64,000 nucleotides of DNA, taken from Methylocaldum sp. 14B (GTDB taxonomy: Bacteria; Pseudomonadota; Gammaproteobacteria; Methylococcales; Methylococcaceae). Positions 1-64,000 of this stretch are shown here, one piece after another. Under the pieces are notes generated by a model. That model saw only the letters and a list, made by a program, of their open reading frames with translations. It ran no database searches and was not told the DNA's origin. Location of the stretch: the NCBI RefSeq assembly GCF_002005105.1, contig NZ_MSCV01000002.1:1-64000 (forward strand). Direction: 5' to 3'. The stretch's first letter is position 1. Every line of letters starts with the position of its first letter. The position numbers and the translations under genes were made by a program.

Positions 1-473
1 TTTTAAAAGTCAACTTACCACCCAAACCCAAACCAATCCTGCGGCGAGTTAATCGACCGCATATCTATCACGAGCTTGACGCATTAGCTCAATGATCTGA
101 TTGCCATTAAATTTTAGAACGCAGCAACAGCAATCTCGCCTCCCCTTAGGAACCTCAGTCTTTAAGACGGTCTATTACTGGCCCTCGTTCGCAAGGGCAT
201 AACCATTAACTGGCCTATTCTGGTCGTCCCTCGATCGCGGGATATCGATGCCTGACGGCTATACGTTCGACGAGGCGAACGCGGTTCGTCATTGTCATAC
301 GTTCGTAATATTTCGGTAACGAAATAGTCATAGTCTCCCCTTAATCTTTTGTTGCTTTGGCGCGATCGATTGTTGAGATGTAACCAACAGCCCAAAAAAT
401 GGGCATATGCCAAAAAGTTGCGTCGGCTCTAGAGGCGCAATTCTTCGAGCACAGTTTTACGATTGGGGGAACA
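1..473. other. gene-less leader region
   Basis: No open frame here resembles a protein. The one minus-strand frame of moderate length (about 162-413) has an arginine-rich composition with no recognisable motif and no convincing ribosome site. The stretch is fairly AT-rich and presumably holds the promoter of the porin gene that follows, but I could not settle on -35/-10 boxes. Confidence 0.4.
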
Positions 474-2021
474 ATGAGATTTAAACACTTAGCCTGTGCG
501 ATGTCCGTTGCATTTACCGGAGTCGGCGCGAATAACGCGTATGCACTCGACCTTTATATGGACAGCAAGACCAAGCAAATTTACGCAGAACCCGGTCCGG
601 GGCGCGTACGACTCGGCAACTTTGAAAGAGTCGACGAAGAAGCGACCGAAGAACCCAAAACGCCTAAGAAAGCCGCAAATTCCAAGGGGGACGGCGACCA
701 GATTAGAGCCGTAGAGGCACGCCTTAATAAAAAAATCGATGCTTTAGCCAATAAGCCCAAAGCTCCGGATGACGCCAAGGTCACTCTTGGCGCAAAGGGA
801 CTTCAGTTTCAATCGAACGACGGAAACTTCAAATTCGCCATCAACGGGCGCCTCCATGCGGACGCCGCCATCCAGTCCGGCGACAAGTTTGTAACTTATA
901 ACGACAACGATCCTAGTAACGGAAGCTTCGATCCTGCCGACGAAGAAGCGACAAAGAGAGATCTCGACTCCGGCACCGAACTCCGCCGTGTCCGTATCGA
1001 GGTCGCCGGCCAGTTCTTCAACGACTGGAAATTCAAGCTGCAACCGGACTATGCCGACGAGCAAGTCAGACTCAAGGACGCGTTCGTAAAATACACCGGT
1101 TTCGACTGGGGCGAATGGACCATCGGCCAAAGCAAGCAACCGTACAGCTTTCAGCAGATGATGAGTTCCAACGACATGCCGTTTATGGAACGTTCGTTGG
1201 AGTATGCTTTCACCGATGTTTCTGTGAACCGTGCGATTGGCCTCCGCTATGATCATTACGGTCGCACATGGACCGCCGCAGCTGGCATTTATGGCGATAC
1301 GGCAACACGGCAAGCTGACAGCGCGGCGGACGACGAAGGCTGGGGCGCGTCGGGGCGCGCTACTTGGGCTCCCTGGTTTAAACCGGGCGAGCTGTTCCAT
1401 GTCGGCGCTTCTGCCGCTTACCGAGTACCGCAGCAGGGCGACAAAACCGTTCGGTATCGCAATCGCCCCACTCACATCGATCACTTCTATCCGATCGATA
1501 CCGGGAATATCGGAAATATCGACGATGAGGTGTTTTTCAACGCCGAGGCAACGGGCGCCTACGGCCCCGTTTCGTTCGAAAGCGAATATAACGTGGCCTA
1601 TTTGCAACGGAACGGGGATGGAACCGAAGACGCCAAGTTCGACGGTTGGCACTTCGACGTGATGTATAGCCTGACCGGCGAATCGCGGGCCGCCGCCTAC
1701 GATCCGAAAGATGCCGTCATTAAGCGTTTAACGCCCAATCGAAACTTTGACTTGGCCGGCGGCTGGGGCGCCTGGGAACTCAAAGGCCGCATTTCGCAAG
1801 TCAACATGAACAAGATCGGTACGCCCGGCGAACGTGGCGGACGCGAGACAGCGGCGACCCTCGGTGTCAACTGGTATCTGAATCCGTGGTTCCGGTTGAT
1901 GCTGGACTACACCCATGTGATCGATATAGATCTCGGCACCGCCGGGACAAGTCGAGCACTTCTCGAAGGGGATCCGTCAGATCTCGACACGGTTCAGATG
2001 CGTGGCTCTCTGGCCTTCTAA
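474..2021 (+). CDS. OprP/OprO-family porin
   Basis: Outer-membrane beta-barrel of the phosphate-selective porin O/P family, predicted to let anions or other small solutes across the outer membrane. The ATG at 474 is chosen because GGGGA lies just upstream and it gives a 24-residue signal peptide ending in AYA before LDLYMD; a longer in-frame start at 399 would bury the signal. The 515-residue product has a short charged helical linker after the signal (about residues 60-95), then alternating barrel strands, and ends in phenylalanine (RGSLAF), as outer-membrane proteins usually do. It stands alone and is followed by a strong terminator. Substrate specificity cannot be read from the sequence; the phosphate label comes only from the family. 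Confidence 0.85.
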   Translation: MRFKHLACAMSVAFTGVGANNAYALDLYMDSKTKQIYAEPGPGRVRLGNFERVDEEATEEPKTPKKAANSKGDGDQIRAVEARLNKKIDALANKPKAPDDAKVTLGAKGLQFQSNDGNFKFAINGRLHADAAIQSGDKFVTYNDNDPSNGSFDPADEEATKRDLDSGTELRRVRIEVAGQFFNDWKFKLQPDYADEQVRLKDAFVKYTGFDWGEWTIGQSKQPYSFQQMMSSNDMPFMERSLEYAFTDVSVNRAIGLRYDHYGRTWTAAAGIYGDTATRQADSAADDEGWGASGRATWAPWFKPGELFHVGASAAYRVPQQGDKTVRYRNRPTHIDHFYPIDTGNIGNIDDEVFFNAEATGAYGPVSFESEYNVAYLQRNGDGTEDAKFDGWHFDVMYSLTGESRAAAYDPKDAVIKRLTPNRNFDLAGGWGAWELKGRISQVNMNKIGTPGERGGRETAATLGVNWYLNPWFRLMLDYTHVIDIDLGTAGTSRALLEGDPSDLDTVQMRGSLAF

Positions 2022-2051
2022 ACGAGCCATTTAGCTCGTCTGTCAAACCGA

Positions 2052-2079
2052 GAACCCCGCGAAAGCGGGGTTCGTCTTT
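2052..2079 (+). terminator. Rho-independent terminator after porin
   Basis: A perfect 9-bp stem GAACCCCGC (2052-2060) pairs with GCGGGGTTC (2065-2073) around a GAAA tetraloop, followed by GTCTTT. It sits 31 bases after the porin stop and separates it from cbpA. Confidence 0.85.
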
Positions 2080-2232
2080 GATACGCCGCAGATACCTGCT
2101 CCAAAGCATGCCACCTGACCGGCGCAGCTGTGCTTGCTTGCTTTACATTGTTATGATTTCTAAGGCTTTTCAATGTCATAACTTACCCCGCAGCGGTAGC
2201 CTTATCCAAAATCTAACAGGGAACACTGTTTC

Positions 2233-3186
2233 ATGGAATTCAAGGATTATTACAAGATCATGGGTGTATCCAGAGACGCCTCGCAAGAGGATATAAAGCG
2301 AGCCTATCGTAAGCTCGCCCGCAAATATCATCCGGACGTCAGCAAGGAACGTAATGCCGAGGAGCGCTTCAAGGAACTTGGCGAGGCTTATGAAGTTTTG
2401 AAAGACCCGGAAAAGCGCGCGGCTTACGATCAAATCGCGGCCGGTCGCCAGCACGGCGAACGTTTTACGCCTCCACCCGACTGGGCATTTGACTTCGACT
2501 TTGGTGGTGGCGGTTTTACGGGGAGCGACGCAAGCGGATTTAGCGATTTTTTCGACAGCCTATTCGGCCGGGCTACGCGAGGCGGGCGGAGAGAACCCCG
2601 TAGCGGCTGGACCGGACCTCTATCTGGCCAGGATCAATATGCCAACATTTACATCAGCCTCGACGAGGCATTCTCGGGAGGGACTCAAACGGTTACTCTT
2701 GCGAGCCCGGAAATCGATGCAAAAGGCAGGGTTGTTAACAAGACCCGCACCTTAAACGTCAAGATACCGAAAGGCGTCAAAGAAGGACAACGCATTCGCC
2801 TGTCCGGGCAGGGCGGATCGGGTCGGTTGGGCGGCACGGCGGGTGATCTTTATCTGGAAATACGATTTAAGCCTCATCCATTCTTTCGCGCCGAAGGCGC
2901 GGATATCTCGCTGGAGTTGCCAGTAACGCCCTGGGAGGCCGCTCTCGGACTTTCGGTTCCCACACCGACGTTAGGCGGCAAAGTCGAACTCAAGCTCCCT
3001 CCTAACTCTCAAAGTGGGCAGAGGCTGCGCTTAAAAGGCCGCGGGCTGCCCTGCACTCCACCAGGAGATCAAATTGTAACTCTGCGCATCGTGATTCCGG
3101 AGGCCACAACCACGGAGGCCAAGTCTCTCTATAGAAAGATGGCCGAGGTCATGCCGATGAATCCACGGGCGCATATGGGAGCGTGA
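2233..3186 (+). CDS. cbpA: DnaJ-class co-chaperone CbpA
   Basis: Class B J-domain co-chaperone that stimulates DnaK ATPase and can bind curved DNA in the E. coli family member. The J domain occupies about residues 4-68 with the HPD tripeptide at 33-35. It is followed by a Gly/Phe-rich segment (about 75-125) and the double beta-sandwich DnaJ C-terminal region (about 140-305). There are no CxxCxGxG zinc repeats, which separates it from DnaJ proper. At 317 residues it has the usual CbpA length. The next gene is its dedicated modulator CbpM, and hsp20 follows, so this is a three-gene stress cluster. Confidence 0.92.
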   Translation: MEFKDYYKIMGVSRDASQEDIKRAYRKLARKYHPDVSKERNAEERFKELGEAYEVLKDPEKRAAYDQIAAGRQHGERFTPPPDWAFDFDFGGGGFTGSDASGFSDFFDSLFGRATRGGRREPRSGWTGPLSGQDQYANIYISLDEAFSGGTQTVTLASPEIDAKGRVVNKTRTLNVKIPKGVKEGQRIRLSGQGGSGRLGGTAGDLYLEIRFKPHPFFRAEGADISLELPVTPWEAALGLSVPTPTLGGKVELKLPPNSQSGQRLRLKGRGLPCTPPGDQIVTLRIVIPEATTTEAKSLYRKMAEVMPMNPRAHMGA

Positions 3187-3188
3187 AC

Positions 3189-3491
3189 ATGACGAATCGG
3201 ACCGCTACCTCCTCGTCCGGTATGGTATTGGACGAAACGATTAAACTATCTCTGGTAGATGTATGCGAGGCATGCAGAGTCGACGCGGAATCCATTTTTG
3301 AAATGGTTAACGAAGGAATTGTCGATCCAGAAGGCTCGGAGCCGATGAATTGGCAATTCAACACCGCCGCGTTACGGCGCTTGCAAACGGCGTTACATCT
3401 GCAACGCGATCTCGGGGTTAACCTGCCCGGCGCGGCACTGGCATTGGATTTACTCGAAGAACTCGAGGCTTTACGCCGGCGCGCGCTGTAA
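3189..3491 (+). CDS. cbpM: chaperone modulator CbpM
   Basis: Small helical, MerR-like protein of the CbpM family, which binds the J domain of CbpA and inhibits its activity. The ATG at 3189 is preferred because GGGAG (3177-3181) is 7 bases upstream; a GTG at 3183 overlapping the cbpA stop is too close to that site. The product is 100 residues, close to the 101 of E. coli CbpM, and carries the segment LVDVCEACRVDAESIFEMVN typical of the N-terminal helical domain. It directly follows cbpA. Confidence 0.85.
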   Translation: MTNRTATSSSGMVLDETIKLSLVDVCEACRVDAESIFEMVNEGIVDPEGSEPMNWQFNTAALRRLQTALHLQRDLGVNLPGAALALDLLEELEALRRRAL

Positions 3492-3511
3492 GTGACATTT
3501 TAGGGCCTTCT

Positions 3512-4006
3512 ATGAACACGCTGAACCACATACACCACGGTCTACACCATACTTTGCATTCGCTTGCCGAAGGCTGGTCTGCCTTGAAACAACGAGCGTC
3601 CCATGCACTCACGCGCTTTACACTTCGCGAGCCTCCTCACGAAGGGGGAAAATTGACGCAGGGAGCGTCGCGATGGGGTTTATTGCCAGCGGAAGTGCGG
3701 GAGGAGAATGATCGGATTACGATCGATATAGAAATCCCGGGAATGGAGGCCGACGATTTCGAAATACAAATCCTCGAAGATCAGCTAATCGTCCGGGGCG
3801 AAAAGCGAAATGCGCACGAGGGAAGCATTGGCGAACGTTATTTTCTGTTGGAACGAGCCTATGGTTTTTTTGAGCGGGTCATACATCTGCCTGCCGAGAT
3901 TGACCAGGACAACATAAAGGCGCGTTACCGGCGCGGAGTTTTATCGATTTCGTTGCCCAAATCCAGCCATAACCATTCGCAACGGATAACGGTGACTACA
4001 GCATGA
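3512..4006 (+). CDS. small heat-shock protein (Hsp20)
   Basis: ATP-independent holdase of the alpha-crystallin family that keeps unfolding proteins soluble for refolding by DnaK. An N-terminal arm of about 50 residues rich in His precedes the alpha-crystallin domain (about residues 60-155), with the signature ARYRRGVLSISLPK near the end. Its 164 residues are somewhat longer than IbpA. It lies 20 bases after cbpM and is likely co-transcribed with cbpA-cbpM. Confidence 0.9.
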   Translation: MNTLNHIHHGLHHTLHSLAEGWSALKQRASHALTRFTLREPPHEGGKLTQGASRWGLLPAEVREENDRITIDIEIPGMEADDFEIQILEDQLIVRGEKRNAHEGSIGERYFLLERAYGFFERVIHLPAEIDQDNIKARYRRGVLSISLPKSSHNHSQRITVTTA

Positions 4007-4050
4007 AAAGCATACCAATCAGTTTCGCACTACTACCGGCGTGCAAAAAT

Positions 4051-4971
4051 TCAGGGAACATGAGGTTTGTTTGACGCAAGCGTATCCTGCAACGCCAGCC
4101 CTAAGGTGTTATACAAAAACTTAAAGTCCTGGCCCTGAAAACGCTTGGGAATCACCCGCTGACTCCCCAGCATCAACTCCGCCATTTCGCCGGCACCCAG
4201 CCTGAGAAGCCATGCCGGAACGGTTAGTAGCGCGGGCCGTCTCAAAACGTTTGCCAAACATTGAGTAAACTCATCGTTGCGCACCGGTTCAGGTGCCGTT
4301 AGGTTGAACGCTCCGTCGAGAGCCGGCGACTCCAATAAATACTGAGTCATCGCAACGTGATCGTTTATGTGAACCCAAGACATCCATTGCTTACCATCGC
4401 CAAGCCGCGCACCTAACCCAAGCTTGAACGGAAGCAGCATTTTTTGCAGAAATCCGCCATTCTTGCCGATGACCAATCCGGTCCGAAGCAGGCATACCCG
4501 AACGCCGTATTCCCTTGCACTTAATGCGACACGCTCCCATGCCTCGCATAGTTCTTGGCCGAACTCGCCCCGTACCGGGGGCGAATTTTCATCAAGGATT
4601 TCGTTCCCCTGATCACCGTAGACTCCAACCGCTGATCCGCTGATAAGCACCGTCGGCTTGGAATTGGCATTACGGATCGCGTCGATGAGATGCTCGGTCA
4701 GGGTGACTCGACTATTCCATAGAATTTGTTTTCGTTGCTCACTCCAACGGGGGCCGATAATGGGTTCTCCCGCTAAATTGATCACAGCGTCGAAATGTTG
4801 ATCCGACGTCCATTCGGCTAAACTTTTCAGCGCGACCACTCCGATCCCGCACTTTCCGGGCACTGTCTCAGGCTTTCGACTAAGCACGGTCAACTGATGA
4901 CCTGCGCCAAGCAGTGCTTTACATAAGCTCCTGCCGATAAACCCAGTTCCGCCAGTGATGAATATTCGCAT
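4051..4971 (-). CDS. TIGR01777 family epimerase-like protein
   Basis: Atypical short-chain dehydrogenase/epimerase of the YfcH/TIGR01777 group. The Rossmann glycine motif GGTGFIG is at residues 7-13, and the C-terminal region carries the DUF1731-like segment with RVIPKRF near residue 275. The 306-residue length is normal. The reaction and substrate of this family are not established; an NAD(P)-binding fold is what the sequence supports. It converges with hsp20, with only 44 bases between the stops. Confidence 0.85.
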   Translation of the reverse strand: MRIFITGGTGFIGRSLCKALLGAGHQLTVLSRKPETVPGKCGIGVVALKSLAEWTSDQHFDAVINLAGEPIIGPRWSEQRKQILWNSRVTLTEHLIDAIRNANSKPTVLISGSAVGVYGDQGNEILDENSPPVRGEFGQELCEAWERVALSAREYGVRVCLLRTGLVIGKNGGFLQKMLLPFKLGLGARLGDGKQWMSWVHINDHVAMTQYLLESPALDGAFNLTAPEPVRNDEFTQCLANVLRRPALLTVPAWLLRLGAGEMAELMLGSQRVIPKRFQGQDFKFLYNTLGLALQDTLASNKPHVP

Positions 4972-5272
4972 ATTTCCTCCCCCTCCCTTGGCAAGGATGT
5001 AAACAACCCCTTATTTCCTATCGACGAACTGCTTTCCCAGAGGGCGCGAGCTTCGCACCCGAAAAACAGCTCTCGTAGAAAAAGAGGGCAAGCAATTATA
5101 ACGGGTGGTGGATTTGGGGCACCAGAATCGATTGGTTTCGGGAATGGCTAGGCTATTTGCCCAGCTAGACGAGCGGTGGAGGAGAAGTCTTACGAGGAAG
5201 TGGCAAGGATAGGATTGTTAACTAAGATTAAAAACTTATAAGGTAACGCCTATGCTTGCCACATTTGGTGGC
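4972..5272. other. intergenic region upstream of TIGR01777 gene
   Basis: No gene seen. It must contain the promoter of the minus-strand epimerase-like gene. A small stem GCCAC/GTGGC (5258-5272) sits immediately after the stop of the small membrane ORF to the right, but it has no T tract. Confidence 0.35.
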
Positions 5273-5398
5273 CTATTTCTTGTCGTCGTCGCTGAAAACC
5301 CAACGGACGAAGAAGACGGCAGCAGCTATAACTACGATAGTGACCACCATACCCATCGGGGTTCTCATTTTTTCAACTAAATCTAGTATGGCTCCCAT
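5273..5398 (-). CDS. 41-residue single-pass membrane peptide
   Basis: This short frame begins at an ATG (5396-5398) preceded on the minus strand by AAGG and TAGG runs, and ends with TAG at 5273. The predicted product has an N-terminal amphipathic start (MGAILDLVEKMRTP), one strongly hydrophobic helix at about residues 15-31 (VVTIVVIAAAVFFV), then RW and an acidic/basic tail ending DDDKK. This layout is typical of small inner-membrane proteins that bind a larger partner. I recognise no family. The call rests on composition alone, so it could still be chance. Confidence 0.45.
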   Translation of the reverse strand: MGAILDLVEKMRTPMGMVVTIVVIAAAVFFVRWVFSDDDKK

Positions 5399-5600
5399 TT
5401 CTTAACCTACCTTATTTGGTTTTATCGAAAATCTTAATAGCAGAACAATGCTATCGCGCCGGTTATCTTACCGTCTGAGCTAGCGCTGTCAAGTCGCTGG
5501 ACGTCTGTCACGAGCGGCCCAACGGATCGATCCGTTAATCGTAGCAACAAAAACGGTACGTAAACCAGCCGCGCCTTTATGATTCAGTGACACAAAAAAA

Positions 5601-5626
5601 CCTGGATGAAGAAACCTTCATCCAGG
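5601..5626 (-). terminator. Rho-independent terminator (minus strand)
   Basis: A perfect 11-bp stem CCTGGATGAAG (5601-5611) / CTTCATCCAGG (5616-5626) with a 4-base loop is followed on the minus strand by a run of seven T. It lies about 90 bases downstream of the small lipoprotein stop and is best read as its terminator. Confidence 0.85.
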
Positions 5627-5717
5627 TTAATATCGGTGCCTTTAAAGGCTAAAAGCTAATTATTAAAAGCTACTGCCGCTTCGTACAAAGGGCAGAAAGA
5701 CTTATCAAAAATAAAAA

Positions 5718-5837
5718 TTAAAGGCTCGGGGATACGGTGGTCGAGATCTTCTGTTTGTCACCGTCAGGAGAGTTACCGCAAGCAATCACTCCCAGAGCTA
5801 CCATGACCAAGCTGATAACGCATGCCAATTTTTTCAT
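5718..5837 (-). CDS. 39-residue lipoprotein
   Basis: A tiny gene with a textbook ribosome site (AGGAGG, forward CCTCCT at 5843-5848) and ATG at 5837. The product starts MKKLACVISLVMVALG and has a lipobox VIAC with the lipid-bearing cysteine at residue 20. A 19-residue polar tail rich in Ser, Thr and Asp follows. The size and layout resemble entericidin-like mini-lipoproteins, but I cannot assign it to a family. The strong ribosome site, signal and downstream terminator make it a convincing stand-alone transcript. Confidence 0.8.
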   Translation of the reverse strand: MKKLACVISLVMVALGVIACGNSPDGDKQKISTTVSPSL

Positions 5838-6009
5838 AAGATCCTCCTCAATTTCCAAAGCTTTAAGATTTTTTAGTTGGTAGTGCATGTAGCACGGAAT
5901 CTTTTATAAAGAAGATTTCCCGAAAATGCAAGGGGCAGAAAGGGCGGAACGTTTGAACCCACGCACCCGCCTAGCACGGGCAGAAAACACGAGGTACCGA
6001 TTGGATCAT

Positions 6010-6885
6010 TCAGAGAAAAAGCACTTCCAGCCCGGCGGAGACGGAAGCATCCTGATTACCAGTCACATCGCCTCGTACCTGATCGAGCCCGATGAAATCG
6101 AACAAATTGCGATCCGCAAGCTGAGATAGCGCTATATTCTGCAGCGCTGTAAAAATAGTTTCCAAGCGCCCTGGGAACTGCTTTTCCCATGACTGCAGCA
6201 TTTCCTTCATCGCCTTACGCTGCAAATTTTCCTGCGAGCCGCAGAGGTTACACGGGATAATCGGAAACGCTTTGATGCGCGCGTATTCTTCAATATCCTT
6301 TTCCCGGCAGTACGCAAGTGGCCGAATAACGATATGGCGCCGATCATCGCTCAACAGTTTGGGCGGCATTGCCTTAAGGGTGCCGCCGTAAAACAGGTTG
6401 AGAAAGAAGGTTTCAAGGATATCGTCGCGATGGTGACCCAACGCGATCTTGGTAATGCCGTGCTCAGCGGCATATCGGTAAAGCAACCCGCGTCGTAATC
6501 TGGAACACAAACCGCATGTCGTCTTGCCCTCCGGTACTACCCGCTTGACGATGCTGTAGGTATCCTGCTCAATGATATGGTAAGGAATCCCGCGACCGGC
6601 GAGATACTCCGGCAGCACGTGCTCGGGAAATCCCGGCTGCTTCTGATCCAGATTAACAGCAATGATGTCGAACTGAACCGGGGCATTCAGCCGAAGACTG
6701 AGCAGGACATCCAGAAGCGTGTAGGAATCCTTTCCTCCCGAGAGGCAAACCATCACCTTGTCGCCGTCCTCGATCATTCGATAGTCGGCGATGGCCTCGC
6801 CGACTAAACGGCGCAATCTCTTTTGCAGCTTATTGAATTCGTAACGCTGCTTTTCGGTCAGAGCGCCTGCCGCCCTATCCACCAT
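6010..6885 (-). CDS. ttcA: tRNA 2-thiocytidine synthetase TtcA
   Basis: Iron-sulfur enzyme that thiolates cytidine 32 of certain tRNAs using ATP. The PP-loop SGGKDS is at residues 49-54. The cluster cysteines correspond to C124 and C127 (CGLC) and C215, in PCNLCGSQ at 211-218. It is 291 residues, normal for the family. Its start overlaps the 3' end of fabB by 11 bases, so it is the last gene of a fabA-fabB-ttcA run. Confidence 0.95.
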
Positions 6886-8092
6886 AACGCCCGAAGATCA
6901 AACTAGCATTAGTCCCGCCAAACCCGAAGCTGTTCGACATGACCGTGTCGATGCGGGCATCGTCGATCCGCTTCCGCACGATGGGAACGCCTTCCGCGCC
7001 CGGGTCCAGCGTTTCGATATTGGCCGAAGCGGAAATGAAACCGCCATTCATCATCAATAAGGAATAAATCGCTTCGTGCACGCCCGCAGCGCCCAAAGCA
7101 TGGCCTGTCAACGACTTTGTCGAACTAATGGGCGGAACCTCATCGCCGAAAACGGATTTCACGGCCTGCAGCTCTTTAATATCGCCGATCGGCGTGCTCG
7201 TTCCATGCGCATTGATGTAATCGATCTTGTTGCGCACACTTTCCATGGCTTGCCTCATGCAACGCGCAGCCCCCTCGCCGGAAGGCTGCACCATGTCGAA
7301 ACCGTCGGAGGTCGCGCCGTATCCGATAAGCTCGCCGTAAATCTTGGCTCCACGGGCCTTGGCATGCTCCAGCTCCTCAAGAACCAGTACCCCGCCGCCT
7401 CCCGAAATAACGAATCCGTCCCGGTCGGCATCATAGGGACGCGATGCAATCTCGGGCCTGTCGTTATATTGCGAAGACAACGCTCCCATCGCATCGAAGA
7501 GCACGGTCATCGTCCAATGCACTTCCTCGCCGCCGCCGGCAAAAATGATGTCCTGCTTGCCCAGATGAATAAGTTCCGCCGCATTTCCTATGCAGTGGGC
7601 ACTGGTCGCGCATGCGGAACTGATGGAGTAATTGACCCCCTTGATCTTGAACGGCGTCGCGAGGCAGGCGGAATTGGTATTGGACATGGTCCTGGGCACC
7701 ATATAAGGCCCAACTTTCTTAACGCCCTTCTCACGATAGTTGTCGAACGCAAGCAAGAGATTCGCCGTGGAAGGACCGCCCGACCCCATGATCAAGCCGG
7801 TTCTAGAATGCGATATTTCGGATTCGTCCAAGCCCGAATCGGCGATCGCCTCCTGCATGGCGAGGTAATTGTACGCTGCGCCATCTCCCATGAATCTGCG
7901 AATCTTGCGATCTATAAGATCGTCCAAATTCAGATCGATCGGACCGTAGACCTGACTGCGGAATGCCATCTCCCGGTATTCTTCGCTGGACCGAATACCC
8001 GAACGCCCCTGTCGCAGAGACTCGGTTACCTCCTGTTGATTGCTGCCTATGCTGGAAACGATACCGATGCCGGTTACAACAACGCGTCTCAT
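6875..8092 (-). CDS. fabB: 3-oxoacyl-ACP synthase I (FabB)
   Basis: Condensing enzyme that elongates acyl-ACP, and the partner of FabA in making unsaturated fatty acids. The 405-residue protein shows the thiolase fold starting [15 protein letters not shown]. The catalytic cysteine is in [12 protein letters not shown] and the two active histidines are in [12 protein letters not shown] and [14 protein letters not shown]. FabA is encoded 15 bases upstream on the same strand, which supports FabB rather than FabF. Confidence 0.95.
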
Positions 8093-8107
8093 ATCTGTAT
8101 AGCTCGC

Positions 8108-8647
8108 TCAGAACGCATCTGTAGAGGTAAACAGGCCGACCCGAAGATCGCTAGCCTCATAGATGACCTTGCCATCGCACTCCATTTCCGCGTCGGCAAA
8201 CCCCATGACTAACTTGCGCATCATCACCCGCTTGAGATGAATACGGTAAGTCACAAGCTTATGATGCGGCAGTACCTGGCCGCGAAACTTGACCTCTCCC
8301 ACACCTAACGCGCGCCCGCGCCCTAACCCGCCCATCCAACCGAGGTAAAATCCGATCATCTGCCACATGGCGTCAAGGCCGAGACAGCCCGGCATCACAG
8401 GATCATTCTGAAAGTGGCAGGAAAAAAACCAAAGGTCCGGCGTTATATCCAACTCGGCGATGATCATACCTTTGTCGTAAAGCCCCTCATCGGAACTGAT
8501 ACGGGTGATGCGATCGAACATCAACATCGGAGGAAGCGGCAACTGGGCATTGCCGGGGCCGAACATTTCACCGCGTCCGCATTGAATCAATTCGTCCCGA
8601 CTGTAACTGTGCTGTCTCTGTTGTAATCTAGATTCCTTAACAATCAT
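8108..8647 (-). CDS. fabA: 3-hydroxydecanoyl-ACP dehydratase/isomerase
   Basis: Bifunctional dehydratase/isomerase that introduces the cis double bond at the C10 stage. The catalytic His lies in the segment [14 protein letters not shown], and the following [10 protein letters not shown] carries the catalytic Asp region. The start at 8647 (MIVKES) gives 179 residues, near the usual 171-172; an upstream in-frame start at 8695 would add 16 residues unlike FabA. It is first in the fabA-fabB-ttcA operon. Confidence 0.94.
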
Positions 8648-9163
8648 AAAAGTGCCCGATATCGCTGTTGTTTTATGTTGCCCCTCGGCACCCACTGGTT
8701 ACCGAGGGCGACCAGGCCGTACCAAAATTCCAAGCCGATTGCCAAACTTTATCGTGGGCGAAAATCCATTTATCGATGAGAACTTCCGGATAGCACCCTC
8801 GGAACGCACGAAAGTTTATTTCCCGTCAAGGCCTAGCAAAGAAAAGGCTTATTGTATCAGGAAAACATGAATTCCAGCAGCGTGCGGCAAAGTCGGTATT
8901 GAGACACCGTCATATTTCCCAACAAGAAATGAAATCTATCCACACGTCCGCCAACGCGGAATTCACAGCCGATGCTTTGGCCATCGGCCGTCATCTCGTC
9001 AAAGTTGGCCGACACAGAGAACACGGTTCGACATACCGGTCGGGTTATCATTCCCGGAAGCTGATCCAATCGGTGATGTGCTTTTATAGACCGGCCCGAG
9101 CCTACACGGGCTAGAATACCGAGCGTGTAAACGACAACGAGCAACCTTCGCGGGAAATCAGCC
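8648..9163. other. divergent intergenic region
   Basis: About 0.5 kb between fabA (leftward) and the co-polymerase-like gene (rightward). Short frames exist on both strands but none has a recognisable sequence or ribosome site. It presumably holds both promoters. No repeat or known operator was seen. Confidence 0.4.
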
Positions 9164-11119
9164 ATGCAGGATCTACCGTCGATCGAAATTTTGCGCAGCT
9201 CACAGCCGCCAAGGGATTTCTTGGGGTATTCCGGCGCAGACCTGCCACCCGCAAGATCCCACCGTCTCATGGTGTTTACCTGTGCGTTCTTGCTCGCCTT
9301 CGTGACCGGCGCGACTTTTGTGTGGCTGCGCGAGCCGGTCTATGAGAGCACGGCCGCATTGCTTACGGTAGCGCCTACCGCCATAGACGAAGCAGACGCG
9401 AAAGCCAGCGTCCAGCACGTTACTGTACAAAGCGAGATCCTGCTCGGCGTCCCTTTGCTTGAAGCAACTTTGAGAAACTTGAGAGCCGCTGATGACGCAC
9501 CCGAATTGTCCGACTTGACTGTCGGCGATCTTCAGGCCTTGCTCTCGGTCGATGTCGTAATCGAGACCAACATCGTTAAGCTGCACGCCAAAGGATCGAA
9601 CCCCAAGGTTCTGGCTTCGGTCATTAACGCTTGGATCGATGCCTATCAAGCGCGCCGTGAACGACAGACCCGCGAAACGAAAGACGGCACCGCCACGGCC
9701 TTGCAGCTCGAATTTCAACAGCTCGCCCAAAAAATCGAGGCAAAGCGCTGGGAACTGGATCAATTTCGCCGTAAACACGGCATCGTTTCGAAAAACGACG
9801 CTGATAACCGCGCCATGGCCCGGCTTTCCGGTCTCAACACCGCACTCAACAAAGCCACCGAGGACGAGGTCAAAGCGAAAGCCCAGCTCGACGCCATCAA
9901 AGAGGCCATCGCCCGAGGCGAGCCCGTGGTGCCGCCCAGCGATGAGCAAGGATTGGCGAATCTGGAAAAGAAAGCGCACGACCTGCGCCAGCAGCTCAAG
10001 GATTTGAAACGCCGATACACGTCTCAATACCTTTCGCTACAGCCTCAGTTCAAGCTTATTCCGGAACAGCTCAAACAAACCGAAGACGAGATCAAGAAAA
10101 AGCTCGAATACGGGAAACAGAACGCATTGAGCGAAGCACAACAGGCTTATGCGTCCGCTCAACAGACCGTCCGGGAAATACGCCGTCAAATCGAGGCGCA
10201 TGAGCAGGAGGCGACCGAGTTCACAAGCCGTTTCGCCGAGCATGAGGCTATGCGCGCAAACCTCAAAAAGCTTGAAGAGGTTTACCGCGACGCCGAAATC
10301 CGGCTGGCACAGGTCGAAGCGAAACCTTACGAAAACCTCCCTCAACTCCAGGTCTTGGAACGGGGCTATGCCCCGGCTCGACCAATCTGGCCGAATTATT
10401 GGCGCGACAGCGGTATCGTCTTCGGCGGCAGCCTCGGCCTCGGCCTGATCACCGTGTGGCTTTACGAATACCTCACGCGCAGGGAAACCCCGCCGCCTGC
10501 GACAGTCTTACCCGATATCCACGTTTATTCGGTGCCGGAAAAAATTTTGCTTGAGCGTCGAATGACAACGCCGTCGGCCCTTCCCGCAGAACAATTTCCC
10601 GCTTTGGAAAGCCCGACGATACGAGAACTGACCGAGCCGGAGATCCGCGTATTACTGGAAGCGGCCAATCGCAGCACCAAATGGACGATAGGCCTGCTTC
10701 TATCCGGTCTGAGCCTTGAGGAAATCGCGGAACTGCGTGCCGAGCAGTTCGAACACGCCGGTGATACGCTGCGTATCGACGGCAAAAATTCTAGGGCTGT
10801 GCCCATCCCTCGGCGCCTTAAACTTTGGTTGGCCGAAAGCGAAGACTTTCCCAACTTGGAAACGGACGACCCGGCATCGTTGATCGCCTGCGCGGCCGTC
10901 GATTCCGGCCTTGCGCAGCCCGAAACGATCGATGCATCCGCCCTGCGCCACACTTATATTAGTTATTTGGTCCGCCAAGGCATTCGGCTGTCCGAACTGG
11001 AGCGTATCGTCGGCCCGCTGCCGGCGAAAACGCTCGCTGGCTACGGACGCTTTTCTCCACCCGGTCCTGGATTGCCTGCCGAAAGCGTGCCGCTGATTTA
11101 TCCCGCTCTTAGGGTCTAA
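9164..11119 (+). CDS. Wzz/GumC-like protein fused to recombinase-like domain
   Basis: A 651-residue inner-membrane protein with an unusual layout. Residues about 34-55 form a first membrane helix, and residues 57-150 resemble the periplasmic Wzz domain of polysaccharide co-polymerases. A long coiled-coil region (about 160-395) follows, then the second membrane helix (about 416-434) preceded by a proline-rich ARPIWPNY segment. Where Wzc-type proteins carry a tyrosine kinase, this one has about 165 residues (485-650) resembling the catalytic fold of tyrosine recombinases: SGLSLEEIAELR (514-525), the beta-hairpin Lys in GKNSRAVPIP (K541), ALRHTY (593-598), and Y627 in LAGYGRF. Three active-site positions look replaced: the first Arg by S517, the His of HxLR by S592, and the His/Trp by P618. 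The fold may therefore persist without catalysis. An ABC exporter gene follows after 10 bases. Confidence 0.8.
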   Translation: MQDLPSIEILRSSQPPRDFLGYSGADLPPARSHRLMVFTCAFLLAFVTGATFVWLREPVYESTAALLTVAPTAIDEADAKASVQHVTVQSEILLGVPLLEATLRNLRAADDAPELSDLTVGDLQALLSVDVVIETNIVKLHAKGSNPKVLASVINAWIDAYQARRERQTRETKDGTATALQLEFQQLAQKIEAKRWELDQFRRKHGIVSKNDADNRAMARLSGLNTALNKATEDEVKAKAQLDAIKEAIARGEPVVPPSDEQGLANLEKKAHDLRQQLKDLKRRYTSQYLSLQPQFKLIPEQLKQTEDEIKKKLEYGKQNALSEAQQAYASAQQTVREIRRQIEAHEQEATEFTSRFAEHEAMRANLKKLEEVYRDAEIRLAQVEAKPYENLPQLQVLERGYAPARPIWPNYWRDSGIVFGGSLGLGLITVWLYEYLTRRETPPPATVLPDIHVYSVPEKILLERRMTTPSALPAEQFPALESPTIRELTEPEIRVLLEAANRSTKWTIGLLLSGLSLEEIAELRAEQFEHAGDTLRIDGKNSRAVPIPRRLKLWLAESEDFPNLETDDPASLIACAAVDSGLAQPETIDASALRHTYISYLVRQGIRLSELERIVGPLPAKTLAGYGRFSPPGPGLPAESVPLIYPALRV

Positions 11120-11129
11120 CGACTTAGAA

Positions 11130-12968
11130 ATGGTTTCCGATTCCAGTCCTCAGAATTCCCACCGCTTCACCTGGGCTTATATCCGATCCGTCGCATTGGA
11201 GCACAAGCGCGAATTGTTCACCGCTCACCTGATCGCCGTGTTCGCGGCCTTGAGCGCGGTCCCCGTGCCTTTACTCATGCCGCTGCTGGTGGACGAGGTC
11301 TTGTTGAACAAGCCCGGCATGGCCGTCGGCCTGCTCGGCCGGCTTTTTCCCGCCGAATGGCATGGGCCGGCCCTGTATATTTCGGCCATACTGGGGCTTA
11401 CTTTGCTCCTGCGCCTGATTGCGGCGATCTTCAACGTGTGGCAGACGCGGCAGTTCAGCTTTATTGCCAAAGACACCATCTATCGCATCCGCTGCCGGCT
11501 GATCGGCAAGCTGCAGCGCATCTCCATGGCGGAATACGAAAATCTCGGCAGCGGCTCCGTCGTGACCCATCTGGTCACCGACCTCGATACGCTCGATACG
11601 TTCATCGGCACAACCGTCGCGCGCTTCGTGGTGGCGTTACTGTCCTTGACCGGCACCGCCGTCATTCTACTGTGGATGCATTGGCAGCTTGCGCTGTTCA
11701 TCCTGTTCCTGAATCCAATCGTGATTTTTTTCACCAAATCGCTGGGAAAACGGGTAAAAAATCTGAAGCGCGAAGAAAATTCCGCGATCGGCGCCTTTCA
11801 GCTCGCACTCACCGAAACCCTGGATGCCATCCATCAAATCCGGGCCAGCAATCGGGAGAAGCACTACATGGGGCGGCTGATGGAAGCGGCACGGACGGTT
11901 CGCGAGAATTCGGCCGCCTACGCCTGGAAAAGCGACGCCGCCAACCGGGTCAGTTTTCTGGTCTTCCTGTTCGGGTTCGACGTCTTCCGCGCCTTGGCTT
12001 TTTTTATGGTGATCTACTCCGACCTCACCGTCGGCGAGATGATGGCGGTCTCGGGCTACCTGTGGTTCATGATGACCCCGGTGCAGGAGATTCTGGGAAT
12101 ACAGTACGCCTGGTTCGGCGCGAAGGCGGCGCTGGAGCGGATCAACCAATTGAATGACCTGAAGCAGGAGCCGAAGTACCCGCATCTGATCGATCCCTTC
12201 GAAAAGGATAGGAGAGTGGGCATCTTCATCGACGATCTTCACTTCGCCTATCCGAACGGCAACGAGGTTTTGCGCGGCATCTCCATGGACATCCGCCCCG
12301 GCGAGAAAGTCGCGTTGATCGGTGCAAGCGGCGGCGGCAAATCGACCTTGGTGCAAGTATTGATCGGCCTTTATCCCCCGACTTCGGGCATGGTCTATTT
12401 CAACGGCGCGCCTATGGACAAAATCGGGATGGACGTGATACGGGAACATGTGGTCACGGTATTGCAGCACCCGGTGCTGTTCAACGACACCGTCCGAGCC
12501 AACCTGACCCTGGGCCGTCCGGCGCCCGACGAAGCACTCTGGCGCGCGCTCGAAATCGCCCAACTCAGGGACGTGGTGGAAGACAGCCGCGACCGGCTGG
12601 ATACCGTCGTCGGCCGGCTGGGCATGCGGCTTTCCGGTGGTCAGCGCCAAAGGCTGGCGATCGCCCGCATGATCCTGGCCGATCCCAAGGTGGTGATCCT
12701 CGACGAAGCGACCTCGGCCATCGACAATGAAACCGAGACCCGCTTGTACGAAGGTCTGGACGAATTCCTCGCGGACCGCACGACGATCATCGTCGCCCAC
12801 CGCTTGAGCGCGATCAAACACGCCGACCGCATTTACGTGTTCGAGGACGGGCGCATTTGCGAGCAGGGCGATCATGAAACCCTGGTTTCCGGCAAAGGTT
12901 TGTACGCGCGGCTCTATGGCCAGAAACCCGCGGTGCGGCGCGCACGGGATCTATCGTTCACCTCCTAA
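11130..12968 (+). CDS. ABC exporter, fused membrane and ATPase domains
   Basis: A 612-residue half-transporter of the MsbA-like exporter type, expected to dimerise and expel a lipid, glycan or peptide. Six membrane helices lie within about residues 28-320. The ATPase domain has Walker A GASGGGKST (398-406), signature LSGGQ (501-505), Walker B VVILDE (521-526) and the switch His in IVAHRLS. There is no C39 peptidase domain at the N-terminus, so it is not a classic bacteriocin processor. It starts 10 bases after the co-polymerase-like fusion and the two are likely one operon. The cargo is unknown; a surface polysaccharide precursor is a reasonable guess from its neighbour. Confidence 0.88.
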   Translation: MVSDSSPQNSHRFTWAYIRSVALEHKRELFTAHLIAVFAALSAVPVPLLMPLLVDEVLLNKPGMAVGLLGRLFPAEWHGPALYISAILGLTLLLRLIAAIFNVWQTRQFSFIAKDTIYRIRCRLIGKLQRISMAEYENLGSGSVVTHLVTDLDTLDTFIGTTVARFVVALLSLTGTAVILLWMHWQLALFILFLNPIVIFFTKSLGKRVKNLKREENSAIGAFQLALTETLDAIHQIRASNREKHYMGRLMEAARTVRENSAAYAWKSDAANRVSFLVFLFGFDVFRALAFFMVIYSDLTVGEMMAVSGYLWFMMTPVQEILGIQYAWFGAKAALERINQLNDLKQEPKYPHLIDPFEKDRRVGIFIDDLHFAYPNGNEVLRGISMDIRPGEKVALIGASGGGKSTLVQVLIGLYPPTSGMVYFNGAPMDKIGMDVIREHVVTVLQHPVLFNDTVRANLTLGRPAPDEALWRALEIAQLRDVVEDSRDRLDTVVGRLGMRLSGGQRQRLAIARMILADPKVVILDEATSAIDNETETRLYEGLDEFLADRTTIIVAHRLSAIKHADRIYVFEDGRICEQGDHETLVSGKGLYARLYGQKPAVRRARDLSFTS

Positions 12969-13063
12969 GCCGTGCCCTACGGCTCGATTCGCCGGAGGGA
13001 AGCCGAAAATCGCCAGCCGTAAATCGGGTACAATACCCGGCTTTCCGGACTCAAACCTCGGGC

Positions 13064-13897
13064 GTGCCTTTGTACGATCTCCACACCCATTCCACTGCTT
13101 CCGACGGCGCCTATTCGCCGTCCGAATTGGTTCGCCAGGCCGCAGCAGCCGGCGTAAACGTGCTCGCCCTCACCGATCATGATTCCACCGCGGGCCTAGA
13201 CGAGGCTGAGACCGCCGCCCTCGAAGCCAGCATTCAACTGATTCCCGGCGTCGAAATATCGGTAACCTGGGCGGACAAAACCATCCACATCGTCGGTTTG
13301 CGCATCGACCGTCACTGCAACGTCCTAAAACAGGGACTGAGCCGCCTCCAGGCAACGCGCCTCGAACGGGCGCAAGAGATCGGCCGGCGCCTCGACCGCT
13401 ACGGTGTTCCTGACACCTTTGAAGCGGCGCGGGAAATGGCCGGCGACGGCATGATTACACGCACCCATTTCGCTCGTCATCTCGTGGAGCTAGGTCTGGC
13501 AGGAAGCATGAAAGACGTGTTCGAGCGTTTCTTGACCCGCGGCAAGCCGGGCTATGTTTCGACCCGGTGGGCCGAAATGGCGGATGCCATCGCTTGGATT
13601 CGCGAAGCAGGCGGTGGCGCCGTGCTGGCCCATCCGCAGCGCTACAAACTCACCGCCAGTTGGATGCGACGGCTGATCGGGGAATTCAAGGAATGCGGCG
13701 GCGAGGCGATCGAGGTCGTCTCGGGAACGGCCTCTCCTAGCGATACCCAGTCCAGCGCCGAATACGCGCGGCGTTTCGGATTGCGCGCCTCCAGCGGCTC
13801 CGACTTTCACAGCCCGGAAACAGCCTGGGTGAAACTGGGCCGATTACCCCCGCTTCCGTCCGATCTGACTCCGGTATGGACTCATTGGAACCATTGA
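13064..13897 (+). CDS. PHP-domain phosphoesterase (RNase AM/YciV type)
   Basis: Metal-dependent phosphoesterase of the PHP superfamily, close to E. coli YciV (RNase AM), which trims 5' ends of RNA and hydrolyses 3',5'-bisphosphonucleotides. Motif I is DLHTHSTASDG (residues 5-15), with LTDHD at about 36-40 and PGVE near 62. A C-terminal SDFH motif supplies further metal ligands. The start codon is GTG. It is 277 residues, normal for the group. Its 3' end overlaps tag by 22 bases, so the two are translationally coupled. Confidence 0.85.
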   Translation: MPLYDLHTHSTASDGAYSPSELVRQAAAAGVNVLALTDHDSTAGLDEAETAALEASIQLIPGVEISVTWADKTIHIVGLRIDRHCNVLKQGLSRLQATRLERAQEIGRRLDRYGVPDTFEAAREMAGDGMITRTHFARHLVELGLAGSMKDVFERFLTRGKPGYVSTRWAEMADAIAWIREAGGGAVLAHPQRYKLTASWMRRLIGEFKECGGEAIEVVSGTASPSDTQSSAEYARRFGLRASSGSDFHSPETAWVKLGRLPPLPSDLTPVWTHWNH

Positions 13898-14469
13898 CTC
13901 GTTGCACCTGGGCCGAGCGCAGCCTGCTGGAGCAGGCTTATCACGACCATGAATGGGGAACGCCCGTCCACGACGACCGCCTGCTGTTCGAATTCCTGAT
14001 TCTGGAGGGCGCACAGGCCGGCCTTTCCTGGACCACGATTCTTCGTAAACGAGACGCCTACCGTGCGGCTTTCGACGGCTTCGATCCGGAACACGTGGCC
14101 CGCTACGACGAAGCCAAGACCGCCGAACTGCTGGCCAATCCCGGCATCGTTCGCAACCGCCTCAAAATCGCCGCGGCGGTAAACAATGCCCGCCGTTTTC
14201 TGGACGTGAAGGAACAATTCGGCAGCTTCGACGCCTTTCTCTGGCGCTTCGTCGACGGCTGTCCCAAGCAAAACGCCTGGCGGAGCATGGCGGACGTGCC
14301 GGCCCGAACGCCCGAGTCCGACGCGATGAGCAAGGACCTCGAGAAACGCGGATTTCGTTTTGTCGGCTCCGTCATTTGTTACGCCTACATGCAGGCGATC
14401 GGGATGGTCAACGACCACACCGTCGATTGCTTCCGCTGGAAGCATTTGCATCCGGCCGAGTCGCCGTAA
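13876..14469 (+). CDS. tag: DNA-3-methyladenine glycosylase I
   Basis: Base-excision repair enzyme that removes 3-methyladenine from alkylated DNA. The 197-residue product begins with RCTWAE and has the conserved AYHDHEWG and GAQAGLSWTTILRKR segments. Zinc-binding residues are suggested by Cys10, a His near residue 23, and the C-terminal NDHTVDC. It overlaps the upstream PHP gene. Confidence 0.93.
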   Translation: MDSLEPLTRCTWAERSLLEQAYHDHEWGTPVHDDRLLFEFLILEGAQAGLSWTTILRKRDAYRAAFDGFDPEHVARYDEAKTAELLANPGIVRNRLKIAAAVNNARRFLDVKEQFGSFDAFLWRFVDGCPKQNAWRSMADVPARTPESDAMSKDLEKRGFRFVGSVICYAYMQAIGMVNDHTVDCFRWKHLHPAESP

Positions 14470-14801
14470 AACCTGCTTTACACTCCCCGGACCAATCTTC
14501 CCGCTTGGTCTGCCTCGAAAGGCTTCCTTAGAGGTTATCGCCATTCCCGGGGCTTTTACCCGTCGGAAGCGGGAGACCTCCAGTTTCCGCCAGTTTTTCA
14601 ATGACTTGTAGCCATAACCGTGCGGTCCGCGCCTGAACCGTATCGGATGTCGCCCTGTACGACAGAGTCCATATGTCGAAAAATTTTACAGTTGCGGCGT
14701 CCGGACCACTGTCTTGCCCCGCGCTTGCAGGCGACACACGCATTCCAAACGATTGGCACATACGCTGCTTAACCAGTGCCGTCGGTTTTGGAGAGCCCAA
14801 T
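14470..14801. other. intergenic region before transglycosylase gene
   Basis: About 330 bases with no separate gene. An in-frame extension of the downstream gene to 14673 exists but looks like non-coding read-in. The ribosome site GGAG at 14790-14793 belongs to the TTG start at 14802. Confidence 0.4.
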
Positions 14802-15638
14802 TTGATTGCAATTCGACTCCTGCTTGGTTGGCTGCTAAGTATCAGCGCGACGCTTGTCCTGGCGCAGGACAGCATCGACACGGCAAGCGATCTGCGCACC
14901 CTGGCTCTGCGCTACGAGCACGGCCGAGGCGTCAAACAGGACTACGCCGAGGCTTACCGCCTTTACTGCAAAGCGGCGTTGCTCGGGGATGCGCAAGCGG
15001 CGTACAACCTCGGCTGGATGTACTTCAACGGCCGAGGACTTTCCCGCAAGGCGGACGTCGCCGTAGGCTGGTTCATGCGTGCGGCCAAGACCGGCGATGT
15101 TTATGCGGCGCGGATGCTGGTGCGCTACCAGGGCATAACCCCTGCGGACGACTCCGACTGCCAGCCCGAACCGGCACCGGTTACAGCCAGCATCGAGCCC
15201 AGTTCAAATCCAAGCCGGAAACTCGTCGAAAGTTGGGTCAGCCAGATCGCACCGCAATATTCCATCGATCCGCGATTGGTATTAGCCGTCATCCAGGCGG
15301 AATCCGGTTTCAATCCGTCCGCACTCTCCAGCAAGAACGCCCAGGGACTGATGCAGCTCATTCCCGCCACGGCGGAGCGTTTCGGCATCAAGGATGTCTG
15401 GAACCCGGTGGAAAACATCAAGGGCGGAACCGCATATCTCCACTGGCTGTTGCGGCATTTCGGCGGCAACGTCGAATGGGCGGTGGCCGCTTACAACGCA
15501 GGCGAGCGAACCGTTGAACAATATCAGGGCGTTCCCCCTTATCGGGAAACCCGCAACTATGTTCAGCGCATTCTGGCGACCTACCAAAAGACTGTTCATC
15601 CGGTACCGCCGCCGCGATCGGACGATCGTTTGTTCTAA
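14802..15638 (+). CDS. Sel1-repeat lytic transglycosylase
   Basis: Periplasmic murein-cleaving enzyme of the SLT (Slt70 C-domain) type with N-terminal Sel1-like repeats. I place the start at TTG 14802: GGAG lies 8 bases upstream and the product then begins with a clean signal peptide (LLLGWLLSISATLVLAQ). Sel1 repeats cover about residues 25-105, and the transglycosylase domain about 140-260. The catalytic Glu is in AVIQAESGFNPSA, followed by AQGLMQLIP and AAYNAGE. The repeats probably mediate protein contacts. The product is 278 residues. Confidence 0.85.
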   Translation: MIAIRLLLGWLLSISATLVLAQDSIDTASDLRTLALRYEHGRGVKQDYAEAYRLYCKAALLGDAQAAYNLGWMYFNGRGLSRKADVAVGWFMRAAKTGDVYAARMLVRYQGITPADDSDCQPEPAPVTASIEPSSNPSRKLVESWVSQIAPQYSIDPRLVLAVIQAESGFNPSALSSKNAQGLMQLIPATAERFGIKDVWNPVENIKGGTAYLHWLLRHFGGNVEWAVAAYNAGERTVEQYQGVPPYRETRNYVQRILATYQKTVHPVPPPRSDDRLF

Positions 15639-15663
15639 TCGGCCCGGAGCCGCTCTCCGTCCA

Positions 15664-15966
15664 TCAAAGCCGCCCCGCATCGACAATCGGCGAAACCCAG
15701 TAGTGAATCGCCGATCCTGCGAAATCCGTCTTTAATCGATCCAGCAACACCTCCAGGTCGGAGCCGGCGAGCTGCACATCGAAGCGAACCTGCCGCTTGC
15801 GTCCGGTCACCTGCTCAACCAGAGTCAAGCTTTCCGGATGGCTCGAATGGCCGCTGATCGGAAAGCTGCTGAATCCGCTCGGATGCTCGTACTGCAATAG
15901 CCAATCGATTATGGGTTCCTCGTGACCGGGTGGGGCGATCAAGGTAAGAAGAAAGAATTCGCTCAT
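15664..15966 (-). CDS. DUF3240 family protein
   Basis: A 100-residue soluble protein of the DUF3240 family, which is commonly encoded right after HME-type RND pumps. It resembles a PII-like small ferredoxin fold (MSEFFLLTLIAPPGHEEPI at the start). It lies 265 bases downstream of the RND gene on the same strand. Its function is not established; a sensor or regulator of the pump is a guess from context. Confidence 0.75.
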   Translation of the reverse strand: MSEFFLLTLIAPPGHEEPIIDWLLQYEHPSGFSSFPISGHSSHPESLTLVEQVTGRKRQVRFDVQLAGSDLEVLLDRLKTDFAGSAIHYWVSPIVDAGRL

Positions 15967-16018
15967 GGGATGCTCCGAATGGGTAATTCCAAATCGCTTT
16001 CAATCAGGCATTCATTTT

Positions 16019-16192
16019 CGTAGGGTGGCTTAGGCGCACATCAGCACTGACCGACCGCCGATCACTGTGCTTCGCGTGCGCCGTAACCCGCCAAGCGACC
16101 TTCAATCGGTGGGTTACGCGGAGCCTGTCCTGAGCCTGTCGAAGGGCTATCCCGCCATCGAGGGGTTTCGCTTCGCTCTACCCATGCCACGA
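16019..16192. repeat. intergenic repeat with inverted GTAACCCGCC/GGTGGGTTAC arms
   Basis: The segment between DUF3240 and the RND gene contains CCGTAACCCGCC (from 16081) facing GGTGGGTTACGCGG (from 16108), and CCTGAGCCTGTCGAAGG (16129-16145), a sequence that recurs in intergenic repeats of many proteobacteria. It can fold as a hairpin and is best seen as a REP-like element, not a gene. Confidence 0.5.
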
Positions 16193-16231
16193 TGAATGTT
16201 CACTCGAATGCCGAATGGAATAAGAATGAAA

Positions 16232-19200
16232 TCATTGTTTTGGCTCCCCCACCCTAATCTTCTCCCAGAGGGAGAGGAGATTGGACCCGACTCTGGATTC
16301 GCCGTAGCGACGGTAGAGAATGGGCAGCAGCACCAAGGTCAGCAGCGTCGACGTGAAGAGTCCGCCGACGCCGACCACCGCCAGCGGCCGCTGGATTTCC
16401 GAGCCCGGGCCGGTCGCGAACAACAGCGGAATGAGTCCGAAGGCGGCGATGCCGGCGGTCATCAGCACCGGCCGAAGCCGGCGCATTGCGCCCACTACCA
16501 CCGCTTCATCCATGGGTAGCCCCAGTACCCGCAGTTGATTGAAATAACTCACCATCACCACGCCGTTCAGCACCGCGATGCCCAATAGGGAAATGAAGCC
16601 CACCGAGGCCGACACCGAGAGATATTCTCCGGAAATCCAGACGCCGTACACGCCCCCAATGAGCGCCAGGGGCACGTTGGCCAAGACCAGAATGGCCTGG
16701 CGCACCGAACCGAAGGTGGAAAACAGAAGCAGGAAGATCAGCCCGATCGACACCGGAATAACCACGGCCAAGCGGGCGGCGGCCCGCTGCTGGTTTTCGA
16801 ACTGGCCGCCCCATTCGATGTAATAGCCGGTAGGCAGCTGCACCTGGCCGGCCACGGCCTGCTTGGACTCTTCCACGAAGCCCACCAGATCCCGCCCCTC
16901 GACGTTGCTGCGCACCGATGTGTAGCGCTGGCCCCGCTCGCGGTTGACCGCCACCACGCCTTCCACCGGCTCGATTTTGGCGACTACCGACAATGGCACC
17001 CGGCGCCCGTCGGGCAAGGCGATCTGCAGGGTGGACATATTGGCCGGCTCTCCGGAGCCTCTGAGCAGCAACGGCGTGCGGCGGATGCCCTCCTGGACGA
17101 TGCCGAGCTTGAGCCCCTCGATCTGGGCCCGCAAGGTGTCGGCCAGAGAATCCGCATCCAACCCCAGGCGTCCCGCGGCCAGCCGGTCCACTTTCACCAC
17201 CAGGTACTGCATGCCTTCGTTGCGGATGGTGAACACGTCCGAAGCGCCGGGAATCTTTCGCATCACGGCGGCGATTTCCTCCGCCTTGGCGTTGAGCACG
17301 GCGAGTTCCGGGCCGTACAGCTTGACCGCCACGTCGCCGCGCACTCCGGTCAGCATCTCGGTGACCCGCATCTGAATCGGCTGAGTGAAGCCGTAAGCGA
17401 TGCCGGGAATGGTATCCAGAACCTTACGGATTTCGTCGATCAGGGCTTCCTTGCTGTCCATGCGCCATTCGTCCGGCGGCTTGAGGACGAAGAAGTTGTC
17501 GGTCTCGTTGAGTCCCATGGGGTCGAGGCCGATCTCGTCCGCGCCGACGCGGGATACGGCCCGCGTCACTTCCGGCACGTGCTCCAGGATAGCCTTCTGG
17601 ATTTGCTGGTCCAGGCGCACCGACTGCTCCAGCGTGATGGACGGCAGTTTCTCCACCTGCACGATGATGTCGCCCTCGTCCATGGTGGGCATGAAGGTCT
17701 TGCCGATCTGGAAATAAACGCCCACAGTGGACAGCAGCAGCAGTCCCGCGCCGAGCAACACGGTACGGCCGTGAGCGAGGGACCAGATCAGGACCGGGCG
17801 GTACCATTCCGAGAGCTTCCGCGCCAGCCAGGGCTCCTCGTGTTTGACGCGCTTCATCAGGAAAGAGGCCACGACCGGGATCACGACCAAGGAGAAGATC
17901 AACGATCCGCTCATGGCGAACACGTTGGTGAAGGCCAAGGGCTTGAACATCTTGCCTTCCAGGCCCTCCAGGGTAAACAGCGGCACGAACACGACGCCGA
18001 TGATGATCGTCCCCGAGACCACGGGCGCGGTGACTTCGCGCATGGCGCGGTAGATCGCGTGCAGTCGCGGCACTCGATTCGTCTTGCTCTGCTCAGCGAG
18101 ATGGGTGGTGATGTTCTCCACCACCACCACCGCCGGGTCGACCAGCTTGCCGATCGCGATGGCGAGCCCGCCGAGACTCATGAGATTGGCCGTCAGGCCG
18201 AAGTGGTTCATCAGCAGAAAGGTGAACAGGGCCACCATGGGCAGAATGAAGGCGACGGTCAGCGCGGCCCGGAGATCGCCGAGGAACAGAACCAGCAGGA
18301 TCAGCACCAGAACGGTAGCCTCCACCAAGGCCCGGACGATGGTGTTTATGGCTTTCCCGACCAAGTCGCCGCGGTTGTAGAACACGCTGACTTTGACCTC
18401 CTTGGGCAAAGCCGGGCGGATTTCCTCGAGCTTCTTCTCGACTCCTTCCACCACCTGCCGGGCATTCGCTCCCCTGAGGCTCAGCACCAAACCCTCGACC
18501 GCTTCGCTCCGGCCGTTCTGGCTCACGGCGCCGTAGCGGGTCAGGGCGCCTATGCGGACGTCGGCCACGTCGCCCACGGTGATGGACGTGCCGTTCCGCT
18601 CCGCGACGACGATGGTGCGCACGTCGTCCAGGTCGACGATCCGCCCCTCGGTACGCACCAGAAGCGCCTCCTCGCCTTGGGCCAAACGGCCGGCGCCGTC
18701 GTTGCGGTTATTGGACTTGAGCGCCTCGGCCAGTTCCCCGATGCTCACACCGCGCGCCGCCATCCGCATGTTGTCGGGAATGACCTCGAAGCTTCTCACC
18801 ATCCCGCCCAATGCGTTCACGTCGGCGACGCCCGGCACCGTGCGCAGCGCCGGTCTAATCACCCAGTCCAGGAGGGTTCGCCGCTCGGAGAGGCTCAAGC
18901 CATCGCCTTCCACCGTAAACATGAACATCTCGCCCAAAGGCGTGGTCATGGGTGCGATACCGCCTTCCGCGTTGCCCGGCAGATTTCCCCAAACCTCGTT
19001 CAGGCGCTCCGCCACCTGTTGGCGCGCCCAATAAATATCGGTGCCCTCCTCGAAGTCGATGGTGATGTCGGTAAGCGCGTATTTCGCGATGGAGCGGAGC
19101 ATGGTCTGCCTGGGGATGCCGAGCATTTCCACCTCGATGGGCGCCGTGACGCGCGCTTCCACCTCTTCCGGGGTCATGCCGGGCACCTTGATGATGATCT

Positions 19201-19342
19201 TGACCTGAGTCGGCGAAACGTCCGGAAAGGCATCGATGGGCAGATTGGCCGCGGCGAACCAGCCGGCGCCGGCCAGGAGCAGGGCGCTCAGCAAGGCGAA
19301 CAGGCGCTGGGTCAGCGCGAACTGGATCAAACGTGCGATCAC
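16232..19342 (-). CDS. heavy-metal efflux RND pump (CusA/CzcA family)
   Basis: Inner-membrane proton-driven transporter of the HME-RND family that moves metal ions from periplasm or cytoplasm into the tripartite channel. The 1036-residue length with two sets of large periplasmic loops and twelve membrane helices is typical. Helix 4 carries the proton-relay Asp in AIAIGKLVDPAVVVVEN; the bases around VD (KLVDP) differ from the G/A-x-x-VD-A/G seen in well-studied CzcA and CusA proteins as I remember them, so I do not assign the metal. It is translated from a start overlapping the adaptor stop by 4 bases. Confidence 0.92.
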   Translation of the reverse strand: MIARLIQFALTQRLFALLSALLLAGAGWFAAANLPIDAFPDVSPTQVKIIIKVPGMTPEEVEARVTAPIEVEMLGIPRQTMLRSIAKYALTDITIDFEEGTDIYWARQQVAERLNEVWGNLPGNAEGGIAPMTTPLGEMFMFTVEGDGLSLSERRTLLDWVIRPALRTVPGVADVNALGGMVRSFEVIPDNMRMAARGVSIGELAEALKSNNRNDGAGRLAQGEEALLVRTEGRIVDLDDVRTIVVAERNGTSITVGDVADVRIGALTRYGAVSQNGRSEAVEGLVLSLRGANARQVVEGVEKKLEEIRPALPKEVKVSVFYNRGDLVGKAINTIVRALVEATVLVLILLVLFLGDLRAALTVAFILPMVALFTFLLMNHFGLTANLMSLGGLAIAIGKLVDPAVVVVENITTHLAEQSKTNRVPRLHAIYRAMREVTAPVVSGTIIIGVVFVPLFTLEGLEGKMFKPLAFTNVFAMSGSLIFSLVVIPVVASFLMKRVKHEEPWLARKLSEWYRPVLIWSLAHGRTVLLGAGLLLLSTVGVYFQIGKTFMPTMDEGDIIVQVEKLPSITLEQSVRLDQQIQKAILEHVPEVTRAVSRVGADEIGLDPMGLNETDNFFVLKPPDEWRMDSKEALIDEIRKVLDTIPGIAYGFTQPIQMRVTEMLTGVRGDVAVKLYGPELAVLNAKAEEIAAVMRKIPGASDVFTIRNEGMQYLVVKVDRLAAGRLGLDADSLADTLRAQIEGLKLGIVQEGIRRTPLLLRGSGEPANMSTLQIALPDGRRVPLSVVAKIEPVEGVVAVNRERGQRYTSVRSNVEGRDLVGFVEESKQAVAGQVQLPTGYYIEWGGQFENQQRAAARLAVVIPVSIGLIFLLLFSTFGSVRQAILVLANVPLALIGGVYGVWISGEYLSVSASVGFISLLGIAVLNGVVMVSYFNQLRVLGLPMDEAVVVGAMRRLRPVLMTAGIAAFGLIPLLFATGPGSEIQRPLAVVGVGGLFTSTLLTLVLLPILYRRYGESRVGSNLLSLWEKIRVGEPKQ

Positions 19343-20430
19343 TCTTCTTCTCCCATGCCGAGCCAGGCGGCCTTCAGCGCGGCCACGCCTTGCACGGCCA
19401 CTTCCTCGCCCGCGTCCAAGCCTTCGTGAATGACGACGCTATAGGCTTCCAGACCGGCCACCGCCACTTCGCGCGCGACAAAACCCTCAGGCGTTTGCAC
19501 GAACACGTAGTTTCGGCCTTCGTGGCCGACCAACGCGGCGACGGGCAGGCGGAAAATCAGGTCGGTGCTTTTGTGCATCAGTTGCGCGTTTATGTGCATG
19601 CCCGGCCGCAGATCCTCCGCCGGGCTGTCGACCACGGCCCGTACCAAAGCGCTTTGGCTCTTGGGATCCACGTGCTGACCGACCTCGATGATGCGGGCGG
19701 TGGCCCGAGAATTTTCCAGGCTGATGCGGTCGCCGATTCTCACCTCGTGCAGCCGTTCCTGAGGCATGTCGACCTCCAGCCACAATTCGTCCAGTCTGCC
19801 GACCCGAAACAGCGGCGCGAGTCTATCCACCCGCTGCCCCACCACGGCCATGCGTTCGAGCACGACGCCGTCTATCGGGGAACGCACTTCTATCAGACTG
19901 CTCAGCTGCCGATTAGTCTTAAGGCGCCGAATCTCGCCTTGGCCCAGCCCTGACGCCGCCAGGGTCTGTTCCGCTGCCCGCAGCGCCGCCTGAGCCTTGT
20001 CGAAATCGCTCTTGGTTTCCTGCCAGCGCAACCGGGAAATAATGCCCTCCTTAAGCAGAGTCTCGTCCCGTCTCAGCCGCGCTTGGGCCAAATTGAATTC
20101 GGAGGCGGCATCGAGCAATTCCCGTTGCAGGGCCAGCAAATCGGGACTCTGAATACGGGCGAGCACTTCGCCTTGTTTCACCCTTACGCCCAGGGGTACG
20201 GCGACGTTGCTGATCACTCCCGCTTGCGGGGCGCTGACGACGAATTCGTTCTGCGGCGGCAAGACGACGCGGGCCGGCGCCCGCGCCAGCGGCATGGCTG
20301 CAACCTCTTCCGGCTTCACCGTGCGGATTCCCAAATGTTTCGCTTGTTCCGCCGTAACCTGAACCGCATTCTCGGCCGCGAGTCCCGTCGCGCAAAAGCA
20401 TAAAAGCATGGACAAAAAGACGAGTCTCAT
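19339..20430 (-). CDS. RND periplasmic adaptor (CusB/CzcB type)
   Basis: Membrane-fusion protein linking the RND pump to the outer-membrane channel. The 363-residue protein has a signal peptide (about 1-18, LCFCATGLAA), two lipoyl half-motifs separated by a helical hairpin (about residues 95-175), a barrel domain, and a membrane-proximal domain. No N-terminal or C-terminal metal-binding His/Met extension is seen. It overlaps both neighbours by 4 bases, showing tight coupling. Confidence 0.9.
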   Translation of the reverse strand: MRLVFLSMLLCFCATGLAAENAVQVTAEQAKHLGIRTVKPEEVAAMPLARAPARVVLPPQNEFVVSAPQAGVISNVAVPLGVRVKQGEVLARIQSPDLLALQRELLDAASEFNLAQARLRRDETLLKEGIISRLRWQETKSDFDKAQAALRAAEQTLAASGLGQGEIRRLKTNRQLSSLIEVRSPIDGVVLERMAVVGQRVDRLAPLFRVGRLDELWLEVDMPQERLHEVRIGDRISLENSRATARIIEVGQHVDPKSQSALVRAVVDSPAEDLRPGMHINAQLMHKSTDLIFRLPVAALVGHEGRNYVFVQTPEGFVAREVAVAGLEAYSVVIHEGLDAGEEVAVQGVAALKAAWLGMGEEE

Positions 20431-21677
20431 GGCGTGACTCCGACCACTTGGTTGTAGACCGCGATATCCCGCTGCAACAGGATGGCCCGTTCGGCGGCAT
20501 CGCGAATGGCGGCCTGGGCGGTGGCCTGGATCTTGAGATAATCGATCAGCGAAATCTCCCCGGTCTCGAACGCGAGCCGGCTCATTTTGAGCTGGGACTC
20601 GGCGATTTCCCGCCGCCTTTCGGCGATCGTCAGGGCGGCGCGATCGACCTCGAGATTGTGTATCGCCTCATGCAGCGCCTTCTCCAACTGCCGCAACAAG
20701 ATGTCCCGATCAGTCAGGCGCTGGGTCAGGACGATATTGGCCTCGGCCACGAACGGCGCGTTATAGGCCTCACCGCCGATGGGGATTTGCAGCACGAAGT
20801 TGGTTTCGTTGTTATAGCCTTCTTTTCGGGTGCCCCGTTCGTGCTGGGTACCGACCAGAATCGAAGGCTGGTTGCCCTGCTTGGACCTGCGGGTGAACTC
20901 GACTTCGGCCTGGGCGCGCTCGATCAATGCGTTGGCGACGGCCAGGGCCGGATGGCTCTCGTCGAACGTGCTGCGGGGGCTTTGCTCCTCCTCGAAAAAT
21001 TTCGGCGCACGCTCCAGGCGGGTCAGATTGGAATAGCTCTTGCGGGCATGCATCACCTCCGCTTCGGCCTGAACAACCGCGGTCTTTTTCTCCAGCTCGT
21101 CGCTTTCCGCAAGCAGCAAGTCTGCCCGCGCGAGGTCGCCGACATCGACACGCCGTTGCACCAGGGCGGTCAACTGCCTGGAAACCTCGTAGATACGCTC
21201 GGCAAGCTCATATCGGTTTTCCACCAGCCGAAGGTTCCATAGGGCATCGCGCACCAGGCCCGCCACCTCGTGCCTTATCGCCCGCGCGAGCAAAGCGGTG
21301 CTCTGCGTCGCTTCCTCGGCCACGGCCCTGCTCGCCGCGCGCTGGCCCCACATCCATACCGGAATTTGATAGCCGGTCTGTATTTCCACCGCGCCGCGAT
21401 CGTTAAAGGCACGATCGTCGATCCATTGCAGATAGACCGCAGGGTAACCCGCTATCCAACTGGCACTGCGGCGCTCCAGAGCCTTAGCCTCATTCTCGAA
21501 AGCCGCGATGAGAGCGCTTTGCGGGTATTTTTCGAAAGTGGCCTCGATGACCTGGCCAAGGCTCAGCGATTCGTCGAACACCAGCTCATCGTAATGATCG
21601 ACAAAGCGCTCTTCGGAGGCGACGGGCGCGATCGCGAAAAAACAAGCCGCGCCTGCCACACACACTAAAAGCTTCAT
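20427..21677 (-). CDS. TolC-family outer-membrane channel (CzcC type)
   Basis: Outer-membrane factor of the efflux system. The 416-residue protein begins with a signal peptide ending near SEERF and has two repeated helical hairpins typical of OEP domains (about residues 35-215 and 235-410). It is the first gene of the three that overlap by 4 bases each, so channel, adaptor and pump are made together. Confidence 0.88.
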   Translation of the reverse strand: MKLLVCVAGAACFFAIAPVASEERFVDHYDELVFDESLSLGQVIEATFEKYPQSALIAAFENEAKALERRSASWIAGYPAVYLQWIDDRAFNDRGAVEIQTGYQIPVWMWGQRAASRAVAEEATQSTALLARAIRHEVAGLVRDALWNLRLVENRYELAERIYEVSRQLTALVQRRVDVGDLARADLLLAESDELEKKTAVVQAEAEVMHARKSYSNLTRLERAPKFFEEEQSPRSTFDESHPALAVANALIERAQAEVEFTRRSKQGNQPSILVGTQHERGTRKEGYNNETNFVLQIPIGGEAYNAPFVAEANIVLTQRLTDRDILLRQLEKALHEAIHNLEVDRAALTIAERRREIAESQLKMSRLAFETGEISLIDYLKIQATAQAAIRDAAERAILLQRDIAVYNQVVGVTP

Positions 21678-21868
21678 TGGTATTTTTCTCCCAAAGTCAC
21701 GAGCCGGGACGACGGTGACCGCTGCTCAAGCTGGACGGGAAACGCTCCCGTGCCCATTGCCCGATGTCCACACTGAATTCTTTTCGTTAAAGGCCACCCG
21801 CCCACACAGGGCAGGCCCCCGATAAAGCCGGGAACAGAGAGCGAAAGTCCTTTAAAAGGCGAATTTGG

Positions 21869-22267
21869 TCAAGCGTTTAACGGTGGGGCGCGCGGGGCGG
21901 TATTGCGGTAGAAACACGAATCCGGCGAGGGTGATTCCTCGACAAGAGATGGGGTCGCGATTAGTTGTGATCGCCGAATCGACGCGGCGATGGAGGGAAG
22001 GCAAGGCTGATCATCGGCGATCGGCGAAAACTTGGCTTTGCCGGCCTCGCCCCAGAATCCGGCCTGAACGCTGATAATGACGTCCTGATCGAGCGGCGGC
22101 GCATCGGCTTGAACCGATGTCTCTCCGCTTTTCGATAGGAATTCCAGCCCGGGAACATGCAGAAAGCCGCCCGTTTCGCCCCCGGTGTGCGCATGAACCC
22201 ACGGCGCGATGACTTGCATCAGCGTCAAGAGAACTAGCAGGATCGTACGGGAAGCGAGCGTTGTCAC
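21869..22267 (-). CDS. small exported His-containing protein upstream of efflux operon
   Basis: A 132-residue predicted exported protein with an N-terminal signal peptide ending in VHA, directly followed by HTGGETGG. Short His-bearing periplasmic proteins often precede metal RND operons (CzcI/CnrX-like positions), but I see no sequence match to those. It lies 191 bases upstream of the channel gene on the same strand. A spaced inverted repeat GTACG (22280-22284) / CGTAC (22298-22302) sits just upstream of the start and could be an operator. Function not assigned. Confidence 0.6.
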   Translation of the reverse strand: MTTLASRTILLVLLTLMQVIAPWVHAHTGGETGGFLHVPGLEFLSKSGETSVQADAPPLDQDVIISVQAGFWGEAGKAKFSPIADDQPCLPSIAASIRRSQLIATPSLVEESPSPDSCFYRNTAPRAPPLNA

Positions 22268-23049
22268 AGTTCGACAATAGTACGGATGGTAAAAACTCGT
22301 ACAGTATAGTCCTTATGGAAGGCCGAAAAAATCCAGTGATGCGCCATGGCTGTACAAAAGAATCCCGACACCGATGCGTGGAGCGTGGAGCGTATAGGCT
22401 TTGACACCGGCCGCAGTCACGGATTTCCTCGACAGCTACTCGAAAGGAAATGCCGAGCCCGCATGTCTCTATCGCGACCTTAAAGCCGATACTGTGGTTT
22501 GGAGCTAATGCCGACGCGGTGTTTCGAACATCCGAAGAAGAGATTTGCGCCGCATTCAGCTGAGATTTTGGCTGTATGGCTAATATCCGTCTGCTTGGCT
22601 ATCACGATATTCGGATCGAGGCGGACCCGCTGCTTGCCAGTACCGGTGAACTGTCTAGTCACCGATTTCGTATCGAAGCAGAGGGAAAAATCTCGAATTG
22701 AGTCTCATCGAAATTCTCGCATCCCGTGAATACCAGAATCCTTTCCATCCCGGTCAGGCCTGTTGGGAGCACCGTATAATGCGACTCCTGCCTGATCTAC
22801 GATGCTCCGATCTCGGGTGGTTCTAAGACATTCTCTCAGTCTGGGGCCGATAGACCGGCGACCAACCATATGCCTTGCACATCCAAAGCTTTACGCCTTT
22901 TCCATAGCGTACATATACTTAGCCGGCCCTCATCGAGGGTGTGCAAGGAGGACTCGATGGAAATTCAGGGAATCCGGCGCCGCAAAACCGCGCTATTCAC
23001 ATGCCTTACGACAACATCGAACGATGTTGAACATCATGGAGATTAGAGT
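22268..23049. other. gene-less region between efflux operon and Kazal gene
   Basis: Nearly 0.8 kb with only short frames, none recognisable. The left edge holds the presumed promoter of the efflux operon. The right edge precedes the Kazal lipoprotein. The composition looks like decayed coding DNA, but I could not identify a parent gene. Confidence 0.35.
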
Positions 23050-23502
23050 ATGAAAAGGCTTGTCACACTGCTGGTTTATTTTTCTTTACTTGCTTTGCTT
23101 GCTGGTTGCGATCGCGAGACTCCGCCCAAACCACCCGAAACCGTATGCGGTACTATCCGCGGGTTGTCTTGTCCGGAGGGACAATACTGTGATCTTGGCG
23201 TCGGCCAGTGCAAAGTTGCAGATGCACAAGGGGTCTGCAAAACCAAACCAACCGCTTGCACCAGGGAATTCGATCCCGTCTGCGGTTGCGACGGCAAAAC
23301 TTATGGCAATGCCTGTGAGGCAGCTGCCGCTGGAGTTTCCATCGACCATCAGGGCGAGTGCCCGAAAACTGAACCCGTAGCCTGTGGCGGGATCGCGGGA
23401 ACCAAGTGCCCCGATGATCAAGTCTGTGTCGATGATCCGAGTGACGACTGTGATCCCACCCAGGGCGGCGCAGATTGTCCAGGTATATGTAAAGCCAAAT
23501 AG
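23050..23502 (+). CDS. Kazal-domain lipoprotein
   Basis: A 150-residue predicted lipoprotein: signal peptide with lipobox LAGC (lipidated Cys20), then three cysteine-rich modules. The middle module (about 63-104) is a Kazal-type serine protease inhibitor domain, with DPVCGCDGKTYGNAC as its core. The first (about 33-54, CGTIRGLSCPEG) and last (about 112-147, CGGIAGTKCPDD through DCPGIC) are short cysteine clusters that often accompany bacterial Kazal domains. It is likely anchored in a membrane facing the periplasm or outside. Which protease it blocks, if any, is unknown; a trypsin-like protease gene lies about 4.5 kb away. Confidence 0.85.
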   Translation: MKRLVTLLVYFSLLALLAGCDRETPPKPPETVCGTIRGLSCPEGQYCDLGVGQCKVADAQGVCKTKPTACTREFDPVCGCDGKTYGNACEAAAAGVSIDHQGECPKTEPVACGGIAGTKCPDDQVCVDDPSDDCDPTQGGADCPGICKAK

Positions 23503-23593
23503 AGGAAATGCCGACATTCGGGTGCAATGGCTGCCGGCCATTGCACCGGATGTTGCTTCCGCATGCGCGGAAGCTGGATCAGTAACATGACGC

Positions 23594-24553
23594 TCAGAGC
23601 AAACGGTTCACGGGTGACGGTCGGTCCTGCCGCGTCAGGCCTAGACGCCGGGCGATATCCAGCACTTCTCTGTATTCCGTCGCGGCAATGCGGCGGGATA
23701 GCTCCGGCAGGTCGCTGGCCCGATAGCCGGGATAGTACTGTCCCATCAGATTGACATAAGTCTCCGTGGAAATCTCGCGGGCGATAAATTTCAGAACCTT
23801 TTCCGTTCCGGCCAAGCCGGCCGGCAGAATCAGGTGTCGAACCAACAACCCCCTGTAAGCCAAGCCATTCTCGGCCAACCGAAGGTTGCCCACCTGTCGG
23901 TACATTTCCTTGACCGCCGCCCGGTTGACCTCCCAATAATTCCGCACATGCGAATATCGGTGGGCGATGACGGAATCGCCGTATTTCATGTCCGGCATAT
24001 AGATGTCGATGATGCCGTCCAGCAGAGCGAGAGCTTCGGGACTGTCGTAGCCGGCGGTGTTGTAGACCAGGCGCAGCGTGAGTCCCCGCCGGGCGGCAAT
24101 CAGCGTCGCTTCGAGAATCTGCGCCACCACATGGCTGGGGGTGACAAAATTGATGTTGTGGCAGCCTCGGGCCTGCAAGTCCAGCATCATTGCCGCCAGT
24201 TCGTCCGGCTCCACTTCGCGGCCCTCGCCTTTTTGGCTGATTTCCCAGTTCTGGCAGAATTCGCAGCGCAAATTGCACCAACTGAAGAAAATCGTTCCCG
24301 AGCCGTTCCAGCCGCGCAGGACGTCTTCTTCCCCGTAATGAGGACCGTAGCTGTAGACGACGGCACGCTCTCCGGTCCGGCACACCGCGCCTTGGGTCGT
24401 ACGCAGCCGATCTACCCGGCAATAGCGCGCGCAGAGATCGCAGGATTTAAGATGCTGACGGGCGATGCGGACCCGTTGCTCCAATTCGCCGCTTTCGAGC
24501 AGTGTGAGATAACCGGCTTGAAAGCCTTCCGGGAGGTTTTCCGCTGGATTCAT
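23594..24553 (-). CDS. radical SAM protein, PflA-like
   Basis: A 319-residue radical SAM enzyme resembling pyruvate formate-lyase activating enzymes. The cluster motif is CNLRCEFC with C93, C97 and C100. An N-terminal cluster of four cysteines (C38, C41, C45, C58) suggests a second metal site. No glycyl-radical enzyme or Memo/AMMECR1-type partner is encoded nearby, so the substrate is open. It is on the opposite strand to the Kazal gene and converges with it. Confidence 0.85.
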   Translation of the reverse strand: MNPAENLPEGFQAGYLTLLESGELEQRVRIARQHLKSCDLCARYCRVDRLRTTQGAVCRTGERAVVYSYGPHYGEEDVLRGWNGSGTIFFSWCNLRCEFCQNWEISQKGEGREVEPDELAAMMLDLQARGCHNINFVTPSHVVAQILEATLIAARRGLTLRLVYNTAGYDSPEALALLDGIIDIYMPDMKYGDSVIAHRYSHVRNYWEVNRAAVKEMYRQVGNLRLAENGLAYRGLLVRHLILPAGLAGTEKVLKFIAREISTETYVNLMGQYYPGYRASDLPELSRRIAATEYREVLDIARRLGLTRQDRPSPVNRLL

Positions 24554-24722
24554 GGCTATGCGACTTAAAAATAATCTTCAGGGCTTCTCGATCACAAAAT
24601 CGATCAGCAGATAACACCATTGGCCATTGACAGGCATCCGGCTGTTTCGTATCACGAAGCGGGAAAAAATTTGCTGGCTAAAGCGTTTTTCACCGTAGTT
24701 TAGCGGTAAGAATCGGGAAATT

Positions 24723-24778
24723 CGTAGGTCGGCAATCCTTTGCCGACACATTGGGTCGGCGAGGGATTGCCGACCTAC
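24723..24778. repeat. inverted pair of REP-like repeats
   Basis: Two copies of an about 25-base repeat with core GGCAATCC/GGATTGCC face each other at 24723-24747 and 24755-24778, beginning CGTAGGTCGGC and ending GCCGACCTAC. Each copy is itself partly palindromic (GTCGGCAA/TTGCCGAC). Further copies occur at 33183-33207 and 37749-37773. Confidence 0.75.
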
Positions 24779-24832
24779 CGCACCTTCGGGGCGCTACGCC
24801 ATACCAGAAAATGCTCAAATAGCAGACTTTTC

Positions 24833-25375
24833 TCAGTCCAACCCCAGAAACGGATAAGTCCGCAATTGCTCGCGCGTCCACAGCGAAAGCCCGCCTCGCT
24901 GTCCGACCGTTTCGACGGCTAGTATGGCATCGGGATCTTGGAAGTCGATCGAGGCCGGCATTCCGGCTTCATCCAGCTTGGTCAGCAGGAATTCGTCGAG
25001 AAAACGCTCCTCGTTCTGGCTGGACAGGCGCCCGGCGAATCCGCGGCGGTGCATGCGCACATGGAATCGAGCGCCAGCTAGATCTCGCAGCCAACGGGCG
25101 GTGGCCTCGCGCGCTTTTGCCTCGAACTCCGGCGGGGTCTGAAAACCGAACAGAGCCGTGAGGGGAATCGCGCGGGAAATGCACTGCGTGAAGATTTCGG
25201 GGTCTCTGTCGGACCACTCCTTTAAGGTCCTGAGAAATCCTGCCGTATCGTCGACCTTCATCACCAGCACATTGAAATAATCGGTTTTGTGGACAGGACC
25301 GAGCGTTTCGAGCAGATCGCGGGCACGCCTGAACCCATGCTCGAACACCGAAACGACGACATTCCAGTCGTGCAT
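24833..25375 (-). CDS. stand-alone THUMP-domain protein
   Basis: A 180-residue protein resembling a single THUMP domain, an RNA-binding fold used by tRNA- and rRNA-modifying enzymes to hold the acceptor end. The segments ARFHVRMHRRGFAGR and IDFQDPDAILAVETVGQRGG match the family pattern. No catalytic domain is attached, so it may act with a separate enzyme. The start at 25375 has GGGGAGG upstream. It is divergent from the PIN-like gene. Confidence 0.7.
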   Translation of the reverse strand: MHDWNVVVSVFEHGFRRARDLLETLGPVHKTDYFNVLVMKVDDTAGFLRTLKEWSDRDPEIFTQCISRAIPLTALFGFQTPPEFEAKAREATARWLRDLAGARFHVRMHRRGFAGRLSSQNEERFLDEFLLTKLDEAGMPASIDFQDPDAILAVETVGQRGGLSLWTREQLRTYPFLGLD

Positions 25376-25573
25376 ACCGCCTCCCCAAGTATGTGGCTTG
25401 GATTTCGAATATCCTGCCTATGCAGCGCAACTCGGCAGCGCTTATTGCTCAGGGTCGATTTATTCCGGAAAAGTTCCCGCAGGCACGGAGCCGAACCGAC
25501 GTTCCGGCGTTTTCATCTACGCTTTAGTCATGGAGCTTGCCGGCACCCCATAACGAGACGCGGGAAGGCCGAC

Positions 25574-26206
25574 ATGAAGCCATCTGGAAATTCGGGGGGA
25601 AGCCGCCACGTGAAGACGAATTACGTACTCATAGACTACGAGAATGTGCAACCGGAGGCGATCTCCGTTCTCGACAAGGAGCATTTCAAGGTTATCGTGT
25701 TCGTCGGAGCCAATCAGTCGAAGCTTGCGTTCGAGATCGCTGCCACGCTCCAGCGCATGGGAGATCGAGCGGAGTACGTCAAGATCGCCAGCAACGGCTC
25801 GAATGCGCTGGATTTCCACATTGCTTATTACATCGGCCGGCTTGCGGTGTCCGAGCCAGACGCGTATTTTCACATCGTCTCTAAGGACACAGGCTTCGAT
25901 CCGCTGATTCAGCATCTCAAGAGCAAGAAGATCTTGGTGTGCCGATCGCGGGACGTCACCGACATACCGATCATAAAGGCAGTCAATCCGATGCCCGCGA
26001 CCGAGAAACTCGACCTCATCATCAGCGATCTTAAGCGGCGCGGTGCTTCAAAGCCGAGAACCGCCCAGACATTATCGAGTACGATCAACTCCCTTTTTCA
26101 GAAGCAACTCTCTGAACAAGAACTGGCGTCCCTGCTCCAGGAGTTGCAAAAGCAAGGCCTGGTCACGGTCAACAACACCAGGATTTCTTATGCGCTTCCG
26201 GCCTAG
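25574..26206 (+). CDS. PIN-like (NYN-type) domain protein
   Basis: A 210-residue protein whose first two thirds look like a PIN-fold ribonuclease domain: YVLIDYENVQ with Asp21 at the start, ALDFHIAYYIG in the middle and VSKDTGFDPLI later, all acidic positions expected of the metal site. The last 55 residues are a helical tail. The ATG at 25574 follows GGAAGG; an upstream in-frame extension to 25289 is antisense to the THUMP gene and unlikely to be translated. RNA cleavage is inferred from the fold only. Confidence 0.75.
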   Translation: MKPSGNSGGSRHVKTNYVLIDYENVQPEAISVLDKEHFKVIVFVGANQSKLAFEIAATLQRMGDRAEYVKIASNGSNALDFHIAYYIGRLAVSEPDAYFHIVSKDTGFDPLIQHLKSKKILVCRSRDVTDIPIIKAVNPMPATEKLDLIISDLKRRGASKPRTAQTLSSTINSLFQKQLSEQELASLLQELQKQGLVTVNNTRISYALPA

Positions 26207-26278
26207 AACGGTTCATTGGCGTGGACCGATTAGGAAACGGCGCGTTTTGCCGTCCATTGCACATCAACGAACAAGGCC

Positions 26279-26944
26279 ATGTACGTTCCACCACATTTCG
26301 AAGAATCGCGAGTCGAGGTCCTGCACGAACTGATTCGCACTCATCCGCTCGCCACGCTTGTCACATTGTCGTCCGGCGGAATCGACGCGAATCACATTCC
26401 TTTACATCTCTCCGAAGAGCAGAGCCGATTCGGCACCTTACGCGGCCATGTCGCGCGCTCGAACCCGATATGGCGCGACTTGGTTTCGGATGTCGAGACG
26501 TTGGCGATATTCCACGGCCCCGACAGCTACGTCACCCCATCCTGGTATGCCACGAAACGGGAGCATGGCAAGGTGGTTCCGACCTGGAACTACGTGGCCG
26601 TGCATGCCTACGGTCCGCTTCGCATTATCGATGACCCGGTCTGGCTGCGGAGCCAGCTCGAAGCGCTCACCGACCGGCATGAAGCCTCGTTCAGCGAACC
26701 GTGGTCCGTATCGGACGCTCCTCGCGAATTCACCGACCGTCTGATCGAAGCGATCGTCGGCGTCGAGATCGTCATCACCAGACTCGTGGGAAAATGGAAG
26801 GTAAGCCAGAATCAGCCTGAGCCTAATCGAGCGGGCGTGATCCGGGGACTCAGGGAATATGGAAACCATGATGCCCAGGAGATGGCTGCCTTGGTCGAGG
26901 AGTTCGACAAACACTCGTCTGCCGCCAAAATGGAAGACACGTAG
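26279..26944 (+). CDS. PaiB-like FMN-binding protein
   Basis: A 221-residue member of the PaiB family, described as FMN-binding negative transcriptional regulators with a split-barrel fold like pyridoxamine phosphate oxidases. Typical features are MYVPPHFEE at the start, HIPLHL, and the conserved TWNYVAVHAYG and GKWKVSQNQ segments. No paiA-like acetyltransferase lies next to it. A phosphatase-like gene follows after 9 bases. Confidence 0.88.
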   Translation: MYVPPHFEESRVEVLHELIRTHPLATLVTLSSGGIDANHIPLHLSEEQSRFGTLRGHVARSNPIWRDLVSDVETLAIFHGPDSYVTPSWYATKREHGKVVPTWNYVAVHAYGPLRIIDDPVWLRSQLEALTDRHEASFSEPWSVSDAPREFTDRLIEAIVGVEIVITRLVGKWKVSQNQPEPNRAGVIRGLREYGNHDAQEMAALVEEFDKHSSAAKMEDT

Positions 26945-26953
26945 GTATCATCA

Positions 26954-27463
26954 ATGGCAATCGATGAGATCAAAAACTATGTCGCTCTTTCCGACGAACT
27001 GGCAACCGGGGGTCAGCCGACGGAAGAGCAACTTCGGCTGCTGGCGCAGGCAGGCTTCGAGACCGTCATCAATCTCGGGTTGCTGGACCCGCGCTACTGC
27101 CTGGCGGACGAGGCCGGTCTCGTCCGATCACTGGGCATGACGTATCACCACATTCCGGTCGATTTTCAGGTGCCCGAGTGGAAAGACTTCCGGCAGTTCC
27201 TCGAGCTTATGGACAAATCGGAAGGCCGGAAAGTGTTTGTCCATTGCGCCCGCAACTATCGGGTCTCCTGCTTCATCGCGCTGTATGGCCAAGCGCGGCT
27301 GGGCTGGTCTCGGGATCAGGCCCGGGCGCATATCGGACGCGTATGGGAACCGAACGAAATTTGGGCGAGGTTCCTCGATGCCTCTCGCCCGGCAGCTGAT
27401 AGTTTGGTGCCGACCAATAATCGGGAGAATACGGCGGACGAAAATAGACCTCGGAAAGATTGA
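26954..27463 (+). CDS. protein tyrosine phosphatase-like protein
   Basis: A 169-residue protein of the dual-specificity phosphatase-like fold. The loop reads VFVHCARNYRVS, in which Cys is followed by four residues and then Arg, one short of the classical Cx5R spacing. Related bacterial proteins with HCAxNxRVS are, as far as I recall, annotated in the same family, so this is a subgroup trait more than a mutation. Whether it hydrolyses phosphate is uncertain. It follows the PaiB-like gene closely and probably shares its transcript. Confidence 0.75.
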   Translation: MAIDEIKNYVALSDELATGGQPTEEQLRLLAQAGFETVINLGLLDPRYCLADEAGLVRSLGMTYHHIPVDFQVPEWKDFRQFLELMDKSEGRKVFVHCARNYRVSCFIALYGQARLGWSRDQARAHIGRVWEPNEIWARFLDASRPAADSLVPTNNRENTADENRPRKD

Positions 27464-27598
27464 CGAAGCGGCACCTACTTTGCTCTATCGAAGCCCGACC
27501 CCTACGCACGCGTGCGCCTCGCCCCACCGCTCCTTGGCATTCTTTGCGATGCGACTCACGCGGTGCAGTCAAGGTCCCGGAAGATGGCGTTCGCAGCG

Positions 27599-27937
27599 CT
27601 ACTCCGAAGTAATATTGATACCGACGATCTTCGGCCGGTCGTTGAAGCATTGAGCCTCGTCCACGACCATTATCACGCGGCGGCGGGCAACGAACGCAGT
27701 AAGCGCGGCGGAATAAAACGTCTCATAGCCGGGAAACGATTTATCCGAGATGTAGCCGTCCGGAGTGGGGCAACCGGCGGGGTTGACGATCGGCTCGGCG
27801 GTTACGACGGCGAAGCTATCGGCGTTCCAGCCGGTGCGTACCATGGTGATCGATCCGGGCTGATGAACTGGCTGACCGACGGCTGGCGCGGATAATCCGG
27901 CGGCGACCGCGGCGAGCATTATGGCTATAGGGCGCAT
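27599..27937 (-). CDS. small exported protein beside the protease
   Basis: A 112-residue protein with a signal peptide (about 1-21, ending VGQ), two cysteines (C55 in PAGCPTPDG and C97 in DEAQCFN) that could form one disulfide, and a short polar C-terminus. The start has GGAGGA upstream. It lies 30 bases after the trypsin-like protease gene on the same strand, so the two are probably one transcript. I recognise no family. A substrate, chaperone or inhibitor of the protease are all possible. Confidence 0.65.
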   Translation of the reverse strand: MRPIAIMLAAVAAGLSAPAVGQPVHQPGSITMVRTGWNADSFAVVTAEPIVNPAGCPTPDGYISDKSFPGYETFYSAALTAFVARRRVIMVVDEAQCFNDRPKIVGINITSE

Positions 27938-27967
27938 GTAGTCCTCCGTTGAGGTGGGTGGATGGTG

Positions 27968-29053
27968 TCAGTCGGCCGTCCGCATGGCGCCGCGAACGAT
28001 GGGTGTAATGGCGCAGGCGGGGCCGAGCGCGCACTCCGCCGTCTCTTTGACGGCGTTGCTGATCTCGCTGACGAAGGGCTCGGTCGACACGTATTGGCAC
28101 GCGCTGGCACCCGTCGCCCAAAACCAATTTTGCGAGGTGGCAGGCGTGTTGGGAATGTATCCTCTCGGTGTGCAGGTGGACTGGACCCCCGCGATGCCGA
28201 CGCCGAATCCGTTGACGGTGACCACAGTCGGACCTCCGCTGTCACCGCCGTGACCCACCTGGTTCGCGCTGTTCATGACAAGCTCATAACCAGTATCTGT
28301 GATAGACGAAGGCATGAAGGGCGCGCTGCGATAGGTACCTTGGCCATCGGATGGCTGTGCGGTGGGCGTGCCGAATACGCCGGTCGCGAAAGTCGAAAAG
28401 CCCTGGCCATATTGGGTGACCGTATCGGAGGTAGTCAGTCGGCCGCTGAGCACGACCGATCCGCCACCTTGGTCACGTGCGACGACGTAGATCCGCTGGC
28501 TGTCCACCGGGCCGAGATCGGCGGCCCCTAGGTAGACGAGGACAATGTCGCGACTAGGCACCGAACCTGGAGCCGCGTTAATAGTGAAATCATGAATGCG
28601 CGAAGCGATGCCGACGCGGTCGGGTGCCCAGTCGGCAGTGATGCGCACCTGGTCGGGCGGCACAAGGGCGCCGGAAATCAGGCCGTCCTGAGTGACACAG
28701 TGGCGCGCGGTCAATACCCAATACTGGTTAAGCAGGGTGCCCGAGCAGCCGTTATTAATCGCCACGAGCCCCAGTTGGCGCTGGGTCTCGAGATCAACCT
28801 CCGTTCCCGCACCAATCGGCTGTCGTACTCGGCAGATGCGACCTTCCGGGGTATCTTCGCATTCCTGCGCTTGGACATCGTTGCAACCGAGTGTCGCACC
28901 GAGCGACAGCAGTGCTGGTAAACCAACGCGCCAAGTAATGCCTCGGAAAGCAAACCTTCCGACTTTCTTCGTCCCGCGCCAATGTGCGTAGGAGCGGTTC
29001 AAGGTATCGCCGCAACAAAGGAACGGGTCACTTGTCTGTTGATTGCTTGCCAT
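27968..29053 (-). CDS. secreted trypsin-like serine protease (S1)
   Basis: A 361-residue S1-family serine protease. The catalytic triad is visible: His118 in LTARHC, Asp169 in SRDIVLVYLG, and Ser272 in GDSGGP. The N-terminus has about 40 polar residues and then a hydrophobic stretch (LPALLSLGATLGC, about 45-57) that could be the signal or a lipobox region. The annotated start at 29053 has an AGGGAAAAGG ribosome site, but a later start cannot be excluded. Several cysteines (C64, C74, C103, C119) suggest disulfides. It is likely exported to the periplasm or medium. Confidence 0.85.
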   Translation of the reverse strand: MASNQQTSDPFLCCGDTLNRSYAHWRGTKKVGRFAFRGITWRVGLPALLSLGATLGCNDVQAQECEDTPEGRICRVRQPIGAGTEVDLETQRQLGLVAINNGCSGTLLNQYWVLTARHCVTQDGLISGALVPPDQVRITADWAPDRVGIASRIHDFTINAAPGSVPSRDIVLVYLGAADLGPVDSQRIYVVARDQGGGSVVLSGRLTTSDTVTQYGQGFSTFATGVFGTPTAQPSDGQGTYRSAPFMPSSITDTGYELVMNSANQVGHGGDSGGPTVVTVNGFGVGIAGVQSTCTPRGYIPNTPATSQNWFWATGASACQYVSTEPFVSEISNAVKETAECALGPACAITPIVRGAMRTAD

Positions 29054-29467
29054 GCCTTTTCCCTGCTGTCTGCTACGACACGCGGCACCTGCTATTTATT
29101 GCATTCGATAGCGCCCCGCCTCCAAAGTTCGTATCTTCCGTGCCCGACGAAAAGATCCTTCCGATTGGATAAGTAATTTGGCCGGGCAGTAGCTTTACTG
29201 GACCGACTTTGAAACGAGCCGGGACGGCGAAGAAACCGGATGTCGCGCCAGACCGAGCCGTTTATGAACTTCCTCGCCTGCCTTTAGTCAGTTATTAATC
29301 AGGCCCGTAAATACCCTCCAGGTATTTCGGGTCGCCGCCCAGGCCGGTACACGCTTAGGCCTTAGCTCACTCGCTTGTCGCCGCGCTAAGGAAACCCTGC
29401 CCCGGATTAACCCGGCCTATATTTATAGGCCGGGTTAATAGGAAACCTCATCGGATAGGAGATCGCT
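29054..29467. other. divergent promoter region with hairpins
   Basis: About 0.4 kb between the protease (leftward) and the SGNH hydrolase gene (rightward), without a gene. It contains an imperfect hairpin at 29303-29333 (CCCGTAAATACC facing GGTATTTCGGG, one bulged T) and the perfect inverted repeat listed separately. Confidence 0.5.
29407..29438. promoter_or_regulatory. perfect 15-bp inverted repeat upstream of SGNH gene
   Basis: TTAACCCGGCCTATA (29407-29421), two T, then its exact reverse complement (29424-29438). It ends 29 bases before the ATG of the SGNH hydrolase gene. It could be an operator for a dimeric regulator or an mRNA hairpin near the ribosome site. It is not a good terminator for either neighbour, since no T tract follows. 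Confidence 0.55.
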
Positions 29468-30352
29468 ATGAAAATTCATAGCCTGGTCACATTAGGGACA
29501 ATATTGGCGACACTCCTCATGGCGCGCTCGTTACTCGCCCTGGAACCGGGCCAAAGCGAGCCGAAACGGCTCTTTTCGACGGGCGATTCCATGACGCGGG
29601 GTTTCAATGCCAACACTCCCCTGGACAATCCGCACCTGAGCTGGGTCAACGGTTATCACGGCTTTTGGGAGGATCTCTTCGGTTTGCCGGATGTCGAGTC
29701 GCATAACCAGCGCATCGATGCCAATTTCGGAGACAGCGATCGCAGCAATCAGACGGCGGCCGAAAACGGTGCGACGATGGGCAATCTGGCCGCTCAAGCG
29801 TCCGGCACGGCCGGCAAGAACGTAACCTATGCCACGGTGCTGCTGGGTTCGAACGATGTGTGCAAGGACTCGATCGCCGATCTTCCCACCGACGAGCAGT
29901 TCAGAACGCGATTCGAGGGCGGCATGGATACCCTGCTCGCGAATTTGGCTGCGGGCGCTACCGTGCAGGTAGTGGCAATCCCCAATATCGTCGAGGTCTA
30001 TAACCAGGGCCGAGTCAAACAATCGCTGGGGCTGGTCGATTGCCCGGAGGTTTGGGCGACGTCGGGCAGTTGCGGCTCGGTGCTTTCGCCCGATGCGACC
30101 GATTCGGACCGTGCTTTTGCGCTGTCCCGGATCATGGCGTACAACCAGATGCTCCGGGAAATCACCGAGAACAAGGCCGCACAGCATCAGGACAAGTTCA
30201 TCTCGTTTACCGATGTGAGCTTCACCTATCCGTTCACGCAGAGCGAACTCTCCAACCTCGACTGTTTCCATAGTTCCTGGGAAGGACAAAAGGCTCTATC
30301 GAGGGAGACCTGGAATAGCGGTCCGTTCAGGGAACATCAGGAACTTGACTAA
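29468..30352 (+). CDS. exported SGNH/GDSL hydrolase
   Basis: A 294-residue predicted exported esterase or lipase-like enzyme. The signal peptide ends near LLALE (about residue 25). Block I is FSTGDSMTRGF with the nucleophile Ser, the Gly/Asn region is LLGSNDVCKDS, and the catalytic Asp/His pair is in LDCFHSSWEGQ near the C-terminus. The start has AGGAG upstream. The substrate, an acyl or acetyl ester, is not predictable. It is first of three closely spaced genes. Confidence 0.85.
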   Translation: MKIHSLVTLGTILATLLMARSLLALEPGQSEPKRLFSTGDSMTRGFNANTPLDNPHLSWVNGYHGFWEDLFGLPDVESHNQRIDANFGDSDRSNQTAAENGATMGNLAAQASGTAGKNVTYATVLLGSNDVCKDSIADLPTDEQFRTRFEGGMDTLLANLAAGATVQVVAIPNIVEVYNQGRVKQSLGLVDCPEVWATSGSCGSVLSPDATDSDRAFALSRIMAYNQMLREITENKAAQHQDKFISFTDVSFTYPFTQSELSNLDCFHSSWEGQKALSRETWNSGPFREHQELD

Positions 30353-30358
30353 GCCATT

Positions 30359-30982
30359 ATGAGCCGGGTCGCCGCATTCTTATCAGGCGCGGGAGTGGTG
30401 GGCGCGATCGCGGTACTTCTGTCTACTCATTCGCCGCCGGTTCCGGTCGGCGAAGATGTCGACCAATGGCAGGCGCGCGCCCGGAAGGCGGAACAGGAAC
30501 TCGCGGTGCTGCGGACTCAGCTGGAATCTTCCGCCGCGCGGCAATCGACAGCCTCCTTCACATCCATTCCCGTCACACCCCCTGGTCCGATTTCTTCGCC
30601 AACAATTCCTCCGCCGCCTCCCGATCCCGATGTCGAGTTTGATCCCGTGCGCCACGAGCAATGGGACGCCCTGGTTAGCGGCGCGCTCGAGCGCGAAGTG
30701 GAGCAGCGCCTCGGCCAAAGGCTCAGCCCCGATCGGACGGCGCGGCTGCTCGAGGCTCTACGACGGCTGCGCGATGCCTCGGTCGGATTGCGCTCGGAAT
30801 TTCTCGATCCCCAAAATCCCGATTCCCTGCGCGATCACCTGGCGCGCACGCTGGTGCTGGTGGAATCGGATCGCCTTTTTCGCGAAGAGCTCGGCATCGG
30901 CTTCTCGGACTTCCTGCGGGGACTCGACGGCAATCCCGTCGAGGAAGTCCATCCGGCGGAGCCTGGCGGATCGCTTCGATAA
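30359..30982 (+). CDS. membrane-anchored helical protein, unknown
   Basis: A 207-residue protein that I do not recognise. It has an N-terminal membrane anchor (about residues 4-22), a short coiled-coil (about 34-58), a Pro/Ser/Thr-rich linker (about 60-92 with PPPPP), and a charged helical C-terminal half (about 98-195). The layout suggests a periplasmic domain held off the inner membrane. It begins 6 bases after the SGNH gene and ends 9 bases before the DsbA-like fusion gene, so a functional link with both is likely. Confidence 0.7.
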   Translation: MSRVAAFLSGAGVVGAIAVLLSTHSPPVPVGEDVDQWQARARKAEQELAVLRTQLESSAARQSTASFTSIPVTPPGPISSPTIPPPPPDPDVEFDPVRHEQWDALVSGALEREVEQRLGQRLSPDRTARLLEALRRLRDASVGLRSEFLDPQNPDSLRDHLARTLVLVESDRLFREELGIGFSDFLRGLDGNPVEEVHPAEPGGSLR

Positions 30983-30991
30983 CATCGCCCA

Positions 30992-32434
30992 ATGTGGATC
31001 ATCCTTCTGATGCTCTTGGCCGGAAGCCCGGCCGCTCTTGGCGACGAGGCGGCGGCCAGAATAAACGGACAGACGCTTTTGTTATCCGAGATCGACGCGC
31101 CTTCGCGCCCGAAGATCGTCCGATTGCACCAAGCCTTGGTCGGCCAGGCTGCCCGGACGCTTGTTCGGCTGATCGACCGGCACCTTCGGACGTCCTCGGC
31201 GGCAATGAAATCCCCTTCGTCCAAGCCGGTCACGGATGAAGCGATCCGCGACTTTCGTTCGTCACGGGCGGAAGATTTCGAGGGGCCTTTCGCGCCCGCC
31301 GAGACCAGGCGCCATCCGAGTGCTGCGCAGCCCGCGATCCGACACTATCTGGAGCAGAAAGCGCTCGAAGCCAGAAGCGCCGAGACGCGCCGCGATCTCC
31401 GGAAAGGCCATGCCATTAAAATCCTGCTCCCGGAAGCGCGGGACCTCGAACAGCCGCTGCCCGCTAAGCGAACCGTGGCGCTGGTGGATGGTGTCTCCAT
31501 CCCGGCCGGGAAACTCGAGCAAGCCGCAGCGCTTCGCCTCTATCGGCTGAGGAAGGAGATCCATCTCGAGCGCCGGCGCAATGTCGAGACGGCCATCGAA
31601 AATCGGCTGCTGAGCGAGGAGGCCCGGCGACGCGGCATTACCACCGAGAATCTTTTGACAAAAGCGACACAGGACGCGGCCGTCGGCGACGAGGAGTTGA
31701 ATACATTCATCCAGTCGGAAAGCGCGGCGGGCCGGCCCGTATCGGACCCCGAACGTGCCCGACAATACTTGGCTTTCCGTAAAGCCTATGCCCGTCGCAC
31801 CGCGTTGGTCGAGAGGCTGCGGGCTTCGGCGCGCATCGAGATCCTGCTTGAGGAGCCCTCCCCACCCCGTCTACCCATGATCGAGGCGAATGCCCCCGCC
31901 TTGGGCGCACGGGAAGGACTGCGTCTCGTCGTCTACATCAACTACCGCTGCACGCCATGCCGGGCTAGCCATCGGGAGATCGATCGGCTTCTGGCCGCCG
32001 ACCGAAAAGTGCGCGTCACCTTCCGCGATTTCATTCCGGTGTACGATCCCGTGGCGAGCGAGGCGGCCCGCTTGTCGCGCTGCGCCAGCCGGCTGGGCGC
32101 CTTCCAGCGCATGCGCAAGGAGCTTTTGACGCGGGATCCGCCGCCTTTCGGAGAAGCCTGGTACAAAGACGAAACCCTCCCGGTACTCGCTCGCGGGCTG
32201 GGTATCGATCCCGCCGCCTTGGTACAGTGCCTTTCCTCCGAGGAGATCGGCGAGGCCATCGCCACGGACACCGCGGAGGCGCTCGAATTCGGTTTCGAGG
32301 AAGCGCCTTCCTTTATCGTCCAAGGCATCCCCCTCTCGGGCATGCAGTCGGCCGAAAGCCTGGCTGAAGTACTCCATCGGAGAATATCGCGGGATGCGCG
32401 GCATCCGGTTAGGCAGGGAGCGAATCCACACTGA
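30992..32434 (+). CDS. SurA-N-like/DsbA-like thioredoxin fusion
   Basis: A 480-residue exported protein. After a signal peptide (about 1-17) come two related helical segments: ARINGQTLLLSEID (about 22-35), and ALVDGVSIPAGKLEQ followed by a long helix (about 163-215, ending EARRRGIT). Both resemble the N-terminal chaperone part of SurA-type proteins. The C-terminal part (about 308-470) is a DsbA-like thioredoxin fold with the active-site CTPC at 320-323 and a likely cis-proline in EAPSFIVQG (about 431-439). It is predicted to bind unfolded exported proteins and handle disulfides. Proteins with this two-part layout occur elsewhere as I recall, but not tied to the two upstream genes. Confidence 0.75.
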   Translation: MWIILLMLLAGSPAALGDEAAARINGQTLLLSEIDAPSRPKIVRLHQALVGQAARTLVRLIDRHLRTSSAAMKSPSSKPVTDEAIRDFRSSRAEDFEGPFAPAETRRHPSAAQPAIRHYLEQKALEARSAETRRDLRKGHAIKILLPEARDLEQPLPAKRTVALVDGVSIPAGKLEQAAALRLYRLRKEIHLERRRNVETAIENRLLSEEARRRGITTENLLTKATQDAAVGDEELNTFIQSESAAGRPVSDPERARQYLAFRKAYARRTALVERLRASARIEILLEEPSPPRLPMIEANAPALGAREGLRLVVYINYRCTPCRASHREIDRLLAADRKVRVTFRDFIPVYDPVASEAARLSRCASRLGAFQRMRKELLTRDPPPFGEAWYKDETLPVLARGLGIDPAALVQCLSSEEIGEAIATDTAEALEFGFEEAPSFIVQGIPLSGMQSAESLAEVLHRRISRDARHPVRQGANPH

Positions 32435-32837
32435 TTCTGAAAGACCGGCCGGCTTATGGCTCTCCGTTCGGGACCAAGCCGCGACGGCGGGCCTGTCGAT
32501 CGTTGAGAACGCGTGCGAGCACTTGAGCTGGATCGACCATGTTGGAATCGCATCATCCTAGAAACGGCAGTTGGACGTGCCGGAGTGTGCGGCGGGCGGG
32601 TCGGCTGGCAAGGCGCGACGCCGCCGCGGGGTAGTCTCCCGCAAGAAGGAGCAACGCCGCCAGGTGGCCCGCCCGCCGTGCAATCGGGTGCGTAGCGGCT
32701 TCACCCAAAAGGTGAGATTGATGCAGGGCGGGACGTTCAGGATTCATCGGGCTTTTCAGGTGCATCGAAGCGGTCAACTGCCGTTTCTAGGATCATGCAT
32801 TGGCAAGCGAAATCGATTCCGGACGAGGCTTGGGAGC

Positions 32838-32940
32838 TAAGTACATTCCGCAAATATTTGCCGAATCTCGACAGATTGGCTTGATTGGCGGGGTTGTCCT
32901 GCAGGTTGCCTATGCCGCAAGACTTCCCTGAATGTACTTA
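32838..32940. mobile_element. 103-bp MITE-like element with TIRs
   Basis: TAAGTACATTC (32838-32848) and its exact reverse complement GAATGTACTTA (32930-32940) bound a 103-bp segment without coding capacity. Imperfect matching continues inward. The bases GAGC lie directly outside on both sides (32834-32837 and 32941-32944), as a 4-bp target duplication would. Alternatively the outer TA on each side is the duplication, as for IS630/Tc1-type elements, and the GAGC match is chance. Confidence 0.6.
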
Positions 32941-32994
32941 GAGCATTTTCATACCGACTGTACGGGCACTCGCGAGTAGGTCGGGAATCCCTTC

Positions 32995-33134
32995 CCAATC
33001 GCAAACGGGCCTTTAATCGGCCCCTTCCAATCGCAAACGGCGTCTTCGGGAAGGGCGTGGCCGGCGCTCCCGGCCAGGCCGTTTGCGATTGGAAGGGTCA
33101 TCCCAGCGCTCCTGGGATGACCGTTTGCGATTGG
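32995..33134. repeat. four-copy repeat block, two direct and two inverted
   Basis: The 14-mer CCAATCGCAAACGG occurs at 32995-33008 and 33027-33040, and its reverse complement CCGTTTGCGATTGG at 33079-33092 and 33121-33134. The arrangement is mirror-like and would let a transcript fold into nested stems. Confidence 0.8.
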
Positions 33135-33182
33135 AGCGCCGAAGCCGCCCTTCCCGACGACACGTCCCCGCCGAGCGTCTTC

Positions 33183-33207
33183 GTCGGCAAAGGATTGCCG
33201 ACCTACG
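33183..33207. repeat. REP-like repeat copy
   Basis: Single copy of the GTCGGCAA-GGATTGCCGACCTACG repeat also seen at 24723-24778 and 37749-37773. Confidence 0.7.
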
Positions 33208-33458
33208 AAAGCTTGAGTCGAGCTACCCTGGCCGAAGGCGCCAACGACTCCAGCAGGCCTGTTTTGCCGTACGAGCGAGATGAGAACGCTCTAGCAAACG
33301 CTTCGGGTCAAACTGCCGCTAGCCCGCTTGGCAAATGGGATCAGGCTTCCATGATTTCGCCGGCGACTTGAATGCCCCGGCTGACGAAGAAGCATATGAG
33401 GAACTTGCGTGGACGGCCGACAACATCGATGGATTTTCCCGATTGCCGGTCGCTTCGT

Positions 33459-34298
33459 TCACATCCAATCCTTCGCCTTTTTCCTGACCTGCTCGTAAAA
33501 GGCCTCCATCACGTCGACGAAGGACACGTCCTTGGGCCAGAACGGCGGGAAATCGCCGCCTTTTTTGACCAGAATGCCCGAAACCGGAGCGGGTTCCGGC
33601 GGTTCCACGCCGGAGGGCAGTTTCTTCGCGCCGCGCCAGTAGTCCCTGGGAACGACTGTGTCCGGCACGGTGCTGGGCACGGGACGACTGAAGTAGGACT
33701 CCGCCGGGTACAATTCGCCCCCGTTCTCCGTCAAGGCGGTAGCTAGCGCCGCCCCCAAGGGCGTGCTCTGAAGTCGCCGGGCCAGTTCGGCGCGGGGAAG
33801 TCCCCGGAGTTCGAACAATAGAAAGGGATCGTGATCCAGCCGCGAGGCGAGCAGGTAATACAAAGCGGCAATGTGTTTGCACGGATTTTCCGGATCGGGA
33901 CATGAACAGCGCGTCTTGATGTCTTTGCGGCTCCGCGGCAGGAGATCGATTTCCAGATTCTCGAACGGCTTTTCGATCTCGTCCGGCATTTCGTTGAGAA
34001 GCAAGCGGGCCAGAAATCCCGCACGACTCCCGATGAGCCGGATGGCGTTATCCCAGGCGGACGCCGGCAGGGACAGGAACTCGATGTGAATCTCATAGAT
34101 GGGCTCCTCGTAAAATCCGAGGTAGGGGCTCATCCGTCCCCGCACCCGCGCCAGGACTTTGTTCTGCTCCACCCGCCATCCGAGAATGCGGTGGGTGCTG
34201 AGATACTGGCGCCCACGCATCAGCCGCTTCGGGTCGGTGAATGTTTCCATCGCTTCGATGAACCGCTGGCCCCACCAGGTCTTGCCGATCTTGCTCAT
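33459..34298 (-). CDS. SWIM zinc-finger protein
   Basis: A 279-residue protein with a SWIM-type zinc finger, TRCSCPDPENPCKHIAA (about residues 134-150), giving the CxC...CxH ligands. N-terminal features such as TWWGQRF and RGRQYL are typical of the bacterial SWIM proteins that accompany SNF2 helicases. It starts 3 bases after the helicase stop, with GGAG upstream, so the two are co-translated. A role in nucleic-acid binding is inferred from the finger. Confidence 0.88.
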   Translation of the reverse strand: MSKIGKTWWGQRFIEAMETFTDPKRLMRGRQYLSTHRILGWRVEQNKVLARVRGRMSPYLGFYEEPIYEIHIEFLSLPASAWDNAIRLIGSRAGFLARLLLNEMPDEIEKPFENLEIDLLPRSRKDIKTRCSCPDPENPCKHIAALYYLLASRLDHDPFLLFELRGLPRAELARRLQSTPLGAALATALTENGGELYPAESYFSRPVPSTVPDTVVPRDYWRGAKKLPSGVEPPEPAPVSGILVKKGGDFPPFWPKDVSFVDVMEAFYEQVRKKAKDWM

Positions 34299-34301
34299 GG
34301 G

Positions 34302-37382
<3,081 letters not shown>

Positions 37383-37674
37383 GTCGCGTATGTTGCAAGC
37401 CGAAAATCGGCTATTGTACCCAGCCGGAGCGGGTTTGCGCCGATCTGTTAATTATTTGTTACATCCGCGGTCAACCCGCATCAGCCCGGCCTAACAATAA
37501 ACCATCATGTCCGATCGAGCGCAACGCTTATTCATCGGAGCAATCGGTCGATGGCAAGGTGTCGGTTGCCGTCAGTATTGCCGGTACACGAGGAAGCGTG
37601 ACGATCGAATCGGAGGCTTTAGGCCTCAGGTCGGTGAGGGAAACGAAGCGGCGGTGGCAATTCAAACCACCTTG

Positions 37675-37875
37675 CGTAGGATGTGCTGACAAAGGAAGCG
37701 CATCAATCGCGAACGGTCGCTTTAATCACGATCCTTCCCGACACAACTGTCGGCAAGGGATTGCCGACCTACGACTATAATCCCCCCGAGATGTCTAAGG
37801 TCACGTAGGATGTGCTGAACGAAGTGAAGCGCATCAATCGCGAACGATGCGCTTCCTTCGTCAGCACATCCTATG
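37675..37875. repeat. three copies of a GTAGGATGTGCTGA repeat
   Basis: CGTAGGATGTGCTGA begins at 37675 and at 37804, each followed by GCGCATCAATCGCGAACG. An inverted copy (GATGCGCTTCCTTCG then TCAGCACATCCTATG) spans 37846-37875. The last two face each other and would form a long hairpin. Confidence 0.75.
37749..37773. repeat. REP-like repeat copy
   Basis: Another copy of the GTCGGCAAGGGATTGCCGAC repeat ending CTACG, in the same orientation as the 33183 copy. Confidence 0.7.
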
Positions 37876-37922
37876 ACCCTGAGGCACGAAGCGCATCGTT
37901 CGAGCCTTCAAACCAGGCTGAC

Positions 37923-38660
37923 CTACGCCACCTCCCGCTTCGCGATATCCACCCACTCCTTGTTCAACCGGTGGCTGTGCCTGGACGCGATCTTTGCGTC
38001 CTTGAGGATGTCCTCGAACAGCGCCCGCGCCTCCGATGTTTTTCCCATGCGTTTCAGCAGCAGGGCATGGCGGCATTTGGCTTCGGCGCCTGCGGAATAT
38101 TTAGCCAGTGCCCGGTATTCGTCCAAGGCCCGATCCAGTTCGCCGAGCGCTTCGAGCGAGCGGGCGTAAAGCAGATGCGCCTCCTGGTTTTCGAATTCCG
38201 GATTAGCCCCGAACAGCATTTCGAGCGTTTCCCGCGCCCGTCCGAAATTGTTCGCTTCCACCAGCGCCTTGGCCAGGCCAAGCAAGAGGTCGGGATCGGT
38301 GCGGTACATCCCGGTGAGGGAGCTCTCGTAAAGTTCGATGGCTTCGTCGAGCATGCCATGCCTGAGATATTCGTGTGCCAGTGCGCTCCGGTTGCCTATG
38401 GTGTCCGAGACCTCCAATGCTTCGCGGCGTTTTCGGAGCTCCTTTTGTGGATCGAGCGTTCTCAGCAGGGCCTTGGAACCCTGCCGGGCGGTGCGGCTTT
38501 GGATCACTTCGGGCAGCAGCACCATCACCGAATAAAGAATGCAGCCGAGCAAGGGCAGGAAGATAATTAGAAATACCCAGAAAATCGGATGGCCGTGGCG
38601 GATCGCGTGAACGGCGAATCCGATCTGGATGAGCAACATGAAGATTCCGGCAATTTCCAT
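37923..38660 (-). CDS. membrane-anchored TPR protein
   Basis: A 245-residue protein with two N-terminal membrane helices (about residues 3-20 and 26-50), a short basic linker, and four or so tetratricopeptide-like helical hairpins (about 85-240). A cytoplasmic scaffold attached to the inner membrane is the likely form. The repeat segments are recognisable by patterns such as ALAHEYLRHGMLDEAIELYE. No partner is evident from the neighbours. Confidence 0.8.
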   Translation of the reverse strand: MEIAGIFMLLIQIGFAVHAIRHGHPIFWVFLIIFLPLLGCILYSVMVLLPEVIQSRTARQGSKALLRTLDPQKELRKRREALEVSDTIGNRSALAHEYLRHGMLDEAIELYESSLTGMYRTDPDLLLGLAKALVEANNFGRARETLEMLFGANPEFENQEAHLLYARSLEALGELDRALDEYRALAKYSAGAEAKCRHALLLKRMGKTSEARALFEDILKDAKIASRHSHRLNKEWVDIAKREVA

Positions 38661-38939
38661 CAGATGTCTCGTTTATTGTTGTTCAGCAAGGAATTGGACC
38701 CGGCGAGCAAGTCCACTCGATGGACAGGAAACGGCGCGCTTGGTTCGCGCGATCTTCGGAAGGATCGTTTATTGGCGGTCGATCCGGCGCTTATCGAGCT
38801 CCTTGCGATGAAGACAAGGACAAAAGTCTGATCGTACCATGTATGGGATACAACGAAACCGGGACGTATCGATGCATCCGATGAAGCGCTTGCCAGACCG
38901 TTACGGAATCGCGGGCGCTCCCGCGCGGTCCAAACAACC

Positions 38940-40283
38940 ATGAAACTTCGCCTGGTCCAGCTCTGGGAGACGCTCCGCTCGAGCTACTGGTTCGTCCCCG
39001 CCTTGATGTCGGTTACGGCCGCGATCCTGGCGGTCTTGCTGTTTCTGGTCGATCAGGAGGCCCGCGAGCGATATCTGCCGTTTCTCTCCGATCTTTACGT
39101 GATGGACGCACCGGGGGCTCAAGCGATTTTGTCCACGTTGGCGTCCTCGGCGATCACGGTGGCGGGGGTGGTGTTTTCCATCGCCATGCTGGTGCTCTCC
39201 AACGCCTCGTCGCAATTCGGCCCGCGCCTGCTGCCGAACTTCATGCGGCAAGGGGGTACGCAGATCGTTTTCGGCGGGTTCATCGCGACCTTCATCTACG
39301 CCATTCTGGTGCTGACCCGAGTCCGTTCGACCGATGACGGGGCGGAAATTCCCCATCTTTCGGTCAGCGTCGCTCTGGTGCTCGGGGTGCTCAGTTTCGG
39401 GCTGCTGATCTATTTCATCCACCGGGTCGCCACATTCATACAGGCGCCGAACATCGTCGAGAATGTCGGCGCACGCTTGATCGAGACTTTCGGCAACTTG
39501 TTTCCGGAAGCTTCCGATCCCGGCGGGCGGAATAATCCCGCGGACGAGGAGCGGCAACTGCCGACCGATTTTGCGGAGCACGCCTCCGGCATTCCGGCGC
39601 CCGGCAACGGCTACCTGGACGCCATCGAACTGGAGCGGATTCGGGACATTGCCGAGCGGCACAATCTGCTCGTGCATCTGCTCAAACGGCCGGGCCAGTT
39701 CATCATCGAAGGCCATGTGCTGGCTTTGGCTTCGCCGCGCGAAGCGGTAACGGAGGCGATCGTCGAAGAGATCGGAGAATGCTTTCTTTTAGGACCTCAG
39801 CGCACGCTGATCCAGGATGCCGAGTTTGCCGTCGACCAGTTGGTGGAAGTGGCGGTCCGCGCTCTTTCGCCCGGCATCAACGATCCCTTCACCGCCGTCA
39901 ACTGTATCGATTGGCTGGGAGCGGCGCTGTCGTTTCTCGCCGGCCGGAAGCTGACTTCCCCGCTCTGCCGCGGTGCAGACGGGCGCATCTGCGTCGTGAC
40001 CGATCCTTACACCTACGAAGGCATCCTCGATGCAGCGTTCAATCAGTTGCGCCAGCACGCCAGGAAGAACGAGGCCGTGGCGATTCGCCTCCTGGACATG
40101 ATCGCCGTTCTGGCCGAGGCCGAACTGCCCGAGCCTTATCGTAACGCTCTGGCACGGCACGCGCGCTTGATCTATAAGGACACGCTGACCAATCTGCCGG
40201 ACGCCAGCGACCGCGCCGATCTGGAAGAACGCTATGGGAAAGTGCTGCAAACGCTTCCGGACTCCGGTTCGCAGGCGAACTGA
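38940..40283 (+). CDS. DUF2254 membrane protein
   Basis: A 447-residue predicted inner-membrane protein of the DUF2254 family. Four membrane helices lie in the first 170 residues (for instance ALMSVTAAILAVLLFLV and LVLGVLSFGLLIYFIH). They are followed by a large soluble region with the family-typical SPGINDPFTAVNCIDWLG. The function is unknown. The next gene, a gluconokinase, begins 75 bases later. Confidence 0.9.
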   Translation: MKLRLVQLWETLRSSYWFVPALMSVTAAILAVLLFLVDQEARERYLPFLSDLYVMDAPGAQAILSTLASSAITVAGVVFSIAMLVLSNASSQFGPRLLPNFMRQGGTQIVFGGFIATFIYAILVLTRVRSTDDGAEIPHLSVSVALVLGVLSFGLLIYFIHRVATFIQAPNIVENVGARLIETFGNLFPEASDPGGRNNPADEERQLPTDFAEHASGIPAPGNGYLDAIELERIRDIAERHNLLVHLLKRPGQFIIEGHVLALASPREAVTEAIVEEIGECFLLGPQRTLIQDAEFAVDQLVEVAVRALSPGINDPFTAVNCIDWLGAALSFLAGRKLTSPLCRGADGRICVVTDPYTYEGILDAAFNQLRQHARKNEAVAIRLLDMIAVLAEAELPEPYRNALARHARLIYKDTLTNLPDASDRADLEERYGKVLQTLPDSGSQAN

Positions 40284-40358
40284 GGCAAGAACGGTGGACT
40301 CCTTTACCGCTGGTTTCGTCGAGCCGTCGATGGCCATCGTGCTTCGTCAAGCGTAATA

Positions 40359-40883
40359 ATGGACCGTCCAATCGCCATCGTCGTACTCCTCGGAGTCTCG
40401 GGCTCCGGAAAATCGACCATCGGCCAGCGGCTCGCCGAGCGCCTGCGTTGGCCGTTCTTCGACGGGGACGATTTCCATCCCGTGCAAAACATCGAGAAAA
40501 TGGCGCGAGGCCAGCCTTTGACGGATGCCGACCGGGAACCCTGGCTCGACCGGCTCGCCGAGCTGATAGAAACGTCCATAGCGACTGGGCGTTCCGCCGT
40601 CATCGCCTGCTCCGCGCTGCGGCATTCCTACCGGAAGCGCCTCGCGCGAGGACACCGCGAAGTGGTCTTCGTGTATCTGAAAGGTTCTTTCGAACTCATC
40701 CGCGAACGACTCGCGCGCCGGCAGGAGCACTTCATGCCGCTAGACCTTCTTCCCAGCCAGTTCGCGGCACTCGAGGAACCCACCGACGCCATCACGATCG
40801 ATATTCGGCAAACGCCGGAAGCGATCGTGGAGACCATCGTCCGCCGTCTCGAAGACCGACTCACGGGGCTTTCCGCGGAATAA
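40359..40883 (+). CDS. gntK: gluconokinase
   Basis: ATP-dependent kinase that phosphorylates gluconate to 6-phosphogluconate. The 174-residue protein has the P-loop GVSGSGKST (about 11-19), the segment DGDDFHPVQNIEKMARGQPL for substrate binding, and RRQEHFMP near residue 124. No gluconate transporter or GntR regulator is adjacent. Confidence 0.9.
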   Translation: MDRPIAIVVLLGVSGSGKSTIGQRLAERLRWPFFDGDDFHPVQNIEKMARGQPLTDADREPWLDRLAELIETSIATGRSAVIACSALRHSYRKRLARGHREVVFVYLKGSFELIRERLARRQEHFMPLDLLPSQFAALEEPTDAITIDIRQTPEAIVETIVRRLEDRLTGLSAE

Positions 40884-40974
40884 GTAATTTGAACGGCCGG
40901 CGCGACTTGCCGTTCAATCGTCCCCTCCCTACAATCGAAACCTTGTCCAACATCCGGTTGTCAAGGAGAAGATC

Positions 40975-41310
40975 ATGCTGATGTTGTCGGTTGCGGTTTT
41001 TACTTTGGTGGCGTTCATGGGGGCGGGCATGGGAATCGACGCCTTCAAGGGAAGGGGCAGTTCCCGGTTGTACGCCCTGATACACGGCGGCTTGGCGTTG
41101 CTGGGATCGACTCTGGTGATCATGGTTGCCCTGAAAGGCGACACCCGGCTCTACGTGATTATCGGCCTGGCGCTGGTCATTATCGCCGCCGGACTGTACA
41201 TTTCGTTTCAACGGGCCAAAGGCATTCAGCCTAGGGCCTTGATTCTGCTGCACGGCGGAACCGCCGCCACTTGCTACGGACTGCTTGCCTATTACGCACT
41301 GCGGACTTGA
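40975..41310 (+). CDS. small four-helix membrane protein
   Basis: A 111-residue protein with four predicted membrane helices (about residues 2-22, 34-52, 58-77 and 88-108) separated by short polar turns. The ribosome site AAGGAG is strong. I recognise no family and there is no obvious charged or metal-binding site. Confidence 0.75.
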   Translation: MLMLSVAVFTLVAFMGAGMGIDAFKGRGSSRLYALIHGGLALLGSTLVIMVALKGDTRLYVIIGLALVIIAAGLYISFQRAKGIQPRALILLHGGTAATCYGLLAYYALRT

Positions 41311-41400
41311 TCCGGGCAGTCGGCACAGCGAATTCCGGGGTGCCGACGCAGCCTCCCGCCCATTTATTCTTCGGATCTCGGGTTAAAATACCCCCAAACC

Positions 41401-42549
41401 ATGCTTTCGACACCCCCGCTCAGCCTTTACATCCACGTGCCTTGGTGCGTAAGAAAATGTCCTTATTGCGACTTCAATTCGCACGCGGCAGACACCACTC
41501 TGCCCGAACACGAATACGCGAAGGCGCTGCTCGACGATCTCGAACAACAAACGCCTTCCGTCGCGGGGCGACGGGTGGAAACGATATTCATCGGCGGCGG
41601 CACCCCCAGCCTTTTTAGTCCGGCCGCGATCCGCGCTCTTTTGGAGGGGATTCGGTTACGGCTCGACATAGCGGCTGATGCCGAGGTCACCATGGAAGCC
41701 AACCCCGGCACTGCGGAGATCGCCAAATTCCAGGGTTTTCGCGAGGCCGGGGTGAACCGCTTGTCGATCGGCATCCAGAGCTTTCATGACACGCATCTGA
41801 AAAAACTGGGCCGCATCCACGATAGCCGAGAGGCGCGGCTCGCCGCCGAAATCGCGCACTCAGCGGGATTCGAGAACTTCAATCTGGACCTGATGTTCGG
41901 GCTGCCGAACCAAACCGTGGACGAGGCGCTGACGGACATTCGAACCGCGGTGGGCCTGAACCCGACCCATATCTCGTTCTATCAGCTCACCCTGGAACCC
42001 AACACCGTGTTCCACAAGTACCCGCCACGCCTGCCGGAGGACGATCGCATCTGGGCCATGCAGCAAAGCTGTCAGGCGCTTTTGGCGGATCATGGCTATC
42101 GCCAGTACGAGGTATCCGCCTATGCTCGGGAAGGGTACCGCTGCCGGCACAATCTCAATTATTGGCGTTTCGGAGATTACTTGGGCATCGGCGCGGGCGC
42201 TCACGGCAAGATTACGAACGCGGCGGAGCAATCCATAATGCGGACCTGGAAGATCAAACACCCGCAGCATTATCTCGAGTTCGCCGGCCGACCGGATCGG
42301 CAGGGCGGGCGGGCCGCGGTCCCGAGGGAAGACCTGCCGTTCGAATTTCTGATGAATCACCTCCGCCTCCGGGAAGGTTTCGCCGAAGCGGCGTTCGGCA
42401 AATACACCGGGTTACCCTTGGCTGCCCTGGAACCGGAACTTTCCGACTGCATCGCCGCCGAATTAGTCGAACGGCGCGACGGTGCCATTCGCTGCACCGA
42501 CACCGGCTGGAATTTCCTGGATAATGTGTTGCAGCGTTTTCTGAATTAA
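41401..42549 (+). CDS. hemW: HemW, radical SAM heme chaperone-like protein
   Basis: A 382-residue radical SAM protein of the HemW group, related to oxygen-independent coproporphyrinogen oxidase but thought to carry heme to respiratory enzymes. The cluster motif WCVRKCPYCDFNSH has cysteines spaced CxxxCxxC. It lacks the extra N-terminal cysteine segment of HemN. The GGGTPSLF and EANPGT segments are typical. The Bat operon starts 12 bases downstream, so transcription may continue into it. Confidence 0.92.
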   Translation: MLSTPPLSLYIHVPWCVRKCPYCDFNSHAADTTLPEHEYAKALLDDLEQQTPSVAGRRVETIFIGGGTPSLFSPAAIRALLEGIRLRLDIAADAEVTMEANPGTAEIAKFQGFREAGVNRLSIGIQSFHDTHLKKLGRIHDSREARLAAEIAHSAGFENFNLDLMFGLPNQTVDEALTDIRTAVGLNPTHISFYQLTLEPNTVFHKYPPRLPEDDRIWAMQQSCQALLADHGYRQYEVSAYAREGYRCRHNLNYWRFGDYLGIGAGAHGKITNAAEQSIMRTWKIKHPQHYLEFAGRPDRQGGRAAVPREDLPFEFLMNHLRLREGFAEAAFGKYTGLPLAALEPELSDCIAAELVERRDGAIRCTDTGWNFLDNVLQRFLN

Positions 42550-42561
42550 CCCTTTACCTCC

Positions 42562-43512
42562 ATGCCCACCCCATCATCCGGAAGCTCGGTGGCGACGACG
42601 AAGCCCGACAACTCGCTGGTCCGGCCGACGCTCGAGGATTTGATCCGGCTCAGCCAGCCCGCGGCGGGATTGACGCTGGCCCGGCCGACCGTACGCGCCT
42701 TGCAGAGCGGGCAGTATCTCTCGGCTTTCAAGGGGCGCGGCATGGAGTTCGACGAAACGCGGCTCTACGCCCAGGGCGACGATGTCCGCAACCTGGACTG
42801 GCGCGTCACGGCGCGCACCGGCAAGCCGCATACCAAGCTTTTCCGCGAAGAGCGCGAAAGGCCGGTTTTTCTGACGGTGGACTACCGATCGGCGATGTTC
42901 TTCGCAACCCGTGGCATGTTCAAATCGGCGATGGCGGCCAGGCTCTCGGCGCTCATCGCCTGGAGCGCCCGAAGGCATGGCGATCGCGTCGGCGGACAGA
43001 TTTTCTCCGAGGCGGAAAGCATCGAGCTCAAACCTGAGCACGGCCACCGTGCGGTGTTGAGACTCCTCAAAATGCTGGTCGACCAAGCGTCCCCCCGAAG
43101 CGACGACACGCCGGAGACTGCCTTGCAAGACGCACTGATTCGTCTGCCGCGCCACGCGCGACCGGGCAGCCTGGTGTTCGTGTTCAGCGATTTCCGGCAT
43201 CTGACCGCCGCCGGCGAGGCGAGCCTGAGCCGGTTGTCCCGCCACTGCGATCTGGTGCTGGTGTTCATCTTCGATCCGTTGGAGCAACGCCTGCCTCTGG
43301 GACCTCACCGGTTCAGCAACGGCCGCCGCGATGTTTTGCTGAATGCCGATGCGCGGACCGCCGACGTCTATGAACATTCGTTCCGGGTCCGCGAGGAACG
43401 GCTGCGCGAGCTGGCCCGCCGGCACGGCATACGCTTGGTTGCCTGCCGCACCACGGACGAGCCTTTTTTCGTTTTGCAGCAGAGCAGCCGCCCGTCGCTT
43501 TTCCACGCCTGA
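42562..43512 (+). CDS. DUF58 protein of Bat operon
   Basis: A 316-residue DUF58 protein (von Willebrand-like fold without a full metal site), first gene of the aerotolerance-type Bat operon. The family pattern GRGMEFDETRLYAQGDDVRN is clear, with DWRVTARTGKPHTKLFRE after it. Its stop is 2 bases before the DUF4381 start. The normal partner, a MoxR AAA+ ATPase, is not the preceding gene. Confidence 0.9.
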   Translation: MPTPSSGSSVATTKPDNSLVRPTLEDLIRLSQPAAGLTLARPTVRALQSGQYLSAFKGRGMEFDETRLYAQGDDVRNLDWRVTARTGKPHTKLFREERERPVFLTVDYRSAMFFATRGMFKSAMAARLSALIAWSARRHGDRVGGQIFSEAESIELKPEHGHRAVLRLLKMLVDQASPRSDDTPETALQDALIRLPRHARPGSLVFVFSDFRHLTAAGEASLSRLSRHCDLVLVFIFDPLEQRLPLGPHRFSNGRRDVLLNADARTADVYEHSFRVREERLRELARRHGIRLVACRTTDEPFFVLQQSSRPSLFHA

Positions 43513-43514
43513 TC

Positions 43515-44024
43515 ATGGAAACCTTGCCGCTACGCGATATTCATCTGCCGGACCCGATAAGCTGGTGGCCGCCCGCGATCGGCTGGTGGATCGTATCGGT
43601 CGCGGCGGTTTTGCTGATCGCGACTGCGGTATGGCTTATTCGCCGCTGGCGGCAGGTCACGGTGGCGAAGCTCGCCTTGCGGGAGCTGGACGCGCTGCAA
43701 AAGGATTCGACGCTGGGCATGACCGAAAAATTGAGAAGACTGTCCATCCTGCTGCGCCGGGCCGGTTTGAGCGCCTACCCTCGAGAAGATGTGGCGGGGC
43801 TGACCGGCGAGGACTGGCTCGAATGGCTGGACCGGCCGCTCGGAACGCCCCGCTTTTCTCGGGGTGTCGGCCGGGCGCTGCTGGATGCGCCCTACCGGCC
43901 GGTGGGCGATGCGGATATGGATCGCCTGATCGCGCTTTGCCGCGACTGGCTTAAAGCCCTGCCTCGAACCGTCGTGCCGCTTCGGAAAAATTCCGCTCCT
44001 CAGCAGGCCGCCACCGAACCATGA
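43515..44024 (+). CDS. DUF4381 membrane protein of Bat operon
   Basis: A 169-residue protein with a single membrane helix (about residues 24-43, WWIVSVAAVLLIATAVWLI) and a cytoplasmic helical domain (about 55-150). DUF4381 genes sit at this place in Bat operons of gammaproteobacteria. Its end overlaps the following VWA gene by 4 bases. Confidence 0.85.
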   Translation: METLPLRDIHLPDPISWWPPAIGWWIVSVAAVLLIATAVWLIRRWRQVTVAKLALRELDALQKDSTLGMTEKLRRLSILLRRAGLSAYPREDVAGLTGEDWLEWLDRPLGTPRFSRGVGRALLDAPYRPVGDADMDRLIALCRDWLKALPRTVVPLRKNSAPQQAATEP

Positions 44025-45001
44025 TCGAATTCGCCTGGATCTGGGTCTTTCTGGTTTTGCCCTTGCCCTGGCTGATGCGCCGCTGGCTGCCCGCCGCGCC
44101 GGAGCCGGGCGGCGCGGCGCTGCGGACGCCGTTTCTCGAGGAATTCGATAGCCTTCCGTCAAGCCAGGGCGTAACGAAAACCAAGCCGCATGCCATTTGG
44201 ATCGCCGTCGCCGGCTGGGTGTTGCTGGTCAGCGCCGCGGCCCGCCCGCAGTGGCTCGGCGAGCCTATCGAGCAGGCGGTCAGCGGCCGCGATCTGATGC
44301 TGGCGGTCGATCTTTCCGGCAGTATGGAAATCGAGGACTTCTTCCTCCATGGCCGGGCAGTGGATCGCCTCACCGCAACCCAATGGGTGGCTGGCCAGTT
44401 CATCGAACGGCGCGTGGGCGACCGCATCGGGCTGATCCTGTTCGGCGAGCAGGCCTACCTGCAAGCCCCGTTGACCTTCGACCGCACCACGGTGCACATC
44501 CTGCTGGACGAAGCGGTCATCGGACTCGCCGGCGACAAGACCGCCATCGGCGACGCCATCGGCCTCGCCGCCAAGCGCCTTAGGGACAATCCCGCCGAAC
44601 AGCGGGTTCTGATACTGCTCAGCGACGGGGCCAACACCGCCGGCGCGGTTTCCCCCCTGCAAGCGGCCGAAGTCGCGGCGCGCGAGAAGCTAAAAATCTA
44701 TACCATAGGCGTCGGGGCCGATCAGATGATCGTCAACGATCTTTTCGGCACGCGGCGCGTGAATCCGTCCCAGGACCTCGACGAGGAAGCCATGAACGCC
44801 ATCGCCGAAAAAACCGGCGGTCGCTACTTCCGGGCGCGGGATACCAACGAATTGGAGAATATTTACGCACTGTTGGACGAACTGGAGCCGGTGGAACGGA
44901 CAAAGCATTTTTACCGGCCGCGGACCGAGCTCTATCACTGGCCCCTGGCCGCCGCGCTGCTATTGGCGGCTGCGTTGGCGGTAACCAAATTGCGAGAATG
45001 A
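44021..45001 (+). CDS. BatA-like VWA membrane protein
   Basis: A 326-residue von Willebrand A protein with N-terminal and C-terminal membrane helices (about 1-20, 60-75 and 305-322). The metal-ion-dependent adhesion site begins DLSGSMEIEDF and continues with the Thr in DKTAIGDAIG and Asp in LSDGANTAG, a complete set. The second VWA gene begins 62 bases later. Confidence 0.9.
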   Translation: MIEFAWIWVFLVLPLPWLMRRWLPAAPEPGGAALRTPFLEEFDSLPSSQGVTKTKPHAIWIAVAGWVLLVSAAARPQWLGEPIEQAVSGRDLMLAVDLSGSMEIEDFFLHGRAVDRLTATQWVAGQFIERRVGDRIGLILFGEQAYLQAPLTFDRTTVHILLDEAVIGLAGDKTAIGDAIGLAAKRLRDNPAEQRVLILLSDGANTAGAVSPLQAAEVAAREKLKIYTIGVGADQMIVNDLFGTRRVNPSQDLDEEAMNAIAEKTGGRYFRARDTNELENIYALLDELEPVERTKHFYRPRTELYHWPLAAALLLAAALAVTKLRE

Positions 45002-45063
45002 CTGCTTGGGCCGGAGATGATGGGCTACGACGCTGAATCCATGAATCGCGACAACGATTGCCG

Positions 45064-46941
45064 ATGAACGAGTTTCATTTCTTGAGGCCCTGGTGGCTTT
45101 TGGCCGTCCTCCCGCTCGCGGCGATACTTTGGGGGTTGTACCGGCGGCGCCGGAGCACCGGAGACTGGAAAGGCATCTGCGATGATGCGCTGCTGCCCCA
45201 CGTACTCATCGGCGGGGACGGCCGAGCGAGCCGCCATCCGCTGTTCGCCGCGGCCTTGGGCGGCATCGTCGCCATCATGGCTTTGGCGGGGCCGGTTTGG
45301 GAGCGTCTGCCCGCACCGGCTTTTCGCAATATCGCGGCCGTGGTCATCGTACTCGACCTTTCTTCGGCCATGGAGGCGGTCGATCTCAAGCCGACCCGTC
45401 TGGAGCGTGCCCGCTACAAGATTGCCGATATCCTGAAGACGCGCAAGGACGGTCAAACCGCTTTGGTCGTCTATGCCGGCGATGCGTTCACCGTCACGCC
45501 GCTGACCGACGATGCGGCCACCATCGCCGCGCAACTCTTCGCCCTAAACTCCGGCCTGATGCCCGTACAGGGAACTCGCATCGATCTTGCGCTGGAATCC
45601 GCTGCGCGGCTCTTGAGGCAAGCCGGCCTGCGGTCCGGCGATATCCTGCTGGTCACCGCCGGAGAACGGGCGGCGGAGGCCGAGGAGGCAGCGCACCGGC
45701 TGAAAACCGAGGGTTATCGCATTTCCGTGCTGGGCGTCGGCACCGAGGAGGGCGCGCCGGTTCCCATGCCCGAAGGCGGATTCTTGAAGGACGATACCGG
45801 CAATATCGTGGTTCCGCGGCTCGATACCGACGCGCTGCGGAAGCTGGCCCGAGCCGGGGGCGGCATCTATCGGAATCTCACCGCCACTGCGGGCGATCTC
45901 GATGCGCTATTGGGATTTTTCGAACAGCATGCCGCCGCCGATACGCAGAACGAAAAGACCCTGAACGTGGACCAATGGAAGGAACAGGGTGTCTGGCTGC
46001 TGCTGGCCCTACTGCCGCTCGCGGCCTTGTCGTTCCGGCGCGGATGGCTCGCCGCCTGGCTGTTGGTTCTGGCAGCCCCGGTTCCGAACGATGCCCAGGC
46101 GCTGGACTGGCATAACCTGTGGCAAAGGCCCGACCAACAGGCTCGGCAAGCCTTTCAAGCCGAGAATTACGATGAAGCGGCGAAAAAATTTCAAAATTCC
46201 GAATGGAAAGCGGTCGCCCAGTACAAGGCCGGACGCTATGAGGACGCGGCCAAACTCTTAGAGGAGTCGCATTCGGCGACCGGCCATTATAATCGCGGCA
46301 ACGCCCTGGCCCGGCAGGGACGTTACAACGAGGCCATCAAGGCTTACCAGAAAGCCCTGGAGCTGGATCCTGGCCATGCGGACGCCCACTACAACAAGGA
46401 ACTCGTCGAAAAAGCCCTGGAACAGCAGAAGAAGCAGCACGAAGAACAGCAGAAAAGTCAGAAGGATTCGGGCTCGGAATCCGAATCCAAGTCTTCGCAA
46501 TCGCCGCAAGGGCCATCGGACGGTCAGGATCGAAAAAACGAAGAGGAAAAACCACACGAACAAGCGGGCAAGGAACAGGACGCCCAGCCGCGGGACGATG
46601 GCTCGAACGGTGAAAACAATTCGCCCGAAAGCGCCGACGCCGCCTCCGGATCGGAAAGCAAGGCGCAAGATCGGCCGGATAAGAATGGCGAAAAAACGCC
46701 CGACGACGGGTCCGACCCGCAACAGACCGCCGGCCAAGCACAGGATAGACGGCCCGACGAAAGCGGTGAGCGGGAAGCCGCTGCGGCAACAGCGGAAACG
46801 GGTAAGACAGATGAAACCCGCCAGGCCGAGGAGCAATGGCTGCGGCGTATCCCGGACGATCCCGGCGGCCTTCTAAAACGCAAGTTTTATTACCAGTACC
46901 GTCAACGACAAAGGACTCAAGGCGCGGAGCCTAGACCATGA
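45064..46941 (+). CDS. BatB/BatC-like VWA and TPR protein
   Basis: A 625-residue protein combining a VWA domain with tetratricopeptides, the arrangement of BatB and BatC fused. The ATG at 45064 is preferred over an in-frame TTG two codons earlier. The VWA domain (about 85-285) has DLSSAMEAVDLKP, so the last Ser of the DxSxS metal motif is Ala. A membrane helix lies near 300-330 and again near 335-345. TPRs cover about 355-460, and the last 150 residues are a charged, low-complexity tail rich in Glu, Gln, Lys and Ser. It overlaps the BatD gene by 4 bases. Confidence 0.88.
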   Translation: MNEFHFLRPWWLLAVLPLAAILWGLYRRRRSTGDWKGICDDALLPHVLIGGDGRASRHPLFAAALGGIVAIMALAGPVWERLPAPAFRNIAAVVIVLDLSSAMEAVDLKPTRLERARYKIADILKTRKDGQTALVVYAGDAFTVTPLTDDAATIAAQLFALNSGLMPVQGTRIDLALESAARLLRQAGLRSGDILLVTAGERAAEAEEAAHRLKTEGYRISVLGVGTEEGAPVPMPEGGFLKDDTGNIVVPRLDTDALRKLARAGGGIYRNLTATAGDLDALLGFFEQHAAADTQNEKTLNVDQWKEQGVWLLLALLPLAALSFRRGWLAAWLLVLAAPVPNDAQALDWHNLWQRPDQQARQAFQAENYDEAAKKFQNSEWKAVAQYKAGRYEDAAKLLEESHSATGHYNRGNALARQGRYNEAIKAYQKALELDPGHADAHYNKELVEKALEQQKKQHEEQQKSQKDSGSESESKSSQSPQGPSDGQDRKNEEEKPHEQAGKEQDAQPRDDGSNGENNSPESADAASGSESKAQDRPDKNGEKTPDDGSDPQQTAGQAQDRRPDESGEREAAAATAETGKTDETRQAEEQWLRRIPDDPGGLLKRKFYYQYRQRQRTQGAEPRP

Positions 46942-48752
46942 GCGAACTCTTTTATTTATATTCGTGTTTTCTCTGGGCGCATCGCTCTGACCCAAGGTTG
47001 AACCCGGATTCCAATCGGGTGTTATCCGTTCTGCGCCGATTGATTCGCCTATGGCCCTTGATCTTTCTGTTCCATGCGGGAAGCGCTTCGGCCGCGGCGA
47101 TCAGCGTGACCGCCGACCGCGACCCGGTACCGGTGAGCGAATCCTTCACGCTCATCTTTTCGGCGGAAAAAACGCCGGACGACGATCCGGACTTCGCGCC
47201 ACTGGAAAAGGATTTCCATGTCCTCGGTCAATCGCAAAGCAGCCAGATTTCGCTCATCAACGGCCGTTTCAGCAAGCGGACGGAATGGCAAGTCACGGTC
47301 ATGGCGAAACGGACGGGCACGCTGACCGTCCCGCCCATCGCCTTCGGAACCGACCGATCCCAACCCTTGACTCTCCAGGTCGCCGGATCGCCCCCGCCAT
47401 TGGCGGGTGGCAACGGCGAGGATTTTTTCCTGGAAGTCGAGGCCGAACCGAAGAATCCCTATGTCCAGGCCCAGGTGATCTACACGGTTCGAGTGTTGAG
47501 CCGCGTCCATTTCAGCGCTGCAAATCTCAGCGAGCCTTCGGCCGAGGATGCCTTGATTCAAAGGCTGGGCGACGACCGGCGCTATACCACCCATCGCAGC
47601 GGCCTCCAGTACACGGCAATTGAACGTAAGTATGCGATTTTTCCGCAGAAGAGCGGGACTCTCCTTTTGGAACCGTTGACGCTCGAAGCCCGAAGCGCGG
47701 CCGGCGGGCGATCCCTCTTCAATCAGTTTTTCAATCACTCGACTCACATTTTGCGCGCGCATTCGGATTCGGTGAGATTGGACGTCCGGCCGATTCCGGC
47801 GGCTTTTTCCGGCAAACACTGGCTGCCGGCGGAACACCTGGAAATCGACGATTCCTGGTCGCAGAATGCCCCTCAAACCACGATTGGCGAACCGATCACC
47901 CGGACCATCACCGTGCGGGCCGATGGAACGACGGTCGGCCTGTTGCCCGAGTTGGAGCCGCAAGCCTCTCGACGATCCCCGGCGGACATCAAGCGTTACC
48001 CGGATCAACCGCTGCTGAACGAGGAAAAACTGACGACCGGACTGGCCAGCGTCCGGCAGGAAAAAATCGCCCTGATTCCCGCGCGTTCCGGAACCTACCG
48101 GATTCCGCCGATCGAAATCCCCTGGTGGAACACCAAGACCGAGCGGATGGAGGCCGCGCGGGTTCCCGAGCGCACCCTGACCGTGCTGCCGGGAGCCCAA
48201 TCGCCGGAATCCACCCCACCCGCTTTGCCCACGACACGTTCGGGATCGTCCGCCGCTCCGGCACGACCGGAATCTTCGCTGCCGAGCGAGGCGCTACCTG
48301 CAGTTCCTGCAAGCGGGCTCTGGTTTTGGCTGGCTCTGTTATTCGGGCTGGGCTGGATTGGAACCGCCGCGGCCTGGTGGCTCAGCGGCAGGCCCCGGAA
48401 AACGCCGATCCCGCAGTCATACGACGACGGTCGGTCCGAGCGCTCGGCCGCAAACGCCTTGAGAATAGCCTGCCGGAAGAACGACCCCGCCGCGGCGCGG
48501 CAGGCTCTCTTGGATTGGGCGAGACAGCGTTGGCCTTCGGCTCGCGTTATGGGTTTGGAGGACCTGGAGCGGCGTTGCAAAGGCGAATTGGGTCGTGAAA
48601 TCGAGCGGCTGAACCGCACACTTTACCGACACCCGGAACCCGGTTGGCAAGGGCAGGCCCTTTGGGCGGCTTTTCGATCCGACCCGATGATCTCGTCCAA
48701 GGCGGGCAAACCGTCCGTAGCCGCGGATCTGGAGCCGTTGTACAAGCTCTAG
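46938..48752 (+). CDS. batD: BatD family protein
   Basis: A 604-residue exported protein with beta-sandwich domains and a C-terminal membrane anchor (about residues 455-480), typical of BatD (oxygen-tolerance protein). The signal peptide is preceded by an odd 27-residue N-terminus. A GTG at 47019 would start directly at the signal (VLSVLRRLIRLWPLIFLF), but the ATG at 46938 overlaps the upstream stop in the usual ATGA manner, so the true start is open. Domain pattern: VTADRDPVPVSESFTL near 53, then repeats of Ig-like strands. Confidence 0.85.
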   Translation: MSELFYLYSCFLWAHRSDPRLNPDSNRVLSVLRRLIRLWPLIFLFHAGSASAAAISVTADRDPVPVSESFTLIFSAEKTPDDDPDFAPLEKDFHVLGQSQSSQISLINGRFSKRTEWQVTVMAKRTGTLTVPPIAFGTDRSQPLTLQVAGSPPPLAGGNGEDFFLEVEAEPKNPYVQAQVIYTVRVLSRVHFSAANLSEPSAEDALIQRLGDDRRYTTHRSGLQYTAIERKYAIFPQKSGTLLLEPLTLEARSAAGGRSLFNQFFNHSTHILRAHSDSVRLDVRPIPAAFSGKHWLPAEHLEIDDSWSQNAPQTTIGEPITRTITVRADGTTVGLLPELEPQASRRSPADIKRYPDQPLLNEEKLTTGLASVRQEKIALIPARSGTYRIPPIEIPWWNTKTERMEAARVPERTLTVLPGAQSPESTPPALPTTRSGSSAAPARPESSLPSEALPAVPASGLWFWLALLFGLGWIGTAAAWWLSGRPRKTPIPQSYDDGRSERSAANALRIACRKNDPAAARQALLDWARQRWPSARVMGLEDLERRCKGELGREIERLNRTLYRHPEPGWQGQALWAAFRSDPMISSKAGKPSVAADLEPLYKL

Positions 48753-48763
48753 GCCGTGAGTGA

Positions 48764-51700
48764 GTGCGCTATACGACGGATGAACGCCGGAAACGACACG
48801 ACACGACAAGACCGGACGGTGGCTGCTTGAGATCGCCCGAGACTATTCCGGCCATGGTGGGTATAGGCGCTTCGGCGGGAGGTCTGAACTCGCTGCTGGA
48901 TCTTTTCCAAGCCATCGAGCCCGGCATCGGCTTCGCCTTCCTGATCGCCCAGCATTTATCGCCCGATCATGACAGCAAGCTGGCGGAAATCCTGGCCAAT
49001 ACCGCCAGATTGCCGGTTATCGAGGCACGCGAGGGGATGGCGATACAGGCGGATCATATTTATGTCATTCCTCCGGATGCGGATATAAGCGTTTCGGTCG
49101 GTTGCCTGAACCTTCAGCGCCGGCACGGACGTCCGTCGCCTCATCTGCCGGCCGATCATCTGTTTCTTTCCCTGGCTCGCGAGCTGGGGAAAAAGGCAAT
49201 CGGAATCGTGCTGTCGGGGACCGGGTCGGATGGAGCGAAGGGGCTCAAGGCGATCAAGACCGGCGGCGGAATCGCGTTTGCGGAAGATCCGTCCTCGGCC
49301 AGATTCGACGGGATGCCGCGCAGCGCCATCAGCATGGGATGCGTCGACTACGTATTGCCGCCCAAGGAGATCGCACGGGAGCTCACAAACCTCGGCCAGC
49401 GAGCCGGGACCGCCGCCGGCGATCTGGAGACCCTGGCCATCCGGCAACAGGATCTGAAGCAGATATTCCGTGTCGTTCTCGTCACTTGCGGGCTCGATTT
49501 CAGCCAGTACAAACGCAAGACCATCTTACGGCGGCTCATGCGCCGAATGGCGCTTAACAAGATCCATAGCCTCTCCGATTATCTCGCCCTGTTGCAGAAT
49601 CAACCGACCGAAGTCGAGGCGCTATGCCAGGATTTCCTGATCCGCGTTACCGCGTTCTTTCGGGACCCGGAGACATTCCGTGGATTGACGAGAGAAGTCT
49701 TTCCGCGGCTGCTGCAAGGCCGGTCTCCGAACGATCCGATTCGTATTTGGGTGCCCGGTTGCGCGACCGGCGAGGAGGCTTATTCCATCGCCATGGCGCT
49801 CATCGAGTTTCTGGACGAGAAGAAGGTCAGTATCCCGATACAGATTTTCGGCAGCGACATCAACTCGCAGGCCATCAGCCTGGCACGGGCCGGCCGCTAT
49901 CCCGAAAACATCAGGCTTCATATCTCGGAAAAGCGGCTCAGACGCTTCTTCATCCGAGCCGACGCTCATTATCAAGTCATTCCGGCGATCCGGGAATCGT
50001 GCGTCTTCGCCGAACATAACGTGGCGCAAGATCCCCCCTTTTCCAAGCTCGATCTGATCAGTTGCTGCAATCTCCTCATCTACCTGGATCCGGAACTGCA
50101 GAGACATGTCATGTCGACCTTTCATTACGCGCTCAATCCGGGTAAATTTCTCGCGCTCGGGCCATCCGAAAATATCGGTCCCCAAGGTTCGCATCTCTTC
50201 GAACCTTTAAACAAAAATTGGAGCATCTACGTGAGGAAGAACGTTCCCGGCCGAATGTTGCTGAACTTCGGCGGGAAGGAACAAAGGACACTTCAGCCTG
50301 AAAAAACGCTGACAGAAACGGCTGCGCCACTGCAAAACCCCGGATTGGTTCAGCGACAGGCCGACAACATCCTGCTCGCACGTTACGCGCCGGCCGGCGT
50401 GCTGATCGATGACGATCTGAACGTTCTCCAGTTTCGCGGCCATACCGGACAGTTTCTCGAGCATCAACAGGGTTCGGCAAGCCTGAACCTAAAAAGCCTG
50501 ACCCAAACCTATCTCTTCATCGAACTGTCGGAGGCCGTTCAGGAGACGCGGTCGACCGGACAATCCGTCCGAAGGGAAAACATCCGCATCCGCACCGACG
50601 GGAAAGAACGGTATGTTCAATTCGAGGTCCTGCCGCTCAACGACGCCGAGGGCACCGCGCAATTCTTCCTGATTCTTTTCGAAAATTCGCCGTCCCGGCT
50701 TCCAATCCATGCCCCGGCCGATTGGCTTCGGCGAATTTCCTCCGTTCTGACGCGACAAGTGGGCCTGCTTTTCAAGTCCGCGCAAGCTGGAGGGCAGTTC
50801 CAATTCTCGGAGTTGAGACGAGAACTCGATGCCACGCAACGCCATCTGCAATCCGTTATCGAGGCCCACAAAGCCGGCCAGGAAAAACTGAGGTCGCTGG
50901 AAGAAGAACTCTTGTCCGCTCACCAGGAGTTCCAGAGCACGAACGAAGAGCTCGAAACCGCCAAGGAGGAATTGCAGTCGGCCAACGAGGAACTCGCCAC
51001 GGCGAATGAAGAGCTGAGGGTCCGCAATCACGAGTTGAGCCAGGTCAATCTCACCTTGAAGAACGCGCAGGAATTCAACGAGGCCATTCTGGGAACCATG
51101 CGCGACGCCTTGGTGGTGCTCGATCGGGATCTCCGGGTAAAACGCGCCAATCGGGCCTATTTCGAAATGTTCCGGACCAAACCGGAGGCCATCCAGAACA
51201 ATTGCCTCTACGACACCGGCAACGGGCTGTGGGATAGGCGGGAGATCAAAGAGTCGCTCCAGATCGTGTCGCAGGGCGGGAGAACCCTGGAGGATTATGA
51301 GATCATCCAGGCGCATCCCGAAATCGGCGAACGCATCCTGAACCTGAGCGCCTACAAACTGCTCGGAGAGGATCATCTGAACGATCTGATCCTACTGACG
51401 ATTCAGGATGTCACCGAGCGTCGCAGTATCGAAGCGGCCCTGAGGCAGCGGAGCGAAATCTTGGACCAGGCCCACGAAGCTGTCCTGATGTGGGAACTCG
51501 GCGGCACGGTCCGGTATTGGAACCGCGGCGCGGAGGAACTGTACGGCTACAAGCGTTCCGAGGCGATAGGGAAAATCAGCCACACCTTGCTGAAAACCGA
51601 ACGCGGCATCAGCTCCGAGGAATTCGAACGCATACTCGCCCGGGACCGGCAATGGGTCGGAGAAGTGGTCCATACCACCCGCACCGGAAAACGCATCATC

Positions 51701-52945
51701 GTCGACAGCCGCAACACCGTCGTCGTCCAGCGCAACAAGCCGCCGCTCGTGCTCGAGACCAATCGCGACATCACCGAGCGCAAGGATATCGAGGAGTCCT
51801 TGCGCGAAGCCCATAGGCAAAAGGACGAATTCTTGGCCATGCTCGCCCACGAACTGCGCAATCCTCTCGCGCCGGTCCGTAACGGGCTTCACATCCTGCA
51901 GAGGGCCAACCCCGACAAGACTCCCGTCAAGCAGATCCACGCGATGATGGACCGGCAGCTCACCAAGCTCACCCGCATCGTGGACGATCTGCTCGACGTG
52001 GCGCGCATCACCCGCGGCCAAATCGAGCTGCGCGAAGAAACGATCGATCTCGTGCCTCTGATCGTTCATGTTCTGGAAATCGTCAGATATCAGCTCGACT
52101 CGCGCCAGCACAAGCTCGCCCTGGATCTGCCGGGGCGTCCGTTGTTCGTCAAAGTGGACCCCACCCGCATGGAGCAGGTCGTCGAAAACCTGCTCGCCAA
52201 CGCCGCAAAATACACTCCGCCGGGCGGCCACATCGAGGTCAGTCTCCATATCGTCAACGATGAAGCCGTGCTGCGGGTCCGCGACGACGGCAGAGGCATC
52301 GGCCCCGAGGCACTGCCGCATATCTTCGACCTTTTCGTGCAGGCGGAGAGAGGCTTGGACCGCATGGAGGGAGGGCTCGGAATCGGGCTCACGCTGGTGC
52401 GCCGGCTGGTCGAACTGCACCGCGGCCGGGTGGAAGCCAAAAGCGCCGGACTCGGCCTCGGCAGTGAATTTTTGGTGTATCTGCCGTTATGGCAGGGAAT
52501 CGACGAAAGCCCCCAAGATATCACCGCGCTGCAATCCGAAATGGTATTGGTGCCGCGCAGGGTTCTTATCGTCGACGACAACCACGACGCCGCCGAGAGT
52601 ACCGCGCTGATCGTCAGCGCCTCCGGACATACGGTCGAGGTCGCCTACGACGGGCCCATGGCGCTGAATATCGCGGCAAATTTCAAACCCGAGGTCGCGT
52701 TACTGGACATCGGATTGCCCGGAATGGACGGCTATGAACTGGCCAGGCGTCTTAGGAGCTTGCCCGGCATGGAAAAGGCGCTCTTGGTAGCAATCAGCGG
52801 CTATGGCACGGAAGACGATCGCCGTGCCTCGGAGGAAGCCGGCCTGGACTGCCACTTGGTCAAACCCGTAGATCCCGATGCGCTGGCCGGCTTATTGGCC
52901 ACCGTAGCGGAAAAATCTCGGACCCCCGAAATCGGTCCTATCTAA
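48764..52945 (+). CDS. CheB-CheR-PAS hybrid histidine kinase
   Basis: A 1393-residue signalling protein. Domains in order: CheB methylesterase (about 31-225; catalytic S37 in GASAGG, H64 in AQHLSPDH, D156 in GSDG); CheR methyltransferase (about 235-495; WVPGCATGEEAYS and NLLIYLD); a degenerate PAS; a coiled coil (about 705-765); two more PAS domains (about 770-880 and 900-1015); HisKA with LAHELRNPLAPVRN; the HATPase domain (GLGIGLTLVRRL); and a receiver with VLIVDDNHDAAEST and LDIGLPGMDG. No chemoreceptor, CheA or CheW gene is near, so it probably serves a non-flagellar pathway. The start is uncertain: GTG 48764 or TTG 48827. Confidence 0.88.
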   Translation: MRYTTDERRKRHDTTRPDGGCLRSPETIPAMVGIGASAGGLNSLLDLFQAIEPGIGFAFLIAQHLSPDHDSKLAEILANTARLPVIEAREGMAIQADHIYVIPPDADISVSVGCLNLQRRHGRPSPHLPADHLFLSLARELGKKAIGIVLSGTGSDGAKGLKAIKTGGGIAFAEDPSSARFDGMPRSAISMGCVDYVLPPKEIARELTNLGQRAGTAAGDLETLAIRQQDLKQIFRVVLVTCGLDFSQYKRKTILRRLMRRMALNKIHSLSDYLALLQNQPTEVEALCQDFLIRVTAFFRDPETFRGLTREVFPRLLQGRSPNDPIRIWVPGCATGEEAYSIAMALIEFLDEKKVSIPIQIFGSDINSQAISLARAGRYPENIRLHISEKRLRRFFIRADAHYQVIPAIRESCVFAEHNVAQDPPFSKLDLISCCNLLIYLDPELQRHVMSTFHYALNPGKFLALGPSENIGPQGSHLFEPLNKNWSIYVRKNVPGRMLLNFGGKEQRTLQPEKTLTETAAPLQNPGLVQRQADNILLARYAPAGVLIDDDLNVLQFRGHTGQFLEHQQGSASLNLKSLTQTYLFIELSEAVQETRSTGQSVRRENIRIRTDGKERYVQFEVLPLNDAEGTAQFFLILFENSPSRLPIHAPADWLRRISSVLTRQVGLLFKSAQAGGQFQFSELRRELDATQRHLQSVIEAHKAGQEKLRSLEEELLSAHQEFQSTNEELETAKEELQSANEELATANEELRVRNHELSQVNLTLKNAQEFNEAILGTMRDALVVLDRDLRVKRANRAYFEMFRTKPEAIQNNCLYDTGNGLWDRREIKESLQIVSQGGRTLEDYEIIQAHPEIGERILNLSAYKLLGEDHLNDLILLTIQDVTERRSIEAALRQRSEILDQAHEAVLMWELGGTVRYWNRGAEELYGYKRSEAIGKISHTLLKTERGISSEEFERILARDRQWVGEVVHTTRTGKRIIVDSRNTVVVQRNKPPLVLETNRDITERKDIEESLREAHRQKDEFLAMLAHELRNPLAPVRNGLHILQRANPDKTPVKQIHAMMDRQLTKLTRIVDDLLDVARITRGQIELREETIDLVPLIVHVLEIVRYQLDSRQHKLALDLPGRPLFVKVDPTRMEQVVENLLANAAKYTPPGGHIEVSLHIVNDEAVLRVRDDGRGIGPEALPHIFDLFVQAERGLDRMEGGLGIGLTLVRRLVELHRGRVEAKSAGLGLGSEFLVYLPLWQGIDESPQDITALQSEMVLVPRRVLIVDDNHDAAESTALIVSASGHTVEVAYDGPMALNIAANFKPEVALLDIGLPGMDGYELARRLRSLPGMEKALLVAISGYGTEDDRRASEEAGLDCHLVKPVDPDALAGLLATVAEKSRTPEIGPI

Positions 52946-52992
52946 GCCGATAACACCGTTCGTTACAGTCCGCCAAAAGGGTATCGCCTGTC

Positions 52993-53229
52993 TCAACCCA
53001 GGCGCTCGACCAACCGCCAATAGCACCGCATCCGACGATACGTGCAGCGGTCGTCCGGAGCCGCTTTAAACTCGGGATGAGTGAGCAGTCCGTCCAAGCA
53101 GGCGGCGATATGCCCGGCTGTCGATGGCGACGGATTTCTCGCATACCGCATCAGCAGAAAACGCAAACTCTCCTCCAGCAAATCGGGTGATGGCGCCGCA
53201 TCGGCGCATGCGCGGCTTTTGACGGTCAT
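52993..53229 (-). CDS. 78-residue conserved-looking protein, Fur-linked
   Basis: A 78-residue soluble protein with the pattern RYARNPSPSTAGHIAACLDG followed by LLTHPEF and RCTYRRMRCYWRL. It recalls small conserved proteins found near iron-regulated genes in pseudomonads and relatives, but I cannot name it. GGGGAG precedes the ATG at 53229. It lies 18 bases after the other small frame and both follow a Fur-type promoter, so it is likely expressed in iron shortage. Confidence 0.7.
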   Translation of the reverse strand: MTVKSRACADAAPSPDLLEESLRFLLMRYARNPSPSTAGHIAACLDGLLTHPEFKAAPDDRCTYRRMRCYWRLVERLG

Positions 53230-53247
53230 GTATCTCTCCCCGGCGTT

Positions 53248-53448
53248 TCAACAAATGTGCCGACCCGTATTCAAGCCGGCCGACAGCAACAGGCGTCTGG
53301 AAAAATCTTTCGAAGGCAGATCCAGACAGTGAAATTCCTCGGCGTGCCGATTTCCGTTCTCGAGTAGTGCGACCAGCGTGATGGCGGACTTTGCAGCCGC
53401 ATGCCGTCGGCGGACTGATTGAAAAACCGTACGGTCGGCGGAGTTCAC
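53248..53448 (-). CDS. 66-residue protein directly behind a Fur-type promoter
   Basis: I take GTG at 53448 as the start: GGGAG lies 7 bases upstream, and any start further up (for instance ATG at 53499) would fall inside the Fur box and promoter. The product (begins MNSADRTVFQS if the GTG is read as Met) has a helical middle and ends with LDLPSKDFSRRLLLSAGLNT and a C-terminal RHIC. I do not recognise it. The promoter, ribosome site and tight spacing to the next small gene argue that it is translated. Confidence 0.6.
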   Translation of the reverse strand: MNSADRTVFQSVRRRHAAAKSAITLVALLENGNRHAEEFHCLDLPSKDFSRRLLLSAGLNTGRHIC

Positions 53449-53482
53449 GGCACGACTCCCGAAACTAATGAACACGCCACAA

Positions 53483-53510
53483 ATGATAATCGTTCTCATT
53501 TCGGTGTCAA
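53483..53510 (-). promoter_or_regulatory. Fur box overlapping a sigma-70 promoter
   Basis: On the minus strand, TTGACA (53505-53510) and TATCAT (53483-53488) are 16 bases apart. The forward-strand sequence TGATAATCGTTCTCA (53484-53498) matches a 7-1-7 Fur box with two mismatches and covers the -10 and spacer. Bound Fur would block this promoter, giving expression of the small-gene pair in iron limitation. Confidence 0.75.
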
Positions 53511-53741
53511 CCCCCGTATTCCGGTTACGAATTGATTTTTGAAACAAGGCTCGAAGCCGCTTGATTTGTGCGGCTCAGTTCACGGTCGGGCAGGATTCGG
53601 TATCTATACTTGGATGGCGATCGGAACGCCGAACTGTCATGCCTGAAACGAGGTTCTCGGCGTAACGACAGCGTTTCGATGATGCGGGACGCAAATCCGC
53701 GGTCGTTATCAAACTACCCTTTCAGCCGAGGAAGAATGCCT

Positions 53742-54962
53742 ATGAAGTTCAAGAATTACCTCAAGCTCCTGGTCTACAAGGACGGCTCGGATCTTTATCT
53801 CACAGCCGGCGCTCCGCCCGCAGCCAAATTTCAGGGGAAGCTGACGCCTGTCGATACCATTGAACTGACCGACGACATGATCAAAGAGACCGCCTATTCG
53901 GTCATGGACGAAGGCCAGCGGCGGGATTTCGAGCGGCGTCCGGAAATGAATCTCGCCATCAGCGAGGAAGGCGTGGGGCGTTTTCGCGTGAACATCTTCA
54001 AACAGCGCAATGCGCATGCGATGGTGGTGCGGAATATCAAGGTCAACATTCCCAAGGTCGATGATCTGGGTCTGCCGGAAGTCCTCAAAAACGTCATCAT
54101 GGAAAAACGGGGACTGATTCTGTTCGTCGGCGCCACCGGTTCCGGCAAGTCGACCTCGCTCGCGGCACTGATCGACTATCGCAACAGCAACTCCGCCGGG
54201 CACATCATCACCATCGAAGACCCGATCGAATTCATGCACCCCCACAAAAAGTGCCTGGTGAATCAGCGGGAGGTCGGCGTCGATACCCAGACTTACGAAG
54301 ACGCTCTCAAGAACACGCTCCGGCAGGCACCCGACGTCATCCTGATCGGCGAAATCCGTTCCCAGGACACGATGGAGTACGCCATCAATTTCGCGGAAAC
54401 CGGCCACCTGTGCCTGTCGACCCTGCACGCCAACAACTCGAATCAGGCGCTCGACCGAATCATCAATTTCTTCCCCGAAGAACGGCGGAATCAGCTGTTA
54501 TTGGATTTGTCCCTCAACCTGAGGGCTTTCGTCTCGCAGCGCCTGGTGCCGACGGTGGACGGCAAGCGAGCCGCCGCCATCGAGATTCTGCTCGGAACGC
54601 CCCTGGTCTGCGATTTGATCCGGAAGGGCGAAGTCCACGCGATCAAGGAAGTCATGGAGAAATCCGAAGGTTTGGGCATGCAAACTTTCGACAGCCATTT
54701 GGTGAAGCTGTACCAGGCCGGCCGGATTACCGCCGAAGAAGCCATCCGCAATGCGGACTCGGCCAATAACGTCAGATTGAAAATCAGCCTGGGCCAGCAG
54801 CGTGCTCCCAAGGACACATCGCCGGAAAATACGGAGTCTCCTCAAGATCAGAGCAGCGAAAAAACCGAGAGCGCTCAAACCGGCGAGTCGCCATTCGGCA
54901 CGATGAATCTGAGCCTGGAGCCCGTCGGCGATGAGAGCGAGAAGACCGAGGAGTCCCATTGA
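53742..54962 (+). CDS. pilU: type IV pilus retraction ATPase PilU
   Basis: Hexameric ATPase of the PilT/PilU family that helps retract type IV pili. The ATG at 53742 is 8 bases after GAGGAAG, giving 406 residues; an in-frame region upstream to 53568 is not typical of the family. Walker A is GATGSGKST (130-138), followed by the Asp box IITIEDPIEF, Walker B-like DVILIGEIR and the His box CLSTLHANN. The acidic C-terminal tail (about 350-406) is longer than in PilT and fits PilU. No pilT is adjacent. Confidence 0.9.
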   Translation: MKFKNYLKLLVYKDGSDLYLTAGAPPAAKFQGKLTPVDTIELTDDMIKETAYSVMDEGQRRDFERRPEMNLAISEEGVGRFRVNIFKQRNAHAMVVRNIKVNIPKVDDLGLPEVLKNVIMEKRGLILFVGATGSGKSTSLAALIDYRNSNSAGHIITIEDPIEFMHPHKKCLVNQREVGVDTQTYEDALKNTLRQAPDVILIGEIRSQDTMEYAINFAETGHLCLSTLHANNSNQALDRIINFFPEERRNQLLLDLSLNLRAFVSQRLVPTVDGKRAAAIEILLGTPLVCDLIRKGEVHAIKEVMEKSEGLGMQTFDSHLVKLYQAGRITAEEAIRNADSANNVRLKISLGQQRAPKDTSPENTESPQDQSSEKTESAQTGESPFGTMNLSLEPVGDESEKTEESH

Positions 54963-55418
54963 GTCTTCCTGATCGCGAATCATGGAAGAGCTTTCAGGCC
55001 AGGACACTTCTCGCCGCCCGATGCATCTCCTCGCCACCGCCGACCTCGACGCGGAGATGTGTGGCGCCGGAATGCCAATGTCGTATCAGATTAATAACCG
55101 ACCCAATTTGTAAGCTTTAGTTGACTTGACGGATGTCGCAATAACGATTCACTATCGCGGCGCCTCGGTTCTCCGTATGCTCGAAATCCGCAACCCGACC
55201 TCCCAGAACTACAGTCACAGGCATGGCCTCCCGATCCGGACACCGAAGACGTAATCGATTTGGAATCTAGGGTGCCAAAATGGCTTCGGTTATTTCGAAC
55301 AGCGCGTCGGCTTTAGGATCGCGGTTTTTTATGCACCTTCAAGGCGTAAGTTTTGCGCCTTTTGGGGTGACTACTTCTAGTTATACGCATTAATCTGCGA
55401 CTACCAGGCTCACACACG
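54963..55418. other. intergenic region before accessory islet
   Basis: About 450 bases without a gene. A weak hairpin AAGGCG (55341-55346) / CGCCTT followed by TT lies near 55341-55362. The DNA becomes visibly AT-richer towards 55400, where the FRG gene starts. Confidence 0.4.
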
Positions 55419-56114
55419 ATGGAGCAAAAGACAATAAAGTGTTGGCACGACCTCGCAAATCTCGCTGATGAATTCAAACTGAAAAATTGGATATTCCGAG
55501 GTGTAGAAGATTCTACGTACGAGTTGGTGCCAAAAGTTGGACGCTCTGACAGCAGGAAAAACTTGGATGGTTCACACGCTGGGTATTCGGCAGAAGCCGA
55601 AACGCTAACAATTGATCGATTTCAAAGAGAAGCCCGTCCTCATTTGGGTATTGAGCCCCGCTCAAATCTCGACTGGTTATCTATTGCACAACACCACGGA
55701 TTACCGACCCGACTTTTAGACTGGAGTGAAAGCCCCTTAGTGGCTGCATACTTCGCGCTACGGCCCGCGGGAATTCTTGGGGGAGAAAGAAAAGATGCAG
55801 CTATCTACGGTCATCCGGCGTTACCCATTGTAAAAACTGATGAAGATTGTAAGAAGGTCGGAAACGAGGTCTTTGCTTACTATCCTCAACACCTGACACC
55901 CCGGATCACCGCGCAACGAGGATTGTTTACCTATCACGAGAAACCAGAACAACCGTTCATCTCCGAAAGGCTCGTTAAGTGGATTATTCCGAGCTTAATT
56001 TGCTTTGATCTAAAACTTGCCGTGAGTAAGTGCGGAATTAATGAGGCGTCTATGTTTCCCGATCTCGATGGCCTTGCTAAACATGTTGGATGGCTTCACA
56101 AATGGAGCCTGTGA
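55419..56114 (+). CDS. FRG-domain protein
   Basis: A 231-residue protein with an FRG domain (named for its conserved Phe-Arg-Gly), here in NWIFRGVEDSTYELVPKVG near residue 25. It also has the companion IAQHHGLPTRLLDWSESP near 88-105. FRG proteins occur in many bacteria, often in mobile or defence-associated settings, without a settled activity. The gene is clearly more AT-rich than its neighbours, which suggests recent gain. No obvious partner is fused or adjacent. Confidence 0.85.
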   Translation: MEQKTIKCWHDLANLADEFKLKNWIFRGVEDSTYELVPKVGRSDSRKNLDGSHAGYSAEAETLTIDRFQREARPHLGIEPRSNLDWLSIAQHHGLPTRLLDWSESPLVAAYFALRPAGILGGERKDAAIYGHPALPIVKTDEDCKKVGNEVFAYYPQHLTPRITAQRGLFTYHEKPEQPFISERLVKWIIPSLICFDLKLAVSKCGINEASMFPDLDGLAKHVGWLHKWSL

Positions 56115-56188
56115 TCCATGCGTATTACATTTAGTTCGAGCGGACGCGCAAAAACAGCGCGCCGGTCAACAAAACGTTGGGCTTCCAT

Positions 56189-56728
56189 ATGAAGGACTTC
56201 GTAATCGTCGAGATTCCTCAGGCAACGCGCCGGCGGAAAGCACTGATCACGCTGGGAGCAACACTCACCATCACTGGTTTGACAGTCGGCTACGTTTGGT
56301 CCGAAGGGCAACTCGGAGTCCAAACTCTTTCGGTGCTCCCGTTCTTTCTCCTAGGAATGATTCAGTCCTACCGGTATTGGCGCACCTCGCACGTCACTCA
56401 GCTAACGCCAGAGGCAGAGCGACGTAAACGAGAGGAGGAAGAGGCCAAGCGAAGAAAGCAGGAAGAGTTCGAGGACAAATGGTATTTCCGCTATCCCATG
56501 GCTGGTCTGTGCCTGTGGGGTGCATGGTATTTCCTTAATGCAAAGCAAGACAAATTTTGGCTCGCCGCTTTCGCCGTTCTTGGCGCCGTGATCTTCGCTC
56601 GCGAGCTTTCCGTTTTTCTCCTTCTTATCGGAATCGGCTACCTGCTATTTCAGGGTATAGCTTCATTGCCAGTAAGCGTCGCCGTCATTATCGGTGCAAT
56701 CATCATCGCTAGTGCGCTCAAGAAATGA
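56189..56728 (+). CDS. membrane protein with charged coiled segment
   Basis: A 179-residue protein: two N-terminal membrane helices (about residues 18-37 and 44-60), a very charged helical segment (about 70-95, rich in RKREEEEAKRRKQEE), and three more hydrophobic helices (about 103-118, 123-140 and 145-175). ATG 56189 is preferred to a TTG four codons earlier. I recognise no family. It lies between the FRG gene and the higBA module, in the same orientation. Confidence 0.65.
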   Translation: MKDFVIVEIPQATRRRKALITLGATLTITGLTVGYVWSEGQLGVQTLSVLPFFLLGMIQSYRYWRTSHVTQLTPEAERRKREEEEAKRRKQEEFEDKWYFRYPMAGLCLWGAWYFLNAKQDKFWLAAFAVLGAVIFARELSVFLLLIGIGYLLFQGIASLPVSVAVIIGAIIIASALKK

Positions 56729-57028
56729 GCAGCCCGCGTAGAGCGCTTAGCGTTAGCGTAATGCGCCGAATGGAATGTCTCCATACGGCGGAATACAGGA
56801 GTATCCTATTCCGCCCTACATGGGTTGGCCCTCCCGACAATCACCGAAGAGATACACCCGCACTGGGTTTGCGCATGACGATGCCGCCCGACACGCAAGC
56901 GAGTACAACCGGGGAATCGGATGCGGGAAAACTGCACATCCGGGTAACTGGCGCTCCTACCGTAAGAGACACAGCCCAACCAATAGTGGCGCTTGACGAT
57001 ACTAACGCATTGCGCCAGCATTGTAATC
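56729..57028. other. intergenic region before higB
   Basis: Three hundred bases with the first copy of a repeat (56735-56789) and no gene. Confidence 0.45.
56735..56789. repeat. 55-bp repeat, copy 1
   Basis: Begins CGCGTAGAGCGCTTAGCG and ends GAATGTCTCCATACGGCG. A close second copy lies at 57664-57718. Both include GTAATGCGCCGAATGGAA. The two flank the higBA genes in the same orientation. Confidence 0.75.
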
Positions 57029-57307
57029 ATGATCGAATCGTTCAAATGCCGCGAAACGGAGGCCCTGTTCAGAGGTGAGCGAGTTCCACGTTTCGTCAAT
57101 ATCGAACGAGTGGCGCTCCGAAAACTGACGCAGCTTGATGTCGCGGGGCGCTTGGAGGACCTGAGAGTACCTCCCCAAAATCGGCTGGAAGCCTTGAAAG
57201 GTGACCGAAAGGATCAGTGGAGCATTCGCATTAACGACCAGTGACGCGTTTGTTTCCGCTTTGAGAGCGGCAAGGCTTTCGACGTCGAGATAGTCGTTTA
57301 CCATTGA
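57029..57307 (+). pseudogene. higB: HigB-like toxin broken by in-frame TGA
   Basis: RelE-fold HigB-type mRNA interferase of the higBA class, expected to be about 92 residues. The frame opens MIESFKCRETEALFRGERV and reads 71 residues to IRINDQ, where TGA (57242-57244) stands at codon 72 in place of the conserved Trp (TGG to TGA). Reading on, RVCFRFESGKAFDVEIVVYH continues in frame to a second stop at 57305-57307, 10 bases before higA. The last motif is VVYH where family members usually have VDYH, so a catalytic Asp also seems lost. The toxin is probably inactive unless the stop is read through. Confidence 0.85.
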
Positions 57308-57317
57308 GAGGATACTT

Positions 57318-57623
57318 ATGCGCGATATTGCTCCTGTTTCTCCCGGCGAACTGCTCCTCGAAGAGTTCCTGAATCCGATGGGTATCACCCAGTACAGGTT
57401 GGCGAAGGAGATCGGCGTGTCCCAACGCCGCATCGGAGAAATAGTCGCTGGAAAACGCTCCGTTACCGCGGATACCGATCTTCGATTGTGTCGTTTTTTC
57501 GGCTTGTCCGATGGTTATTGGCTCCGCGCCCAAGCTCATTACGACACTATGATCGCGCGCGAGACGATGGCCGAAACCCTCGCACATATTCGGCCTTGGG
57601 CTGAAACGCACCCGGATTCATAA
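57318..57623 (+). CDS. higA: HigA-type antitoxin
   Basis: A 101-residue helix-turn-helix antitoxin of the HigA family, which binds HigB and represses its own promoter. PVSPGELLLEEFLNPMGITQ at the start, and then YRLAKEIGVSQRRIGEIVAG as the HTH, are typical. It follows the interrupted higB by 10 bases and is intact. An intact antitoxin with a broken toxin is the expected outcome of decay. Confidence 0.9.
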   Translation: MRDIAPVSPGELLLEEFLNPMGITQYRLAKEIGVSQRRIGEIVAGKRSVTADTDLRLCRFFGLSDGYWLRAQAHYDTMIARETMAETLAHIRPWAETHPDS

Positions 57624-57663
57624 TTCGGTCTGACGCTTCCCTCAACCTGACCGCCCAACAGAC

Positions 57664-57718
57664 CGCGTAGGACGCATTAGCGTTGACGTAATGCGCCGAA
57701 TGGAACGTCTGCATACGG
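57664..57718. repeat. 55-bp repeat, copy 2
   Basis: Second copy of the repeat at 56735-56789, with GTAGGACGCATTAGCG in the first part and GAACGTCTGCATACGG at the end. It lies between higA and the rlmJ 3' end. Confidence 0.75.
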
Positions 57719-57740
57719 TGCACGATATTTCGCCCTTGGC

Positions 57741-58583
57741 TCACTCCCCAACCAACCACTCCACCCGCCACGTCCCTTGGCCATCCACCGCCAGTTTTTC
57801 CCACAGCCAAGGCAACAGACTGCGCAGTTCCTCTTCCAGTTTCCAGGGCGGGTTGATGATGACCATGCCGCTGCCGTTCAGGCGGAGGGTTTCGTCAGGG
57901 TCGAGTATCGAGAATTCCGCGACCAACACCTTGCGGATGCCGGATTTCTTGAAACGGCGTAGAAAATCGTCCGCCGTGGCGCGATCCTGGATCGGATACC
58001 AGACTGCAAAAATACCGGTCGCCCAACGCCGATAAGCCTCCTTCACGGCGTCCAGCAGACGCCGCCACTCGTCTTTGAGCTCAAAGGCCGGATCGATCAG
58101 CACCAGGCCCCGCCGTTCGGAAGGCGGCAGCAACGCCTTGAGCGCCTGATAGGCGTCGAGATGATGGATCTTGACTTGCTTGTCGCCGGCGAATTCCTCG
58201 CCGAGTACCTTGACTTCGTTGGGATGAAGTTCGGAAAGCGTCATCCGATCGCCTGGGCGCAGGTAGTACCGGACGATATGGGGAGAGCCGGGATAAAAGC
58301 GCAGTTTGCCGTCGGAATTCAAAGCGCGCACGGCTCCGAGATAGTTCAGGATCGCCTCGGGCGCGTCTTTAACCTCCCACAATGGACCGATACCGGTTTT
58401 GTACTCGCGATTCTTGCGGGCTATCGCCGAGCCGAGATCGTAACGCCCGGCCGCGGCATGGGTGTCCAGATAGAAAAACGGCTTTTCCTTGCGCAGCAGC
58501 GAGCGAACTAGCAGGGTCAAAACCAGATGTTTGAATACATCGGCATGATTGCCGGCGTGAAAGCCGTGGCGGTAGCTCAGCAT
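57741..58583 (-). CDS. rlmJ: 23S rRNA A2030 N6-methyltransferase
   Basis: SAM-dependent methyltransferase that modifies A2030 of 23S rRNA. The 280-residue protein starts MLSYRHGFHAGNHADVFKH and contains the catalytic-site-like segment IDPAFELK (the DPP(Y/F)-type motif is here DPAF). YLDTHAAAGRYDL also matches the family. Confidence 0.92.
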   Translation of the reverse strand: MLSYRHGFHAGNHADVFKHLVLTLLVRSLLRKEKPFFYLDTHAAAGRYDLGSAIARKNREYKTGIGPLWEVKDAPEAILNYLGAVRALNSDGKLRFYPGSPHIVRYYLRPGDRMTLSELHPNEVKVLGEEFAGDKQVKIHHLDAYQALKALLPPSERRGLVLIDPAFELKDEWRRLLDAVKEAYRRWATGIFAVWYPIQDRATADDFLRRFKKSGIRKVLVAEFSILDPDETLRLNGSGMVIINPPWKLEEELRSLLPWLWEKLAVDGQGTWRVEWLVGE

Positions 58584-58629
58584 GGATTACGACGTTTAAT
58601 GGGAAGACGGGCTCTCGGTCGGAGACTGA

Positions 58630-59178
58630 TCAGAAATTCGGCTTTTTCTTGGCCGAGTTGTAACGTTCGATGCTGCTGGTGATTTCCTGCTTCGCTTCCT
58701 CGCCGTCGTACCAGCCGTCGATCTTGACCCATTTGCCGGGTTCCAGGTCCTTATAGTGCTCGAAGAAGTGTGCGATTTGGGCGAGCAGACTGTCGGGAAT
58801 GTCGCGGAAGGAGTTGACCTTGCTGTAAAGCGGGGTCAATTTGTCGTGGGGAACCGCGATAATCTTGCAGTCGCCGCCGGCTTCGTCGGTCATTTTCAAT
58901 AGACCGATCGGCCGGCAGCGAACCACCGATCCGCTCAATAGTTTCCAGGGAGCGACCACCAGCACGTCCACGGGGTCGCCGTCTTCCGACAAAGTGTGCG
59001 GAACGTAACCGTAATTGCAGGGATATTGCATCGCCGTGCCCATGAAGCGGTCGACGAAAAGCGCTCCGGTTTCTTTATCGATCTCATACTTCACCGGATC
59101 GCTGTACGCCGGGATTTCGATGACCACGTTGATGTCGTTCGGAACGCTCTTGCCGGAACTGACTTTCATCAAAGACAT
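58630..59178 (-). CDS. ppa: inorganic pyrophosphatase
   Basis: Family I soluble pyrophosphatase that hydrolyses PPi made in biosynthesis, including that released by SAM synthetase. The 182-residue protein shows [15 protein letters not shown] near the start and the metal-binding DGDPVDVLV in the middle (about 66-74). AAAGGAG precedes the ATG at 59178. Confidence 0.95.
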
Positions 59179-59344
59179 GGGGTCGGATACTCCTTTAGCT
59201 GAGGTAAAACTGCGGGATTATAGCAATGTTTGCTGGTCGGCCGGTTGGTAAGGAACTGTGGACGATATGATGCGACATTCCCGGCAAGATCAGCCATCAA
59301 ATAGGCTATTTCCTGGATGATGTCTAATTTTTGGGCATAAAGCC

Positions 59345-59830
59345 GTGAACCCTTTGCTTTTTAAAGCTCACCCTTTACTGTATCTTTCAGTCGATCTCTT
59401 ACTCCGCCCGTCCGCGTACTCGGTCGACGATTTTTCCAGGCTGGTCCTGATTTACCTCATCATCAATCTTCCGTGGATGGCGGCATTGCGGTTCGCGGTG
59501 CGACGAACGGTCGGAATCCGCCTGACGCTCCCCCGCGCTTACGGCCTCGCCTTGCCGTCCGCCGTGGTTTACGCGCCGCTGATGCTCACGGTGTCGAGCG
59601 ACATACTGGCGCATGCATTTCGCCTGGAAGAACGGTATATCCTGATTTTTGTAATCGCGGTGGCATCACAGATGCTCGGCGCTCTTTACGGCTTTGGCGT
59701 CCGCTTCGATCGGACTGGACGACCGATCGGCATTCGCGCCGGCCTCGTCGTCTCCTTGTTTCTTCTGTTAGCATCGATTCCGTTTAGCTTTCTGCTGCTC
59801 GGGCTGAATGCGGTTTTCCGGGTGATTTGA
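59345..59830 (+). CDS. small integral membrane protein
   Basis: A 161-residue protein starting with GTG, with about four membrane helices (residues 5-20, 34-50, 73-90, 100-120 and 130-155 are the hydrophobic stretches). Arg-rich loops suggest an inside orientation. I recognise no family. It is divergent from ppa and precedes metK, which has its own promoter. Confidence 0.6.
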   Translation: MNPLLFKAHPLLYLSVDLLLRPSAYSVDDFSRLVLIYLIINLPWMAALRFAVRRTVGIRLTLPRAYGLALPSAVVYAPLMLTVSSDILAHAFRLEERYILIFVIAVASQMLGALYGFGVRFDRTGRPIGIRAGLVVSLFLLLASIPFSFLLLGLNAVFRVI

Positions 59831-59868
59831 GACTGCGCCGGATGCCCATTGACTTTTGCCGCAAAAAT

Positions 59869-59897
59869 TTGGTCGGTCTATCCCATTACCCTATAAT
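59869..59897 (+). promoter_or_regulatory. probable sigma-70 promoter of metK
   Basis: TATAAT (59892-59897) is a perfect -10. The -35 candidate is TTGGTC (59869-59874), 17 bases upstream. It lies about 50 bases before the GTG start of metK. Confidence 0.65.
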
Positions 59898-59948
59898 GGC
59901 GGGCTTTTAGGCCCGCTCGTAATCACCGTTTTTAAGGAAGGTCATACT

Positions 59949-61118
59949 GTGAGCAACAACTTTATCTTTACTTCCGAATCCGTTTCCGAAGGCCATCCGG
60001 ACAAGATCGCCGATCAAGTCTCCGATGCCGTTCTGGACGAAATGCTGAGACAAGACCCGAGGGCCAGAGTGGCCGTCGAAACCTTGGTCAAGACCGGAAT
60101 GGTGATTTTGGCGGGCGAAGTTACCACATCGGCCTGGGTGGATACCGAGACGCTGGTACGCCAGGTCGTGCGCGAAATCGGCTACGACGATCCGTCGATC
60201 GGGTTCGACTGGGAAAGCTGCGCGGTGCTCACGGCCATCGGTAAACAGTCGCCCGACATCGCCATGGGCGTCGACGAATCCGACGACCACGAACAAGGAG
60301 CCGGCGATCAGGGCCTGATGTTCGGTTACGCGTCCAACGAGACCGATGTGTTGATGCCGGCTCCCATCACTTACGCCCACCGGCTGGTGCAGCGCCAGGC
60401 GGAAGTGAGAAAAAAGAAATTTCTGCCCTGGCTGCGTCCTGACGCCAAGAGCCAGGTGACCTTCCGCTACGAGGACAGCAAGCCGGTCGCCATCGATGCC
60501 GTGGTTCTGTCCACCCAACACTCACCGGATATCGATCCGAAAATCCTGCGTGAGGCGGTGATGGACGAAATTATCCTCCACGTCCTTCCGAAGGAATGGC
60601 TGCACAAGGACACCAAGTACTTCATCAACCCCACCGGCAAGTTCGTCATCGGCGGTCCGGTCGGCGACTGCGGACTCACCGGCCGCAAGATCATCGTCGA
60701 TTCCTACGGCGGCATGGCACGGCACGGCGGCGGCGCATTCAGCGGCAAGGACCCGTCCAAGGTGGACCGCTCGGCGGCGTACATGGGCCGCTACGTGGCC
60801 AAGAACATCGTCGCCGCAGGTTTGGCCGAACGCTGCGAAATTCAGGTGTCCTATGCCATCGGGGTGGCCGAGCCGACCTCCATCAGCGTCAATACTTTCG
60901 GCACGGGGGTCATCGCCGAGGAACGCCTGGTGCAGCTGGTGCGCGAGTATTTCGATCTGCGGCCGAAGGGGCTGATCCGCATGCTGGATCTTCTGCAGCC
61001 GATTTATCGCCCCACGGCCGCTTACGGACATTTCGGCCGCACCGAGGACACGTTTACCTGGGAGAAGACCGACAAGGCCGAGGCACTGCGCGAAGCGGCC
61101 GGCTTATCCGCTCTGTAA
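59949..61118 (+). CDS. metK: S-adenosylmethionine synthetase
   Basis: Makes SAM from methionine and ATP. The GTG at 59949 is chosen: AAGGAAGG lies just upstream and the product then begins [19 protein letters not shown] as in the family, 389 residues long. An in-frame ATG at 59856 lies upstream of the promoter. ATP/methionine-site motifs [12 protein letters not shown] and [19 protein letters not shown] are present. It is followed by the SAH riboswitch and ahcY. Confidence 0.96.
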
Positions 61119-61156
61119 TGTTTTACCCGGCCGCCGGGTGAGGCGGTGTTGTGCGG

Positions 61157-61226
61157 GCTGAGGAGCGCTGCGACGGGACATCCGCCAGGCTCGGTCGGCG
61201 CAACTGTTATGTCAACGGCGCTCGGT
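61157..61226 (+). promoter_or_regulatory. SAH riboswitch (ahcY RNA motif)
   Basis: The stretch contains the hallmark elements in order: GAGGAGCGCTGC (61160-61171), GCCAGGCTCG (61184-61193) and CAACGGCGCTC (61213-61223). GAGCGC (61163-61168) can pair with GCGCTC (61218-61223). This matches the known SAH-binding RNA that turns on ahcY when S-adenosylhomocysteine accumulates. It ends about 75 bases before the ahcY ATG. Confidence 0.9.
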
Positions 61227-61301
61227 TCATCTCCGCTGGTCGGGACACCTGACCAGTGTTTGTGGCCGGTGGAGAAATTCACGCAATGAGGAGCATGAAA
61301 C

Positions 61302-62720
61302 ATGAACGCTGTCGCAAATCCTGATTCATCCAACGACTATCGCGTCGCCGATATTTCCCTGGCCGACTGGGGCCGCAAGGAAATCGCCATCGCCGAAACC
61401 GAAATGCCGGGCCTGATGGCGGTGCGCGAGGAGTATCGCGCACTGCAACCGCTCAAGGGCGCCCGCGTCGCCGGCAGTCTGCACATGACCATTCAGACCG
61501 CCGTATTGATCGAGACCCTGGTGGCTCTGGGCGCGGAAGTGCGCTGGGCGTCCTGCAATATCTTCTCCACCCAGGACCACGCCGCTGCGGGCATCGCCGC
61601 CGCCGGCATCCCGGTGTTCGCCTACAAGGGCGAATCCCTGGAAGAATACTGGGAATTCACTCACCGCATCTTCGAGTGGCACGACGGCGGCACGCCGAAC
61701 ATGATTCTCGACGACGGCGGTGACGCGACCCTGCTGATCACGCTGGGTTCTCGCGCCGAAAAGAACCCCTCGCTCCTGGACAAGCCGACGTGCGAAGAGG
61801 AAGAGGTACTGTTCGCCGCCATCAAGAAGCGTCTGGCTTCCCAGCCGGGCTGGTATTCGAAAGTGCTCGCCAACATCAAGGGCGTCACCGAGGAAACCAC
61901 CACCGGCGTGCACCGCCTGTACCTGATGGAGCAGGAAGGCCGCTTGCCGTTCCCGGCGATCAACGTCAATGATTCGGTGACCAAGTCCAAGTTCGACAAT
62001 TTGTACGGCTGCCGCGAATCGCTGGTGGACGGCATCAAGCGCGCCACCGACGTGATGATTGCGGGCAAGATCTGCGTGGTCCTCGGCTACGGCGACGTGG
62101 GCAAGGGCTGCGCCCAAGCGTTCCGTGGCCTCGGCGCCACCGTATGGGTCACCGAAATCGATCCGATCTGCGCCTTGCAGGCGGCGATGGAAGGCTACCG
62201 CGTGGTCACCATGGACGACGCGTGCGACAAGGGCGACATCTTCGTCACCGCCACCGGCAACGTTGGCGTCATCAGCCATGATCACATGGCAAAGATGAAG
62301 AACAACGCCATCGTCTGCAACATCGGCCATTTCGACTCGGAAATCGAGGTCGCGAGTCTCAGGAAGTACACCTGGGAAAACATCAAGCCGCAGGTCGACC
62401 ACGTCATCTTTCCGGACGGCAAGCGCATCATCCTGCTGGCCGAAGGGCGCTTGGTGAACCTCGGCTGCGCCACGGGTCATCCGAGCTTCGTCATGTCGAA
62501 CTCGTTCACCAACCAGACCTTGGCCCAGATCGAGCTGTTCTGCCATGGCAACAAGTACCAGAACAAGGTTTATGTGCTGCCGAAACATCTGGACGAGCAC
62601 GTGGCGCGCCTGCATCTCAAGAAGATCGGCGCACAGCTCACGCAGTTGACGCCGGAACAGGCGGCGTACATCGGCGTACCGGTGGACGGTCCGTACAAAC
62701 CGGATCATTACCGGTATTGA
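61302..62720 (+). CDS. ahcY: adenosylhomocysteinase
   Basis: NAD-dependent hydrolysis of S-adenosylhomocysteine to adenosine and homocysteine, relieving product inhibition of methyltransferases. The 472-residue protein has [15 protein letters not shown], the NAD-binding [11 protein letters not shown], and the C-terminal [13 protein letters not shown] and YKPDHYRY. It follows the SAH riboswitch, which should induce it when its substrate rises. Confidence 0.97.
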
Positions 62721-62781
62721 TCCTGCGAGGCAGCAAATAGGGTAGAAAACCGTTTGCCCTACGCTTACCGTTCTGACCACG

Positions 62782-62810
62782 AAGAAATCCTGCCTTGTGC
62801 AGGATTTCTT
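62782..62810. terminator. hairpin between ahcY and metF
   Basis: AAGAAATCCTGC (62782-62793) and GCAGGATTTCTT (62799-62810) form a perfect 12-bp stem with a 5-base loop, 61 bases after ahcY and 14 bases before the metF ATG. The T tract is poor, so it could be a terminator or attenuating hairpin. Confidence 0.6.
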
Positions 62811-62824
62811 CTATCTGAGATACG

Positions 62825-63691
62825 ATGACTCCCATGGAATCGCAAAAAAAATATCCGAGAATCTTCAGCCTGGAATTCTTCCCGCCGAAGAATCATGAAG
62901 CGGAAGACGCTTTCCGCACGAACCTGGCGAAACTGGCCGCGCTCAAGCCGAAATTCTGTTCTGTGACGTTCGGCGCGGGCGGGACGACGCGGGAGAAGAC
63001 CTTCGAGACGGTGGTCGAAATCCAGCGGAATACCGGCATCGAGGCGGCTCCTCATATCTCGTGCATCGCGTCCACCAAGACTAGCGTGCGGGAGGTTCTG
63101 GAAGCCTATAAAAATCAGGGCATCCGGCATATCGTCGCGCTGCGCGGGGACATGCCCTCCGGCATGCTGTCACCGGGAGAATTCCGTTACGCCAACGAAC
63201 TGGTGGAATTCATCCGTCGGGAAACAGGCGATCACTTCCACATCGAAGTGGCGGCCTACCCGGAAATGCATCCCCAGGCGGCCAGCATGGAGGCCGATTT
63301 GCGCAACTTCAAGCGCAAGGTCGAGGCCGGCGCCGACAGCGCCATTACCCAGTATTTTTACAATCCCGAAGCCTATTTCCGCTTCGTCGACGACTGCGAA
63401 AAAATGGGCATCGACATTCCCATCGTGCCCGGCATCATGCCGATCTCCAATTACACGCAACTGGCCCGGTTTTCCGACGCCTGCGGAGCGGATATCCCGC
63501 GTTGGATACGGAAACGGCTCGAGGTGTTCGGCGATGACCGCAAATCGATCCGCGCCTTCGGGCTGGAAGTGGTGACCGACCTGTGCCGACGGCTGTTGGA
63601 GCAGGGCGCGCCAGGACTGCATTTCTACACGCTGAATCGTGCCGAGGCGGTGTTGGGGATTTGGAGGAATATGGGGATTGCGGCGGATTGA
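62825..63691 (+). CDS. metF: 5,10-methylenetetrahydrofolate reductase
   Basis: FAD enzyme that makes 5-methyl-THF, the methyl donor for methionine synthesis. The 288-residue protein has the catalytic-region FSLEFFPPKNHEAED near the start, then GAGGTT, ALRGDMPSG and ITQYFYNPEAYFRF. The start may be the ATG at 62825 or one three codons later. Together with metK and ahcY it completes most of the local methyl cycle; methionine synthase is not in the window. Confidence 0.96.
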   Translation: MTPMESQKKYPRIFSLEFFPPKNHEAEDAFRTNLAKLAALKPKFCSVTFGAGGTTREKTFETVVEIQRNTGIEAAPHISCIASTKTSVREVLEAYKNQGIRHIVALRGDMPSGMLSPGEFRYANELVEFIRRETGDHFHIEVAAYPEMHPQAASMEADLRNFKRKVEAGADSAITQYFYNPEAYFRFVDDCEKMGIDIPIVPGIMPISNYTQLARFSDACGADIPRWIRKRLEVFGDDRKSIRAFGLEVVTDLCRRLLEQGAPGLHFYTLNRAEAVLGIWRNMGIAAD

Positions 63692-63694
63692 GCC

Positions 63695-64000
63695 TCACGC
63701 CCACAAATCCGCCAGCGAGAAGGTGATAGCGTCGAAGGGCGGAACCTTGACCGGATCGTCGTCCTTGAGCGTCGCGATGAGCAACCAGCCTTCCTCGCGC
63801 AACGCGAAGGCTTCCAGGGTATGTACCAGAGGGTCGACCAGCCAGGCGTAGGAAACCCCGTAACGGGCGTACAATGGCAGCTTTCGGGCACGGTCCTTCT
63901 GCTCGGTCGAGGGCGAAAGAATTTCGCACACCCAGTCCGGTACCACTTCGAAACGGTGGTCTTCGGGCAGCGTCGGCATCCGTTCCCGCCGCCAGCCGGC
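63695..64000 (-). CDS. Uma2-family protein, partial at window edge
   Basis: The C-terminal part of a Uma2 (DUF820) family protein with a PD-(D/E)xK nuclease-like fold. The visible part runs AGWRRERMPTLPEDHRF, then PDWVCEILSPSTEQKDRARK (the core acidic and lysine positions) and YGVSYAWLVDPL. The frame is open to the last base, so the start is beyond the window. Many copies of this family occur in some bacteria and the biological role is unclear. Confidence 0.85.
   Translation of the reverse strand, partial: AGWRRERMPTLPEDHRFEVVPDWVCEILSPSTEQKDRARKLPLYARYGVSYAWLVDPLVHTLEAFALREEGWLLIATLKDDDPVKVPPFDAITFSLADLWA

Follow-up and report, generated by a model that had tools for sequence, protein, structure and literature searches.

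A gene in the window (the 64,000-nucleotide stretch of Methylocaldum sp. 14B DNA analysed here) raises the question of what a domain resembling a tyrosine recombinase is doing at the cytoplasmic end of a protein that otherwise looks like a polysaccharide co-polymerase (PCP). Known PCPs come with a kinase, with a pseudokinase partner or without a cytoplasmic domain. A full-text literature search, outside which lie most subscription journals and all bioRxiv preprints, returned no description of a PCP with a recombinase-derived domain; a description elsewhere in the literature is possible. Features of the gene and of its downstream neighbour are collected in Table 1.

Table 1. Coordinates of the fusion gene, its parts and the adjoining exporter gene in the window.
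Feature	Position	Strand	Basis or remark
Fusion gene, 651 aa: PCP-like N-terminal half and pseudo-recombinase C-terminal domain	9164..11119	+	
Transmembrane helix 1, about residues 30-55	9251..9328	+	AlphaFold2 helix 30-55; hydrophobicity judged by eye
Periplasmic PCP-like region, residues 56-411, with long coiled-coil helices	9329..10396	+	NCBIfam profiles, Foldseek
Transmembrane helix 2, about residues 412-438	10397..10477	+	AlphaFold2 helix, hydrophobic sequence
Cytoplasmic linker, residues 439-485	10478..10618	+	Low model confidence, poor conservation
Catalytically dead Xer-type recombinase domain, residues 486-651	10619..11116	+	Profiles, predicted structure, residue counts
R595, counterpart of catalytic Arg II	10946..10948	+	77/81 (Thr 3, Ser 1)
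Y627, equivalent of the nucleophile Tyr	11042..11044	+	74/81 (Leu in 7)
Y646-P647 tail motif	11099..11104	+	By-eye likeness to the XerD-like HPR(G/A) end
ABC exporter gene, MsbA-like, 10 bases downstream of the fusion	11130..12968	+	Under MsbA's own cut-off

The frame is unbroken over 651 codons. Both membrane helices were placed where the full-length AlphaFold2 model (mean pLDDT 82.8, pTM 0.42) has helices, at residues 30–55 and 412–438, and where the sequence is hydrophobic by eye. A Pro-rich stretch lies ahead of the second helix, with P410 and Y412 invariant in 38/38 rows of alignment A4; A3 and A4 comprise the window protein together with 52 of the 62 named loci and with 37, respectively. 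Beyond that helix, pLDDT falls below 50 at residues 441–482 of the linker, after which the C-terminal domain stands as a separate unit.

Against NCBIfam, the N-terminal half resembles chain-length determinants of the XrtA/EpsF kind (TIGR03007, E 5.3e-15; EpsF, 5.9e-10; both under the curated cut-off). The Pfam family for Wzz, PF02706, left the fusion protein unmatched at E up to 1 and matched five other genes of the same genome, three of them above cut-off. Searches of the PDB with the full model using Foldseek (E up to 0.001) aligned the first half with structures of Wzc (1.6e-8), WzzE, KpsE and Wzz and the second half with XerA, P2 integrase and integron integrase; TM-scores by query length were low (0.17–0.28), and the match to the N-terminal half is not strong taken alone. 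The topology is that of the PCP superfamily, with two membrane helices (by eye) flanking a large periplasmic helical region that has the PCP fold. No kinase family in Pfam or NCBIfam matched the protein, which has no fused tyrosine kinase with a Tyr-rich tail. It is near certain that the architecture is a PCP-like half joined to a homologue of the Xer-type catalytic domain, and homology of the N-terminal half suggests a role in glycan export.

That a recombinase-like domain follows the second helix, as a preliminary description of this locus had proposed, is borne out by profiles and by predicted structure. The C-terminal 172 residues matched the PHROG_1 integrase (E 4.3e-8), a XerA model (1.7e-5) and P2 integrase (5c6k, 5.2e-5; 5dor, 7.4e-5), with Pfam PF00589 giving 0.0054, under its cut-off. 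In a one-against-one comparison, profile A3 (53 relatives) aligned with 14 XerD-like sequences at a probability of 98.4% (E 4.6e-15), and in other genomes the same profile also picks up ordinary recombinases, with scores reaching 58 bits and alignments that usually span positions 3–164 of 183. Modelled alone, the domain reached a mean pLDDT of 92.5 and a pTM of 0.89, and a Foldseek search, which could have overturned the assignment, found the tyrosine-recombinase catalytic-domain fold: 26/26 PDB matches with E up to 0.001 were tyrosine recombinases or integrases, led by XerA at 4.5e-6. A chance resemblance of motifs is ruled out by this significant profile homology and fold match; the family does invite misannotation as integrase. 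In recombinases, a core-binding domain closes the clamp on DNA. The fusion protein lacks one, its domain being preceded in the model by the low-confidence linker and a membrane helix. Elsewhere in this genome, contigs C5 and C13 hold two integrase-family matches with internal stops, probably decayed integrases of mobile elements.

Residues of the active site were counted in 81 distinct fusion sequences (91 minus 10 identical, with near-copies remaining), and the full catalytic set—Arg I, Lys, His II, Arg II, His/Trp and Tyr—proved incomplete in the family. Arg is absent from the Arg I position and His from the HxxR position (0/81 each), while Lys at the K541 position and His at the third-box His/Trp position are each found in 2/81. 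Ordinary recombinases aligned to the same profile served as controls: among their 21 stretches, the HxxR His and Arg II are each kept in 20, and Arg I, the third-box His and Tyr each in 19, with Lys aligned in only 8 of the 21, so that the Lys column is unreliable in the controls. These stretches derive from 22 loci, two of them (L007 and L008) unmatched and one (L003) yielding two partial stretches; 14 of the loci are best matches of the same profile and hence not a neutral sample, and names such as XerD and XerC are our own labels, assigned by motif. The preliminary description, which had read S517, S592 and P618 as replacements and K541, R595 and Y627 as retained, was correct for the window protein; taken family-wide, R595 and Y627 are mostly kept, whereas K541 is not a family feature and E520 and R544 are. 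Charge separates the two groups as well: the domain is acidic in the fusions (mean pI 5.21, mean charge −7.2, range −15.5 to +0.6, n = 81) and basic in the controls (mean pI 9.85, mean charge +6.1, range +1.9 to +11.6, n = 21). From what is established about the family, it is very unlikely that the domain still works as a DNA-cutting enzyme, and DNA binding by it would be unlikely.

A precedent for a recombinase fold that outlives its chemistry is the SPbeta phage repressor MrpR, whose job is still DNA binding; excerpts of the report describe a protein that, like the fusion, lacks Arg I and the catalytic His and keeps Glu and Tyr, the Tyr mattering for both binding and stability (PMC10516654). 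The fusion domain might similarly be a membrane-anchored module that grips DNA without cutting it and ties an envelope protein to either the chromosome or a promoter, as the large retention of Arg II, Glu and Tyr in the fusions would allow. Its acidic charge, set against the basic controls, and the low-confidence linker in place of a core-binding domain make such a role unlikely. MrpR differs, being described in the same excerpts as a soluble, DNA-binding protein that keeps Lys and the core-binding domain (PMC10516654).

Retained residues might also serve a pocket. E520 (Glu in 80, Asp in 1), R544, R595 and Y627 rank with the best-conserved positions in the domain (80, 81, 77 and 74 of 81), and this remnant of an active site could bind a phosphate-bearing ligand and signal to the periplasmic half. 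However, equivalents of E520 and R544 are equally conserved in ordinary recombinases (20 and 19 of 21 stretches), so they may be structural; Y627 is replaced by Leu in seven sequences and R595 by Thr or Ser in four; and conservation of R595, like that of H596 and Y598, is inflated because part of the named loci were fetched with the pattern [LIV]RHTY[IL]xYL[VI]. The kept Tyr of MrpR, moreover, matters for stability according to the available part of that report (PMC10516654). We consider ligand binding unlikely; candidate ligands would be a nucleotide sugar, a lipid-linked sugar or a second messenger.

How far does the pairing extend? Sought in related genomes as a set test of an assembly join, it recurs widely. 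Within the window's order, a one-frame fusion is present in 29 of 101 genomes (its own included; G049 cut by the contig end), with G003 and G055 among the single-contig genomes that have it, and in 61 of the 62 named loci (60 whole, L065 cut by its contig and L080 broken), which partly overlap the 101-genome set. An assembly join is refuted by this recurrence, and with the significant homology and fold added, the chance that the fusion reflects either a join or a fortuitous resemblance becomes negligible. In G027 the fusion is split over two frames (contig C101); there and in L080 the frame is broken while near relatives are intact, by sequencing error or recent inactivation.

The family is widespread but sparse. 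Named loci include Methylococcales, Nitrosomonas, Chromatiaceae, Sedimenticola, Neptunomonas, Accumulibacter, Rubrivivax, Paraglaciecola and Aliiglaciecola, and the domain is retained even where identity to the window protein drops to 22%. A sample of the class, in which at most nine candidates per genome were scored, contained the family in 6 of 369 genomes (its own included), with matches of at least 147 bits and frames of 662–685 aa; the next-best match after the fusions, among the matches listed, scored 58 bits. In a sample of the phylum it was found in 3 of 398 genomes (its own included) at E up to 1e-18, with frames of 662–680 aa. No free-standing version of the domain was seen among the matches listed for the class (369) or phylum (398) sample. 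Carriage by mobile elements or phages was dropped as an explanation, searches with the whole protein against plasmids (E 1e-5) and with the domain against phage records (E 1e-3) having come back empty.

Eight further genomes of the window's order (L121–L128) carry the N-terminal half alone, a short tail following the second membrane helix before the protein ends, and a ninth such gene is cut by the contig end. No recombinase-like domain was found around the eight genes in 13–16 kb per locus. A tree of the N-terminal half was built by quick search, without bootstrap, from 78 of the 81 fusions (three with short N-terminal parts omitted), eight of the nine N-only genes (omitting the contig-cut one) and six GumC/EpsF-like outgroup sequences. 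The eight N-only sequences form one group inside the fusion clade (SH-aLRT 98) and, with fusions L035 and L037, a group of ten rows (SH-aLRT 100). Long-branch warnings apply, including to seven fusions that fall beside the outgroup, and the branching order among L035, L037 and the N-only group is not settled. The simplest reading of the history would be one gain of the fusion and one loss. In L035 and L037 the Tyr is replaced by Leu, which looks as though the domain had begun to drift before it was lost in that group.

Such a loss could mean that the domain is a functionless vestige on its way out, and two observations fit this: the eight that lost it have as nearest fusion relatives the two with Leu for Tyr, and 13 of 19 related pairs show a higher dN/dS in the domain than in the N-terminal half, with equal values in one pair and a lower domain value in five (in one pair, L064/L080, the N-terminal value is affected by the broken L080 frame). 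Domain dN/dS was nevertheless only 0.07–0.31 across all 19 pairs tried, the fold is predicted intact with high confidence and even the members at 22% identity have kept it, so that we judge a vestige improbable. The domain is under purifying selection. Averaged over alignment columns, the most frequent residue accounts for a share of 0.51 at residues 486–635, close to the 0.52 seen in the periplasmic region, with 0.33 in the linker.

What, then, might a dead recombinase domain do beneath a PCP? Our preferred reading, to which we give a probability of about 0.5, is that the gene encodes an inner-membrane PCP/GumC-like protein in which the dead Xer domain is kept as a protein–protein module in the place of the Wzc kinase. 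The catalytic domain of a Xer-type recombinase, stripped of the core-binding domain that grips DNA, would have been joined to a PCP, would have lost DNA cleavage (with Arg I, Lys and both catalytic His) and its basic charge, and would have been retained by selection for its contacts with proteins. Sitting at the cytoplasmic site where Wzc-type PCPs carry a tyrosine kinase, the pseudo-recombinase might aid assembly or dissociation of the oligomer, or dock a cytoplasmic partner. Reuse of a recombinase fold as a non-catalytic cytoplasmic module, as envisaged in the preliminary description, is upheld; the binding or regulatory role that it added is still inferred. Among the findings that count against a protein–protein module, E520, R595 and Y627 are mostly kept, which could mean a residual pocket contacting a ligand or DNA, and the clade of eight that lost the domain seems to manage without it. 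That N-only clade also offers a natural domain-deletion set for comparison.

Comparison with known systems helps to place a protein–protein module. Like the PCP-2a proteins of the Wzc type, the fusion has two membrane helices, a large helical periplasmic part and one cytoplasmic domain after the second helix, and Wzc is its best full-length fold match; unlike in Wzc, that cytoplasmic domain is a dead recombinase rather than a P-loop kinase. Excerpts of one study describe Wzc kinase domains that form a ring, each tail entering the next, an arrangement that sets the oligomeric state (PMC12004946). The same excerpts report that in Myxococcus a dead kinase is proposed as a scaffold for a PCP, acting by binding alone; in this EpsV/EcpK system, as in our reading of the fusion, a PCP works with a catalytically dead cytoplasmic domain, although the EcpK pseudokinase is a separate kinase-like protein and the fusion's domain is fused and recombinase-like (PMC12004946). 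The fusion family would offer a natural test of the idea that the cytoplasmic domains of PCPs count as scaffolds for assembly and not for their kinase activity, and it would be a case of the recombinase fold leaving DNA altogether.

With XerD and XerA the domain shares a homologous catalytic-domain fold and possibly, by eye, an HP tail motif; it differs from them in its broken active site, acidic charge, missing core-binding domain and membrane anchor. Position 646 is Tyr or His in 75 of 81 fusions and position 647 is Pro in 80 of 81, near the point where each of the 14 XerD-like controls terminates in HPR(G/A); the comparison with the XerD profile stops before the tail, so that this resemblance was judged by eye. 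The conserved [YH]P tail may be a remnant of the Xer C-terminal end, and the likeliest contact of a protein–protein module would be that end of one subunit inserted into the cleft of its partner, as among Xer proteins. Parts of the XerA study bear on this in two ways: the Xer C-terminus is proposed to fit the partner's cleft, with a possible pseudo-fourfold arrangement at synapsis, and in the XerA crystal the cleft is occupied in cis by the subunit's own C-terminal helix rather than by that of a neighbour (PMC5052618). More tentatively, a Xer domain may have been recruited once, to the inner membrane, as a ring-former whose tail, running from subunit to subunit as in the proposed Xer synapse, closes a cytoplasmic collar under the PCP oligomer, an idea that we consider rather unlikely and rate lower because the XerA helix packs in cis. 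If true, the tail-into-neighbour kinase ring of Wzc would have been replaced by a wholly different fold, in a phosphorylation-free class of co-polymerase. Ring, tail exchange and glycan role of the fusion are all inferred.

The same Xer ancestry could point to division or chromosome segregation, with a XerD-like domain that brings the PCP to the septum by binding FtsK or XerC. Most of the ordinary recombinases with the highest scores are what we take to be XerD-like, and the domain has a weak Foldseek match (E 1.7e-3) to 5dcf, a structure that, in the part of the source available, has FtsK gamma bound to the XerD C-terminal domain (PMC5052618). The region past the Tyr nevertheless differs strongly from XerD-like sequences, and septal docking seems to us quite improbable.

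The exporter gene just downstream encodes permease and ATPase in one chain (Pfam), and genes matching FabA, beta-ketoacyl-ACP synthase I and TtcA lie on the other side of the fusion, on the minus strand. This arrangement recalls KpsE/KpsMT, in which a PCP-like protein accompanies an ABC exporter and of which KpsE is a fold match, yet linkage to an exporter is not general across the fusion family. A close homologue of the exporter (E up to 1e-150, 57–100% identity) is present in 73 of the 101 genomes, far above the fusion count; in the 30 fusion genomes (G027 counted) it adjoins the fusion in 17, lies elsewhere in 11 and was not found in two. Among the 57 of 62 named loci with at least 1,000 bases downstream, which overlap the 101-genome set, it adjoins the fusion in eight, all titled Methylococcaceae, Methylothermaceae or Methylohalobius. 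A constant ABC-exporter partner, a rule that the preliminary description had raised, is rejected on these counts, the exporter being commoner than the fusion and often not adjacent.

Twenty neighbouring proteins, on either strand, were annotated from 14 of the 62 named loci, and four of them had no Pfam match. A clear glycan gene stands beside one of the 14: at L055, a family 2 glycosyltransferase starts 13 bases past the fusion stop codon, a spacing shared, by clustering, with the neighbours at L059, which is from the methanotroph Methylotuvimicrobium buryatense, and at L060. The neighbour at L053 matches glycosyl hydrolase 17 below cut-off, and the rest match other families, among them PEP carboxylase, an SNF2 helicase, PpnN, methylguanine-DNA methyltransferase, a GAF/PEP-utilising enzyme and hemerythrin. 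An exporter or a glycosyltransferase thus lies beside some loci and unrelated genes beside others. Unlike the situation for Wzc, the five OPX genes of the window's genome are all on other contigs, and in the window the fusion is an orphan PCP-like gene, not the PCP of a visible capsule cluster. With one clear glycan neighbour among the 14 loci and the OPX genes elsewhere, even a tie to polysaccharide export would come from homology, a point that weighs against our preferred reading.

Two other gene groups were seen in the window: a CbpA-like DnaJ protein, a small MerR-like protein and Hsp20 encoded one after another (2233–4006), and an RND-type efflux set on the minus strand (16232–21677) comprising an AcrB-like pump, a HlyD-like adaptor and an outer membrane efflux protein.
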